Source: a virus
Direction: 5' to 3' (one strand)
IMG/VR virus record: IMGVR_UViG_3300007352_000008
Location: 1-43,535 of that record
DNA length: 43,535 nucleotides
Position 1 is the stretch's first letter. Each line of letters opens with the position of its first letter. This document shows, in pieces, positions 1 through 43,535 of the stretch. Both the position numbers and the translations under genes were made by a program. The notes beneath the pieces are model-generated. The model was given only the letters and a program-made list of their open reading frames with translations, did no database searches and had not been told where the DNA came from.

Positions 1-99
1 GGCTACTGACTCACAGGTATTGGCCTTAAAAGGTGCCCGAAATAAAACTTTGTTAAAAGAGGCAAATCACCTACAACAACAGTTGGCTATTAAGCAAGA
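1..99. repeat. left copy of 99-bp terminal direct repeat
   Basis: Bases 1-99 are identical to 43437-43535. A gene reads in frame across the joined ends, so the repeat is most simply the overlap of a circular assembly, from a circular or circularly permuted molecule. A genuine short terminal repeat is possible but less likely, because a repeat lying inside a coding region would be unusual. Confidence 0.95.
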
Positions 100-1228
100 C
101 TATGTTAATCAAATCATGCAGTTCACGCAGCTTGATAGAGAACAAGTGGAAAAGGATTTGGATAGGAAACTAGGCTTGCAAGAGAAGCTCTATACGTTAA
201 ATGAGAACATTACTTCTGCAGCGCGTGAAAACTATGACCGAGTAATCAAAACTGGAGGATGGGGTGCATTATCTGAAATGCTTGAAGATTCGCCTAAAGA
301 ACGTGAGATGGCAGAGGCCTTTTTGGGTCTTCCTTTCGGTTCTCTTTCCAATGATTCGTTCCTTACCAAAATGACACCAGAAGAAGAGAAGAAGTATCAG
401 TTCGTCTCTGGCACTGAAAATCAGCGGTCTGGCTTCTTCGACCCGACTACCGGAGAGTTCACACCTCTTTCTGGTGGTGGAGGAGGAACTGGAGGAAGAG
501 GATTGGACTTTGGGGGTTACGCGTATGGAACTCCAGAATATACCGTTGCAGCTATTCGTGAATCTTCAAAATACGGGAAGACTCGCTTACTCGCAGATGA
601 AAGGAAGGATATTAACTCTGCTAAACAAGCCCTTGGTTCTCTTGAGATTTACAACCAATTGTTAAATGGAAAACTCGATAATGCCCTCTCTAAGGAGGTA
701 TTTGGTGAAAAATCAGGTGTCATTACGGGACGTATTCGTACCCTTCAAGGTATATGGGGTTCTGACCCAAATGCCGCCGCCGTGAACGCGGTAATTCAGG
801 GTATTATTCCAACAGTGGCAAGAGGTATCTTTAGAGAAGTAGGTGTCCTAACTGACGCTGATATTGCGAATTACAAAAAGACCGTTCCTGATATCAACAA
901 GCCAGAGAACGCAAACAGACTCATTGAGCTAGTTCTACTAAAGACACTTGAACGGGCGTATTCAAATACCCTGCTTACTGCAGCACAGAATCAAACTAAC
1001 GTGTCTAACTTTGAGGATGAATACCTAGATGTAACAAGGAGGATTTCAAGTCTTTCTTCTCCTACTGCCGCAACTACCAAGACCGGAACTCTCCCTAACG
1101 GAACAAAAGTCACCCTCAACGCTGATGGTTCGATTACTGATGCACAGGGAAACAAGTATGATGAAGATGGGAATAGAATAGGGACGGCTATTCCATGGAA
1201 CGCACTACAGTTTAGTAAGATACAATAA
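1..1228 (+). CDS. 3' part of a 772-aa internal virion/ejection-type protein (continues from 42346)
   Basis: The window opens in the middle of this gene: the codon phase starts at base 2 and joins in frame to the gene that begins at 42346. These are about residues 365-772 of a 772-residue protein. The part seen here starts with a long charged helix or coiled coil (about nt 20-260), has a Gly-rich linker near nt 470-505, a further mainly helical section, and an Asn/Asp/Gly-rich C-terminal tail. It sits 5 nt upstream of the 1151-aa gene, between the tail genes and the lysis genes. That position and the low-complexity helical make-up fit an internal core or ejection protein of a short-tailed phage; no enzyme motif is visible. 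A start at the in-frame TTG at 20 is an artefact of the cut. Confidence 0.8.
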   Translation, partial: ATDSQVLALKGARNKTLLKEANHLQQQLAIKQDYVNQIMQFTQLDREQVEKDLDRKLGLQEKLYTLNENITSAARENYDRVIKTGGWGALSEMLEDSPKEREMAEAFLGLPFGSLSNDSFLTKMTPEEEKKYQFVSGTENQRSGFFDPTTGEFTPLSGGGGGTGGRGLDFGGYAYGTPEYTVAAIRESSKYGKTRLLADERKDINSAKQALGSLEIYNQLLNGKLDNALSKEVFGEKSGVITGRIRTLQGIWGSDPNAAAVNAVIQGIIPTVARGIFREVGVLTDADIANYKKTVPDINKPENANRLIELVLLKTLERAYSNTLLTAAQNQTNVSNFEDEYLDVTRRISSLSSPTAATTKTGTLPNGTKVTLNADGSITDAQGNKYDEDGNRIGTAIPWNALQFSKIQ

Positions 1229-1233
1229 GATAT

Positions 1234-4200
1234 ATGGCAATAAAATGGGAAAAGGAGAAGGAATCAAACGGAATCCAGTGGGATTCTAAGGATTTGTCGC
1301 GCTCACAAGCCGTCTTAGGTTCTTCGCAAAGAATCCTCGACACCATTTTGGGTGCGAGTAATTTGGTTAATCAGACAATTGGACGCCCTTTTATTGATAT
1401 TGCGGCTATGCCTGTACAGGCAGGAGCTAAGAAATTAGGACTTCCTGACCCATACGCTGATAAAGCACTTGGTGGAGTGGATGTTGCTTCAGTAGATGAA
1501 CCTCTTAGAAAGGCAGGCTCTGCTGGAGAGCTAGCTTCGTATGCGTTCCCCTTCAAGACAGCGGCTACCGGACTAGCGAACTTTGCGAAACCCCTTTTAG
1601 GTAAGGCTGCAGGTTTATTTGGAAACGTAGGCGCTGGCGCTGGTGCAGGATATGGAGTTGATGTCGCTATGGATATGGCCGGAGGAGAACAAGATATTGG
1701 AGAAGTCTTAAAGCCCGGGGCTGCTACTGCAATTGGAGGAGGATTACCTGCTGTAGGCGCGATTGGAGGTGCGGTACGGAACGCTATTCCAAAACTCCTC
1801 TCATACACTTCAGATGTACCAGAGGAGGCATTTTCTATGATGCTCCAAAGAAGGGCTCCTGTTATGAGTGCAGTTCAATCAGGAGTTACCCCCGAGCAAT
1901 CCCTTCAAGCATCACAACAAGCTGTACGAGGATTACGCAAGAAGCTCTCCCAAGAATGGGAGGAATCGGCACAAGCTATTTATGATGAGTTCGCCGATAA
2001 AAGTATTCTGTTTAGTGGTTCACTAGAAAGAAAATTGCACTCTGTTGCTACAGAGTTTGGATTAGACTTACCCCAGAATCTAAAGAATGTCTCTGCTAAA
2101 GAGACTATGGATTTACTTAAAAAGATTGGTGAGCTTCCAAGAGGCGTTCTAACCTTGTCTCCCAAGGGGGCTGTTGTTCGTGAGGTGCAAGAAGGAATAA
2201 AAGACAAAGCCATTGAGGCCTTCGGAGGAAAGAAAGGCTCTCTTGCAACGCTGTATAAGAATTACTCCACGAAGAAAGGTATATTTGATGCTGCTAATGA
2301 CATTGTTAAAGCATATTCAACTGGTAAACCAATACAACAAAGTTCTGCATTAGGCAGGTTAATGGCGGTGTTTAACGAGAACAAGGGCGCATACCTTGAT
2401 GCTATTCTTGACCTTGAGAGAGAAACGGGAACTGACTTGCTATCTAATGTCATAGCCACAAAGATTTCTCCTGTTCTTCCATCTGCATCTTCTGCAATGA
2501 CTGCTTCTGGGACTTTAAGTTCGGCTAAATCCCTTACTGATAAGGCTCTTAACTTATTATTACTACCTCTTACTTCTCCCCGTACTGCTGCATTTCTTGC
2601 TAGAGTTGCCGGAAGGATGAAGATTCCTCCATTACAAAGGACTCCAGGGGACGATATCTTAGACCGTTCTAAACAGATTATCCAAGAAGAAGGAGGAGAA
2701 GGAGGTTTTGTGAGAATCCCAAAAGCTAAGGGGGGCACCCCTAAAGATGCGCCAACCTTACAATCTCTGACCAGAATGGCAGAGGAGGTCAAAATTCCTA
2801 CCGTTTCAAGACGGTATATAGAAGACCTCTCTAATCGTCCTGATATTAAACAGCCTGAAAGAGACTTGTTACGAAAGTTCTTGGCAGACGAAGGAGACGA
2901 AGTAGACGTAGCTAACTTCGCCAACAAGATAAAGACAGAGTTGTTGCCTTTGAAACGAAACGCGCCCAAGGTAGGAGACAGCGCAAGAGATGCGGGTATT
3001 ACGAGTACACGTTACGAGAACGTAACACTTCCTAGTGAACAACGAGGACCAGTATCCAATTACTCCGAGCATGTATATGAGAGTCCTATAGAAACAAGCG
3101 CCGGAAAAGTTCACTTCGGTAATTCGTACGACGGTGCTAATAAGGGCTACTTCGCACATACCCGTATAGAGGATGTAGGTTCAATGCACGAAAATGCCCT
3201 AACGGGTGCAAGTAAAACATATGCAGGAGATACACGCCGCGTCATCGAAATCCAATCCGACCTTTTTCAGAAAGGGAGGTTGGAAGACGAGATGCCCAAA
3301 ATCGGAGAAGGTGCGAACCGCGCAGGTGCAGAGCAAATTGCTAAAACAGACCCTAAATCATTTGCCACCAAAGAACTCGCACGCGAAGCAGAGTTGAAGA
3401 AACTCGAACCCTACCGCAACACTTGGTGGGAGCGCATCGTGCGTGAAGAAGTAAAACAAGCCGCCAAGGACGGCAAAACTAAGCTCCAATTCCCTACCGG
3501 AGAAACAGCTATGAAGATTGAGGGATTGGGAATACCAGAAGGAGATAGATTTCAAATCGTTGGCGAGTCTGTTGCTGATGTTGGCCGTAACAATGCGGGG
3601 TTGGCAAGAAATATGGGAAATCTTACTGCCGACAAGTTAAAAGTTGGCACGGTATACACAACCGACCCGACTGTATACGGACGTAACAATTACCTAAATG
3701 CCGATACGCAACACCAGTGGGTCATCACCGACGTACTAGGAGATGGGAAGTTTAAGGCGATGCCGAAAGAACATATTGATTCCTATGCTGAATCCGCTGG
3801 CCTGAATAATCTTTCTACCGAAGAACTACTAAACTATGCCGAGCATCATGCAACTCAAAATTTCTGGGGTTCTAAGGAAACCTTCGACATCTCCGGCAAA
3901 GTAGACACCAACAACCCTATCTACAAGTTCTACGAGAAAGACGTGCAGAAATACCTCACCAACAAATACAAAGGAAAGGTAATCACTGACCCACAGGGTG
4001 TGAAGTGGGTAGAGATAGACGTACCAAAAGAGGCGAAACGATTGCCTGTAGAGGCGTTTGGTGTGGGAGCAGTTACGTTACCAGGAGATAAAGGAATCTT
4101 TGAAACGGAAGGAAATCCCCCAACTGATTTTGAACCAACCCCTGAAGATGTTGAAACTAGAGTTAACGAGTTCCGAGCTTCACAAGGGTTGCCAAGTCTT

Positions 4201-4689
4201 AGAATGAATCCAGAACTTTCTTCCTACGCTCAAGAGAGGGCAGAAGAAATGGCTTCTAGTGGGGTCTTTTCTCACTACTCTCCTGGAGAGACAGAGCAAA
4301 CAGCTATACAAGGTGAAGATTTTGAAGGATTGGAAAACGTATACGAAAATATAGCGTGGGGAGAAAAAGGTTTTTCTGATGCTACTTCGACATCTAAGAC
4401 ATGGGAAGAATCAAAAACAGGACATCGAGAAATACTTTTGAATCCTAATATTTCAGAACTCGGCACAGGAGTTGCAAAAGGAAAATATCGTGGTAAAGAC
4501 GCGTTTTTCGTAGCACAGATGTATGGTATTCCTTCTATCCGTCCTTCTGCTGCGACTATTGAAAGAAGCAGAGTTCCAGAAGAAGGAAAGGCAATTTTAT
4601 CTCTTAGAGTATTACCCATTTCTAATTTCGAGACGCGCCCTATGGAAACAGATATGGCCGCCTCAACTCCTAGAACTCTACAGAGGTAA
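1234..4689 (+). CDS. large virion/ejection protein with polyvalent-protein region and C-terminal CAP domain
   Basis: 1151 residues. The N-terminal part has an Ala/Gly-rich hydrophobic stretch at about residues 95-190 that could interact with membranes, followed by helical sequence. Residues about 594-676, with the signature RRVIEIQSDLFQKGRLE, and segments near 730-760 and 896-931 match the pattern of phage large polyvalent proteins (known family trait: large multi-domain proteins delivered with phage DNA). Residues about 968-1098 form a CAP (SCP/PR1-like) domain: the His of FSHYSPG, YENIAWG and the His of GHREIL are all present. It follows the 772-aa gene by 5 nt and precedes the lysis genes. 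I infer an ejected protein that may act at the cell envelope; the CAP activity is unknown. No Shine-Dalgarno is visible before the ATG. Confidence 0.8.
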   Translation: MAIKWEKEKESNGIQWDSKDLSRSQAVLGSSQRILDTILGASNLVNQTIGRPFIDIAAMPVQAGAKKLGLPDPYADKALGGVDVASVDEPLRKAGSAGELASYAFPFKTAATGLANFAKPLLGKAAGLFGNVGAGAGAGYGVDVAMDMAGGEQDIGEVLKPGAATAIGGGLPAVGAIGGAVRNAIPKLLSYTSDVPEEAFSMMLQRRAPVMSAVQSGVTPEQSLQASQQAVRGLRKKLSQEWEESAQAIYDEFADKSILFSGSLERKLHSVATEFGLDLPQNLKNVSAKETMDLLKKIGELPRGVLTLSPKGAVVREVQEGIKDKAIEAFGGKKGSLATLYKNYSTKKGIFDAANDIVKAYSTGKPIQQSSALGRLMAVFNENKGAYLDAILDLERETGTDLLSNVIATKISPVLPSASSAMTASGTLSSAKSLTDKALNLLLLPLTSPRTAAFLARVAGRMKIPPLQRTPGDDILDRSKQIIQEEGGEGGFVRIPKAKGGTPKDAPTLQSLTRMAEEVKIPTVSRRYIEDLSNRPDIKQPERDLLRKFLADEGDEVDVANFANKIKTELLPLKRNAPKVGDSARDAGITSTRYENVTLPSEQRGPVSNYSEHVYESPIETSAGKVHFGNSYDGANKGYFAHTRIEDVGSMHENALTGASKTYAGDTRRVIEIQSDLFQKGRLEDEMPKIGEGANRAGAEQIAKTDPKSFATKELAREAELKKLEPYRNTWWERIVREEVKQAAKDGKTKLQFPTGETAMKIEGLGIPEGDRFQIVGESVADVGRNNAGLARNMGNLTADKLKVGTVYTTDPTVYGRNNYLNADTQHQWVITDVLGDGKFKAMPKEHIDSYAESAGLNNLSTEELLNYAEHHATQNFWGSKETFDISGKVDTNNPIYKFYEKDVQKYLTNKYKGKVITDPQGVKWVEIDVPKEAKRLPVEAFGVGAVTLPGDKGIFETEGNPPTDFEPTPEDVETRVNEFRASQGLPSLRMNPELSSYAQERAEEMASSGVFSHYSPGETEQTAIQGEDFEGLENVYENIAWGEKGFSDATSTSKTWEESKTGHREILLNPNISELGTGVAKGKYRGKDAFFVAQMYGIPSIRPSAATIERSRVPEEGKAILSLRVLPISNFETRPMETDMAASTPRTLQR

Positions 4690-4694
4690 TAAAT

Positions 4695-4973
4695 ATGGAA
4701 AGTCCAGATATTATCTTCAAACTTGGGGAAATCAGCGGAAAGCTCGACAGTACGGGAGCTGCAGTCATTTCAGTCGGTAACGAGGTAAAATCTCTTAGAG
4801 ATGATTTTAATACTATGGAAAAAGGCCGTCTGACCCGTTTAGAGGTTTCTTTCAAATCTCTTGAGACTCAAGTAGAGACAAGAGCTAAAAGTAGCGGATT
4901 CTGGTATGCAATCTTTGCTTCTGCTTCTGCTTCTGTTATATCGGGAATCGTTCTTTACGCGTTATTGAAGTAA
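4695..4973 (+). CDS. small coiled-coil protein with C-terminal membrane segment (XhlA/holin-accessory-like)
   Basis: 92 residues: an acidic and polar N-terminal helical region with heptad-like spacing (about residues 20-65), then one hydrophobic segment at about 70-90 ending in a lone Lys. This is the architecture of hemolysin XhlA-type or holin-accessory proteins in phage lysis cassettes. It lies 5 nt after the CAP-domain gene and just before the M23 endopeptidase. The assignment rests on topology and neighbours, not on a recognised sequence signature. Confidence 0.6.
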   Translation: MESPDIIFKLGEISGKLDSTGAAVISVGNEVKSLRDDFNTMEKGRLTRLEVSFKSLETQVETRAKSSGFWYAIFASASASVISGIVLYALLK

Positions 4974-4977
4974 CTAG

Positions 4978-5031
4978 ATGACTAATATCCTCGCATTGTA
5001 TCTTACAAGAGTAACCATGAATCTGATATGA
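4978..5031 (+). CDS. possible 17-aa leader peptide coupled to the endopeptidase
   Basis: A 17-codon ORF starts 4 nt after the previous stop, and its TGA overlaps the ATG of the M23 gene as ATGA. The gap would otherwise be empty and this genome uses ATGA coupling widely, so it may feed ribosomes into the endopeptidase gene. It may equally be chance. Confidence 0.3.
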   Translation: MTNILALYLTRVTMNLI

Positions 5032-5675
5032 AGCATAATGATTTTTTACTTGGTTTAGCAAATCCGGTTCCTTCTGTCGTTCTCAAGAAGTACCCTCAAG
5101 GTGGAATATTCCAATTCTGGGGAGAGAACCCTAGGCTTTACTCTGAAGCATTTGGTCATAAAGATGACCTCCATAAGTTCTTAGGAGGCCATTCAGGGTT
5201 AGATATCGTTGCGCCTCATCGAACTCCTATCTGCGCTGCACATGATGGCTTTGTTTCAGGTCTAAAGACTGACCCTAAGAACCTCGGAGGATTGGTGATT
5301 TGGATTCAATCTCCTTCACTAGACTTGAACGGCAATCAATCGTGCCTCGTTACTGCTTACGGACACTTGGATGAGATAAAAGTTTCTCCAGGACAACAGG
5401 TAACGAAAGGAGAAGTAATCGGATTCATGGGTAATACTGGCTTCGTGGTAAGCGGGGGGACAGCGTATTGGGGAAATGCTCCTGCAGGTAAAGGAACACA
5501 CCTCCATTTCACCCTCTACGAATACACAGTGAAGGATGGCGCCCTATCTCCTAGGTGGAATAATAAGATGCAGAACTCCACAGACCCGCTCCCCTACCTT
5601 AGGGGTGATTTTACAGGTTCTATCGGGGTTCTTAAACAAGCTCTCGCCTATTTAGCGAAATGGTCGAAAGTTTAA
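5028..5675 (+). CDS. M23-family peptidoglycan endopeptidase (endolysin)
   Basis: 215 residues with the LytM/M23 zinc metallopeptidase motifs: H55-x3-D59 in GGHSGLD, H113 in YGHLDE, and the H158-L-H160 pair in THLHF. The family cleaves peptide cross-links of peptidoglycan using one zinc ion. There is no signal peptide, so export would depend on the adjacent holin-like protein at 5696. It sits inside a compact lysis cassette (4695, 5028, 5696) at the end of the late operon. A short tail after residue 175 carries no recognised cell-wall-binding domain. A virion-associated lysin is an alternative, but the position favours lysis from within. Confidence 0.9.
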   Translation: MKHNDFLLGLANPVPSVVLKKYPQGGIFQFWGENPRLYSEAFGHKDDLHKFLGGHSGLDIVAPHRTPICAAHDGFVSGLKTDPKNLGGLVIWIQSPSLDLNGNQSCLVTAYGHLDEIKVSPGQQVTKGEVIGFMGNTGFVVSGGTAYWGNAPAGKGTHLHFTLYEYTVKDGALSPRWNNKMQNSTDPLPYLRGDFTGSIGVLKQALAYLAKWSKV

Positions 5676-5695
5676 CAGCATAATAGCTCAAAAAT

Positions 5696-5995
5696 ATGGA
5701 ATTACTCGCCTCACTCGTAAATGGTGTGATTGCTCTCATCGTAACAGCAGTACCACTCATTGTATTGAGTAACTGGTTCATGGCAGGTATTAAGAAGTTC
5801 ATGGATAAAGCGGAAACTACAATGTGGCTTCGCGGTATCTTGGTTCTTTTCTCTGCTGTAGCCGTGATAATTTCCGCCTCTCTTACAGGAGAAGCAGTAG
5901 ACTACAATCAGGTTTCTGACCTCGTTGTAACAGGTCTCACAATCCTTGTAACTGCTGTAGGCGCACACCTGTCTTATAAAGTGATAAAGGCATAG
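5696..5995 (+). CDS. holin-like membrane protein
   Basis: 99 residues with three hydrophobic segments (about 5-27, 44-63 and 74-96) separated by short charged loops, including a Lys-rich loop after the first. This matches a class I-type holin topology. It is the last gene of the plus-strand late operon, directly after the M23 endopeptidase and just before a strong terminator. No Shine-Dalgarno precedes the ATG. I recognise no specific holin family. Confidence 0.7.
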   Translation: MELLASLVNGVIALIVTAVPLIVLSNWFMAGIKKFMDKAETTMWLRGILVLFSAVAVIISASLTGEAVDYNQVSDLVVTGLTILVTAVGAHLSYKVIKA

Positions 5996-6010
5996 CCTTC
6001 TCACAACACA

Positions 6011-6036
6011 AAGACCCCGCTTGATTGCGGGGTCTT
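6011..6036. terminator. bidirectional terminator hairpin between convergent operons
   Basis: A perfect 10-bp stem (AAGACCCCGC with GCGGGGTCTT) and a 6-nt loop. Three further pairs form outside it if A6010 is bulged. It lies 15 nt after the holin gene and between convergent plus and minus genes, so it can end both transcripts. The T-rich tail is weak on both strands. Confidence 0.85.
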
Positions 6037-6086
6037 GTGCTATGAAAGAAAACGGTACATTGAACCAATGTAACTCGGGTAAGTTA

Positions 6087-6284
6087 CTACAACTGATTAC
6101 CACGATTTGATAACAAATACACTCTCTCCTTTTTGTCAGGAGTACGTGGGGTATAGCACTCTATATATTTCTTACCCTCATTATCTATATAAACTTTATT
6201 TGGTTTTCTATCGCCCATCATTAGTAGCCATTTCAATTCTTCAGTTGTAAGGTCTGATTCAGTCAATTCTCTTGTTTGAGCCAT
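6087..6284 (-). CDS. hypothetical 65-aa protein
   Basis: The last gene of the minus-strand region. I start it at the ATG at 6284; a longer reading to 6419 would run through the terminator hairpin at 6304-6338 and into the GC-rich gene, with a Pro/Ser-rich extension that looks non-coding. The protein is charged, begins with a helical TEEL-type stretch and then a beta-like segment (YIDNEGKKYIECY). No family is recognised. It has no clear Shine-Dalgarno, unlike the GC-rich genes upstream of it. Confidence 0.6.
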   Translation of the reverse strand: MAQTRELTESDLTTEELKWLLMMGDRKPNKVYIDNEGKKYIECYTPRTPDKKERVYLLSNRGNQL

Positions 6285-6303
6285 AGTAAATGTGATTACT
6301 GGT

Positions 6304-6338
6304 AAAAAGCGCCATCCCGCGCCCGAAGGTGGGGATGG
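6304..6338 (-). terminator. rho-independent terminator closing the GC-rich cassette
   Basis: On the minus strand CCATCCC pairs with GGGATGG (6332-6338 and 6312-6318), with an inner CC(TTCG)GG hairpin, followed after three bases by five Ts (A-run at 6304-6308 on the plus strand). It lies just downstream of the stop of the secreted-protein gene at 6352. Confidence 0.75.
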
Positions 6339-6351
6339 AGTTGGAGGAAGT

Positions 6352-6771
6352 TCAGATGCTTGAGCCACGCACGGGTTCCTTCGGAACCGGGAACCCTGTG
6401 TACTGCTTGATTGGTTCACGGAAGCGCATCACTGCGCCACCGACGTTCACGCCGTAGACGTTCATCTCGCCGATGCGCCATTCCCCGACCTTGTTGGAGT
6501 GGTAGCCGTGGTAGGCAACCAGCTCCATGAGAATCTGGCCAGCGAGACAGACGGGAGAGCCAGCCGCAGTGTTTATCTGCGTCAGGACTTCCATACCGTT
6601 CGTGCCGTCCCACAGGTCGAGATACTGACGCGCCTGCTCTTCCGTGTCGCAGGAAACGCCAGCAGCAGAACCACGCGCACCCACCGGCGGTTCAGCGTGT
6701 GCGAGGGGAACGCCCCCACTCGCGATGAACAGGCATGCGATGTAGGGTAGTACCGTTGACTTCCAGTTCAT
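6352..6771 (-). CDS. secreted protein with signal peptide, GC-rich, probably foreign
   Basis: 139 residues. The N-terminus has a classic signal peptide: Lys at position 4, a hydrophobic core at about 6-24, and a likely cleavage after AHA near residue 26. The mature part has two Cys (CDTEEQ and VCLAG) that could form a disulfide, and a C-terminal FTGFPVP-like stretch. It resembles short conserved proteins I associate with proteobacteria and their phages, with no known function. GGAG lies 8 nt before the ATG, an RBS type lacking at most other genes here. GC content and third-position GC are much higher than in neighbours, suggesting recent transfer. It overlaps the preceding zinc-ribbon gene by 80 nt. 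Confidence 0.7.
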   Translation of the reverse strand: MNWKSTVLPYIACLFIASGGVPLAHAEPPVGARGSAAGVSCDTEEQARQYLDLWDGTNGMEVLTQINTAAGSPVCLAGQILMELVAYHGYHSNKVGEWRIGEMNVYGVNVGGAVMRFREPIKQYTGFPVPKEPVRGSSI

Positions 6772-6916
6772 TGCCGTTACTCCGTTTGTAGCGCTGTTCG
6801 AATTGTGCGTCGAAGTTCGCGCAATCTTCGCCGCAGTACTCCAACCCGTTCATGCGCCTCCCTTTCAAGAAGGGTTTACCGCACGTCGGGCAATACTTTT
6901 GCGTTCCTCGTATCAA
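6692..6916 (-). CDS. small zinc-ribbon protein with TTG start
   Basis: 74 residues with CPTCGKPF near the N-terminus and YCGEDC near residue 30, a two-Cys-pair zinc ribbon. The start is TTG at 6916, chosen because AAAGGAGG lies six bases upstream; the ATG nearer the SD runs into a stop after two codons. The C-terminal 26 residues overlap the next gene in another frame and look less constrained. It belongs to the GC-rich cassette. Function is unknown; nucleic-acid binding would be typical of such ribbons. Confidence 0.6.
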   Translation of the reverse strand: MIRGTQKYCPTCGKPFLKGRRMNGLEYCGEDCANFDAQFEQRYKRSNGNELEVNGTTLHRMPVHREWGRSPRTR

Positions 6917-6921
6917 GGCAT

Positions 6922-6930
6922 TCCTCCTTT
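6922..6930 (-). promoter_or_regulatory. strong Shine-Dalgarno for the TTG-start zinc-ribbon gene
   Basis: The minus strand reads AAAGGAGGA, six bases before TTG at 6916. This is one of very few strong SD sites in the window and decides the start of the 74-aa gene. Confidence 0.75.
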
Positions 6931-7171
6931 CTTTTTGAGAATTACGGGCAACTGAATTGAATGGAGCCGAAAAAGAGTTACTCCCAACGGGTAACGACAG
7001 AACTAGATTCCTCTAGCTCCACTCCTTCAATCCATGTATCCGTAATCCTCTTATATCAAAGAACTTCAATCAGTATACTCCTTTCTTCATGCCTACTCAT
7101 CCCTACACGTTTCCCCAGATTTTGGGCATTATTCTTCTCGTAGATAATTCCAAGACCGGCATGTAGGGAGG
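6931..7171 (-). other. noncoding stretch upstream of the GC-rich cassette
   Basis: No convincing ORF on either strand; the 60-codon plus frame starting at 6961 has no support. A small hairpin lies at 6977-6995 (GTTACTC with GGGTAAC, one T-G pair). Possible minus-strand -10-like hexamers (TATACT, TATAAG) occur around 7048-7081 but lack a convincing -35. It probably holds the promoter and 5' leader of the cassette. Confidence 0.45.
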
Positions 7172-7190
7172 AGGAGACACGAGGTCTCCT
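7172..7190 (-). terminator. hairpin after the secreted Gly-rich protein gene
   Basis: A 7-bp perfect stem (AGGAGAC with GTCTCCT) and a 5-nt loop, 19 nt downstream of the stop codon at 7209. There is no U-tract, so it may be a weak terminator or a 3'-end stabiliser. Confidence 0.5.
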
Positions 7191-7208
7191 TGCAACTTTC
7201 TAGCGATT

Positions 7209-7829
7209 TTATTGACTCAAAAGAGCGATTACCTGTTCAAGCAAAGACAATACCTGCTGTTGCAAGTACATTATCTCTGCTTCAGGTGTGAACGGAATAC
7301 CATGGAACGCATAGTGAGCTGGAGTCTGGCACTCTGGATAGCCAGTCAAAGGAGAGCACATACCGCCGCCTCCACCGAAGCTCATGCCGTGGCCGCCGCC
7401 TCCGCCCTCATCAGGGTCTACGCGTAGAGGAGTCGTAACCTCGCCTAGTACTGTGTTCGTACAGTCAGGAGAAGCGCCGCCGTTAAAGAAGTCTTCCTCA
7501 CCAGAGTCCACGATTACTTTCAATGTGTAATTGAGGTGCGCTGGCGCGTTGAAGACGAAAGGGAACTCAAAGACACCTGAACCTGAAAACGAGTTGACCG
7601 TCGTTGTTGCGAGCGGCTCATCGTTCAGGTACGAGTACAGGGAACCTACGTTGTTGTTACAACCGCTCCCGCTCTTTGTAACGGTAACTGTTGCTGTAAC
7701 TTGCTGACCTTCTATTGCGATTTCTGGGTCTACGACAACGGAATCAACGCTCACTGATGCGAACGCCGTGCCGCCGGAAAAAAGAAAGGCAACGAAGAGA
7801 CTGATTGCTGATACTGTTTTTGTTCTCAT
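7209..7829 (-). CDS. secreted beta-rich protein with Gly-rich linker and C-terminal Leu/Gln helix
   Basis: 206 residues from the ATG at 7829. A longer frame to 7907 adds 26 residues before an otherwise ideal signal peptide, so I reject it. Signal peptide about 1-24 ending in AFA; then a beta-sandwich-like domain (about 25-135) with paired Cys; a Gly/His-rich linker (GGGGGHG, then FGGGGG); a short Cys-containing segment; and a C-terminal amphipathic helix (YLQQQVLSLLEQVIALLSQ). That helix type is frequent, to my knowledge, in secreted proteins of Patescibacteria. The product is probably exported and could coat the host surface or block superinfection (inference). No SD. Confidence 0.7.
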   Translation of the reverse strand: MRTKTVSAISLFVAFLFSGGTAFASVSVDSVVVDPEIAIEGQQVTATVTVTKSGSGCNNNVGSLYSYLNDEPLATTTVNSFSGSGVFEFPFVFNAPAHLNYTLKVIVDSGEEDFFNGGASPDCTNTVLGEVTTPLRVDPDEGGGGGHGMSFGGGGGMCSPLTGYPECQTPAHYAFHGIPFTPEAEIMYLQQQVLSLLEQVIALLSQ

Positions 7830-7935
7830 TTGTTTAGTGTTAATCGGATAATTCGCAGGGAGAGATGTGAAGAGAAGTCGGGGCGGGAAACCAGCGACAG
7901 GCTGCATGACGTTTTCTTTTTTAGGAGATTGCCAG

Positions 7936-7953
7936 TCCTGTATTACTACAGGA
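7936..7953. promoter_or_regulatory. inverted repeat TCCTGTA-ttac-TACAGGA
   Basis: A 7-bp perfect inverted repeat with a 4-nt centre, about 107 nt upstream of the secreted-protein gene (minus strand). It could be an operator or an RNA hairpin in the leader. The spacing does not fit a LexA box (CTGT-N8-ACAG). Confidence 0.4.
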
Positions 7954-8031
7954 GTACCCCTTACTCTTCACGTTCCTCCCTACGAGCGAGAGAAAAGCTG
8001 GGAGGGAGGGCGGAAGGTTTTGTATCCAGCG

Positions 8032-8047
8032 TCAGTGGTACCACTGA
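8032..8047. promoter_or_regulatory. 16-bp perfect palindrome
   Basis: TCAGTGGTACCACTGA is its own reverse complement over all 16 bases and lies in noncoding DNA. This suits a dimeric repressor operator; no repressor gene is recognised nearby. Confidence 0.4.
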
Positions 8048-8173
8048 GGACACGCGTCATAGCCGCTATGCAGCCGTCCTTCCCAAATCGTCTTCTCCCC
8101 CTCCAAACTTTCCTCTCTATTTCAATGAACAGTTTTCGACCAAGTAGTTTTACGCCTTGCTTAGGGCACGAAC

Positions 8174-8332
8174 TTACGGTAATCCTAATTCTTCTTGCCA
8201 ATCCAGTGTTCGGCGACATCGTTCGCAGTTACATCTCTTGCCGAACTTTTGTATTGAAGGTACTTTTCCATGTTTATCTTTTGTTGGTCTTGACCAGTTC
8301 TTCCTATTTACGCTACTACGTCGCTCTCCCAT
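8174..8332 (-). CDS. hypothetical 52-aa Cys-rich basic protein
   Basis: Starts 3 nt after the stop of the OB-fold gene. Basic, with a CNCERC cluster followed by RRTLDW near the C-terminus that may form a zinc knuckle. It is short but sits tightly in the operon, and its frame is supported by the absence of any alternative there. No function assigned. Confidence 0.5.
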   Translation of the reverse strand: MGERRSSVNRKNWSRPTKDKHGKVPSIQKFGKRCNCERCRRTLDWQEELGLP

Positions 8333-8335
8333 ACG

Positions 8336-8722
8336 TTAGAACTCTGGCATTGGAAAATCATCTTCTCCTGAATCCATCTTTAATCGCTCCGAGATTGCGA
8401 TGTTCTCTTTATGTATCGCTTGGAGCATAGGGATTACCTGTAAAGTGAGGAGATTCTTTATCTCTGCCGTTGCTCCATTAGAAGCCGCAGGGCTTGCATC
8501 CCTTGTCCCTTTTGGCATGGAGAAGTTGATGTATTCTCCTTTTGGCTCAACGTCTATGCTCACCCTATCTCCTACCGCCCAATCTGCATTATCGTTGTTA
8601 GCGAATCCAGAGAGCCACTTATCTCCGTACTCTTGGCACTTAATTCCAAGGGAAACGAAACTTTTACCAGTTCTTTTGGAAGTACGAGGTGTTCTCTTAA
8701 TTTCTGTGATGGTAACTATCAT
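8336..8722 (-). CDS. OB-fold, single-strand-DNA-binding-like protein
   Basis: 128 residues starting at the ATG at 8722, which overlaps the preceding tiny ORF as ATGA. The N-terminal 70 residues show the pattern of a phage OB-fold family: GKSFVSLGIK, then YGDKWLSGF, then WAVGDRVSIDV and GEYINFSMP. A linker and a helix follow, and the C-terminus is acidic and ends DDFPMPEF, like the tail by which SSB proteins recruit partners. I infer binding of single-stranded DNA during replication or recombination. It is the best recognised member of the minus-strand operon. Confidence 0.7.
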   Translation of the reverse strand: MIVTITEIKRTPRTSKRTGKSFVSLGIKCQEYGDKWLSGFANNDNADWAVGDRVSIDVEPKGEYINFSMPKGTRDASPAASNGATAEIKNLLTLQVIPMLQAIHKENIAISERLKMDSGEDDFPMPEF

Positions 8723-8817
8723 ATAACTTTTCTTATTTCTTCTACTACTAAAGCACACGCTACTAATATTGACCCGAAGCCCATAATGGTAACTCCAACT
8801 AGGAATAGGTTAGTCAT
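8719..8817 (-). CDS. 32-aa micro-membrane protein
   Basis: A 33-codon ORF coupled at both ends: its ATG overlaps the TGA of the 103-aa gene and its TGA overlaps the ATG of the OB-fold gene (ATGA both times). The product is one hydrophobic helix (about residues 4-25) with a short charged C-terminus (EEIRK). Such double coupling makes chance unlikely. Function unknown. Confidence 0.55.
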   Translation of the reverse strand: MTNLFLVGVTIMGFGSILVACALVVEEIRKVI

Positions 8818-9125
8818 GATTGTTCCTTAGAAGCTCTATATGCTAATCGAGTATTGCTCTTATCCAGTTCATGAATGAGCCACTGTTGCTGTTTACTTAA
8901 CTTCTCATGTACGTCAGCTTGCATCCCTTTGTTTCTCCTATACTCATCGAGTAACTTGTTCCATTCTTGTTGTGGTAGTCCTTCATCTTCTTTCTCCTTA
9001 AAAGCAGAAGATAACTCGTTGTACATGGCACGTATGGCTTTTGGTTCCATTTCCTCTTGGGGTTCATAGTCATATTCTATGAACTCATAAGGTACGGGAG
9101 TTGCGATGCGGAACTTTAGAATCAT
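8814..9125 (-). CDS. hypothetical 103-aa charged helical protein
   Basis: Begins with a short beta-like stretch (MILKFRIATPVPYEF), then a highly charged, mainly helical region with many Glu, Lys and Gln. The start at 9125 overlaps the preceding stop by ATGA, and its own stop overlaps the next start the same way. It belongs to the minus-strand early operon with the OB-fold gene. No family is recognised. Confidence 0.7.
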   Translation of the reverse strand: MILKFRIATPVPYEFIEYDYEPQEEMEPKAIRAMYNELSSAFKEKEDEGLPQQEWNKLLDEYRRNKGMQADVHEKLSKQQQWLIHELDKSNTRLAYRASKEQS

Positions 9126-9274
9126 AGATATGTCAAAGGTGGCACGTGGCCTTTTGTTTCTAAGTGCTTTAACAACTGGTCAATGCTCATTACCTCTTCT
9201 TCGGTTTCTTCTTCTGGCTCATCTTCCGGTAATGTCGGCTCTTCTGGGTCTTGTGAAGGTGGTAAGTAACTCAT
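9122..9274 (-). CDS. hypothetical 50-aa acidic protein
   Basis: The N-terminal half is very acidic and Pro-rich (PEEPTLPEDEPEEE), and the C-terminal half is a short helix (SIDQLLKHLET). ATGA overlaps join it to the genes on both sides. Strongly acidic small phage proteins can be inhibitors of DNA-binding host proteins, but nothing here shows that. Confidence 0.55.
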   Translation of the reverse strand: MSYLPPSQDPEEPTLPEDEPEEETEEEVMSIDQLLKHLETKGHVPPLTYL

Positions 9275-9366
9275 ACAAAGTCAACAATTATACGGACAGG
9301 AAAATACACCGCCGCGCTGATAATCACTAGCCATGTGAACACGTCTATTGCTTTTTCGTAGTTCAT
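9271..9366 (-). CDS. 31-aa micro-membrane protein, first gene of the minus operon
   Basis: 32 codons; one predicted membrane helix at about residues 9-30 after a short charged N-terminus. It is the first ORF after the promoter at 9397-9425, with a leader of roughly 24 nt, and is coupled to the next gene by ATGA. Confidence 0.55.
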   Translation of the reverse strand: MNYEKAIDVFTWLVIISAAVYFPVRIIVDFV

Positions 9367-9396
9367 ATCGTTGGTTCCCTTAGTTGATATACAGAG

Positions 9397-9425
9397 AGTA
9401 TATTCCCATGTTGATAACAAGTCAA
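9397..9425 (-). promoter_or_regulatory. near-consensus sigma70-type promoter for the minus operon
   Basis: On the minus strand TTGACT (9425-9420), a 17-bp spacer and TATACT (9402-9397), five of six matches in each hexamer. The ATG at 9366 follows about 24 nt after the expected start site. A GTTGA/TCAAC inverted repeat (9410-9426) overlaps the -35 and could be an operator. It is the strongest promoter seen in the window. Confidence 0.8.
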
Positions 9426-9453
9426 CTTCCCTAACTACCCTTTTCGTGTTCTA

Positions 9454-9481
9454 TTGTGTGGACAACGCTTGCGTATATAGT
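9454..9481 (+). promoter_or_regulatory. possible promoter for the plus-strand early operon
   Basis: TTGTGT, a 16-bp spacer, then TATAGT, just upstream of the first plus gene and divergent from the minus promoter. The -10 is good and the -35 poor, so this is tentative. Confidence 0.4.
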
Positions 9482-9504
9482 AGTGGGTGCTACCATATGT
9501 GGAT

Positions 9505-9681
9505 ATGGTGCTGTCAGGATACGAAAGAACTAAAAAATGGCGTAACAAAGCCAAAAATAAGGGATATACCCGTAAATACATGAAGCGCAAACGTAGAGAG
9601 TATCGCTTGAAATATCTCAAAGGTCAGATACGATATGAGGATATACCAAAGTCGTATAGGTACTTCACTGACACCCTATGA
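9505..9681 (+). CDS. hypothetical 58-aa very basic protein
   Basis: The first gene of the plus-strand early operon. The ATG at 9505 is chosen over in-frame GTG codons at 9487 and 9499, because no SD supports those. The product is rich in Lys, Arg and Tyr (KYMKRKRREYRLKY), suggesting nucleic-acid binding, and overlaps the next gene by ATGA. No family is recognised. Confidence 0.6.
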   Translation: MVLSGYERTKKWRNKAKNKGYTRKYMKRKRREYRLKYLKGQIRYEDIPKSYRYFTDTL

Positions 9682-9980
9682 ACCTGAAAGAGTTGCTAGA
9701 ACAAGTCAAAGAAAAATCTCTCACCAAAGAGCAAATAGAGGAGTATTTTGACGCTCTTACCCATGTATATTCTGCGGTGTGCATAGAACTCGCAGAACTC
9801 AAGAAGCAAGAAGCTCTCTACTTTCTTGACCACATGCAAGCCGATGTATCAGATGTTTCCATAAAAAGGAATTGGAGAGGAACGAAAGAGGGACAAAGGA
9901 TGCTAGAACTAGAGGCGTACAAAAATGTAATACCAAAAGAACTAGCGAGTCTTCGCAACAGAATCTACTCTTTCCTATGA
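9678..9980 (+). CDS. hypothetical 100-aa helical phage protein
   Basis: Mostly alpha-helical and charged, with a W-x-x-T-x-E-G-Q type motif (NWRGTKEGQRML). That motif is seen, to my knowledge, in small helical proteins found beside recombination genes in many phages. It is coupled by ATGA on both sides. Function unknown. Confidence 0.7.
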   Translation: MNLKELLEQVKEKSLTKEQIEEYFDALTHVYSAVCIELAELKKQEALYFLDHMQADVSDVSIKRNWRGTKEGQRMLELEAYKNVIPKELASLRNRIYSFL

Positions 9981-10273
9981 GTCTCCGTTGCCCCATTCCG
10001 AAGAAGATGCGTGAGGAACTTGCGCAAGACCCGTTCATGAAGAAATGCGCCCTCTGGGATGCAGAGTGTATGGGGCGAGTAGAGTGGAATCACGCCGTAA
10101 CGTATGCCGGAAAGAGACTTAACGAACTCTGGGCGATAATCCCCCTCTGCACAAAGCACCACAAAGAAGAAGCAAAAAACCGCATGGCAATAAAAGAAAT
10201 CGTGCGCGACAGAATCAAACATTTCGGAGCAGAGAAGGAAATTAAACAAAGGTATCCAAAATTAACCACCTAA
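9977..10273 (+). CDS. HNH-endonuclease-like zinc protein
   Basis: 98 residues from the ATG at 9977, which overlaps the previous stop by ATGA; the longer frame from 9872 only adds out-of-context sequence. The core reads CALWDAEC, then VEWNHAVTYAGKRLNE, then IIPLCTKHHKEE. This is the Cys-x-Cys, H-N-H-like and C-x-x-H-H spacing of a phage family related to HNH nucleases. It may process recombination intermediates or nick DNA. The catalytic His would be in the WNHA segment. It lies among early genes. Confidence 0.7.
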   Translation: MSLRCPIPKKMREELAQDPFMKKCALWDAECMGRVEWNHAVTYAGKRLNELWAIIPLCTKHHKEEAKNRMAIKEIVRDRIKHFGAEKEIKQRYPKLTT

Positions 10274-10287
10274 TCCTATTAGAGAGT

Positions 10288-10473
10288 ATGGAGAAACCTG
10301 ACTTAAATAAACCGGCGTTCAAAATCTTCCCTGAAATGGCAGAAAGAGTTATTAGAGGCGATTGTAGTTTTTGCGGCGAACCTGTCGGAAAGTTCAGAGA
10401 TGGCCTATCAAGAAAAGAGTACGGAATATCGGGAATGTGCCAAAAGTGCCAAGATAAAGTCTTTAGTGAATAA
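10288..10473 (+). CDS. 61-aa zinc-ribbon phage protein
   Basis: Carries CSFCGEPVG and GMCQKCQD as two CxxC pairs around a segment (SRKEYGISGMCQKCQD) that recurs in small phage zinc-ribbon proteins of unknown role. Probably a DNA- or protein-binding adaptor. It stands 14 nt after the HNH-like gene. Confidence 0.75.
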   Translation: MEKPDLNKPAFKIFPEMAERVIRGDCSFCGEPVGKFRDGLSRKEYGISGMCQKCQDKVFSE

Positions 10474-10499
10474 TTCCCCCCTATAACATCTATATACCT

Positions 10500-10883
10500 A
10501 TGACAAATAAAGAGAACCAATGTTGTAATGATTGTTGCCCGAAAGATATGGAGGATATTAACGGCGACCGTGTTTTGATTTCAGACCCTTCTTGCATAAA
10601 TGACACTTGCCCCTGCCACACCGTAGAGAAAGAGGACGGGGGTTGGATAAAAAGGTTCAAGGGACTTTGCTTTCAGTTTGGTTTGGGAGACATTGGTGAA
10701 GCCGCGATGATTGATTACATCTCCAAAGTCCGAGCAGACGCTATTCAGGAAGAACGAGAGAGGATATTGGCGGCAATACCTCAAGAAGATATTAATTTTC
10801 TATATCTCTCTAAAGAGAATCGTGAGTTTGCGAAACAACTGCGCCAGTTCATTACCAACCCCACTAACACAAAGGAATCATGA
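10500..10883 (+). CDS. hypothetical 127-aa protein with N-terminal Cys cluster
   Basis: The first 45 residues hold seven Cys (CCNDCC, CINDTCPC) that may bind metal. The rest is helical and includes EERERILAAI, a segment often seen in small phage proteins. The stop overlaps the next start by ATGA. No function is assigned. Confidence 0.65.
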   Translation: MTNKENQCCNDCCPKDMEDINGDRVLISDPSCINDTCPCHTVEKEDGGWIKRFKGLCFQFGLGDIGEAAMIDYISKVRADAIQEERERILAAIPQEDINFLYLSKENREFAKQLRQFITNPTNTKES

Positions 10884-11215
10884 ATTACGAACTAGCAAAG
10901 GAACTAAAAGAGGCGGGGTTTCCGCAAGAGGGCAAAGGGGAAATTCTGTTGGGCTGGCCAACGCCGACCACTAACGAGTACACCCGCTCTACACCTATAC
11001 GAAAAGAGCCTTTAGACGAGGTATACGTTCCCACCCTAGAGGAGCTTATAGAGGCGTGTGGAAACTCATTTTGCACACTTGGGAGGCCACGAATTGATAG
11101 CAACAAATGGACTGCCTATGCCTATGTGATTCCACACAAAGATTGTATTGCCTCGACCCCCGAAGAAGCAGTAGCCAAATTATTCATCGCATTACAAACT
11201 AACAAAAAACAATGA
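10880..11215 (+). CDS. conserved phage/bacterial hypothetical protein (LAKELKEAGFPQ type)
   Basis: 111 residues matching a widespread small family with the order N-terminal LAKELKEAGFPQ, central YVPTLEELIEACG and C-terminal STPEEAVAKLFIAL. The family is common in phages and environmental genomes, and its function is unknown. Start at the ATG of the ATGA overlap. Confidence 0.75.
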   Translation: MNYELAKELKEAGFPQEGKGEILLGWPTPTTNEYTRSTPIRKEPLDEVYVPTLEELIEACGNSFCTLGRPRIDSNKWTAYAYVIPHKDCIASTPEEAVAKLFIALQTNKKQ

Positions 11216-11251
11216 GCTACATTATTAACATTACTAAGTAATAAAATAACT

Positions 11252-11572
11252 ATGCAATTCAGTCATCAAGGAGATATTTGCTTTCACCCTTTCAAGGGAG
11301 AATTAGAAGGCAAGAAATTAAAGCACAAAGGTTCCTACATCGTCGGATATGGAGAAGCTACAGGCCACCACCACACCGTATCAGTTGCCAATCCAGACGA
11401 CCTAGAAATCGTACAAGTTGCTGATGGGTACATCATGCGCCTTAAAAGTGAAGGAATCGTGAGGCACCAAGAACACAAGGAAATTAAACTAGCGCCTGGT
11501 ACATATCGCATCGGGCACGAGAGAGAAATAGACTACTTTGCTGATGGAATTACAAGGAATGTCATAGATTAG
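11252..11572 (+). CDS. beta-barrel (cupin-like) protein, probable partner of the DUF6745-like gene
   Basis: 106 residues with GSYIVGYGEATGHHHTV, then a turn, then RHQEHKEIKLAPGTYRIGHEREIDY. This order (GEATGH.H, HQEH, PGTY.V..QRE) belongs to a small conserved bacterial family that I recall being found with DUF6745-type proteins, as here (3 nt apart). The His residues could bind a metal. No enzymatic role is known to me. It is preceded by an A/T-rich gap without SD. Confidence 0.7.
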   Translation: MQFSHQGDICFHPFKGELEGKKLKHKGSYIVGYGEATGHHHTVSVANPDDLEIVQVADGYIMRLKSEGIVRHQEHKEIKLAPGTYRIGHEREIDYFADGITRNVID

Positions 11573-11574
11573 GT

Positions 11575-12717
11575 ATGAAGAAAATATCCACTCTCACTAA
11601 AGAACAGGAAGCGGCAATCCCCGCATATATCCAGAAATGGATTGATTTAGCATCTGCACCTATTAACCGCGCAAAGGTCAAAGAAATCTTCAAGAAGATA
11701 TACGGAGAAGAAAAGATTGTCGTGTTCGGAGAGTCATTCCAAAATACGATTGATTTGATTCGGGTAGCGACTGAAGGAAAGAAATTGGAATACGACTCCC
11801 AACTCGACTCCCAACTCCGCTCCCAACTCTACTCCCAACTCGACTCCCAACTCGACTCCCAACTCGACTCCCAACTCCACTCCCAACTCCGCTCCCAACT
11901 CCACTCCCAACTCTACTCCCAACTCGACTCCCAACTCCGCTCCCAACTCTACTCCCAACTCGACTCCCAACTCGACTCCCAACTCCGCTCCCAACTCCGC
12001 TCCCAACTCGACTCCCAACTCCACTCAAAAAATATCAAGTACTCATATTATGTATCCTACTATCTCTACGACTGGGCGGGATACTACGACTACACAGAAA
12101 ATCTTGGAGTTGAGTATGACAAAGAATCTCTAAAACAGTACTTCGATATTCTCCTCAACATTCCTATAGTTATTTTTATTGGAAACGTTCTTTTCGTATG
12201 CGAAAAGCCGACAGTTCGTTGGAGTAACGGACGACTTCATTCAAGCCAACTTCCTGCAATCGGATGGAAAGATGGGACAGGATTCTACTATCTCAATAGC
12301 GTTAATTTTCCCAAAGATTTGTGGGAGAAAGTTGTCAGTGGAAAGATGCCGTTTGAGGAAATTCTCGCAATCGAAGACATAGACCAACGCACCCAAGCAA
12401 TGCGATTCGGCGATGTGAAAGAGTTTATCAAGATAGCAAAAGGGGAGTTGCTCGATGAGCACTACAAGACACGTTTAGATGGCACTAAAATCAGATACCA
12501 ACTCTATAAGTTTCCTAAAGGGATTACGATAAAAGACCGCCCACTATTCACAGAAGACGCCTACTACATGATTTACGACGATGTAGTGCCTGGAAGCGAT
12601 AAGTGGTACATGAGCGGCGTGCCTGAATACACAACAGTTAAGGACGCGATGTCTTGGAAGTTTTCCATCTCTCCTAAAGAATGGGAATCCCTGACTCCAG
12701 GTTTAACAATGAATTGA
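11575..12717 (+). CDS. DUF6745-like protein with pure (D/R/Y/H)SQL tandem repeat
   Basis: 380 residues. After an N-terminal helical region (residues 1-73), residues about 74-153 are 19 perfect four-residue units xSQL plus one partial unit, where x is only Asp, Arg, Tyr or His. The C-terminal half has the layout of the DUF6745 family: a [10 protein letters not shown] stretch, then a section corresponding to 'LHN..gPAI.w.DG.g.Y' ([23 protein letters not shown]), an RTQAMRFGD segment, and a final [12 protein letters not shown]. Family members elsewhere also carry short Q-rich repeats at this point. Function is unknown. The repeat is exceptionally regular at DNA level (see the repeat entry). Confidence 0.7.
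11794..12027 (+). repeat. in-frame 12-bp tandem repeat, 19 full copies plus a partial one
   Basis: Unit gactcccaactc, repeated without any gap from 11794 to 12021, with a partial unit after it. Ten of the 12 bases are identical in every full copy; only the first two vary, giving GAC, CGC, TAC or CAC. The order of variable residues is D D R Y D D D H R H Y D R Y D D R R D (H). All differences change the amino acid and none is silent. The opposite strand is open too, which is a by-product. Confidence 0.97.
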
Positions 12718-12744
12718 ATCTTTATCCGATAAACCAAAACAATC

Positions 12745-13137
12745 ATGAGACCTATTCGTTTCAGGGCGTGGGACGGGGAAAAGATGATTGATGACTTCGT
12801 GTTGGATTGGAGACAGGGATTCATTTGTACTTCGGACGGTAAGTATCACTCATTTGCCCCTACGTCTCCAAATGCAAAATACAAGCTCATGCAAGCCACA
12901 GGATTGTCGGATAAGAACGGAACTCCCATCTTTGAGGGGGATATTGTACGCTACAAAGACCGATGGCAATACCGCGTAGAGTACCGTCCGCCTTTCTTTC
13001 TCATAACATGGGGAGACGAATATCAACCCTTACCAGCATCAAGTGCTGATGATATTGAAATTCTCGGAAACGTCCACGAACATCCCCACCTCTTATCAAA
13101 CAGCGGCACTACCAGAGAATCAGATAACACGAAATAA
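12745..13137 (+). CDS. YopX-family phage protein
   Basis: 130 residues with the YopX signature: IRFRAWDGEKM at the N-terminus, LMQATGLSDKNGTPIFEGDIVRY in the middle and ILGNVHEHPHLL near the end. This matches the usual 120-150 residue length. YopX proteins are common in phages of many bacteria and have no established biochemical role. The C-terminal tail after the family core is polar and probably disordered. Confidence 0.9.
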   Translation: MRPIRFRAWDGEKMIDDFVLDWRQGFICTSDGKYHSFAPTSPNAKYKLMQATGLSDKNGTPIFEGDIVRYKDRWQYRVEYRPPFFLITWGDEYQPLPASSADDIEILGNVHEHPHLLSNSGTTRESDNTK

Positions 13138-13140
13138 GGT

Positions 13141-13281
13141 ATGGAGAAAGACGAAATGATAGTTGTAATCATGACTGACATAGAAGAGGCGCGGCAAATT
13201 AAGTCTGCGAATTACCTGAACATTCTACCCGCAGGCGGCCGAGAACACATTATCGAAGCGGCAGAAGAACTTGAAGACTAA
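13141..13281 (+). CDS. hypothetical 46-aa acidic protein
   Basis: Starts 3 nt after the YopX gene. It reads as a short beta strand (MIVVIMTD) and two helices with a Glu-rich end. The compact position supports it; no family is seen. Confidence 0.5.
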   Translation: MEKDEMIVVIMTDIEEARQIKSANYLNILPAGGREHIIEAAEELED

Positions 13282-13299
13282 CCCAATTCCTCGCTATAT

Positions 13300-13539
13300 A
13301 TGAAAAAGAAAGAAATCAAAGATGAAATAATACAATTGTTTAGGACAAGGAAATTTACCGTTGTAACTCACGACCGAGGTACCTACTCAATATACGTCGG
13401 CCATTTTTTTGACTACGAAGACTTACCTGATAAACCCGACTATGAAGTGCATGACGGCGGCTCCGACGATGATGGGTACATCCCTGCTATCGTGTCTTAT
13501 ATGACGGAAGCTCTCGGCGGTTCGAGTTTGTCTATATGA
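13300..13539 (+). CDS. hypothetical 79-aa acidic protein
   Basis: An N-terminal Lys-rich helix, a beta-rich middle (FTVVTHDRGTYSIYVGHFF) and an Asp-rich segment (GGSDDDGY). The stop overlaps the next ATG by ATGA. Not recognised. Confidence 0.6.
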   Translation: MKKKEIKDEIIQLFRTRKFTVVTHDRGTYSIYVGHFFDYEDLPDKPDYEVHDGGSDDDGYIPAIVSYMTEALGGSSLSI

Positions 13540-13664
13540 AACCCAATAAAAAGAAGAAAGTACGGAAGGTGAAGGCGTGGGTAATTCCCGACCGTGATTC
13601 TGAAATAACTACAATCATATCAATCGGCACCATTGTTTACACATTACCCCCTAAAAAGAAATAG
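13536..13664 (+). CDS. hypothetical 42-aa basic protein
   Basis: Coupled to the previous gene by ATGA. Lys-rich at both ends around a beta-like core (AWVIPDRDSE, IISIGTIVYTL). It follows the genome's habit of alternating acidic and basic small proteins. Not recognised. Confidence 0.5.
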   Translation: MKPNKKKKVRKVKAWVIPDRDSEITTIISIGTIVYTLPPKKK

Positions 13665-13667
13665 AGT

Positions 13668-13985
13668 ATGGCTGATTACCCTACAGAAGAAGAGTTGAAG
13701 AAGATTCAAGAGTGGCCTTGTGAGAATGACGGCTTTTTGAGTTTAGCTGAATACGTCTGTTCCCTTTGGCACTTCTCCGATTGGGCAGAGTTTAGAGACT
13801 GGAAAAAGGATGATTTTGATACTGAATATCGAGAGCTCCGACTTGCTACTGCTGGATGGAGTGGAAACGAGGATATTATCTCGGCACTTTACGACAACAC
13901 CATGTTCCGAATGTTGTGTTGGCAATCCTCTCATAGAGGCGGCCTCCATATCTTCCATATACCAAAATTAAAATCTAAATCCTAA
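13668..13985 (+). CDS. conserved phage hypothetical protein (WSGNEDII type)
   Basis: 105 residues with LATAGWSGNEDIISAL followed by a Trp-rich stretch and SSHRGGLHIF. I recognise this order from small proteins shared by many phages, with unknown function. Between its stop and the HAD gene there is only a 14-codon frame at 13987 that I do not call. Confidence 0.7.
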   Translation: MADYPTEEELKKIQEWPCENDGFLSLAEYVCSLWHFSDWAEFRDWKKDDFDTEYRELRLATAGWSGNEDIISALYDNTMFRMLCWQSSHRGGLHIFHIPKLKSKS

Positions 13986-14033
13986 TATGCCCAATAAAGA
14001 AGAAGGAAAGAGGTGTGATATCAAACTGTAGGT

Positions 14034-14375
14034 ATGCGCATTGCTTTTGATGTTGACGATACTCTTCTAATCCCTAGTGTCGCTTCTGGATTTGGACGTG
14101 ATACTCCTAACTATGAAGTAATAGCTATATACAAATGGTTCCAATCCCAAGGGCATACGATGATAATTTGGAGTGGTAGTGGTGTTTATTGGGCTAAAAC
14201 ATGGGCAGAAAAGTTCGGACTCACAGCTGACGAGTTTCCGGTTAAAGGGAGTGTACCAGTAGACATTGCCTTCGATGATTGCGATGTTGAGCTAGGAACT
14301 GTGAATGTTCGGGTAAAGAGAATTAACAATTCAATCAGCAGGGAAGAGTGGAATCGTACGAAGCGGCCATCATAG
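14034..14375 (+). CDS. HAD-superfamily hydrolase-like protein
   Basis: 113 residues. HAD motif I is at 5-10 (FDVDDT, nucleophile D6 and acid D8), motif II Ser/Thr in IIWSGSG (about 47-49), a Lys at 71, and motif IV acids in VDIAFDDCD (77-82). It lacks a cap domain and is short, as are phage HAD proteins that act on small phosphate esters such as nucleotide or sugar phosphates. It is the last gene before the structured noncoding region. A role in nucleotide metabolism is the usual guess; a role with the sugar genes is possible. Confidence 0.8.
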   Translation: MRIAFDVDDTLLIPSVASGFGRDTPNYEVIAIYKWFQSQGHTMIIWSGSGVYWAKTWAEKFGLTADEFPVKGSVPVDIAFDDCDVELGTVNVRVKRINNSISREEWNRTKRPS

Positions 14376-14376
14376 G

Positions 14377-14385
14377 TGGTATAAT
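14377..14385 (+). promoter_or_regulatory. extended -10 promoter (TGGTATAAT) upstream of the structured RNA
   Basis: TG-N-TATAAT, a perfect extended -10 element, begins 2 nt after the HAD stop. No good -35 is seen, as is tolerated for extended -10 promoters. The expected start is near 14391, just before the long stem. Confidence 0.6.
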
Positions 14386-14390
14386 CCCTT

Positions 14391-14601
14391 TCAGCACATT
14401 CCAGCGGAGGAGAGTTGATGGGGGATTCAATGGGAGCGTGGCGCGGCTTGTTCCCGTGGTAATTTTTTGTCCCCGCGAGTTGAGACCACGGCAAAAACTC
14501 GCATTCCCCACCAACCCTTCTCTTAAAACATGAGAGGAACCTATACACATGTTGGGGAGTATTTTCATCTCTTCGGAGGTGCTCTTTGTTTTCTCCCCAA
14601 C
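14391..14601 (+). ncRNA. candidate structured noncoding RNA with pseudoknot
   Basis: No ORF on either strand looks coding. A long-range stem pairs 14406-14426 with 14503-14523: 21 positions with only two A-C mismatches and three G-U pairs. Inside it, 14454-14460 pairs with 14485-14491 (CCGTGGT/ACCACGG, 7 bp) and 14475-14481 pairs with 14496-14502 (GCGAGTT/AACTCGC, 7 bp). These interleave as an H-type pseudoknot. Downstream, 14551-14559 pairs with 14593-14601 (GTTGGGGAG/CTCCCCAAC), enclosing ATCTC-TTCG-GAGGT, a cUUCGg tetraloop hairpin. I do not recognise an Rfam family. The 5' end is inferred from the promoter and the 3' end from the last helix. It could be a regulatory RNA, a ribozyme or part of a replication origin. 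Confidence 0.6.
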
Positions 14602-14613
14602 AGGTGTGTGGGT

Positions 14614-14622
14614 TTATCCACA
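14614..14622 (+). promoter_or_regulatory. DnaA box (TTATCCACA)
   Basis: A perfect match to the strongest bacterial DnaA box, located in the loop of a possible hairpin in noncoding DNA about 125 nt before the replisome-organizer-like gene. An 8/9 match (CTATACACA) lies at 14541-14549. It is a candidate element of the replication origin. Confidence 0.5.
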
Positions 14623-14630
14623 ACCCCCAC

Positions 14631-14659
14631 TTGTGAAGATAGCGTGAAGAATTTATACT
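14631..14659 (+). promoter_or_regulatory. sigma70-type promoter before the replication gene
   Basis: TTGTGA, a 17-bp spacer, then TATACT. The expected start is about 14666-14668, at or next to the ATG of the 24-aa ORF, so transcripts from it would be nearly leaderless. Confidence 0.6.
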
Positions 14660-14667
14660 GTTCGGAT

Positions 14668-14742
14668 ATGAGCGTGGGACTCAAAAGTTATTATGACTGC
14701 ACAACTTGCCCACGCTCGTTGTGTGGTCGTAATAATTTTTGA
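14668..14742 (+). CDS. possible 24-aa Cys-containing peptide
   Basis: Starts right after the promoter at 14631-14659 and ends 3 nt before the replication gene. It has CTTC and a third Cys near the end. Its start lies in the 5' arm of an 11-bp stem (14668-14678 with 14709-14719, one T-G pair), so it may be a leader peptide or simply part of a structured leader. Confidence 0.35.
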   Translation: MSVGLKSYYDCTTCPRSLCGRNNF

Positions 14743-14745
14743 TGT

Positions 14746-15258
14746 ATGGCACAGAAAAGAATGTTTGACCGTTCAATTGTAGACAATGAACGCTTTGTCG
14801 ATATGCCAATGTCCTCAAAAGGACTGTATTTTCTTTTGGGCATGTCTGCAGATGACGAAGGATTTGTGAGTGCGAAAGCGGTATTACGAGTACATGGAGG
14901 GACTGATGACGACCTTAATATCTTACTAGCCAAGGGTTTCTGCATCCGTTGTCCAAGCGGAATCATCGTTATTACTCACTGGCGTAAGAATAATTGGCTT
15001 GATAGCAGGCGTTTAAGGAGAACTGAATACACGGAAGATAAGAAATGGCTCGCATTGACAAGTAATGGCGATTATGTGCTTAGCAACGGCTTAGCCAGTG
15101 TAGAGGAGAGTAGAATAGAAGAGAATAGTAAAGCTACCGCTAAAATACAAAATCCCTTTGAAGGCAGGGAACTCACTAAAGAAGAGAGACTCACTAGACT
15201 CCGAGAGATTAAGGAAAGTTCGCGTAAGGTTGCCGACTCGAAAAAACTTGACTCTTAA
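14746..15258 (+). CDS. phage replisome-organizer/replication-initiation-like protein
   Basis: 170 residues. The N-terminus (MAQKRMFDRSIVDNERFVDMP, then SSKGLYFLLGMSADDEGFV and GIIVITHWRKNNW) matches the winged-helix N-terminal domain of phage replisome organisers, which bind the origin and load host helicase. The C-terminal part is short, helical and charged (LTKEERLTRLREIKESS) and lacks a recognisable DnaD or DnaC domain. Upstream noncoding DNA carries a DnaA box and strong structure, consistent with an adjacent origin. No helicase, primase or polymerase is seen in the window, so host enzymes must be recruited. Confidence 0.75.
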   Translation: MAQKRMFDRSIVDNERFVDMPMSSKGLYFLLGMSADDEGFVSAKAVLRVHGGTDDDLNILLAKGFCIRCPSGIIVITHWRKNNWLDSRRLRRTEYTEDKKWLALTSNGDYVLSNGLASVEESRIEENSKATAKIQNPFEGRELTKEERLTRLREIKESSRKVADSKKLDS

Positions 15259-15273
15259 AAGAGACCCATGTGT

Positions 15274-15282
15274 TTATACACA
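15274..15282 (+). promoter_or_regulatory. DnaA-box match (TTATACACA)
   Basis: Matches TTATNCACA in the short gap after the replication gene. With the box at 14614 it flanks that gene. Single matches of this length are expected about once per genome of this size, so it is only suggestive. Confidence 0.35.
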
Positions 15283-15291
15283 GAAGGGAGG

Positions 15292-15320
15292 TTGACAAAC
15301 CTAACGGCAGGATATAGGAT
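15292..15320 (+). promoter_or_regulatory. promoter with consensus -35, giving a leaderless transcript
   Basis: TTGACA (six of six), a 17-bp spacer and TAGGAT (four of six). The ATG at 15327 starts 6 nt after the -10, which predicts transcription starting at or beside the start codon. Confidence 0.65.
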
Positions 15321-15326
15321 AGGGAT

Positions 15327-15731
15327 ATGGAGATACTTATGTTAAGTGTTGGCGGTTTTATGTTATTTATAACTGGTTACAGTTTTGGTGTCGTAAATAG
15401 AAACAGTAATGATGTCATACCGACTATTGTTCCTATGTTTCCTGATTGGCGTTGCGGGTGTGGTTGCGGAGGAAATCAGTGCTACAACTTTCACTGCTCA
15501 TCAAATTGTTCTAAATACAATCGTACTTACCCCATGGAATGGAGAACGGCAAGCGAAGCGATTGCTTACAATAGCGGGGTAAACTTTGGCTACGAACAAG
15601 GAGAGAAGATTGGATATAAAAATGGGATGTACAAAATGCGCGAGACCTCAAAAGAAGAATTTATTGCAAAGTTCAACGGGGCACTAAAACCTTTGAGTGA
15701 GCTCAAAAAAGAGTTCGGGATTGAACTATGA
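15327..15731 (+). CDS. hypothetical 134-aa membrane-anchored Cys-rich protein
   Basis: An N-terminal hydrophobic helix (about residues 3-23) is followed by a Cys/Gly-rich patch (CGCGCGGNQC, then HCSSNC; about 43-61) and a soluble helical C-terminus. The arrangement suggests a membrane anchor with a disulfide-bonded or metal-binding head, outside or inside the cell. It is expressed from its own promoter at 15292. The stop overlaps the next ATG. Not recognised. Confidence 0.6.
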   Translation: MEILMLSVGGFMLFITGYSFGVVNRNSNDVIPTIVPMFPDWRCGCGCGGNQCYNFHCSSNCSKYNRTYPMEWRTASEAIAYNSGVNFGYEQGEKIGYKNGMYKMRETSKEEFIAKFNGALKPLSELKKEFGIEL

Positions 15732-15850
15732 AAAATCCTGCCGCAGTAGCTCTCGGAAAAATCCGCACCAAGAAAAAAGCTCGTGCATCTCGTATTAATG
15801 GGAAGCTAGGTGGAAGACCTAAGAAACCACCCAAGAATAAACAGGTATGA
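15728..15850 (+). CDS. 40-aa basic protein (NGKLGGRPKK type)
   Basis: Very basic, with the pattern RTKKKARASRINGKLGGRPKK, which recurs in many tiny bacterial and phage proteins of unknown role. ATGA overlaps join it to both neighbours, supporting that it is translated. Confidence 0.65.
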   Translation: MKNPAAVALGKIRTKKKARASRINGKLGGRPKKPPKNKQV

Positions 15851-16092
15851 AGAAGGTAAAATCAATCACCATGAATAAACTACATAAGAGTAAGAAGGTG
15901 AAGAGTTGGTATGAATTAGAAGAGTACGAAACCCTTATAGAAAAACCATTCATCTTTGATGCTATCGGGCCGCTAAAGTTAGTTCGTAAGGTGGGGAAGA
16001 AACGAGTTGAGTTTGAGATTCCTATGGCGAAGTTGCTTGATTATGTTTGGTTAATCCCGACACCAGAACTCCCCCCAAGAATAGGTAAATAG
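15847..16092 (+). CDS. hypothetical 81-aa basic protein
   Basis: The N-terminal 20 residues are Lys-rich, followed by an SWYELEEYE helix and a beta-rich C-terminal half. ATGA overlap with the preceding gene. No family is recognised. Confidence 0.6.
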   Translation: MKKVKSITMNKLHKSKKVKSWYELEEYETLIEKPFIFDAIGPLKLVRKVGKKRVEFEIPMAKLLDYVWLIPTPELPPRIGK

Positions 16093-16096
16093 GTTT

Positions 16097-16357
16097 ATGA
16101 AAGAGCTAGATATAAAAATTAAGTTGCCAGCCGAGATAACGGTGCACATGCCAGCTTTAGGTGACATTAGTATTGAAAGTGTCTACGAGGCTATAGGCAC
16201 AAATGGATTAAAACTCTTGCAGGATATTATATTTGATAGGGTGATGGACGCCTTCATTGCTGAACAAGAACCCTTTATAAAGGAAAAGGTGGCAGAATTA
16301 CTAGAAGAAAAACGAGATGATTTAAAGAAACTTCTCGCCCCCACACTAACAAGATAA
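16097..16357 (+). CDS. hypothetical 86-aa helical protein
   Basis: A beta-like start (LDIKIKLPAEITVHMP), then long charged helices with Glu/Lys-rich heptads (EEKRDDLKKLL). Possible oligomer. No family is recognised. Confidence 0.6.
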   Translation: MKELDIKIKLPAEITVHMPALGDISIESVYEAIGTNGLKLLQDIIFDRVMDAFIAEQEPFIKEKVAELLEEKRDDLKKLLAPTLTR

Positions 16358-16364
16358 GAAATAT

Positions 16365-16523
16365 ATGGACGAAAAAGAGAAAATAGAACTGTTATTAAAG
16401 CTTGCGGAAATGGAGCGAGACAACAAACCAATTGTTGAAAAAGTAAGCGATGTTGTTGTTGATGTGGTAGAAGCTCCTTTCAAAATCGCTGGAAGATTAT
16501 TTGATGATATATTCGGAACTTAG
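16365..16523 (+). CDS. hypothetical 52-aa protein
   Basis: Too short for easy recognition. Charged N-terminal helix, then a Val-rich amphipathic stretch (VSDVVVDVVEAPFKIAG). It fits the tight gene spacing. Confidence 0.5.
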   Translation: MDEKEKIELLLKLAEMERDNKPIVEKVSDVVVDVVEAPFKIAGRLFDDIFGT

Positions 16524-16546
16524 CCACCCCAAGAAATAATATAAGT

Positions 16547-16696
16547 ATGGATGAAATTAAAAAAAGGATAGGAATTATCATAAAGTTGTTTGAGAAAATA
16601 AAAGAAGAGAAGTTAGGAACCGAAAACGAATTGCGACTCATTCTTAATGATATGAAGAGGATATCAAATATATTGGAAGCAACCATAAGGAACTAG
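16547..16696 (+). CDS. hypothetical 49-aa helical protein
   Basis: Almost entirely helical, Ile/Lys/Glu-rich (IGIIIKLFEKIKEEK). Start preceded by A/T-rich sequence typical of this genome. Not recognised. Confidence 0.45.
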   Translation: MDEIKKRIGIIIKLFEKIKEEKLGTENELRLILNDMKRISNILEATIRN

Positions 16697-16699
16697 AAT

Positions 16700-16861
16700 A
16701 TGAGAAGTAGACAAGAAATATGGAATGGATTTAATTCTGATACCGTGGAACGCGATTTTATTGTTGATGTTTTAGAAGTCTTACTCGACATCCGCGAACT
16801 ATTACAAAACCCGCCAAAAGAAATCACAGGCGTACCAAACCAAATAACTACCTATGAGTAA
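16700..16861 (+). CDS. hypothetical 53-aa protein
   Basis: A helical core VDVLEVLLDIRELLQN and a Pro-containing tail. Starts 3 nt after the previous stop and overlaps the next gene by 8 nt. Not recognised. Confidence 0.45.
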   Translation: MRSRQEIWNGFNSDTVERDFIVDVLEVLLDIRELLQNPPKEITGVPNQITTYE

Positions 16862-16982
16862 GAAGAAAAAAGACCATGATGTATGTTTAGATTTAAATTG
16901 TAAGCGAGAACGATGTTTTTGGCATAGATGGGCGGCGAGACTAAAGATAACAAGGAAAGCTCAAACACCCCATGCTACCTAG
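16854..16982 (+). CDS. hypothetical 42-aa Cys-containing basic protein
   Basis: Contains C-x4-C-x4-C (CLDLNCKRERC) followed by HRW, a possible zinc knuckle. Overlaps the preceding gene by 8 nt. Not recognised. Confidence 0.45.
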   Translation: MSKKKKDHDVCLDLNCKRERCFWHRWAARLKITRKAQTPHAT

Positions 16983-16994
16983 ACCAATGAGGAC

Positions 16995-17312
16995 ATGAAA
17001 ACATCTCCAACTCAAAGAACCTTAAAAGAACTACGAAAGAGAGGCGTTCCTTGTGCCGTCACGGAGCACTGGAATAGCTTTGCCAAGATACGCCAAGACC
17101 TCTTTGGAATCTTTGACATTCTCTACCTTGAAAACTCGATTGTAGGCGTGCAATGCACTTCAGCAACGAATCATACGGCTCGGGCACTTAAAGTGCGCCA
17201 GAGTCCAATTTTAGGGGCTTGGCATAGTGCTGGAGGTCGAATAGAGGTATGGAGTTGGCGTAAAGTGGCCAAGACAGGAAAATGGGTGTCACGGATAGAG
17301 AAGATAACTTGA
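16995..17312 (+). CDS. resolvase-like (PD-(D/E)XK-fold) nuclease
   Basis: 105 residues. The pattern TQRTLKELRKRG, then IRQDLFGIFDIL (D35, D41), then GVQCTSATNH matches a common phage family related to VRR-NUC and Holliday-junction-resolvase nucleases. In it the usual E-x-K is replaced by Q-x-T (Q53, T55). A C-terminal basic/aromatic stretch (RIEVWSWRKVAK) probably contacts DNA. It may trim replication or packaging intermediates. Loss of the catalytic Lys makes activity uncertain, but the replacement is typical of this branch as I recall it. Confidence 0.7.
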   Translation: MKTSPTQRTLKELRKRGVPCAVTEHWNSFAKIRQDLFGIFDILYLENSIVGVQCTSATNHTARALKVRQSPILGAWHSAGGRIEVWSWRKVAKTGKWVSRIEKIT

Positions 17313-17316
17313 CACT

Positions 17317-17541
17317 ATGAAAGAAACATGGAAAGAGCACAAAGGATTTAAGGACGAATCACCTCGTCCCATGTACATCCAATTCCCAGACTGGTGGTAT
17401 AAGGAGCACAACCTAGAGCCAGTGGAGCTTTGGACACTTAAAAATATTAAGTTAGAGGTTATAGGTAAGTCCAATTTACCTACTTATACACACGATGAAC
17501 TTGACCAAGAAATAGCACAAGATACCATGAAGGGCACATGA
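17317..17541 (+). CDS. hypothetical 74-aa protein
   Basis: Aromatic-rich N-terminal half (MYIQFPDWWYKEH) and acidic C-terminus; overlaps the GT6 gene by ATGA. It may belong to either the early or the sugar genes. Not recognised. Confidence 0.55.
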   Translation: MKETWKEHKGFKDESPRPMYIQFPDWWYKEHNLEPVELWTLKNIKLEVIGKSNLPTYTHDELDQEIAQDTMKGT

Positions 17542-18743
17542 AGGTGCGAAAAGCAAAAATCGCTCTCCCAAAAAATAAGTATTTCTCCAAGTTTGAAGTA
17601 AATGATGACGGACTGGTAGCAGAAATTAAGGAAAAGAAGAAAGTAGCACTCCTATTCGTGTGCCTTAACGACCTCTACTGGCCGTATGTTATCCAGGTAG
17701 TAAAGGACTGTAAGAAACATTTTCTTCCTCACCACAACGTAGATTTCTTTGTCTGGTCAGATTTGCACCGTTTCCAAGAAGTGAAGAACAGTATTGTAGC
17801 TGAATCTGAACACATTGTAGGTACTCCAAAGGAGAAAGCCGCCAAAGCAGTAGATTTTGCGGTAAAGACCATCCAATACTTCCAGCTCTATCCCGCTACC
17901 CCACAGTACGTCCAAGACCTACAGAAGATGCAGGTCTTTTATCGCGTTGACCCCTCTAAAGGAATTGCCTTTATCGAAGCCGCTGTAAATCAAGATGACG
18001 AGAAACAGGTCAACCATTTCGTAGACATCCTTAAATCAGTGTGTTTTTCCATCATTCGGTCAGCAGAAGAAGAATTGGAGAACTTCCTAAAAGGAGTAAC
18101 GCTTATCGAATCAGACCCTGCGCCATGGCCAGCACCTACACTCATGCGCTACCACCTCTTCTTAAACGAAGAGGAAAGACTGAAGAAGTACGACTATTTG
18201 TTTTACTTAGATTCCGACATGAAAGTCGTCCAGAAGGTGAGTGATGAACTCTTAGGAGAAGGTCTTACCGCCGCACCTCACCCTGGCTATGCGGTAAATA
18301 AGCGTATGTTGCCTCCGTATGAGCCAAATCCAGAGTCTACCGCCTACATTCATCGTTTGGGTCATGTTGTTGAGGAAGAGCCTGGAAAGAAGCGTTTTTA
18401 CCCGTTCTACGCGGCAGGAGGACTCCAAGGAGGAGTCGCAAAGAAGTTCTTAAAGGCCATGAGGGTAATGAAAAAGGGAATCAATGATGATTTTGACAAG
18501 AATTACACCGCTATCTGGAACGACGAAAGCCATTGGAATAAGTATCTGTGGGAGTACCAGAGAAAAGGTGGCGACATTACGTTCCTTGACGTTTCATATG
18601 TATACCCTGATTCTCTCTTGAAAGAGTATTACATCCCCATGTGGGGCAAAGAATACGAGCCCAAGATAATCACCCTTACAAAACCTTGGTCTGTCTCAAA
18701 AGAAGGAGGTAGACAACTCTCGGAGTTCATCAAACCGCAATGA
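17538..18743 (+). CDS. family 6 glycosyltransferase (GT6)
   Basis: 401 residues. GT6 core features are present: HFLPHHNVDFFVWSD (61-75), WPAPTLMRYHLFL (197-209), a DSD metal-binding triad at 225-227 in YDYLFYLDSDM, PHPGY near 248, FYAAGGLQGG (about 290-299) and WNDESHWNKY (327-336). GT6 is the family of the ABO and alpha-1,3-galactosyltransferases; they transfer Gal or GalNAc from UDP-sugars with retention. Many bacterial members have N-x-N at the DxD site, so this phage copy keeps the animal-like DxD. About 108 residues (81-188) are inserted between the first strands and the WPAPT segment. It is the first gene of the sugar island, overlaps both neighbours by 4 nt and has no membrane segment. 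Confidence 0.88.
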   Translation: MKVRKAKIALPKNKYFSKFEVNDDGLVAEIKEKKKVALLFVCLNDLYWPYVIQVVKDCKKHFLPHHNVDFFVWSDLHRFQEVKNSIVAESEHIVGTPKEKAAKAVDFAVKTIQYFQLYPATPQYVQDLQKMQVFYRVDPSKGIAFIEAAVNQDDEKQVNHFVDILKSVCFSIIRSAEEELENFLKGVTLIESDPAPWPAPTLMRYHLFLNEEERLKKYDYLFYLDSDMKVVQKVSDELLGEGLTAAPHPGYAVNKRMLPPYEPNPESTAYIHRLGHVVEEEPGKKRFYPFYAAGGLQGGVAKKFLKAMRVMKKGINDDFDKNYTAIWNDESHWNKYLWEYQRKGGDITFLDVSYVYPDSLLKEYYIPMWGKEYEPKIITLTKPWSVSKEGGRQLSEFIKPQ

Positions 18744-19405
18744 AAACTACTTGCATAATTCCGAGCTACAACCAAGAAGAATACTTGGAAGAGGCGATAG
18801 AATCGGCCTTAGCTCAATCAGTTCCCTGTGAAGTACTTGTGATAGACGATGGTAGTACGGATAACTCCCTTGCAATCGCACAGAAATACGAGCCACGAGT
18901 GAGGGTAATTAGTCAGGTGAATAAAGGATTAGCGAGTGCGCGGAACACGGGGATAATGAACGCGACTGGAGAATACATTTTACCTCTCGATGCGGACGAT
19001 TCCTTACTTCCTAGGTGTGTTGAGGTCTTAGAGATGATTGCCGATGCAACTGGCGCAGAGGTTGTATCTCCATCATTTCAGGAGTATGGGTTAGGAACTG
19101 CCACAGTTACCTTGATGGCGAATCCTACATTGGAGGACTTCAAAGTAGGTAATCGTGTTGGGTATTGTTCTCTGATAAAGAAATCAGCTTTGTTAGAAGT
19201 TGGAGGATATTCACCTCGAATGGTTGAAGGATACGAAGACCTGCATATGTGGTTCAACTTACTCACCAGAGGTTTTAGAATCGTTACCGTACCGGAGCCG
19301 TTATGGAAATATCGAATTAAAGAAAAGTCCATGTTTAAGGATGCACTCAAACACCACGACAAGCTAATGGCGCAGATTTATAAGGATTTTCCACAAGCAA
19401 AATAA
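18740..19405 (+). CDS. family 2 glycosyltransferase (GT-A)
   Basis: 221 residues: SYNQEEYLEEAIESALAQ at the N-terminus, IDDGSTD at 35-41, and the DxD-type acids LDADD at 84-87. This is the standard GT2 inverting fold acting in the cytoplasm on nucleotide sugars. A C-terminal YEDLHMWFNLL supplies the expected ED-type catalytic base. It overlaps GT6 by ATGA. Donor and acceptor cannot be told. Confidence 0.9.
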   Translation: MKTTCIIPSYNQEEYLEEAIESALAQSVPCEVLVIDDGSTDNSLAIAQKYEPRVRVISQVNKGLASARNTGIMNATGEYILPLDADDSLLPRCVEVLEMIADATGAEVVSPSFQEYGLGTATVTLMANPTLEDFKVGNRVGYCSLIKKSALLEVGGYSPRMVEGYEDLHMWFNLLTRGFRIVTVPEPLWKYRIKEKSMFKDALKHHDKLMAQIYKDFPQAK

Positions 19406-19406
19406 T

Positions 19407-20006
19407 ATGCCTAAAGTCTCTATAGTCATCCCCTATCACGATACTCCACAGACAGCGTTCTTTCTATGTCGCTTACTGGCAACACTCAATGAACAGACAT
19501 ATCAAAATTACGAGATTGTTCTAATGAAAGAGGGAAGAATGGGAAAGACCTACAATGCGTGCATAAAGAAAGCCACGGGGGACATTATAAAGCTCATGGG
19601 AATGGATGATTACTTCTTTGACAAAGATTCATTACAGAAAATTGTAGATGCTTTCAAACATGAGGAGGTGTATTGGCTTGCCACCGCATGTCTGCACGAC
19701 CAAGGGAAAGGACCAAATAATTACCACGAAGCGAATTGGAATGACAAGCTGTTTAAGGGATACAACACAGTAGGTGGATTTGCGACCATCAGTTTGAGAA
19801 ACAAGGATATACCAGAAATTGATGAATCACTTGATTGGACGGTAGATGTGGACTGGTACTGGCGTATTTATAAGCAACACGGCCTCCCTTACACGATTAA
19901 GGATGCCGTCGTGGTCATTGGTGTTGGGCCTCATCAAACCACGGAGAAAATTAGCATGGAACAGAAGAATAAAGAATGGGAGGAAACTTCTAAAAAATAT
20001 GAGTAA
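19407..20006 (+). CDS. family 2 glycosyltransferase-like protein
   Basis: 199 residues. GT2-like N-terminus (VSIVIPYHDTPQ, then LNEQTYQNYEIVLM), with GKTYNACIKKATGDIIKLMGMDDYF bringing the DD pair at 67-68; the usual DDGS is replaced by MKEGRMGK. The C-terminal half has SLDWTVDVDWYWRIY. It is divergent from the preceding GT2. It overlaps the dehydratase gene by 8 nt. Confidence 0.8.
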   Translation: MPKVSIVIPYHDTPQTAFFLCRLLATLNEQTYQNYEIVLMKEGRMGKTYNACIKKATGDIIKLMGMDDYFFDKDSLQKIVDAFKHEEVYWLATACLHDQGKGPNNYHEANWNDKLFKGYNTVGGFATISLRNKDIPEIDESLDWTVDVDWYWRIYKQHGLPYTIKDAVVVIGVGPHQTTEKISMEQKNKEWEETSKKYE

Positions 20007-21018
20007 ACGAGTATTGTTAACTGGCATTTCAGGTTCGATTGCGACTCATTTTGTAGCGCACTTCATGCACAACACCGATTGGGAAATAATCGGCATTGAC
20101 TCGTTCAGGCACAAAGGATGGGGTGAGCGTTTGCTTGAAGTTACCAGTGAACACCCTGAATGGAGAGACAGAATCTCTGTCCATACCCATGACCTCTCGG
20201 CTCCCCTTTCACCGATTCTTAAAAGACGCCTTGGGAAGATTGATTACATCATCTCTATGGCTTCCCTTTCTGACGTAGAAGCCTCTATTCAAGACCCTGT
20301 GCCTTTTGTACAAAACAATGTTAACTTAGCCCTTAACTTACTTGAATATGCGAGAGAAGCGAAACCCGAAGTCTTTATCCAAATCTCAACCGATGAAGTC
20401 TACGGTGCGTCTGCCTCGAAGTTTGGTGATTTACGGAAAGAGTGGGATGCCATTATCCCTTCTAATCCCTATGCCGCTTCAAAGGCGGCGCAAGAAGCCA
20501 TAGCTATCTCTTACTGGAGAACCTATGGTGTCCCTGTAATCATCACAAACACGATGAATAACTTTGGGGAAATGCAACAACCCACTAAATATCCCGTGAT
20601 GATTCAGAAAGCAGTAGAAAATGGCGAAACTATTCTCATTCATGGAAGGGAGGGACAAATCGGCTCTCGCTCATACATCCACTCACGGAACTTTGCGGAT
20701 GCAATTTTGTTCATTCTCAAGAATCTTCCTCCTCACATGCACGTACCGCTTTCAGCGGATAGGCCGGATAGGTATAACATTGCAGGAGATAAACAACTGG
20801 ATAATCTTGAACTCGCACAGACAATCGCCTCTCTCATGGGGAAAGAATTAAAATACGAACTCGTTGACTCTCACAGTGCCCGACCTGGACACGACCCGCA
20901 CTATGGCCTTGATATGACGAAGCTATACAGCAAGGGTTGGAAATCACCGAAAACGTTTGAAGAATCCCTTTCTGGAACTATCAAATGGCAACAGGAGCAT
21001 AAAGAATGGATTGAATAA
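19999..21018 (+). CDS. nucleotide-sugar 4,6-dehydratase-like SDR
   Basis: 339 residues from the ATG at 19999; the frame is open upstream but lies in another gene. Extended SDR: NAD-binding TGISGSIA (8-15), STDEVYG at 130-136 and Y158-x3-K162 (NPYAASK). T-D-E before VYG is the active-site signature of dTDP-glucose, CDP-glucose and GDP-mannose 4,6-dehydratases, where the Asp and Glu protonate and deprotonate the sugar. It would produce a 4-keto-6-deoxy sugar, the substrate for the aminotransferase-fold enzyme at 22681. Which nucleotide carrier is used cannot be read. Confidence 0.82.
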   Translation: MSKRVLLTGISGSIATHFVAHFMHNTDWEIIGIDSFRHKGWGERLLEVTSEHPEWRDRISVHTHDLSAPLSPILKRRLGKIDYIISMASLSDVEASIQDPVPFVQNNVNLALNLLEYAREAKPEVFIQISTDEVYGASASKFGDLRKEWDAIIPSNPYAASKAAQEAIAISYWRTYGVPVIITNTMNNFGEMQQPTKYPVMIQKAVENGETILIHGREGQIGSRSYIHSRNFADAILFILKNLPPHMHVPLSADRPDRYNIAGDKQLDNLELAQTIASLMGKELKYELVDSHSARPGHDPHYGLDMTKLYSKGWKSPKTFEESLSGTIKWQQEHKEWIE

Positions 21019-21019
21019 T

Positions 21020-21169
21020 ATGTTAAAACTTCCTCCCAAATACAAGACAAAAAGAAAAGGGCGTCCACAACCCAACTCTCACCCCTGGAAACAGGTTTTC
21101 GTACTCACCTATCCTAAGAAAATCTTTTCTTCTGGGTATAAGATAAAAAAGAACCATGCGACCCGTTAG
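21020..21169 (+). CDS. hypothetical 49-aa basic protein
   Basis: Starts 1 nt after the dehydratase stop and overlaps the GT11 gene by 14 nt. Rich in Lys, Pro and aromatic residues (KLPPKYKTKRKGRPQPNSHP). Not recognised; may be a small adaptor or spurious. Confidence 0.4.
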   Translation: MLKLPPKYKTKRKGRPQPNSHPWKQVFVLTYPKKIFSSGYKIKKNHATR

Positions 21170-21743
21170 ACAAGTCATCGGAGGGTTGGGCAATCTCATG
21201 TTCAAGGAGGCGTTTTTGTGGTCTTTGGCGCGTGAGAAGTTGATACCTGATGTGTATGTTCAGGGTGAACATTATTGGGAAAAATATGCACATGAGATAC
21301 AAACACTATTTGGTCATGGTATTGGCCATGATGAGCGCATTGCTCTACATATTCGTAGAGGAGACTACTTAAAAGTTCAACAATTTCACGTCAACCTTTG
21401 GGACACTGATTATTATAAAGTAGCAGTTTCTCTGTTCCCAAAAGAAAAGTTCCTCGTGTTTTGTAAGGACAATCAAAGTGAAGCACAAGACAAGGATGAC
21501 CGTGAGTGGTGTGAAAAGAATATCCCATCATTGGGTATTGATTTTGAACTCCACAATCACACAACAGAAACAGAGGATATGAACACAATGGCCAGTTGTA
21601 AAGGGATTATCATGGCAAATAGTAGCTTTTCTTGGTGGGCGGCGTACTTAGGAAATCCTAAAAAGAAAGTCGTTTGCCCTGCGAAATGGTTTACGGATGG
21701 AGCACAAAGGACGCAATTACTTTCTAAGTGGACTCTTGTATGA
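21156..21743 (+). CDS. GT11-family (alpha-1,2-fucosyltransferase-type) glycosyltransferase
   Basis: 195 residues, shorter than typical GT11 (about 280). Motifs are present: IGGLGNLMFKEAF (GGLGNQMFQYA type, 8-20), HIRRGDYL (65-72) with the conserved Arg and Asp, NSSFSWWAAYL (155-165) and VVCPAKWF (172-179). GT11 members transfer fucose or related 6-deoxysugars from GDP- or similar donors. The acceptor-binding region between motifs one and two is reduced by about 80 residues. It overlaps the downstream epimerase by ATGA. Confidence 0.88.
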   Translation: MRPVRQVIGGLGNLMFKEAFLWSLAREKLIPDVYVQGEHYWEKYAHEIQTLFGHGIGHDERIALHIRRGDYLKVQQFHVNLWDTDYYKVAVSLFPKEKFLVFCKDNQSEAQDKDDREWCEKNIPSLGIDFELHNHTTETEDMNTMASCKGIIMANSSFSWWAAYLGNPKKKVVCPAKWFTDGAQRTQLLSKWTLV

Positions 21744-22684
21744 AAGTTGCAATCACAGGTTCATTAGGTCTTACAGGTTCAGCTTGTATGGAGATGTGTA
21801 AGAAGAAAGGATGGACTCCTGTTGGAGTAGACGCAAATATGCGCAGCTACTTTTTCGGTACTCCTAAACAGGAATATGGCGATTCCATTGAACTGGATAT
21901 AAGAAACCAAGAAGCTGTTGAGGAGCTTTTTAAGCAACACAAGTTTGACGCAATCATTCATACAGCCGCACAACCATCTCACGATTGGGCAAAGAACGAC
22001 CCTTTAATGGACTTCGATACAAATGCACGAGCCACCCTCATTCTCTTAGAGGCGACACGCAAGTACGCTCCAGATGCAATTTTTGTGCATGTATCTACTG
22101 ACAAGGTATATGGTGAAAATATGACAGGAAGTGAAAAACCTTTCACTGAAACGCTTGGATTAGACTTTGCAGGTGTTCGTTCCCTATTTGGATGCTCAAA
22201 AGCCGCTTCTGATATGTACGCACAGGAATATGCAAACTATTTCGGAATGAAAGTTGTAGTGTTTCGTCCTGGGTGCATAACAGGAAAAGTCCATCAAGGT
22301 GCGGAATATCACGGATTCCTTGCGTATCTAGCGAAGTGCATTAAAGAGGGAATTACCTACAAAGTGCATGGGGATGGCAAACAAGTACGCGACCAAATAC
22401 ATGCGAGTGATTTAGCAGATGCGTTCGGGCACGTTATTTCTGACTTTAAGGGAAGTAATGTCTACAACATTGGGGGTGGACCGAACCGTTCTGTTTCTCT
22501 CCTAGAGGCAGTTGATATGATTGAGAAAGAGACAGGGAAGAAAGCCAAATTAGAGTTTGGATTCCCTAACAGGAGAGGAGACCGCCTATGGGATGTACAT
22601 GATGTAACAAAGTTCCGTTCCGATTACCCTGATTGGGACTATCAATACTCACTACAAGATATTATTAAAGAACTTTCTGCATGA
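21740..22684 (+). CDS. CDP-paratose 2-epimerase-like SDR (tyvelose-type)
   Basis: 314 residues from the ATG in the ATGA overlap (a start four codons upstream is less likely). TGSLGLTGS (6-14) binds NAD; NMRSYFFG (33-40), AAQPSHDW, STDKVYG (119-125) and the FRPGCITGKVHQGAEYHGF segment follow the branch annotated as CDP-paratose/tyvelose 2-epimerase-like. The YxxxK dyad reads F150-G-C-S-K154, so the catalytic Tyr is Phe; I recall this in part of the branch (SLFGxSK), but it may alter chemistry. In the pathway it would convert paratose-type to tyvelose-type nucleotide sugar. Confidence 0.72.
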   Translation: MKVAITGSLGLTGSACMEMCKKKGWTPVGVDANMRSYFFGTPKQEYGDSIELDIRNQEAVEELFKQHKFDAIIHTAAQPSHDWAKNDPLMDFDTNARATLILLEATRKYAPDAIFVHVSTDKVYGENMTGSEKPFTETLGLDFAGVRSLFGCSKAASDMYAQEYANYFGMKVVVFRPGCITGKVHQGAEYHGFLAYLAKCIKEGITYKVHGDGKQVRDQIHASDLADAFGHVISDFKGSNVYNIGGGPNRSVSLLEAVDMIEKETGKKAKLEFGFPNRRGDRLWDVHDVTKFRSDYPDWDYQYSLQDIIKELSA

Positions 22685-23847
22685 AATATAAATGGCGATA
22701 CGGAGGGGCGCTAGTCGGTAAGGAAGAACGTAAGGCAATTCTTCGTTCCTTTGATAGCGGATGGTTCCCATGGGGTAAGGAGGGTGAAAAGTTTGAAGAA
22801 GAAGCCGCCAAGTATCTTGGAGTAAAGTATGGTCTTGGTGCTAACAGTGGCTCAAGTGCTGGATTACTTGCGTTAAGTGCCCTTGAATTGGAAAAGGGTA
22901 GTGAGGTTATCATTCCGGCGGTTACATTCCCTACAATCTTCAACATAATTCTTCAGTGTGGCCTCATTCCTGTTGTCGTAGATACCAAGGTAGGAACCTA
23001 CAACATAGACCCTGACCAGATAGAAAAAGCAATTTCAGGAAAGACGAAAGCGATTATCTGTGTCCATGCAGTAGGGAACCCCTGCGACATGGAACGCATT
23101 ATGAAGATAGCTAACGAACACAAACTATATGTCATTGAAGACAACTGCGACGGTTGGGGAGGTACTATTGGCTCTAAAAGAGTTGGAACATTTGGCCACA
23201 TATCCTTCACCTCATTCCATGCCGCGCATATTGTTGCTATGGGACAAGGTGGGGGAGTATTTACGAACGATAGAGAACTTGCCCGTAAAGTGCGAATGTA
23301 TCGAGACTGGGGAAGACAAAGTGAAATCAAAAGCAGAATCAACAATAAAAAATGGCCGACGCTCCCCGAAGACCAAGACGCGAGGTTCATCTACGAAAAG
23401 ATAGGGTACAACCTTTCTCCTCTTGAATTACAAGCGGCGATGGGGAGAGTTCAGTTGCGAAAGACAGAGAAAATTAAACGATTGCGGAGAAGAAACTTTG
23501 ATTATCTCTATAAAGAACTTTCAAAGTTTGATGACTTAATAATGCCAATAACAGTAGAGGGTGCTAACCCCTCATGGTTTTCTTTTCCCCTTACAACGAC
23601 GGAAGAACGTATGCCGCTTCTCATGCACTTAGAAGAGAACGGTGTAGAGACAAGAAGCATGTTTGCAGGGAACGTGCTACGTCATCCGGCCTATGAGGGA
23701 GTGCCACACCGACAAGTGGGGAATCTCCAAAACTCTGATTACATTCTTCGCCATTCATTCTGGATACCTGTGCATCCTCGCTACTCTCCAAAAGACCTTA
23801 AAGGAATGGTTAAGGTCTTCGAGAAGTTCTATGCTAAAACTTCCTAA
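22681..23847 (+). CDS. DegT/DnrJ-fold sugar 3-dehydratase (ColD/RfbH-like, His instead of Lys)
   Basis: 388 residues. Aminotransferase fold with VIEDNCD (151-157) and the PLP loop SFTSFHAAHIVAMGQGGGV. His183 stands where aminotransferases carry the Schiff-base Lys, as in ColD and in RfbH/E1 (SFYPAHHITMGEGG). In these enzymes His removes the C3 hydroxyl from a 4-keto-6-deoxyhexose, giving 3,6-dideoxy sugars. The region that in RfbH/E1 holds the Cys ligands of a [2Fe-2S] cluster, after RDWGR (213-217), contains no Cys here, so a ColD-like mechanism without external reductase is more likely. Overlaps the epimerase by 4 nt. Confidence 0.85.
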   Translation: MKYKWRYGGALVGKEERKAILRSFDSGWFPWGKEGEKFEEEAAKYLGVKYGLGANSGSSAGLLALSALELEKGSEVIIPAVTFPTIFNIILQCGLIPVVVDTKVGTYNIDPDQIEKAISGKTKAIICVHAVGNPCDMERIMKIANEHKLYVIEDNCDGWGGTIGSKRVGTFGHISFTSFHAAHIVAMGQGGGVFTNDRELARKVRMYRDWGRQSEIKSRINNKKWPTLPEDQDARFIYEKIGYNLSPLELQAAMGRVQLRKTEKIKRLRRRNFDYLYKELSKFDDLIMPITVEGANPSWFSFPLTTTEERMPLLMHLEENGVETRSMFAGNVLRHPAYEGVPHRQVGNLQNSDYILRHSFWIPVHPRYSPKDLKGMVKVFEKFYAKTS

Positions 23848-24415
23848 CGTAACACTCATTCTCCTCACTAACCGCGACTTCGCGGGAGCTAAAAAAGCTA
23901 TTGATGAGTCATGCAATGAGATAGAGTTTGGAGGTGTAAAGCTGATTTGGGATGAAAAGATTTCCTCCATTGATGAATGGAATCGCAAGGTAATTCAAGA
24001 GTTACCAGATTATGTTCACACTACCCATGCCCTCCTCATTCACCAAGACGGCTACGTAAAGAATCCAGCGTTATGGAATACGGAATGGTTGCTTTTAGAT
24101 TACATAGGTGCTCCATGGCCTATGCCTGTAGATAATTTTTCCTACAAGGATGATAAAGGTAGACTGCAACGAGTTGGAAACAGTGTGTCGTTACGTTCTA
24201 AGGAGCTCATGGAATTAGTAAGAACGAGAGAGTGGCGACCTTACTACGGATTTACTAATGAGGATGGCTTTATCTGTTGCCATAACAGGGGTTGGCTCGA
24301 AGACCAAGGGTGTAAGTTTGCAACGCTTGAGCAAGCAGTTCATTTCTCTAAGGAACATGAGATACCAGAGAATAAAGGCATTAACACGTTTGCATTTCAT
24401 AAAGTAGATGTATGA
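23831..24415 (+). CDS. DUF5672 glycosyltransferase-like protein
   Basis: 194 residues from the ATG at 23831, overlapping the dehydratase gene by 17 nt; the longer frame from 23663 is rejected. Family pattern: VTLILLTNRDF, ALLIHQDGYV, DYIGAPWP, VGNSVSLRSKEL, NEDGFIC and a C-terminal TFAFHKV. DUF5672 has a GT-A-like fold and is usually found among glycan genes; HQDG probably serves as the DxD equivalent. Donor unknown. Confidence 0.85.
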   Translation: MLKLPNVTLILLTNRDFAGAKKAIDESCNEIEFGGVKLIWDEKISSIDEWNRKVIQELPDYVHTTHALLIHQDGYVKNPALWNTEWLLLDYIGAPWPMPVDNFSYKDDKGRLQRVGNSVSLRSKELMELVRTREWRPYYGFTNEDGFICCHNRGWLEDQGCKFATLEQAVHFSKEHEIPENKGINTFAFHKVDV

Positions 24416-24924
24416 GTATTGCAGAAGAAAAATACGAAGAGCTACTGAAAACCCCCTCGGATGTAAACATGCACTTCCCTACAATACGGAAGTATGTGAA
24501 AGAGGGAGACATTGTCGTTGAGCTGGGCGTGCGTAACTGTGTTTCTACGTGGGCACTCTTAGTGAGTAAACCAAAGCATCTTATTTCAGTAGACATAGTT
24601 GCTCCTCCTTTTGGGAATGTCTTGGAAGTAGAACAAGCGGCACGAGAGCAAGGAAGTGGATTTAATTTTGTACAGCAAGACTCAATAAACATTGAGATTA
24701 AACCTGCGTGCGATGTCCTGTTCATAGACACACTCCATTTGTATAGCCATATCGTCAAAGAGTTGTGGCGTCATGCGGGAAGAACAAAAAAGTACATCAT
24801 CTTCCATGACTATCTCATTCCTGAAGTCAGCGCATGTATCCATGATTTTCTCTACAATCCTGATTGGGAATGGCAAGAAATTAACTCGGAGGGAACGGGA
24901 CTCGCAGTAGTGAAGCACGTATGA
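24412..24924 (+). CDS. class I SAM-dependent methyltransferase (Methyltransf_24/CmcI-like)
   Basis: 170 residues. SAM-binding motif I VVELGVRNC (35-43), the acidic residue D61 at the end of strand 2, FIDTLHLYSHIVKELWRHA with D106, and YIIFHDY (H132, D133), which in related O-methyltransferases holds a metal or the substrate hydroxyl. It overlaps neighbours by ATGA on both sides, so it probably methylates a sugar hydroxyl in the same glycan. Short compared with full CmcI proteins. Confidence 0.8.
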   Translation: MSIAEEKYEELLKTPSDVNMHFPTIRKYVKEGDIVVELGVRNCVSTWALLVSKPKHLISVDIVAPPFGNVLEVEQAAREQGSGFNFVQQDSINIEIKPACDVLFIDTLHLYSHIVKELWRHAGRTKKYIIFHDYLIPEVSACIHDFLYNPDWEWQEINSEGTGLAVVKHV

Positions 24925-25613
24925 TTCTCATAACAGGTTACAGAGGATGGATTGGCTCTCTTCTTGCTGATGAGTTTGACGAGTTTTCAGGTATTGATGT
25001 AAGAGATGGGACAAACCTCATTACGTGTGCTCTACCACCTCCAGAAGAAGTAGATATCATCTATCATCTTGCGGCTCAATCTTCTGTGGAGTATTCATGG
25101 TACGACCCAATCCATGATGCAGATAACCTGCGAATGACTATTAGGTTAGTACATGCGTATCCTGAAGCGAAACTTATCTATACAAACTCTGCGGCATCAA
25201 AAGACCGTTCATCTCCGTATGGATTCTCTAAATGGGCGTGCGCTGAATATATCAAGCAATTCCACAACAATTACGTCATTTGCACACTCCCTAATGTATA
25301 TGGCGAGGGTTCCCGAAGTGTCGTAGATATCTTCAAAGAACTGGATGAAGTGGAGGTATATGGAAGTGGAGATAACACAAGAACGTATGTGCACGTAGAT
25401 GATATCATTCAAGCACTGCTCAAAGCCCAAGATTGGCGGTGTGGTGAATATGAGTTGGGTAATGGAATAGCAACGAGTGTTATTGAACTCGCACAAGGAA
25501 AGAAAGTGAATCATTTGCCTCCTCGTATGGAATCGAAAGAATCTGTCATTCAGAACTCTACTCCAAATTGGGAACCGAAGATAAATGTGTTTGAGTATTT
25601 GAAAGATGTATGA
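24921..25613 (+). CDS. short NAD(P)-dependent SDR reductase/epimerase
   Basis: 230 residues. GYRGWIG at 6-12 binds the dinucleotide, LAAQSSV follows strand 4, and SPYGFSK gives Y100-x3-K104. NVYGEGS and YVHVDDI are typical of nucleotide-sugar SDRs, but at 230 residues it lacks part of the substrate domain. In a 3,6-dideoxyhexose pathway it would fit the final C4 keto-reduction (RfbS or ColC role). That step assignment is inference from context. Confidence 0.72.
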   Translation: MILITGYRGWIGSLLADEFDEFSGIDVRDGTNLITCALPPPEEVDIIYHLAAQSSVEYSWYDPIHDADNLRMTIRLVHAYPEAKLIYTNSAASKDRSSPYGFSKWACAEYIKQFHNNYVICTLPNVYGEGSRSVVDIFKELDEVEVYGSGDNTRTYVHVDDIIQALLKAQDWRCGEYELGNGIATSVIELAQGKKVNHLPPRMESKESVIQNSTPNWEPKINVFEYLKDV

Positions 25614-26410
25614 TTGCTGGGATTTTCCATGAAGGTAGCGGATTAGGCGACCAACTCTTTAGATACATTACTGTCAGGACTCTTGCAGAAGAAAAAGGAT
25701 ATAAGTTTTCTATGGTTTTTCCCGAAGCATTCAAAGCAAACTTCTTTCTTAATTTAACTACTATTGAACCATTCCAACCAAAGTCTAAAGACTCTACATT
25801 TCACGCGAGTCGTTGGAATGAGAAAGAAGTAAAAGAAAATGGTTTAGACATTCGGTCCTACGACCCTGAAATTAACTTTGTAGAAGATAACACCGTTATT
25901 GATGGTTCATTTGAAGACTCAAAGTATTGGGGACACAACTTAGATAACATTAACAAGTGGTTGCGAGTAGAACCGTTAGAAGTACCTAACGATACTGTAG
26001 TTCTCGGTTTTCGAGGTGGAGAGTATTACACAGACCCGAATCTTGGATTACCAAGAGAGTATTTTGAGAACGCAATGAGTTATTTTACTCCTCGTGTTGA
26101 GTTTCAAGTGCATACCGATGACCCCGATTTTGCGATGAAGTTCTTTCATAGCGTGAAAGGGAACATGAGCTTTGTAGATAACAAACCTATTTCACATAGT
26201 AAACATGAAAATATGGGATTCAATTGGAGGTCAGCGCGATTTGCAAAGCACGCAATAATTCCTAACAGTGCTTTCTTTATTCTTCCTCGCTTACTGAAAC
26301 ATCATGAAGACCCTACTGCTGTGACGATAGCTCCGCGTTATTGGGCTAGACGCAACACAAAGACCTGGGCTAGACCTGCTTGTTACTACAAGCAATTCAC
26401 GTATGTTTGA
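25610..26410 (+). CDS. GT11-like glycosyltransferase
   Basis: 266 residues. GSGLGDQLFRYITVRTLAEEKG at the N-terminus (GxGLGNQLF type), VVLGFRGGEYY where HxRxGD would stand, and PNSAFFILPRLL followed by IAPRYWARRNTKTWARP. The overall order resembles the fucosyltransferase superfamily with a GT-B fold. The His of HIRRGD is replaced by FRGGE, so it is divergent from the gene at 21156. It overlaps the SDR by ATGA. Confidence 0.7.
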   Translation: MIAGIFHEGSGLGDQLFRYITVRTLAEEKGYKFSMVFPEAFKANFFLNLTTIEPFQPKSKDSTFHASRWNEKEVKENGLDIRSYDPEINFVEDNTVIDGSFEDSKYWGHNLDNINKWLRVEPLEVPNDTVVLGFRGGEYYTDPNLGLPREYFENAMSYFTPRVEFQVHTDDPDFAMKFFHSVKGNMSFVDNKPISHSKHENMGFNWRSARFAKHAIIPNSAFFILPRLLKHHEDPTAVTIAPRYWARRNTKTWARPACYYKQFTYV

Positions 26411-26477
26411 TTACCCGAAAAGTTGGGTTTGGAATCTTATTCTTAGAGTAATCGAACTATGGAAGCGGTACTTGTAA
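26403..26477 (+). CDS. possible 24-aa amphipathic peptide bridging two genes
   Basis: A 25-codon ORF that overlaps the stop of the GT11-like gene by 8 nt and the start of the DUF3431 gene by 19 nt, filling the only gap in the island. Rich in Trp, Leu and Ile. It could couple translation or be chance. Confidence 0.3.
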   Translation: MFDYPKSWVWNLILRVIELWKRYL

Positions 26478-27103
26478 ATTACAACTATAACCCGACGTGG
26501 GTGCTAGAATATCCTGATTTAGAGCCAATTATTTACGATAGGAGCGACGATGGGATTGAGAGGAATCTGACGCGCTATGGCCCTGTATATAAAACAGAGA
26601 ATATTGGCAATGTTGATTACGACAAACTAGGATACTTAATCAAAAACTATGATGCTCTTCCTGAATATTTCTTGTGGGGGAAATCGAACCTATTCAAATA
26701 CATTTCAAAAGAAGAATTTGATGCAGTCAAAGATAATCAAACCTTCACTCCATTGCTAACACAGAACCACCATACGTACTCTGATAATACGTTGCCTGAA
26801 GGTAATCCGGTTTGTTTCTACAAAGACAAAATGTATCACGAAAGAAAAGGCATCGTTAATACCCTTCCAGGGTTAATGCTCCACAAATACTTCGATTCGT
26901 GGGAAGAGTGGTGTAAAGAGTTTCATATTCCTGAAGTTGGTCATATTCCCTTTCCACCAGGTGGCAACTTTATCCTCACACGAGAAGCAGTTTGGAAATA
27001 TAGTCGTGATTTCTACCAAAAGATGCGTGATACACTGGACTATACACAGCTTCCTTTTGAAGCGCAGTTAGCCGAGAGGAGTTATTACTTGTTATGGCGA
27101 TAA
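26459..27103 (+). CDS. DUF3431-like glycan-associated protein
   Basis: 214 residues. VLVNYNYNPTWVLEYPD near the N-terminus, then IYDRSDDG, ENIGNVDYDKLGYLIKNYDALPEYFLWGKSN matches the DUF3431 pattern (short ARY, then N.GRE..TYL.HI..NYD.LPD...F.QG). The C-terminal part includes FPPGGNFILTREAVWK. The family is often found next to glycosyltransferases and is thought to be GT-like; no activity is established. It overlaps the first GT17 gene by 10 nt. Confidence 0.75.
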   Translation: MEAVLVNYNYNPTWVLEYPDLEPIIYDRSDDGIERNLTRYGPVYKTENIGNVDYDKLGYLIKNYDALPEYFLWGKSNLFKYISKEEFDAVKDNQTFTPLLTQNHHTYSDNTLPEGNPVCFYKDKMYHERKGIVNTLPGLMLHKYFDSWEEWCKEFHIPEVGHIPFPPGGNFILTREAVWKYSRDFYQKMRDTLDYTQLPFEAQLAERSYYLLWR

Positions 27104-27870
27104 TTGATTGTTTCACCTATAACGGAGAACGAGATATCTTGCGAATTCATCTTGAATGTACGCCATGGGTAGATAAGTACATCATCGTTGAAGCAAATCA
27201 GACATTCACAGGGAAGCCAAAACCTCTCTATTTCTTCAGGGACAATCGCTATTACAAGAAATGGTGGAACAAGATTGATTATTTCGTGGTAAATAAGTGG
27301 GACGATGATGCTCTCTGGGAAACAGCACGTTCTAGTCCACTCACAAAAGGGGCAGAGCACTGGAAGCGAGAGTTTTACACAAAAGAGCATGTACTTAGAG
27401 CTCTTCGCTCATGTGGTACTCAACCTGACGACATTGTATATGTAGGGGATGTAGATGAGATTCCTATGCAATGGAATGGTCCTATGCCAGCTAAATTACG
27501 GCTTAAAGTCTATGCGAATTACCTCAACAATCGCTCAAACGAGCTATTCTGGGGCACATACGTAGCGCCATATAATTATTTTAAGGACAGGTTGATGAAT
27601 AACGAACGCAACAGGAAAGATATCCGAACCAACGAAGAATGTGGCTGGCATTTCACTAGCATGGGGGGACTAAAGGAAGTACAACGCAAACTTAATGACA
27701 CTTACACAGCCGAAACATATGCCGCACCACAGATTCTTGAAATGGTTCCTGAACGCCACGCAAAAGCAGTAGATATATTTGGAAGACACTACACATTTAC
27801 GGTGGATGAATCGGAATGGCCTACGTATCTCAAGGAGAATAGAGCTAAGTTCAAACATTTATGTCTGTAG
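27094..27870 (+). CDS. GT17-family glycosyltransferase, copy 1
   Basis: 258 residues. IIDCFTYNGERDILRIHL, then VEANQTFTGKPKPLYF (32-47), GDVDEIP with the DxD at 119-121, and CGWHFTSMGGL all match GT17 (beta-1,4-mannosyl-glycoprotein N-acetylglucosaminyltransferase type, GT-A fold). Bacterial members attach GlcNAc-like sugars to unknown acceptors. The C-terminus VDESEWPTYLKENRAKFKHLCL is nearly repeated in the next gene, showing tandem duplication. No membrane anchor. Confidence 0.88.
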   Translation: MAIIDCFTYNGERDILRIHLECTPWVDKYIIVEANQTFTGKPKPLYFFRDNRYYKKWWNKIDYFVVNKWDDDALWETARSSPLTKGAEHWKREFYTKEHVLRALRSCGTQPDDIVYVGDVDEIPMQWNGPMPAKLRLKVYANYLNNRSNELFWGTYVAPYNYFKDRLMNNERNRKDIRTNEECGWHFTSMGGLKEVQRKLNDTYTAETYAAPQILEMVPERHAKAVDIFGRHYTFTVDESEWPTYLKENRAKFKHLCL

Positions 27871-28643
27871 TAGATTGTTTCACGTATTCGGGAGAGGTAG
27901 ATATGCTCCATTTGCACTTATCCTGTCTTGACCCATACGTTGACCACTTTATACTAGGAGAAGCCGCGATAACGTTCTCTGGTCGCACAAAACCTCTCTA
28001 TTTTGACGAACAGTATACACAAGAGAGATTCCAAAAGTTCGTTCACAAAATCACCTATGCAGTCGTGGATGACTTCTATCATCCTAGTATTCTCAAGTAC
28101 ATGCAGAGGTTTAATTGGTATGAGATGAACTATCCATTCAAGATGTCTTTCAACCAAAAAGAACACCTGCAAGTAGGGTTGTCAGCACTAGGATTAAAGG
28201 AATCTGACACTGTATATTTCGGCGATTGTGATGAGATTTGGACGCCACAAACACCTCAAAAGGAAGCGCATAAGTTGGAACAACTCATGTACTCATATCA
28301 CCTAAACAGGCGTTCAACAGAGAAATGGGCGGGCACGTTTATTGCTCCTTACAAGGAAGTGAAAGAGAAAGGAATCAATCATTTGCGTAAAGAAACCACC
28401 AAGACACTACCAAATGGCGGCTGGCACTTTACGAATATGGGTGGCCTAGAGGCGGTACACAAGAAACTACGAGACTACGACCACCAAGAGATAAACACGG
28501 CGGACATCCATTCCAACCTTGAAAGGAGATTCAAAGAAGGCATTGATTTCTTGGGTAGAGAACACCGTATGTATGTAGATGAATCAGAGTGGCCTATCTA
28601 CCTAAAGGAACATAGAGAAGAATACAAACACTTATGTCTATAG
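27861..28643 (+). CDS. GT17-family glycosyltransferase, copy 2
   Basis: 260 residues, paralogous to the preceding gene: VVDCFTYSGEVDML, ITFSGRTKPLYF, GDCDEIW (DxD-type acids 122-124), GGWHFTNMGGLEAV and VDESEWPIYLKE near the end. The two differ strongly in the middle (about residues 55-110), probably the acceptor- or donor-selecting region, so they may add different linkages. It overlaps copy 1 by 10 nt, and the next gene overlaps it by 10 nt with almost the same bases (TTATGTCTRTAG). The sugar island ends here. Confidence 0.88.
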   Translation: MSVVDCFTYSGEVDMLHLHLSCLDPYVDHFILGEAAITFSGRTKPLYFDEQYTQERFQKFVHKITYAVVDDFYHPSILKYMQRFNWYEMNYPFKMSFNQKEHLQVGLSALGLKESDTVYFGDCDEIWTPQTPQKEAHKLEQLMYSYHLNRRSTEKWAGTFIAPYKEVKEKGINHLRKETTKTLPNGGWHFTNMGGLEAVHKKLRDYDHQEINTADIHSNLERRFKEGIDFLGREHRMYVDESEWPIYLKEHREEYKHLCL

Positions 28644-28762
28644 GGTGGGTAGCAACAGTAAAAGATGGGAAGATGTATATTGCTTCTTCAAAGGAAGAGT
28701 TAGAGGAAAAGATACGCAATAATGAATGGACTAAGGAGTTTATTACAGAACAAAAAGAGTAA
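28634..28762 (+). CDS. hypothetical 42-aa protein between the sugar and packaging genes
   Basis: Starts inside the end of GT17 copy 2 with the same overlap geometry as the GT17 pair. The product (GWVATVKDGKMYIAS, then a Glu/Lys helix) does not resemble GT17. It ends 2 nt before the terminase-associated gene. Confidence 0.5.
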   Translation: MSIGWVATVKDGKMYIASSKEELEEKIRNNEWTKEFITEQKE

Positions 28763-28764
28763 GT

Positions 28765-29055
28765 ATGCAAGAAGAAGAGAATACAGGAGAACAGGAAAAA
28801 AACAGCAGAGAATGGCTTAAACCTTATCAATACAAGAAAGGGCAAAGTGGAAACCCTGATGGAAGACCTAAAGGTTCCGTATCGATGAAGACATATGTGA
28901 AGAATAAGTTGCTCTCAATGACTCCAGAGGAGAGAGAAGAGTTTTTAGAGGGAATTGATAAGAAGACGATATGGGAGATGGCAGAGAATAAACCAACCCA
29001 AGACCTACAAGTAGATGCAGATGTCAGAGAACACATCATCAGCGTTGACGAATGA
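28765..29055 (+). CDS. DUF5681-domain protein, probable small terminase subunit
   Basis: 96 residues. The signature KGQSGNPDGRPKGS (about 29-42) is the DUF5681 motif, followed by a helical region with TPEEREEFLEG. DUF5681 proteins commonly stand directly upstream of large terminases, as here, and probably recognise DNA for packaging. It overlaps the TerL gene by 41 nt. The N-terminus is Glu/Lys-rich and likely disordered. Confidence 0.75.
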   Translation: MQEEENTGEQEKNSREWLKPYQYKKGQSGNPDGRPKGSVSMKTYVKNKLLSMTPEEREEFLEGIDKKTIWEMAENKPTQDLQVDADVREHIISVDE

Positions 29056-30418
29056 GAGCATTGATAAGTTCTCGGACTTGTCAGGTTTCTTTCCTAAACA
29101 GCGTGAAGCACAAGAGGCAAGCAAACGCTTCAAGTTCACTTTATTTGGTGGAAGTGTAGGAAGTGGTAAATCAAGGTGGCTTCGCTGGATGATGATTTAC
29201 TGGCTCTTAAAGTACTACTCCAAGTACAAGATAAAGGGCATAAGAGCAGGATTGTTTTGTGAGGATTATCCCAGCTTGAACGACAGACACTTAACCAAGG
29301 TTCGCTTTGAGTTCCCTGAATGGCTAGGAACATACAACGAGTCTAAAAAAGAGTTCACTCTTAAAGAGAAATATGGAAGTGGCATCCTTGCGTTTCGTAA
29401 CCTTGATGAACCAGAGAAATACTTGTCTGTTGAGTTTGCTGTCATGGGAGTAGATGAAATCAATCGTAACCCTAAGACCACTTTTGATATGTTGCGTTCA
29501 CGTCTTCGATGGCCTGGTATTAAAGATGTGAAGTTCCTTGCGGGATGTAACCCTCTAGGAGAGGCGTGGGTAAAGAATATCTGGGTCAAACGTCTCTTCT
29601 CACCAGAAGAGAAAGAGCAATACGAGTTTGTGTTCGTTCCTGCATTACCTACTGACAATCCACACTTAGATGCGTCGTACTACAAATCTCTTGAATCACT
29701 GCCTGAAACACAACGCAAAGCATATTTGGAGGGAAATTGGGATGCGTTTGATGAAGGCATGGATGAGAAGGGCTACTTGCGTTTAGTGAATGACAGAGAA
29801 TTACGTGGCTCAATGGTACAAACAGGAGAGCACTCTGGGTACAGAGTATTAGGCGTTGACCCTGCGGCTGGTGGAGACAATTCAGCCATAGTGTTGAAGA
29901 GCGCAAACCTGCAAGAAATCCTCTTCAATCAGAAGCTACAGAACACCATGGACTTAGTTGGAGTCATTATGGAGTTATATAGGGACTATGAGGCGGCAAT
30001 GATTGTAGTGGACTCAACAGGAGTAGGACGTGGAGTGTATGACCGCTTACGTGAGACAGATTATCCTGTGAGGAATGTGGACTTTGGTTCTAAGCCAACA
30101 GATGAAACGATGTTTAAGGACATCAAGGCAGAGCTGTATTGGAAACAGCGAGAATGGCTCTTAAAGGGAGGACGCTTGTTACATAACTACGGATGGAATG
30201 AGTTTGAGATAGTGAAGTACAAGCACATGGATGGAAACTCCAAGATTCGCATACAGCCTAAAGAGGAGTTGTTCAGAGAGGGCATCGCTTCTCCCAACTG
30301 TGTGGACGCTGCCGTATTGACGATGGCAATAAGCGACACCACAATAAGAAGCAATCGTATGCTTAACAGCGGTACTGTGTTTAGAGACAAAATGCTCGAC
30401 GTATGGCAAGGAAACTAA
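29015..30418 (+). CDS. terL: terminase large subunit
   Basis: 467 residues. ATPase: Walker A GGSVGSGKS (45-53), Walker B MGVDEIN (D147, E148) and coupling motif LAGCNP (175-180). RNase H-like nuclease: VLGVDPAAGGDNSA with D282, IVVDSTGVG with D333 and NCVDAAVL with D431. All catalytic acids are present. It pumps DNA into the prohead through the portal and cuts it. The second in-frame ATG at 29021 is an equally good start. It overlaps the next gene by 16 nt. Confidence 0.95.
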   Translation: MQMSENTSSALTNESIDKFSDLSGFFPKQREAQEASKRFKFTLFGGSVGSGKSRWLRWMMIYWLLKYYSKYKIKGIRAGLFCEDYPSLNDRHLTKVRFEFPEWLGTYNESKKEFTLKEKYGSGILAFRNLDEPEKYLSVEFAVMGVDEINRNPKTTFDMLRSRLRWPGIKDVKFLAGCNPLGEAWVKNIWVKRLFSPEEKEQYEFVFVPALPTDNPHLDASYYKSLESLPETQRKAYLEGNWDAFDEGMDEKGYLRLVNDRELRGSMVQTGEHSGYRVLGVDPAAGGDNSAIVLKSANLQEILFNQKLQNTMDLVGVIMELYRDYEAAMIVVDSTGVGRGVYDRLRETDYPVRNVDFGSKPTDETMFKDIKAELYWKQREWLLKGGRLLHNYGWNEFEIVKYKHMDGNSKIRIQPKEELFREGIASPNCVDAAVLTMAISDTTIRSNRMLNSGTVFRDKMLDVWQGN

Positions 30419-30846
30419 AGAAAAAGAAAGATTCGATTGACCTACAGAAGTTTGGAGGAACCGATGATTTAGGGAAGGTTGATTTTGATGGGCATCAGCA
30501 TGATGTGCAGTCTATTGAAGTGAAGTCAGAGACTAAGTTGACTGATGACCCATTTGAAGGAGCAGTAGCTATCATTCGTAAGTTTACCTTTGGTGCAAAC
30601 CCTCAAGCGTTCAAAGAGTATAAACCTACCAAGCAAGAACTGTTCAATTCACACTTGAAAGGCATTGAGATTGCATTGTGGAGAGACGGTATGCAGATAA
30701 ACACACGCATTGAACCACAGATACATTTCGATGAGAAGCAATTACGCTATTCAATTTTTGTTGGCGCAAAGCCAGCACGAGGTCATTTAGTAACACAGAC
30801 TCCATTAAGCCTACGGGAGATAGCACAAGATACACATGGCATATAG
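30403..30846 (+). CDS. hypothetical protein between terminase and portal
   Basis: 147 residues. Basic N-terminus, acidic middle, then QELFNSHLKGIEIALWRDGMQ and a C-terminal beta segment YSIFVGAKPARGHLV. I recall similar proteins in the same position in uncultured phages, with no known role. Overlaps the portal by 11 nt. Confidence 0.7.
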   Translation: MARKLKKKKDSIDLQKFGGTDDLGKVDFDGHQHDVQSIEVKSETKLTDDPFEGAVAIIRKFTFGANPQAFKEYKPTKQELFNSHLKGIEIALWRDGMQINTRIEPQIHFDEKQLRYSIFVGAKPARGHLVTQTPLSLREIAQDTHGI

Positions 30847-32815
30847 CATGAACGCAGAGTCGAAGAAGTTTCGGGACGCATTGCCCGAGGGTATTAAGCG
30901 ACTCTATACGTACTACGATGAGTCGTTTTACTATCTGAATCCGCGCAAGATGCGCCAAGTGAACCAGATTGCATTAATGAATAACCTTCAGAGAGGTGAT
31001 GAGAACATTGCATCTACTCTCTTGCTCACGCTCTTTAATCGCGTCATGTCGTCCCTCTATGATAACAAGATGCAGATTAAGTTCGTGCCATCAGAGGAAT
31101 TGAGTCAGAAGAAGATTAACTCACTCAATGTGTTAGCACAGAACGACTATCGAGAGATGGATAAGGCACAACTCGACTACGATTGGACGTGGGACACACT
31201 CTTCTTTGGAAGAGGCTACATGGAAACGTTACGCTTTGACCAAACACGAAAGATAATGCGCCCCCATGTCATTAACCCTCTCGTATTTGGGTATGACCCC
31301 TTCTTCTCTGAACCACAAGAGTGGCGCTACTACTGGAAGTGGCTTACTAAGAGTAAGCATGAGTTAGAGCAGTTGATTAACGCTGGCGTCATTACAGGTA
31401 TAAAGAGTTGCGAGGAGATTCAATCAGGTGTTGACCCGTATTTGTGGAACTACAAGATAATCAGAGACAAAGCAAAGTTTGTTACTCCTAATCCTGATGA
31501 CTCATATAACGGAGATATCTACCAAATCATGGAGATGTTTGCCTATGATGAGGATGGAGATAAGTGTGTGTATTGGCTCGACAAAGATTTCTCTAAAGTC
31601 TTGTATCATTTCAAATTAGACTTACGAGATGGTGAAGATTTAATCGCTCCGAATGGTCAGGTAATAAAAACAAAGAGCAAATGGCCTATTGTTGTGAAAG
31701 AAGCGTTCCGTGAACCACACTCAACAATTAACTTCTCTGTTGCTGACCTCTTAGAAGACAAACACCGTGCTCGTTCTGTCCTTCTTAACCTTGCATTTCT
31801 TGCGGCAAAGGACAAAGCAAATCCTCTGTATCAATACGACCCTGATAAAGTGCGTGATGTCTCACAACTTCTTTCACGTCAGATATACCAGCACATTCCT
31901 GTTACTGACGTAGTGAACGCAATCGCTCCTCTCAACACTGATGCGGCTCTTGACCCATCCCTTCAAGCGTTCATGCAGGTATTGAATACCGAGGCTTCTG
32001 ACCCTGTGGGAACCAACATACAGGCTTCACCTCGTAAGTCATCAGAGACTGCTACAGAAGCCGCTATCCAACAGCAACTATCAGACCTTGCACAGTCTTT
32101 ACAAAGTAAAGTACTCCAATTCGGTGAGGCAGAGTTCTGGAGCCATTGGTATTGCAGGTATCGTCGTTACACTAAGGCTGGGAACATGAAGATGGCAACT
32201 GTGGTAGGGGTTAAAGACGTTACTTTTGAGCTTATTGACCTCGGAGACATACAGACCAAATACCCTCCTGGTGTCCTAGTCTTCTCTGCGAAAGAAGCTG
32301 AATACAAGGAGCTTGTAGAGCGTAGAGACTTCATGGAGCTATACCCAGCATTTCAGCAGACGCTCTCTCCTGACGGTATGCGAAACTTCCAAAAGTACGT
32401 ATTCTTCCCTAAGTTCCAATCCTTAGACCCTCAAACTATCGAGGTTCTTCTACCTGACTCTATTGACGAAATTACCGCTACCCAAGAGAATGAATTACTA
32501 GATAAGAACGAAATGGTACAAGTGCAAGAAACTGACAATCACGAACAGCACTTAGTTGTCCACTCACAAGCTATGAACTCGTGGGCTAAGTGGATACACA
32601 TTGAATGGCATAAAACATTACTTGCAGAACAAAAGAAGATGCAAATGATGCAAGCACAAATGCAACCAATGCAGGGAGAGATGGGAGCACCTGGTGTTCC
32701 TCCTGAACCTGAAATCCCACAGCCAGGGGTTGCAAACCAAAACCCAAGAGAGGCGGCTTCCTCTCTTCGGAAAGAGACATTAGCAAATATCGGCCAAAAG
32801 AATATGCAACAATAA
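30836..32815 (+). CDS. portal protein
   Basis: 659 residues, in the standard position after the terminase. It begins with a helical wing-like region, includes a conserved DTLFFGRGYMETLR segment and an INPLVFGYDP motif, and a long C-terminal helix followed by a Met/Gln/Pro-rich tail (about 600-659). The length and order suit portals of podovirus-like phages with N4-gp56 capsids. It forms the dodecameric DNA gate at one capsid vertex. Recognised by length, layout and neighbours rather than a single motif. Confidence 0.85.
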   Translation: MAYSMNAESKKFRDALPEGIKRLYTYYDESFYYLNPRKMRQVNQIALMNNLQRGDENIASTLLLTLFNRVMSSLYDNKMQIKFVPSEELSQKKINSLNVLAQNDYREMDKAQLDYDWTWDTLFFGRGYMETLRFDQTRKIMRPHVINPLVFGYDPFFSEPQEWRYYWKWLTKSKHELEQLINAGVITGIKSCEEIQSGVDPYLWNYKIIRDKAKFVTPNPDDSYNGDIYQIMEMFAYDEDGDKCVYWLDKDFSKVLYHFKLDLRDGEDLIAPNGQVIKTKSKWPIVVKEAFREPHSTINFSVADLLEDKHRARSVLLNLAFLAAKDKANPLYQYDPDKVRDVSQLLSRQIYQHIPVTDVVNAIAPLNTDAALDPSLQAFMQVLNTEASDPVGTNIQASPRKSSETATEAAIQQQLSDLAQSLQSKVLQFGEAEFWSHWYCRYRRYTKAGNMKMATVVGVKDVTFELIDLGDIQTKYPPGVLVFSAKEAEYKELVERRDFMELYPAFQQTLSPDGMRNFQKYVFFPKFQSLDPQTIEVLLPDSIDEITATQENELLDKNEMVQVQETDNHEQHLVVHSQAMNSWAKWIHIEWHKTLLAEQKKMQMMQAQMQPMQGEMGAPGVPPEPEIPQPGVANQNPREAASSLRKETLANIGQKNMQQ

Positions 32816-32816
32816 T

Positions 32817-33272
32817 ATGGGTTCTAGAAATTATGCGGCAGGGCAACCAGTAGGGGACAATTCCGTTCCTCTCTATGATTCACCACCGCCTTTCAAAGCA
32901 ATAGTTACATGGGCAAAGGATGCCGCAGCAGGTACATCCTCAATCCTTAACCTTTCGGATAACACAACAGCAGTTGAGATTGGTGCAGTTGGAGCGACTG
33001 CGTTCATTCGATGGGTGGGTTTCTCTGACGCACAGAACAGTGTTGCGGCTACGTCTGTCATTAGTGCAGAAGGAACTGCTAACTTCGACCACGCAATCAC
33101 GACAGGCACAGTCAGACGCTTCGTTGTGCCTATAGAACGAGCTTACACAGCTAACCCTTCTTCACAGGTTGGTGCGGCTGTCGCTAATGGCTTGTTCCGT
33201 TACTTAGCAATCAAAACTTCAGGGGGTGGCTCTGTCCTAGCCACTGAATACGGAAAATCTAACAGCTACTAA
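32817..33272 (+). CDS. putative head decoration/structural protein
   Basis: 151 residues, Ala/Ser/Thr-rich and beta-rich, with an N-terminal Pro segment (PLYDSPPPF). No charge clusters or enzyme motifs. It has the composition of small virion proteins and lies between portal and scaffold. Similar in style to the 174-aa protein at 33830. Confidence 0.55.
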   Translation: MGSRNYAAGQPVGDNSVPLYDSPPPFKAIVTWAKDAAAGTSSILNLSDNTTAVEIGAVGATAFIRWVGFSDAQNSVAATSVISAEGTANFDHAITTGTVRRFVVPIERAYTANPSSQVGAAVANGLFRYLAIKTSGGGSVLATEYGKSNSY

Positions 33273-33273
33273 T

Positions 33274-33492
33274 ATGGCAAAGAAAAAAGGAACTAAAAAC
33301 AAACCGAAAGCCCCTGCTTTCGTAGAAGAAGTCTCTTCAGGGTGGGTTCATGAAGAAACCGGAGATACCATTACTGAATCAGCACCTCTTAAAGAGACAA
33401 TCACAACACTCTCCATTGACACAGGAAGAGAAGAAACGAACACTATAGTTGCAAAGATAAATGAAATTATCGAGCACATTAACAAGCAATAG
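33274..33492 (+). CDS. hypothetical 72-aa protein
   Basis: A Lys-rich N-terminus (MAKKKGTKNKPK) and a Thr/Glu-rich C-terminal half ending in a helix (IVAKINEIIEHINKQ). Starts 1 nt after the previous stop. Not recognised. Confidence 0.6.
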   Translation: MAKKKGTKNKPKAPAFVEEVSSGWVHEETGDTITESAPLKETITTLSIDTGREETNTIVAKINEIIEHINKQ

Positions 33493-33494
33493 AT

Positions 33495-33626
33495 ATGCCT
33501 TTAACGCCTAAAGGAAAGAAGATAATGCGAGCAATGAAAAGTGAGTATGGAAGTAAAAAAGGAAAGCAAGTGTTTTATGCGAGCAGAAACAAAGGGCGAA
33601 TTAAAGGTGTTGAAAAGCGAAAATAA
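33495..33626 (+). CDS. 43-aa basic phage protein (MKSEYGSKKGKQVFYAS type)
   Basis: Matches a tiny protein common to many phages: a helical start GKKIMRAM, then KSEYGSKKGKQVFYASRNKG. Typically found near head genes; role unknown. It lies 2 nt from both neighbours. Confidence 0.7.
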   Translation: MPLTPKGKKIMRAMKSEYGSKKGKQVFYASRNKGRIKGVEKRK

Positions 33627-33627
33627 T

Positions 33628-33771
33628 ATGAGCTTTATGGACATGACACCAGAAGAAACAAATGAAGACGCCATTACAAGTAACGAAGACAACAATGAAG
33701 AAGGGAATGAAAATGACACAGCAACAGAAGATGCAGAAAGCCCGCTCGCGGATGAAGAACGTAGCGAGTAA
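33628..33771 (+). CDS. hypothetical 47-aa very acidic protein
   Basis: From the ATG at 33628; earlier ATGs in the frame overlap the better-supported 43-aa gene. Asp/Glu/Asn-rich throughout, no hydrophobic core, probably disordered. Possibly scaffold-related. Confidence 0.5.
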   Translation: MSFMDMTPEETNEDAITSNEDNNEEGNENDTATEDAESPLADEERSE

Positions 33772-33796
33772 GGCGATGAGTAAAAATTACAAGTAA
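33713..33796 (+). CDS. possible 27-aa basic peptide overlapping the acidic ORF
   Basis: In the +1 frame relative to the acidic ORF and ending 25 nt beyond it. Gln/Lys/Arg/Met-rich helix (MTQQQKMQKARSRMKNVASK). It could be a small gene or the product of a frameshift from the acidic ORF. Confidence 0.3.
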   Translation: MTQQQKMQKARSRMKNVASKAMSKNYK

Positions 33797-33829
33797 TGGT
33801 CGAGGTTTACAAGAAATAATAAAAACAAT

Positions 33830-34354
33830 ATGGCAATACGAATCCCATTAAAAGTAGTCAAGACTTCAAACAACAGTGGTGAGGTAGGTGCAGGAAGTGC
33901 CGCAGGTGTTGTTGCAATTCCGTTCACTCTTCCTCAAGACATTGACGGGGTTATTGTGAAGTTCCGAGCCTCAACCGTAGGTGGTGGAGTATCAGCATTG
34001 TTCCAAACATCTGATGACGGAGGAACGACATGGTACGACGTGGCACGCACTTCAATCGTGTCCAACACCGCAAACCTCTACAACCCTGAATGGCTTAACA
34101 TCCCAGTTGCAGGGTTCGGTTTTCCGACTGTTGCAGTAGGAAGTACGGTTGCTACTGGCTCTGTATTCGGAGTTGGTTCAATCCTTACAACCCCTCGCAG
34201 TACTGCCGCTTCAACCCTCGCACAGAGGAGTTACAGCGGCCTTCCAGTCTTGGGTACTTACAACCGCGTGGCTCTCATCATTACTGGTGATTTGACTGCT
34301 TCAACAGTCCTCACTACAGAGGTATTGGTGAACAGCCAAGCGGCAACAGCGTAA
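33830..34354 (+). CDS. putative beta-rich virion protein
   Basis: 174 residues, Ala/Val/Thr/Ser/Gly-rich, with FQTSDDGGTTWYDVA, a sequence type typical of beta-sandwich virion or carbohydrate-contacting proteins in phages. Probably a decoration or head fibre protein. The stop shares one base with the next ATG (TAATG). Confidence 0.6.
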   Translation: MAIRIPLKVVKTSNNSGEVGAGSAAGVVAIPFTLPQDIDGVIVKFRASTVGGGVSALFQTSDDGGTTWYDVARTSIVSNTANLYNPEWLNIPVAGFGFPTVAVGSTVATGSVFGVGSILTTPRSTAASTLAQRSYSGLPVLGTYNRVALIITGDLTASTVLTTEVLVNSQAATA

Positions 34355-34719
34355 TGAATAACTCACTTTTAGCGTTCGGTGCTCATTCTCTTGCTGAAGA
34401 AACACAGTCAGAAGATAGGACAGTGGCTCTACGGAAGAGAGAAGAGGAGCTAGTGCGAATCATAAAAGCACTTGATGCGTTAGAAGTGAGTGAAGCATGG
34501 AGTTCTTTGAAAAACGATGTCTTTGAACCCTTACGGAATACTCTTGAGCTCAAGATATTCCAAGAGGCAACAAAGGAGAAACCCGATATGTCGGTCTTAA
34601 ATGGTTTGAGAGGTGAATGGACGTGGGCTAAACGCTACGCCGACCTCTCTGTCTTTAGGAACGAAAAGAGGGTTGAACTTATTGGCCTAAGAAAATCATT
34701 GTATGGCACAAACGAATGA
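34354..34719 (+). CDS. hypothetical 121-aa helical protein
   Basis: A charged coiled-coil region (TVALRKREEELVRIIKALDAL), then further helices with Trp. Overlaps the next gene by 17 nt. Its position before the scaffold suggests a minor head or assembly protein. Confidence 0.6.
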   Translation: MNNSLLAFGAHSLAEETQSEDRTVALRKREEELVRIIKALDALEVSEAWSSLKNDVFEPLRNTLELKIFQEATKEKPDMSVLNGLRGEWTWAKRYADLSVFRNEKRVELIGLRKSLYGTNE

Positions 34720-35125
34720 GGAATCCAACGAGATTCCGGCGACGGTGCGCCCATCGGCTCCTGTACCGCCAGCTCCTCAACAATGGATTATGCCTCGGCA
34801 TAAGCGCATTGAAGGAGATGAAGGTTTTTCTTCGCCGGTAGTAAACAGATACCCACAAGTACGTGGAGGCATCTGTGAATACTGCGGGGTTATTGACCCG
34901 AGATTGCCCTCAACAGAGCAATATAAGCTCTGTGAGCACTATCGCGGACAGGAATTGTTCTGTGTGTATTGCCCGAAAAACGGTACAAACAGCAGAGAAC
35001 ACATTACTGGACACACAGTGTATAACATTTATGACCATCCAGACGACCCGTCTAAGTTACTGGTCTTCTGCGATGCGTATGAGTGTAATAGGAAGAACAA
35101 CGCTCGGTTCAAATTGTCCCGTTAA
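34703..35125 (+). CDS. hypothetical zinc-finger protein in the head operon
   Basis: 140 residues. A Pro-rich N-terminus (PATVRPSAPVPPAPQQ), then CEYCGV, CEHYRGQELFCVYC and a final FCDAYEC with a basic end. The Cys pairs suggest one or two zinc sites. I recall similar proteins beside capsid genes in uncultured phages; function unknown. Confidence 0.6.
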   Translation: MAQTNEESNEIPATVRPSAPVPPAPQQWIMPRHKRIEGDEGFSSPVVNRYPQVRGGICEYCGVIDPRLPSTEQYKLCEHYRGQELFCVYCPKNGTNSREHITGHTVYNIYDHPDDPSKLLVFCDAYECNRKNNARFKLSR

Positions 35126-35127
35126 TC

Positions 35128-35155
35128 GTATTAAGTGATTGACCGTACTTAATAC
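35128..35155. promoter_or_regulatory. 9-bp perfect hairpin before the scaffold and capsid genes
   Basis: GTATTAAGT and ACTTAATAC with a 10-nt loop, 3 nt after the stop of the zinc-finger gene, in the only sizeable gap (98 nt) of the head operon. It may be an RNA processing site, attenuator or operator. There is no U-tract and no convincing promoter. Confidence 0.5.
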
Positions 35156-35223
35156 TGTAAGAGGTCTTTCGTGAGCAGTGGTTCGTCGCCCTGCAAACAT
35201 TGTTACCAAATAAATCAAACAAT

Positions 35224-35667
35224 ATGACTGAAAATACTACTAATCAACCCGCTTCAACTCCAGAGGAACCAAAAGAACCTTCTAGGAGTGAAGAGCGGAT
35301 AACACAGCTCTCTGAAAAAGTTAAAGCGGAAGCTGAAGCGAAAGAGCAAGCCTTGAAAGCACAGGCAGACGCTGAAAAGCGTGCTCAATTTTCGGAAGGA
35401 TATGCTGATTTTGTCGTTGCTCATCCAGCTGCTAAAGAGTTTAAGGAGCAGATTAAGGAAAAAGTACTGGCTGGCATGTCTGTAGAAGATGCAGGATACG
35501 CTATCTTAGGAAAAGCAGGAAAGCTCGGAGGTGTTGAAGTCCCACAACCACAAGTTGCAGGAGGTTCAGCGTCCACGACTCCAGCTCCGGCAGGTCAAAA
35601 ACCTGTTCAGGAAATGTCCCAAGATGAAAGGCGTGCAGAACTTGCCAAAGCGCTTCAGTGGACGTAA
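35224..35667 (+). CDS. putative scaffolding protein
   Basis: 147 residues from the ATG at 35224. A disordered Pro/Glu/Thr N-terminus, a strong coiled coil (about 25-65, EKVKAEAEAKEQALKAQADAEKR type), a short helical domain, and a C-terminal helix MSQDERRAELAKAL. It lies 25 nt before the capsid gene. This is the usual layout of scaffolds that guide capsid assembly and leave before packaging. No protease is seen. Confidence 0.75.
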   Translation: MTENTTNQPASTPEEPKEPSRSEERITQLSEKVKAEAEAKEQALKAQADAEKRAQFSEGYADFVVAHPAAKEFKEQIKEKVLAGMSVEDAGYAILGKAGKLGGVEVPQPQVAGGSASTTPAPAGQKPVQEMSQDERRAELAKALQWT

Positions 35668-35692
35668 TAACAGGAATTAGAGAGCCAATAAA

Positions 35693-36787
35693 ATGGCTTT
35701 AACAGCAAGAGGTTCAGGATGGGGTGGCTCGTCAGCAAACACATCGGAACTCCTCGTCGCGTATATTACGGAGAGGATTCGTGCAATGGAACCAAAACTC
35801 GTGTATGCGGGTCTTGGTACTCGTCGAGACGCCCCGAAAGGAACTGACCGAATCCTTTTCCCGCAAGTCAACCAGATTCCTAACAAAATCAACATCGCAG
35901 TAACCAGCTCGGTAACGAGCTTCGGTTCTCTCGTTGGTGGTGGCGTTGGTGGTTCTGTGTATGGTGCGGGTGCTTCGGTTGAAGGACAAGCGAACATCGC
36001 CCCAGGTGCTCCTCGTTCTTCGTCATTAGGTATGGCCGCAATCGCAGAGGGCACAAACCCGACAGCAATTGCATGGGGTGCAACATCATACGGCTCGGGT
36101 CCGTTCCAATACGGCGTAGTCGTAGAAATTACTGACCTTCTCATTCGTGATTCCGCTATTGATACAGTGGACGCATGTTCTGAAGAAGTGCAGAAAGCAT
36201 TGGCACGTCAAGTAGATGCGTTCCTTCAGACGGTTGTGAACGCAGGTACGAACGGTGTCATTTACGCAGGTGGTAAGACTTCAAGAACAGGTCTTGCTTC
36301 TGGCGACACCATCACACAAACAGAAATGATTAAGGCCGTTACGTGGATGCGTTCTGCGAACGGTGCTGGTGTTGATGAGTGGGAAGGAGGGTATTACGCC
36401 GCAGTCATCCACCCAGGTGTCTCTGGCGACCTCATGTCCAACTCTCAAACTGGTGCGTATCAGGACATTGCGCGTTACTCCAACGTTGCCGACCTCAAGG
36501 AAGGTAAATTGGGTGGTTTCCGTGGTGTTCGATACCTCGAAACAGCAGGTCAGCAATACTACGCCTCAACGGTGAACGTATTTCCGACTACTGTTGTAGG
36601 TAGAAACTCCTTTGGTTGGGGCTTCTTCCAGCAACCGACGCCGTATTTGGTCAATGAACCAGACTCGGCGAACCCGTTGCAACTCTTCACATCAATCGGT
36701 GGGAAAGTAACCTTGGGATGTACTCGCTTTGAGGACAAGCCAGGAGTCTTTCGTGTCGTGCGTGTTGAAAGTGCCTCCACCATATAA
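35693..36787 (+). CDS. major capsid protein, N4-gp56 family
   Basis: 364 residues. The layout fits the N4-gp56 capsid family: an N-terminal arm, APKGTDRILFPQV (P-loop-like strand), EGTNPTAIAW, a spine helix region TDLLIRDSAIDTVDACSEEV, GGYYAAVIHPGV and KEGKLGGFRGVRYLETA. It has the HK97 fold by family knowledge. The N-terminus has a Gly/Ser-rich insert (about residues 78-95). It is followed by a strong hairpin at 36796-36825 that may limit read-through to downstream tail genes. Confidence 0.85.
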   Translation: MALTARGSGWGGSSANTSELLVAYITERIRAMEPKLVYAGLGTRRDAPKGTDRILFPQVNQIPNKINIAVTSSVTSFGSLVGGGVGGSVYGAGASVEGQANIAPGAPRSSSLGMAAIAEGTNPTAIAWGATSYGSGPFQYGVVVEITDLLIRDSAIDTVDACSEEVQKALARQVDAFLQTVVNAGTNGVIYAGGKTSRTGLASGDTITQTEMIKAVTWMRSANGAGVDEWEGGYYAAVIHPGVSGDLMSNSQTGAYQDIARYSNVADLKEGKLGGFRGVRYLETAGQQYYASTVNVFPTTVVGRNSFGWGFFQQPTPYLVNEPDSANPLQLFTSIGGKVTLGCTRFEDKPGVFRVVRVESASTI

Positions 36788-36795
36788 GGTGGCTA

Positions 36796-36825
36796 TGGTT
36801 AGCTCCCAAATCTTGGGGGCTACCA
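36796..36825 (+). promoter_or_regulatory. strong hairpin between capsid and tail genes
   Basis: TGGT-(T bulge)-AGCTCCCAA, loop ATC, TTGGGGGCT-ACCA: 13 pairs including one T-G. It starts 9 nt after the capsid stop and ends 1 nt before the ATG at 36827. Without a U-tract it more likely protects the capsid mRNA or restrains translation of the next gene than terminates. Confidence 0.65.
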
Positions 36826-36826
36826 C

Positions 36827-37516
36827 ATGGCTAACTTTTCAGTGCTTGCCGCAGTAACATACACACAACAACTGTGTCAAACAGACTCTAATGGCATTGG
36901 AAGCACGCTAGGTCTTGCGCTCTATAACGATGCTCGAATGGAGTGGACGCGAGACATGCTGAACAAAGGGATGGATGCCGCAGGGTTACAGGAAGCATAT
37001 AGAGATTTAACGACGAGCACTCCTAATACCTATACATGGCCGGACGATATGTTTGCTCTTAAGACTATCGAGGTTAATTGGCAAGACACCCAAGAGCAGA
37101 ATTACTTACAAGCACGACAGGTTGACGTTGCGAACATTCAATATCGCTCGTTCTCGTGGTTGAGAGAGAATCAGGACCAGCAATTACCTCTGTTTGATAA
37201 CCGTGGTAATACTTTTGAGATATTCCCTACACCACAGACCTCTAATTCACAAGGAATCCGTATCTTTTACTTCCTGCAACCTACTGAAGCAACGAGTGTG
37301 AACGACACTATCCCCTATCCGCAGCTTTTGGACTATCGAACCCTATCTACAAAGATGGCCTCTATGTACTATCGGTCTCAAGAAGACCCAAACATGGCTT
37401 CGGTGTTTGAGAATGAGTATCAGCAGAGGATAGGTAAGGTTGTACGTATCGTTGAACAGGGTACACAGCAACCTAAGACACCTACTCCTGTCCGATTATC
37501 AGGGTGGAACTTTTAA
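36827..37516 (+). CDS. putative head-tail adaptor/tail tube-like protein
   Basis: 229 residues, first gene after the capsid. YTWPDDMFALKTIEVNWQD and a C-terminal helical YPQLLDYRTLSTKMASMYYRSQEDP resemble the short helical adaptor proteins that join portal and tail in podovirus-like phages. No enzyme motifs. The start codon lies next to a strong hairpin. Confidence 0.6.
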   Translation: MANFSVLAAVTYTQQLCQTDSNGIGSTLGLALYNDARMEWTRDMLNKGMDAAGLQEAYRDLTTSTPNTYTWPDDMFALKTIEVNWQDTQEQNYLQARQVDVANIQYRSFSWLRENQDQQLPLFDNRGNTFEIFPTPQTSNSQGIRIFYFLQPTEATSVNDTIPYPQLLDYRTLSTKMASMYYRSQEDPNMASVFENEYQQRIGKVVRIVEQGTQQPKTPTPVRLSGWNF

Positions 37517-37521
37517 TATGT

Positions 37522-37743
37522 ATGTCATCATGGACAAGTGTAGTTACGCAAACAACAGGAGGATGGGCGAGTGTGGCGAACGCGACAGTTCCTTCCTCAA
37601 TCGTTGCGAGAGTTGGAGAGCCAATAGGATTGCTGATGGCTTTGACACATGGAGTAACATCAACTATTACCGGAGTTCCATGGACGAATGTAGATATTCA
37701 AACAAGCGGAGGTTGGACTTCCGTAGCAACACAAAACACATAA
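37522..37743 (+). CDS. hypothetical 73-aa virion protein with WTSV repeat
   Basis: ATG at 37522. Two similar ends: SWTSVVTQTTGGWASV and PWTNVDIQTSGGWTSV, joined by a hydrophobic middle (about 20-50). The duplication suggests a small beta-structured tail or fibre protein. Another frame is open over the same bases but lacks sense. Confidence 0.5.
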   Translation: MSSWTSVVTQTTGGWASVANATVPSSIVARVGEPIGLLMALTHGVTSTITGVPWTNVDIQTSGGWTSVATQNT

Positions 37744-37746
37744 TAT

Positions 37747-38793
37747 ATGGCTAACAACATTCCAATCACAGAGGGGCAAGGGCAATCATCTGTTGCAGCA
37801 GAGCAGATAGGTGCTATTAAGTATCAGCAAATTAAAGTTATAGGCGGTGAAACCGGCTCTACGTCCGTCATGGGAGTAAACCCTGACCGTTCTATCAACG
37901 TCTCTGTTTTGGGAGTAGTAGCAACATCAGGTTCTTCTATTATTGCCGCGACATCGGTAATGGGGGCGAATGATACTGAAACAAATAGTCAGGCGATGTT
38001 CGCAGGAGTGAATAATGGCAAGGTAGTGGGCGTTGTCTATCCAATGGTCTTCAACGGCTCCTCCTGGGGACGAATGAGAGGGGACACTACAGGTGGACTT
38101 ATAGTACAGGCAAGGGGCACTTCTTCCTTCATAGGAGTAATAAAAGGTTCTGTTGCAACGGCATTGTTAGACAGCTCTGCTTCTGTCATCACAGTCTCGC
38201 AAAACTCTTCCGTTATTTCCGTCCCCGTTGGTTCCGTCATTACGGTGTGGCAAGACTCTTCGGTTCTTGCTGTTCCAGTAGGTTCTACTATCAACGTATG
38301 GCAAACTCCTTCAATCGTTGGAACATACGCTGAAGATGCGGCGCACTCTCCAGGGGATAAGGGGGTTTTCCAACTCGGCGTAAGGAATGAGAACCTTACA
38401 TCTGTAACAAGTGCAACGAACGATTACTCGCAATTCACTGTTGGTGCGGCAGGAGAACAAATAATCGCAGATGCTCCATTCACTAAATGGGTAAGTGGAA
38501 TTGCAGACCTACGAGTAGTACAAGGAGCTTCAGTAACTGCTATTGCGGCTCAAGGAGCGTCCGTATTTACGTATGTTCGTGAAGTCCAGGTGGCTAACTT
38601 TGGCTCTTCATCTGTTCTTGTGAAGATAGCAGGGGGTCTTGGCTCAACATTGGGTTGGACTATTGCACCAGCAGGAGGTGGTTCTAACTTCACTACCCGA
38701 TACAAAACAGGTGAAAATAGTGCAGTTACTGCCTCTATAAATGGTACTGCTTCTGTATTAGTAACAGTCTCTGGTTTTACAGCGGGTATATGA
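37747..38793 (+). CDS. putative tail/fibre protein, beta-rich
   Basis: 348 residues, Ser/Val/Ala/Gly-rich. The middle (about 150-195) has short internal repeats of the type SVISVPVGSVITVWQDSS, likely a beta-helix or triple-stranded fibre section. A region PGDKGVFQLGVRNENLTSVTSA then resembles a conserved tail protein segment in uncultured phages. Many Ser/Thr make it a plausible glycosylation target (inference). It overlaps the next gene by ATGA. Confidence 0.6.
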   Translation: MANNIPITEGQGQSSVAAEQIGAIKYQQIKVIGGETGSTSVMGVNPDRSINVSVLGVVATSGSSIIAATSVMGANDTETNSQAMFAGVNNGKVVGVVYPMVFNGSSWGRMRGDTTGGLIVQARGTSSFIGVIKGSVATALLDSSASVITVSQNSSVISVPVGSVITVWQDSSVLAVPVGSTINVWQTPSIVGTYAEDAAHSPGDKGVFQLGVRNENLTSVTSATNDYSQFTVGAAGEQIIADAPFTKWVSGIADLRVVQGASVTAIAAQGASVFTYVREVQVANFGSSSVLVKIAGGLGSTLGWTIAPAGGGSNFTTRYKTGENSAVTASINGTASVLVTVSGFTAGI

Positions 38794-39512
38794 GAAATCT
38801 AGCAACCTCGAAGGGAGAATACGATGAGACACCTTTTGGAATTATAAAGGGAGCGGAGATATTGACATCAGATGATTTACAGTGCATTTCGGATTTATCA
38901 TCCGAACTAAAAGAGAACTTCCTTAAATCTCAAGTTTTTAGAACACGTACTGAAATGGAGATATCAGTGTTAAACGAAGTTAAACACCCAACTCCTGCAT
39001 CGAAGTATTGGCAAGCGGTTAGAGAGCAAAATGTTATGTTCCACGAATTGGTGATGTTGTCTTACGACTATCGTAAAAATCTTGTTGAGATAAAGATGCT
39101 ACAAAGGGATTTGAAGAAAGAAAAAGACTCTCTCAAGAAGGAGCTTCTTCAAATAGAGATAGATAAAAAGCTATTCCTCTCTAAGAGTCATGAGAAAATC
39201 GCTAAAGATAGGATACGAGAAGTACGCTCTTGGTCTGAAATTAAGCAACGAGAGGCAAAAAAGCTCTCTAAAGAGGAGCTGGAAGATGTTGATACTCACC
39301 AGTTAATCTCTTATACCAAGAGGTGGATAAAACAGGCATCAATTCTTACAGCCAACGCCTCTCATGGAGAGAGACAGAACTTGCTTGGTCAATTATGGAG
39401 CGGAATAGAAGAATGTAATAAAAGAGGACTTCTTTCTAAAGTTCTTGAAGAGTTTGACCACTCAATTCCGATTATCTCTTCTATTACTGAAAGATATGTA
39501 CTGAAGAAATAG
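38790..39512 (+). CDS. coiled-coil phage protein
   Basis: 240 residues, strongly helical and charged (MLQRDLKKEKDSLKKELLQIEIDKK at about 109-133 is a coiled coil), with a Ser/Lys-rich region after it. It sits between beta-rich tail genes, so it may be a chaperone or a helical tail component. Not recognised. Confidence 0.55.
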   Translation: MRNLATSKGEYDETPFGIIKGAEILTSDDLQCISDLSSELKENFLKSQVFRTRTEMEISVLNEVKHPTPASKYWQAVREQNVMFHELVMLSYDYRKNLVEIKMLQRDLKKEKDSLKKELLQIEIDKKLFLSKSHEKIAKDRIREVRSWSEIKQREAKKLSKEELEDVDTHQLISYTKRWIKQASILTANASHGERQNLLGQLWSGIEECNKRGLLSKVLEEFDHSIPIISSITERYVLKK

Positions 39513-39513
39513 T

Positions 39514-40407
39514 ATGGCAGGTGTATGGTCAGCAGGAGGGGCATTACCAGCCGCAAGAAATTACGGCTCACAAGGTTTTGGTTCACAAACTGACGCGGTG
39601 CAATGGGGGGGTCGTGATACCGGTGAGGCAAATACGAATACTTCTAATGAATACAACGGTACTTCATGGTCCGCTGGTGGTTCTCTTGCAGAGATAATGT
39701 CCTTGGCAGGAGGAGCAGGAGTTGGTCAAACTGCGGGGTTGTCTATTGGAGGACAGTGGGCTACAAATCCGTCCACTGTCTGTTATACCTACAATGGAAC
39801 TTCTTGGAGTTCTACAGGTTCTTTGACCGTTGGGAAGTTCTCCCCAGGGGGATGGGGTTCACAATCTGACGCAGGAGAGGCGGGGGGTGGTAATGCAGGG
39901 CCGCGTAATGAGACAGAGGAGTTTAACGGTACAACATGGAGTTCAGGAGGTAATCTTGCAACAGCAAGAGACCAACCATTTGCTGCAGGCTCTGGTATTT
40001 CGGCAGGATTAGTAGGAGGAGGTACAGGACCACTTGATAGTTGCGAAGAATACAACGGAACCTCTTGGAGCGCGGGTGGGACACTTGCTACCGCAAGAAA
40101 GTGGCCTTACGGGGCTGGACTCCAAACAGCCGCTTTCGCCTCTTGTGGTTTTGGGGCGGCGAATGCATTACTAAGTACTACTGAAGAATATAACGGAACC
40201 GCTTGGAGTGCTGGTGGAGATATGAATACTGCTGGTGGACAAGGTGCCGCCGCAGGTGCATCTTCGAGCGCTGGATTGGCTACTGGTGGATGTACAACAT
40301 CCGATAATGCCTCTACTGGTCTAACTCGCACAGAGGAATACACTATTGCCGCAGGTGGAGGGGATATATCACGAGGTCTATTTACTCTCTTAGGAGTAGG
40401 AAACTGA
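39514..40407 (+). CDS. kelch-like beta-propeller tail protein
   Basis: 297 residues made of a repeat of about 48 residues with the core EYNGTSWSAGGSLATAR, seen five times with small changes. The protein starts with VWSAGGALPAARN and ends with TRTEEYTI, the two halves of a sixth unit, so a six-bladed propeller closed by joining the ends is likely. Similar proteins are common in aquatic phages and probably bind host surface glycans. The C-terminal ISRGLFTLLGVGN is a conserved tail. Confidence 0.8.
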   Translation: MAGVWSAGGALPAARNYGSQGFGSQTDAVQWGGRDTGEANTNTSNEYNGTSWSAGGSLAEIMSLAGGAGVGQTAGLSIGGQWATNPSTVCYTYNGTSWSSTGSLTVGKFSPGGWGSQSDAGEAGGGNAGPRNETEEFNGTTWSSGGNLATARDQPFAAGSGISAGLVGGGTGPLDSCEEYNGTSWSAGGTLATARKWPYGAGLQTAAFASCGFGAANALLSTTEEYNGTAWSAGGDMNTAGGQGAAAGASSSAGLATGGCTTSDNASTGLTRTEEYTIAAGGGDISRGLFTLLGVGN

Positions 40408-40408
40408 T

Positions 40409-42061
40409 ATGCCTCAAAAAGACGTACAGACATTGGTAATAAATAACTTCACAGGCCGTCTCACTCGGTTCTTAAATGGTGATTTGAATAGTGGCTTTGC
40501 AAAGTTCTCTACCTCGTTCGGCTATGACCCGTTCTCCAAGCCCTCTAACTTGACGTGGAACTATCAACCTACAGATATCAAAAATCTAGGCAAGTCTTCC
40601 ATAACAAGTGTTGGTCTAGCTGGCTTTAAGACTTCTGACCCTTTTTATACTCTCGTTGATGCGGGAGGTAAGGTTTACATTGTTTCAACAAATCAATCAA
40701 CTATTAATGTAGGGGTGTCTGTAACCACTAATGCTCTCTATGACAATGCTTCGCTTATAGCGAATTACAGTACCCTCACTGGCCCGTTTAATTATGGTGC
40801 TGGAATTGTCCCAAAAGGTACAGGAGAGTTCTATTGGTCTTCTGACAATAACATTCTTGACGTTGAAGCTGATTTATCTGGTTCAAGTGTATTAGCACAA
40901 TTTACAAACGCTTCTTCGAGTGTTACGCAAGGAATTCCACATCCTCTTATAGAGTTCTTGGGTAAGTTCTACTACGGTAATGGAAATAACATAGGAGAAA
41001 TTGCAAATAATGTGCTCGTAACTGGCTCAAAATTATCACCAGGCCTTCCTAGTGGTATGAGAGTTACTGACCTTGATGTTACTCCAGAGGGGGACTATCT
41101 TATTATCACTGCAAGTGATTCGGCTAGTCCTCAAAGCCGTGATTATATCGGCCAACTTTCTAATGGTCCTATTAACTATGCTGCTAACTCGTACATCTTC
41201 TACTGGAACGGCGTTGATGATGGAGTAACGACGTACAAAAAGCTCCCTTCTTTTCCTGCCCAAGCCCTAGAAACGTTCCTCGGCAATCAATTTACTTTTA
41301 TCCAGGATGCGTTTGGCGCGGCCTTATTGGAGGGAAATAAGAAGTTACTTACTCTTCCTAACAATCTACAGCCTACTCCCAATGCTTTAAGTCCAAATGG
41401 CACATTTCTTACCTGGTCATGTGTAGAGGGAACAGGAAGTGTCACGAGCGGAACGGTTCGCTATGAAGACACTTACACTTCGCTCTATTATTTAGGAAAA
41501 CTAGATGAAGAAAATCCTACAGGACTGTGGAGAATGTTAAGAATTGCACCTACTTCTGACCAAGCGTACGTCAGTCCCATGAATCAGGTCATAAACAACT
41601 TCTCTCAAATGGGTGATTTGGTAGTTGGCTGGGGGAAACACTATATCTCAACAGAAGAACGTAACTCTCCATATCCTGATACCATTACTCAACACTTTTA
41701 TCGTTGGGTTTTCTCTCCAGCGGCAAACACTTCTCCTGTTCTTGGAGTCTACGAAACACAAACACAACTCTTTTCTAAGAAAATCCATGTTAACCAAGTC
41801 CGTGTTTACACGGAGCCAACTGTAGCTAACAATGGATTCCAGATTGACCTCATAGGTTCAGATGGTAGTTCCTTTTACACAGGAAACTACACCTTTGCGG
41901 CAGGAAGCGATGTACAGAGTCTTCAAGGTTCTCTTGAACGTATAAACTTCAACCCCTCTGTAGACGCTGGCTATGCCTTGGGGGTCAGAATCACAAATAC
42001 AGGCACGACAAACATGACGATAAAGAAGATTGAATTGGATATTTCACAAGAAGGAAAATAG
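40409..42061 (+). CDS. large beta-rich tail protein, possible beta-propeller/receptor-binding protein
   Basis: 550 residues, beta-rich throughout, with repeated aromatic/Gly strands such as PFYTLVDAGGKVYIV, EFYWSSDNNILDVEA and GKFYYGNGNNIGEIA at roughly propeller spacing in the first half. A C-terminal jelly-roll-like domain is suggested by VRVYTEPTVANNGFQIDLIGSDG. Starts 1 nt after the kelch-like gene. Likely part of the adsorption apparatus. Confidence 0.65.
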   Translation: MPQKDVQTLVINNFTGRLTRFLNGDLNSGFAKFSTSFGYDPFSKPSNLTWNYQPTDIKNLGKSSITSVGLAGFKTSDPFYTLVDAGGKVYIVSTNQSTINVGVSVTTNALYDNASLIANYSTLTGPFNYGAGIVPKGTGEFYWSSDNNILDVEADLSGSSVLAQFTNASSSVTQGIPHPLIEFLGKFYYGNGNNIGEIANNVLVTGSKLSPGLPSGMRVTDLDVTPEGDYLIITASDSASPQSRDYIGQLSNGPINYAANSYIFYWNGVDDGVTTYKKLPSFPAQALETFLGNQFTFIQDAFGAALLEGNKKLLTLPNNLQPTPNALSPNGTFLTWSCVEGTGSVTSGTVRYEDTYTSLYYLGKLDEENPTGLWRMLRIAPTSDQAYVSPMNQVINNFSQMGDLVVGWGKHYISTEERNSPYPDTITQHFYRWVFSPAANTSPVLGVYETQTQLFSKKIHVNQVRVYTEPTVANNGFQIDLIGSDGSSFYTGNYTFAAGSDVQSLQGSLERINFNPSVDAGYALGVRITNTGTTNMTIKKIELDISQEGK

Positions 42062-42062
42062 T

Positions 42063-42338
42063 ATGGACGAGGAAACAAAGAAACAAGTAGTAAAGATGAT
42101 AGACGAAGCGGTGAATAAGTACGCTCGTTTTAACAATCGAAAGATTGGCGATACTCCCACAGACGATAACCAGTTAACGCCACGCGGATATGTGAATCTT
42201 TCAGGAGTGAGAGCAGACAGACCGTCTTCACCAGTGCAAGGACAGCAATTTTTTAGTACACAAGACAGATACCCGTGGTTTTACGATGGTGTCGCATCGT
42301 GGGTTTCAGCAACAGGCTCAACTGTAGGAGGCTTATAA
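42063..42338 (+). CDS. hypothetical 91-aa tail-associated protein
   Basis: ATG at 42063, 1 nt after the previous stop. A short N-terminal helix (DEETKKQVVKMIDEAVNKY) that could trimerise, then a segment with LTPRGYVNLSGV, RADRPSSPVQGQQFFSTQDRYPWFYDG, typical of short C-terminal collar or fibre-tip domains. Probably a small fibre or baseplate component. Confidence 0.6.
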   Translation: MDEETKKQVVKMIDEAVNKYARFNNRKIGDTPTDDNQLTPRGYVNLSGVRADRPSSPVQGQQFFSTQDRYPWFYDGVASWVSATGSTVGGL

Positions 42339-42345
42339 TACACGT

Positions 42346-43535
42346 ATGGTAGATACACGATACCAATTACAGCCAGGAGAGAGCATAGCCGCATACAACG
42401 CGCGTGTACAACAGTACTACTCGCAACCTGCGGCACAAACTCCTACCACCCCCTCTCCACAACCTACGACAGTCCCGAGCGGAAGTGTACCTACATTTGA
42501 GTTCCTACAACAAAATCCTGGGGCATTAGGCATGTACCAAGGAAGAGCAGTAAAAAGTACTGGCTCACAGTATTATCTTCCATATTCAGGAGAAGGAACG
42601 GCAGAACACTATTTCAGCAAGAAAGAGGGTCTGCCATCAGGTGCTATCTTATTCGACCCTCAATACACAATGCAACCAGGTGAATCTGAAGCTGCCTATC
42701 TTCAAAGAGTCCAAAGTCTATTGGCTAACCAATCTCAACCAACCCAACAATCTTCTCAACCAACACAACAAGCCACCCAACCAACACAGCAATCATCCAA
42801 CATAAGCCAACAAGACTACCAACTGAAGCCGGGAGAAACCATTGACCAATACAACGCACGCATAGCGGCTTTACGTTCAGGGTCTTCCTCCACTTCTACA
42901 ACAACTCCGCAACAAACAGGAGCATTGGTATATGACCCTACTAAGAATCCTTCTGTAGTAGACCTTCTTAACTCTGTTGGTCAGGACGCTTCTTTTGCAG
43001 CACGACAACAACTTGCACAGCAGTATGGGATACAGAACTACTCTGGTACTGCTTCTCAAAATCAAGAATTGGCAAAGAAGTTTACAGAAATGTACAACGC
43101 GAAGAAAGGCTCCACTGCTCCTACTTCTCAATCGGAGTACATGTCTCAAGCTAAGACATACGATGAGGAGAATAAACCTGAAGGAACTATCGAAGAAGCT
43201 GAAAAAGACTTCATTTCTAACTACTTGTCAATGAATCCTGTTTTGAAGTCTCTCTATGATTCAATAAACCAAGAATTGAGTGCTCCAGTAAAGAAAACAA
43301 CTCTTTTAGAGGAGTATCAGAAGATAATACAAGAGCAGGGGATTCTTCCATTACAGACAGAGCTAATGAACATTCAGAATGTGATGGAAGGAAGCGAAGA
43401 CGATATCCGTAACGAGATTACGGCTAGTGGTGGTTTGGCTACTGACTCACAGGTATTGGCCTTAAAAGGTGCCCGAAATAAAACTTTGTTAAAAGAGGCA
43501 AATCACCTACAACAACAGTTGGCTATTAAGCAAGA
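42346..43535 (+). CDS. 5' part of the 772-aa internal virion protein (continues at base 1)
   Basis: ATG at 42346, 7 nt after the previous stop. The frame remains open to the window end and joins in frame to 1-1228. The first 180 residues hold three copies of a 19-residue motif Y-x-(L/M)-x-P-G-E-(S/T)-x4-Y-x-x-R-(V/I), at 6-24, 107-125 and 158-176, with Gln/Thr/Pro/Ser-rich linkers (for example SQPTQQSSQPTQQATQPTQQ). The second half is charged and helical. Probably an internal or ejection protein. The motif recalls LysM-type 'PGES' turns, but each copy is too short for a LysM fold. Confidence 0.8.
   Translation, partial: MVDTRYQLQPGESIAAYNARVQQYYSQPAAQTPTTPSPQPTTVPSGSVPTFEFLQQNPGALGMYQGRAVKSTGSQYYLPYSGEGTAEHYFSKKEGLPSGAILFDPQYTMQPGESEAAYLQRVQSLLANQSQPTQQSSQPTQQATQPTQQSSNISQQDYQLKPGETIDQYNARIAALRSGSSSTSTTTPQQTGALVYDPTKNPSVVDLLNSVGQDASFAARQQLAQQYGIQNYSGTASQNQELAKKFTEMYNAKKGSTAPTSQSEYMSQAKTYDEENKPEGTIEEAEKDFISNYLSMNPVLKSLYDSINQELSAPVKKTTLLEEYQKIIQEQGILPLQTELMNIQNVMEGSEDDIRNEITASGGLATDSQVLALKGARNKTLLKEANHLQQQLAIKQ
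43437..43535. repeat. right copy of 99-bp terminal direct repeat
   Basis: Identical to 1-99. See the left copy. Confidence 0.95.

Follow-up and report, generated by a model that had tools for sequence, protein, structure and literature searches.

The window, that is, the whole stretch of DNA analyzed here, is a complete virus record of 43,535 bases that carries terminase, portal, endopeptidase and sugar-modification genes. It also contains a gene-free region directly ahead of a gene encoding a DnaD-like replisome organizer or helicase loader (hereafter, the loader gene; Table 1), whose product shares 46.7% identity with the replication initiation protein/replisome organizer of the Lactococcus phages Tuc2009 and ul36. 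This arrangement raises the question of what such a region does next to a replication gene. An initial annotation had described 14376-14745 as a structured noncoding RNA candidate with a stem and pseudoknot at 14406-14523, and had offered a regulatory RNA, a ribozyme or an origin RNA as its identity. Our analysis identified the segment 14670-14742, which that annotation had missed and which ends 3 nt from the loader start codon, as the best-supported element of the region. Elsewhere in the window, positions 1234-4689 encode a 1151-amino acid protein with a C-terminal CAP/sporulation-protein-like domain, which is unusual for a phage.

Table 1. Coordinates of the features discussed for the region upstream of the loader gene.
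Feature	Position	Strand	Remarks
Gene-free region	14376-14745		370 bases; flanked by a small uncharacterised ORF (14034-14375) and the loader gene (14746-15258)
P1, extended -10 TGGTATAAT, upstream promoter candidate	14377-14385	+	1 match, 1.5 expected by chance
H1, 21-position stem with enclosed H-type pseudoknot	14406-14523	+	Pairing real; comparative support none
H2, 12+10-bp stem with inner cUUCGg hairpin	14537-14615	+	Strong fold; no relatives found
DnaA box TTATCCACA, perfect consensus	14614-14622	+	56 nt ahead of S1; adjoins the -35-like hexamer on its upstream side
P2, promoter candidate, TTGTGA - 17 nt - TATACT	14631-14659	+	-10 at 14654-14659; consensus match only; predicted start ~14666
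S1 5' strand (A), GAGCGUGGG	14670-14678	+	Complementary to A'
S2 5' strand (B), 25 nt	14681-14705	+	25 consecutive pairs with 14718-14742, 4 G-U; z -7.11
Loop c, UUG	14706-14708	+	ACU is the most frequent form among 30 elements
S1 3' strand (A'), CCCACGCUC	14709-14717	+	Within the S2 loop; linker to S2 3' strand 0
S2 3' strand (B')	14718-14742	+	AUG 3 nt further on
DnaD-like replisome organizer/helicase loader gene, 170 aa	14746-15258	+	PHROG 5708, E 3e-42

The initial annotation had called for a comparison of the minimum-energy fold with shuffled sequence, and here the region came out better: on this strand, the whole 370 nt folded at -147.4 kcal/mol versus -105.7 +/- 5.6 kcal/mol in dinucleotide shuffles (z -7.44, 0/100). 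The excess is uneven, with z -2.65 for 14400-14530 (2/200 shuffles equally good), z -5.73 for 14530-14620 and z -7.11 for 14660-14748. Outside the leader region, the strongest minus-strand folding excess of the window was observed at 5851-6200 and 6851-7100. All base pairs that had been listed are present: the stem 14406-14426/14503-14523 is paired at 19/21 positions (2 mismatches, 3 G-U), CCGUGGU/ACCACGG (14454-14460/14485-14491) and GCGAGUU/AACUCGC (14475-14481/14496-14502) form perfect, interleaved 7-bp helices, and 14551-14559/14593-14601 is a perfect 9-bp stem that belongs to a longer one (10 bp at 14550-14559/14593-14602 plus 12 bp at 14537-14548/14604-14615). When the 370 nt are shuffled, 2% of the sequences contain a 19/21 stem by chance; two interleaved 7-bp helices turn up in 0.2% of cases when the 76-nt interior is shuffled, and in 2% for a 145-nt stretch. 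The extended -10 that had been described as preceding the structures is likewise present, but about 1.5 copies of this pattern are expected by chance in a sequence of the window's length and composition. Since a -10 stands before both of them, H1 and H2 may be real structures.

Comparison with relatives gave a different picture of this upstream part. Searches for DNA similarity between the region and phages, 38 related contigs and all fetched loci returned nothing real, and no relatives with a sequence similar to H1 were found; an 18-nt weak match in G033 sits within a coding gene and was discarded as chance. Exact-stem pattern scans for H2 and for the window's own S1 recovered no true relatives. 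We also considered H1 as a second copy of the S1/S2 element and ruled this out, its helices being nested or separated by long loops. Nothing indicates a ribozyme, and Rfam 15 gave zero matches at curated thresholds, for the window as well as for three canonical loci; in a permissive search, the best sub-threshold match (E 0.16) was to an unrelated plant microRNA model. We thus consider a single free-standing noncoding RNA the least likely reading of the region: its pairings exist, each of its two features has a frequency of about 2% in shuffles of the region concerned and a strong -10 stands before them at 14377, but its core folds only modestly better than shuffled sequence, is shared by no relative among the 38 related contigs or all fetched loci, and lies apart from the conserved part, which is the leader of the downstream protein-coding mRNA. 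What is supported of the initial annotation is a structured regulatory RNA beside a replication gene, with its comparative support at 14670-14742, outside the structures listed there.

Two further reading frames overlap the region. A 70-codon ORF (14530-14742, + strand) begins 6 nt past H1, spans H2 and S1/S2 and stops 3 nt short of the loader start; if it were translated, ribosomes would unwind S2, which may couple it to the loader gene. On the minus strand, a 145-amino acid ORF (14186-14623) overlaps H1, H2 and the upstream gene. A family match was looked for with both ORFs and none was found.

The element at 14670-14742 consists of two interleaved helices, S1 (9 bp) and S2 (25 bp), arranged in the strand order A-B-c-A'-B' nearly without linkers, with the layout 5'-GAGCGUGGG-AC-[25 nt]-UUG-CCCACGCUC-[25 nt]-UGU-AUG. 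Elements of this kind were defined by A-B and A'-B' linkers of 0-3 nt and a loop c of 1-6 nt; in the window, c is UUG, the A'-B' linker is 0 and the A-B linker is 0-2 nt. On the same strand, TATACT lies 10 nt ahead of S1 and the AUG 3 nt past S2. Since P2 ends 10 nt before A, A should be near the 5' end of the transcript. It should be noted that GAGCGUGG at 14671-14678 recurs at 14434-14441, within H1, which gives the S2 loop (14709-14717) two potential partners and thereby a possible alternative pairing over long range.

By eye, the upstream regions of related loader genes show the same layout with differing sequences. A descriptor screen of 1.05 Mb of related phage contigs returned 18 matches versus 3.0 per dinucleotide shuffle, and 11 versus 0.0 per shuffled set when S2 was limited to energies of <= -22 kcal/mol. 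Further sequence sets added more elements, and 30 were kept in total after curation by hand, in which hits that lay within genes, and those lacking a start codon or the sub-consensus described below, were dropped. Loose screen settings gave 23 hits versus 20.0 in shuffles, and from these only strict, sub-consensus-matching or gene-start hits were kept. One further match to the descriptor, a repeat-rich GGTAACG cluster (L243, 2087-2159), looks like a short-repeat array and not like a leader element.

Across the 30 elements, no sequence can be aligned outside a sub-consensus, UUA-GCUUUGYG ... U-ACU-CRCAAAGC-G. This sub-consensus is present in just 8/30 elements and is not a defining feature; the window lacks its S1 part (GCUUUGYG/CRCAAAGC) and the loop ACU, having GAGCGUGGG/CCCACGCUC and UUG in their place. 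A pattern scan for it gained new true members, and several of its 15 matches were spurious. The architecture, on the other hand, is conserved: S1 has 7-12 bp and S2 12-33 bp, c measures 2-4 nt in 24/30 elements, the A'-B' linker is 0 in 27/30, B starts at most 3 nt from A, and the loop-closing S2 pair is U-G in 18/30. Each of the six outer S1 positions shows all four Watson-Crick pair types, and the G-C content of S2 is higher in its loop-proximal part (0.51) than in its distal part (0.35; permutation p = 0.003). Such pair counts are partly circular, pairs having been the search criterion; independent support comes from the shuffles, position and orientation. All 30 compiled elements are gene-sense, and few antisense hits were accepted, most of them the mirror image of a sense hit. 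In addition, S2 contains 81 G-U wobbles versus 10 A-C/C-A juxtapositions across the elements. The sense orientation and the large excess of G-U over A-C suggest that the folding molecule is the RNA of this strand.

The genes that carry the element fall mainly into two classes. First, the loader gene is preceded by it in eleven cases besides the window. Measured within 130 nt of the loader start, the element occurs in 9/25 contigs poor in Shine-Dalgarno (SD) sites, versus 0/12 intermediate and 0/61 SD-rich contigs (0/73 others), against a background rate of 0.0016 per 130 nt; the remaining 16/25 SD-poor contigs have a loader gene without the element. At L069 (2978-3020), the start codon of the loader homologue seems to be either a non-ATG codon (ATA before GCACAGAAACGAATG) or an internal ATG. 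Second, the element lies upstream of NUMOD4/HNH endonuclease genes (L002, L044, L194, L220, and L208). Its presence at every NUMOD4/HNH gene was considered and ruled out, nearly all of 79 such loci lacking it. Other carriers include endonuclease-like ORFs (L340 and L343), a YopX-like gene (L184) and small ORFs, and the genes downstream of the elements share no common metabolic theme. Relatives identified through the portal protein (54-72% identity) lack the loader gene, and 18 of them yielded three other elements, at different genes.

A -10-like hexamer (at least 5/6 matches) is found upstream of 20/30 elements, with its end often 10-13 nt from S1; roughly one element in five has a small hairpin between the -10 and S1, with an extra 16-30 nt in several. 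A scan of the 250 nt upstream, allowing at most one mismatch, detected a DnaA box in 8/10 replication-gene elements with enough upstream sequence, in all cases at -55 to -82 from S1, while random placement gave a mean of 1.15/10 and reached 8 in 0/2000 draws. Among the other elements, the box was found in 2/19, and one of these two merely duplicates the record of a replication-gene locus. This distribution, mainly at replication-gene elements, indicates that the DnaA box belongs to the promoter of that gene and not to the RNA element. Its fixed position beside the promoter suggests that these phages sense the replication initiator of their host.

Given its perfect DnaA box, the DNA around the element may have an origin role. 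A further explanation takes S1/S2 itself as a DNA element: part of a phage replication origin, in which a DnaA box and hairpins extruded as single-stranded DNA act with no role for RNA. The surrounding DNA does have the perfect box, its position is conserved near replication genes, the neighboring gene encodes a replisome organizer and three strong hairpins stand side by side. We consider this explanation very unlikely, in view of the occurrence of S1/S2 before endonuclease and other non-replication genes, where the box is rare, and of its gene-sense orientation and tolerance of G-U but hardly of A-C, which point to a one-strand RNA.

With moderate confidence, we propose that 14670-14742 may be a cis-acting 5'-leader folding switch that tunes translation of the replisome organizer. 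What the analysis shows is a conserved architecture, with a sense-strand bias, a position between promoter and start codon and an association with DnaA boxes; the switch itself, its direction and translation as its target are our inference. Transcription from P2 would begin a few nt ahead of S1, S1 (A-A') would pair once A' is made, and S2 (B-B'), formed later and more stable, would displace S1. Because A adjoins B and A' adjoins B' without linkers, A-form geometry argues that complete S1 and complete S2 would be mutually exclusive. S1 could form alongside S2 only where S2 is reduced to its loop-proximal part, giving a pseudoknot with the 5' end of the RNA at the junction of two stacked helices. 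Retention of the loop-proximal 8-17 bp of S2 would be feasible if the distal B strand turned into a linker, and the 3-nt c would then span the deep groove of S1 (8-9 bp, stacked on S2), which amounts to an H-type pseudoknot in circularly permuted form. With S2 fully formed, the helix would reach to 3 nt from the AUG and cover the start region; with S1 formed as part of the pseudoknot, both the start region and the A+U-rich distal arm would be released. A protein, the ribosome or the speed of transcription could set the balance between these states. The DnaA box beside the promoter would probably add control of transcription by host DnaA.

Structure predictions are consistent with several of these steps. 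In 30/30 elements, the minimum-free-energy structure of the RNA truncated after A' contains S1, and S2 is dominant once the RNA is complete. The predicted mean unpaired probability from -18 to the AUG is 0.49 in the full-S2 state versus 0.69 with distal S2 open, and in the window 0.18 versus 0.51. In several elements with the AUG 17-25 nt past S2 (L005, L006, L007, L139, L054, and the L002 minus strand), predicted accessibility is flat or lower. S1 may be merely transient, because S2 wins by several kcal/mol in most elements.

The same two helices could also act on transcription. In an attenuator, termination would occur at S2 as an intrinsic terminator and be delayed by S1 as an antiterminator, and a U run does stand after or at the end of S2 in some elements (L007, L011, and L012). 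However, most elements lack the combination of a G+C-rich hairpin and a directly following U tract that characterizes intrinsic terminators (the tract is absent, e.g., in L009, L044, L085, L220, and the L002 minus strand), and S1 and S2 share no bases, unlike in a classical antiterminator. With U tracts missing in most elements, attenuation was rejected as the general mechanism, and we think it quite unlikely overall. Less improbable, and still unlikely in our estimation, is that the 5'-terminal permuted pseudoknot or the long stem stabilizes the transcript with little effect on translation, blocking 5'-end-dependent decay by a pyrophosphohydrolase or 5'-3' exonuclease. S1 of the simple class begins a few nt from the predicted 5' end, a 5' end at a loop-enclosed helix junction would be reminiscent of exonuclease-resistant RNAs, and protection would suit unrelated genes equally, as observed. 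Yet a protector has no need for an S2 that ends 1-25 nt ahead of the AUG or for competition between S1 and S2, and in several elements an extra 16-30 nt with the small hairpin separates the -10 from S1.

As mentioned, carriers of the element at loader genes are SD-poor. In element-bearing contigs, SD motifs occur at 0-25% of starts, with no excess over control positions, versus 53-81% of starts in related Bacillota phages. A 0.7-Mb Patescibacteria-like genome, G050, carries two loader homologues among phage genes, with a looser form of the element upstream of both; genomes of its phylum are mostly 0.4-1.4 Mb and show weak SD usage (19% versus 7% in controls). These features would fit Patescibacteria as hosts. 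A leader common to the hosts themselves was ruled out, with one weak in-gene match in a 260-kb sample of genomes of the host-like phylum, and a scan of 287 genomes of that phylum found no copy of the sub-consensus pattern. In a phage that does make use of SD sites (L010, 3821-3907), a NUMOD4-type endonuclease reading frame is preceded by a 30-bp version, whose A'-B' linker measures 4 nt and which has a U run, suggesting that the layout may reach beyond SD-poor hosts or arose repeatedly.

Taking into account that the same layout, with unrelated sequences, precedes replication and homing-endonuclease genes in many phages, the element is probably a new gene-control RNA of phages whose hosts barely use SD sites, and would represent a new, apparently undescribed phage leader RNA architecture. 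More tentatively, the individual parts could be joined into one scheme, in which the mRNA opens, at its very 5' end, with an undescribed, circularly permuted H-type pseudoknot that competes with a start-site hairpin and times the expression of replication and homing-endonuclease genes in phages of Patescibacteria-like, SD-poor hosts, coupled at the replication gene to a DnaA-controlled promoter. The element occurs in viruses without an SD signal, where the choice and control of translation starts are poorly known. It could serve as a marker for such viruses, and offers a concrete, mutable RNA of about 75 nt with two predicted states.

An RNA that alternates between two folds has a precedent in the pseudoknot operator of Escherichia coli rpsO (S15), which differs in serving ribosomal-protein autoregulation and has no similarity to the element in sequence or layout. 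Closer parallels come from phage T4, in which gene 32 is controlled by a leader pseudoknot and gene 43 by a hairpin, and from the homing endonucleases I-TevI and Aeh1 mobE, which are controlled by RNA structures at the start site (PMC3014915). Since the same two gene classes, replication and homing endonuclease, are under leader RNA control in T4, a translation switch would be favored by analogy. The structures of I-TevI, Aeh1 mobE, and T4 segB resemble the element in lying near the AUG of HNH and other homing endonuclease genes, where they are thought to limit translation (PMC3014915), but they hide an SD site, whereas carriers of the element have hardly any SD signal and possess the interleaved competitor S1. 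The T4 gene 32 leader resembles it as a 5'-leader pseudoknot on a phage DNA-replication mRNA followed by an A+U-rich start region, and a 2010 review held that the gene 32 type may be the sole viral pseudoknot in translational autoregulation (PMC3014915). The gene 32 structure is, however, a classical H-type pseudoknot with coaxial stems, located 67 nt upstream of the start and bound by the gene product. Here, the strand order is the zero-linker A-B-c-A'-B', S2 reaches the start codon, and the element is also found before non-replication genes, which means that the elements cannot all share one gene product as their ligand. Leader pseudoknots regulating phage translation are rare, and the element would, if our reading is correct, constitute a second, widespread type with another strand order.
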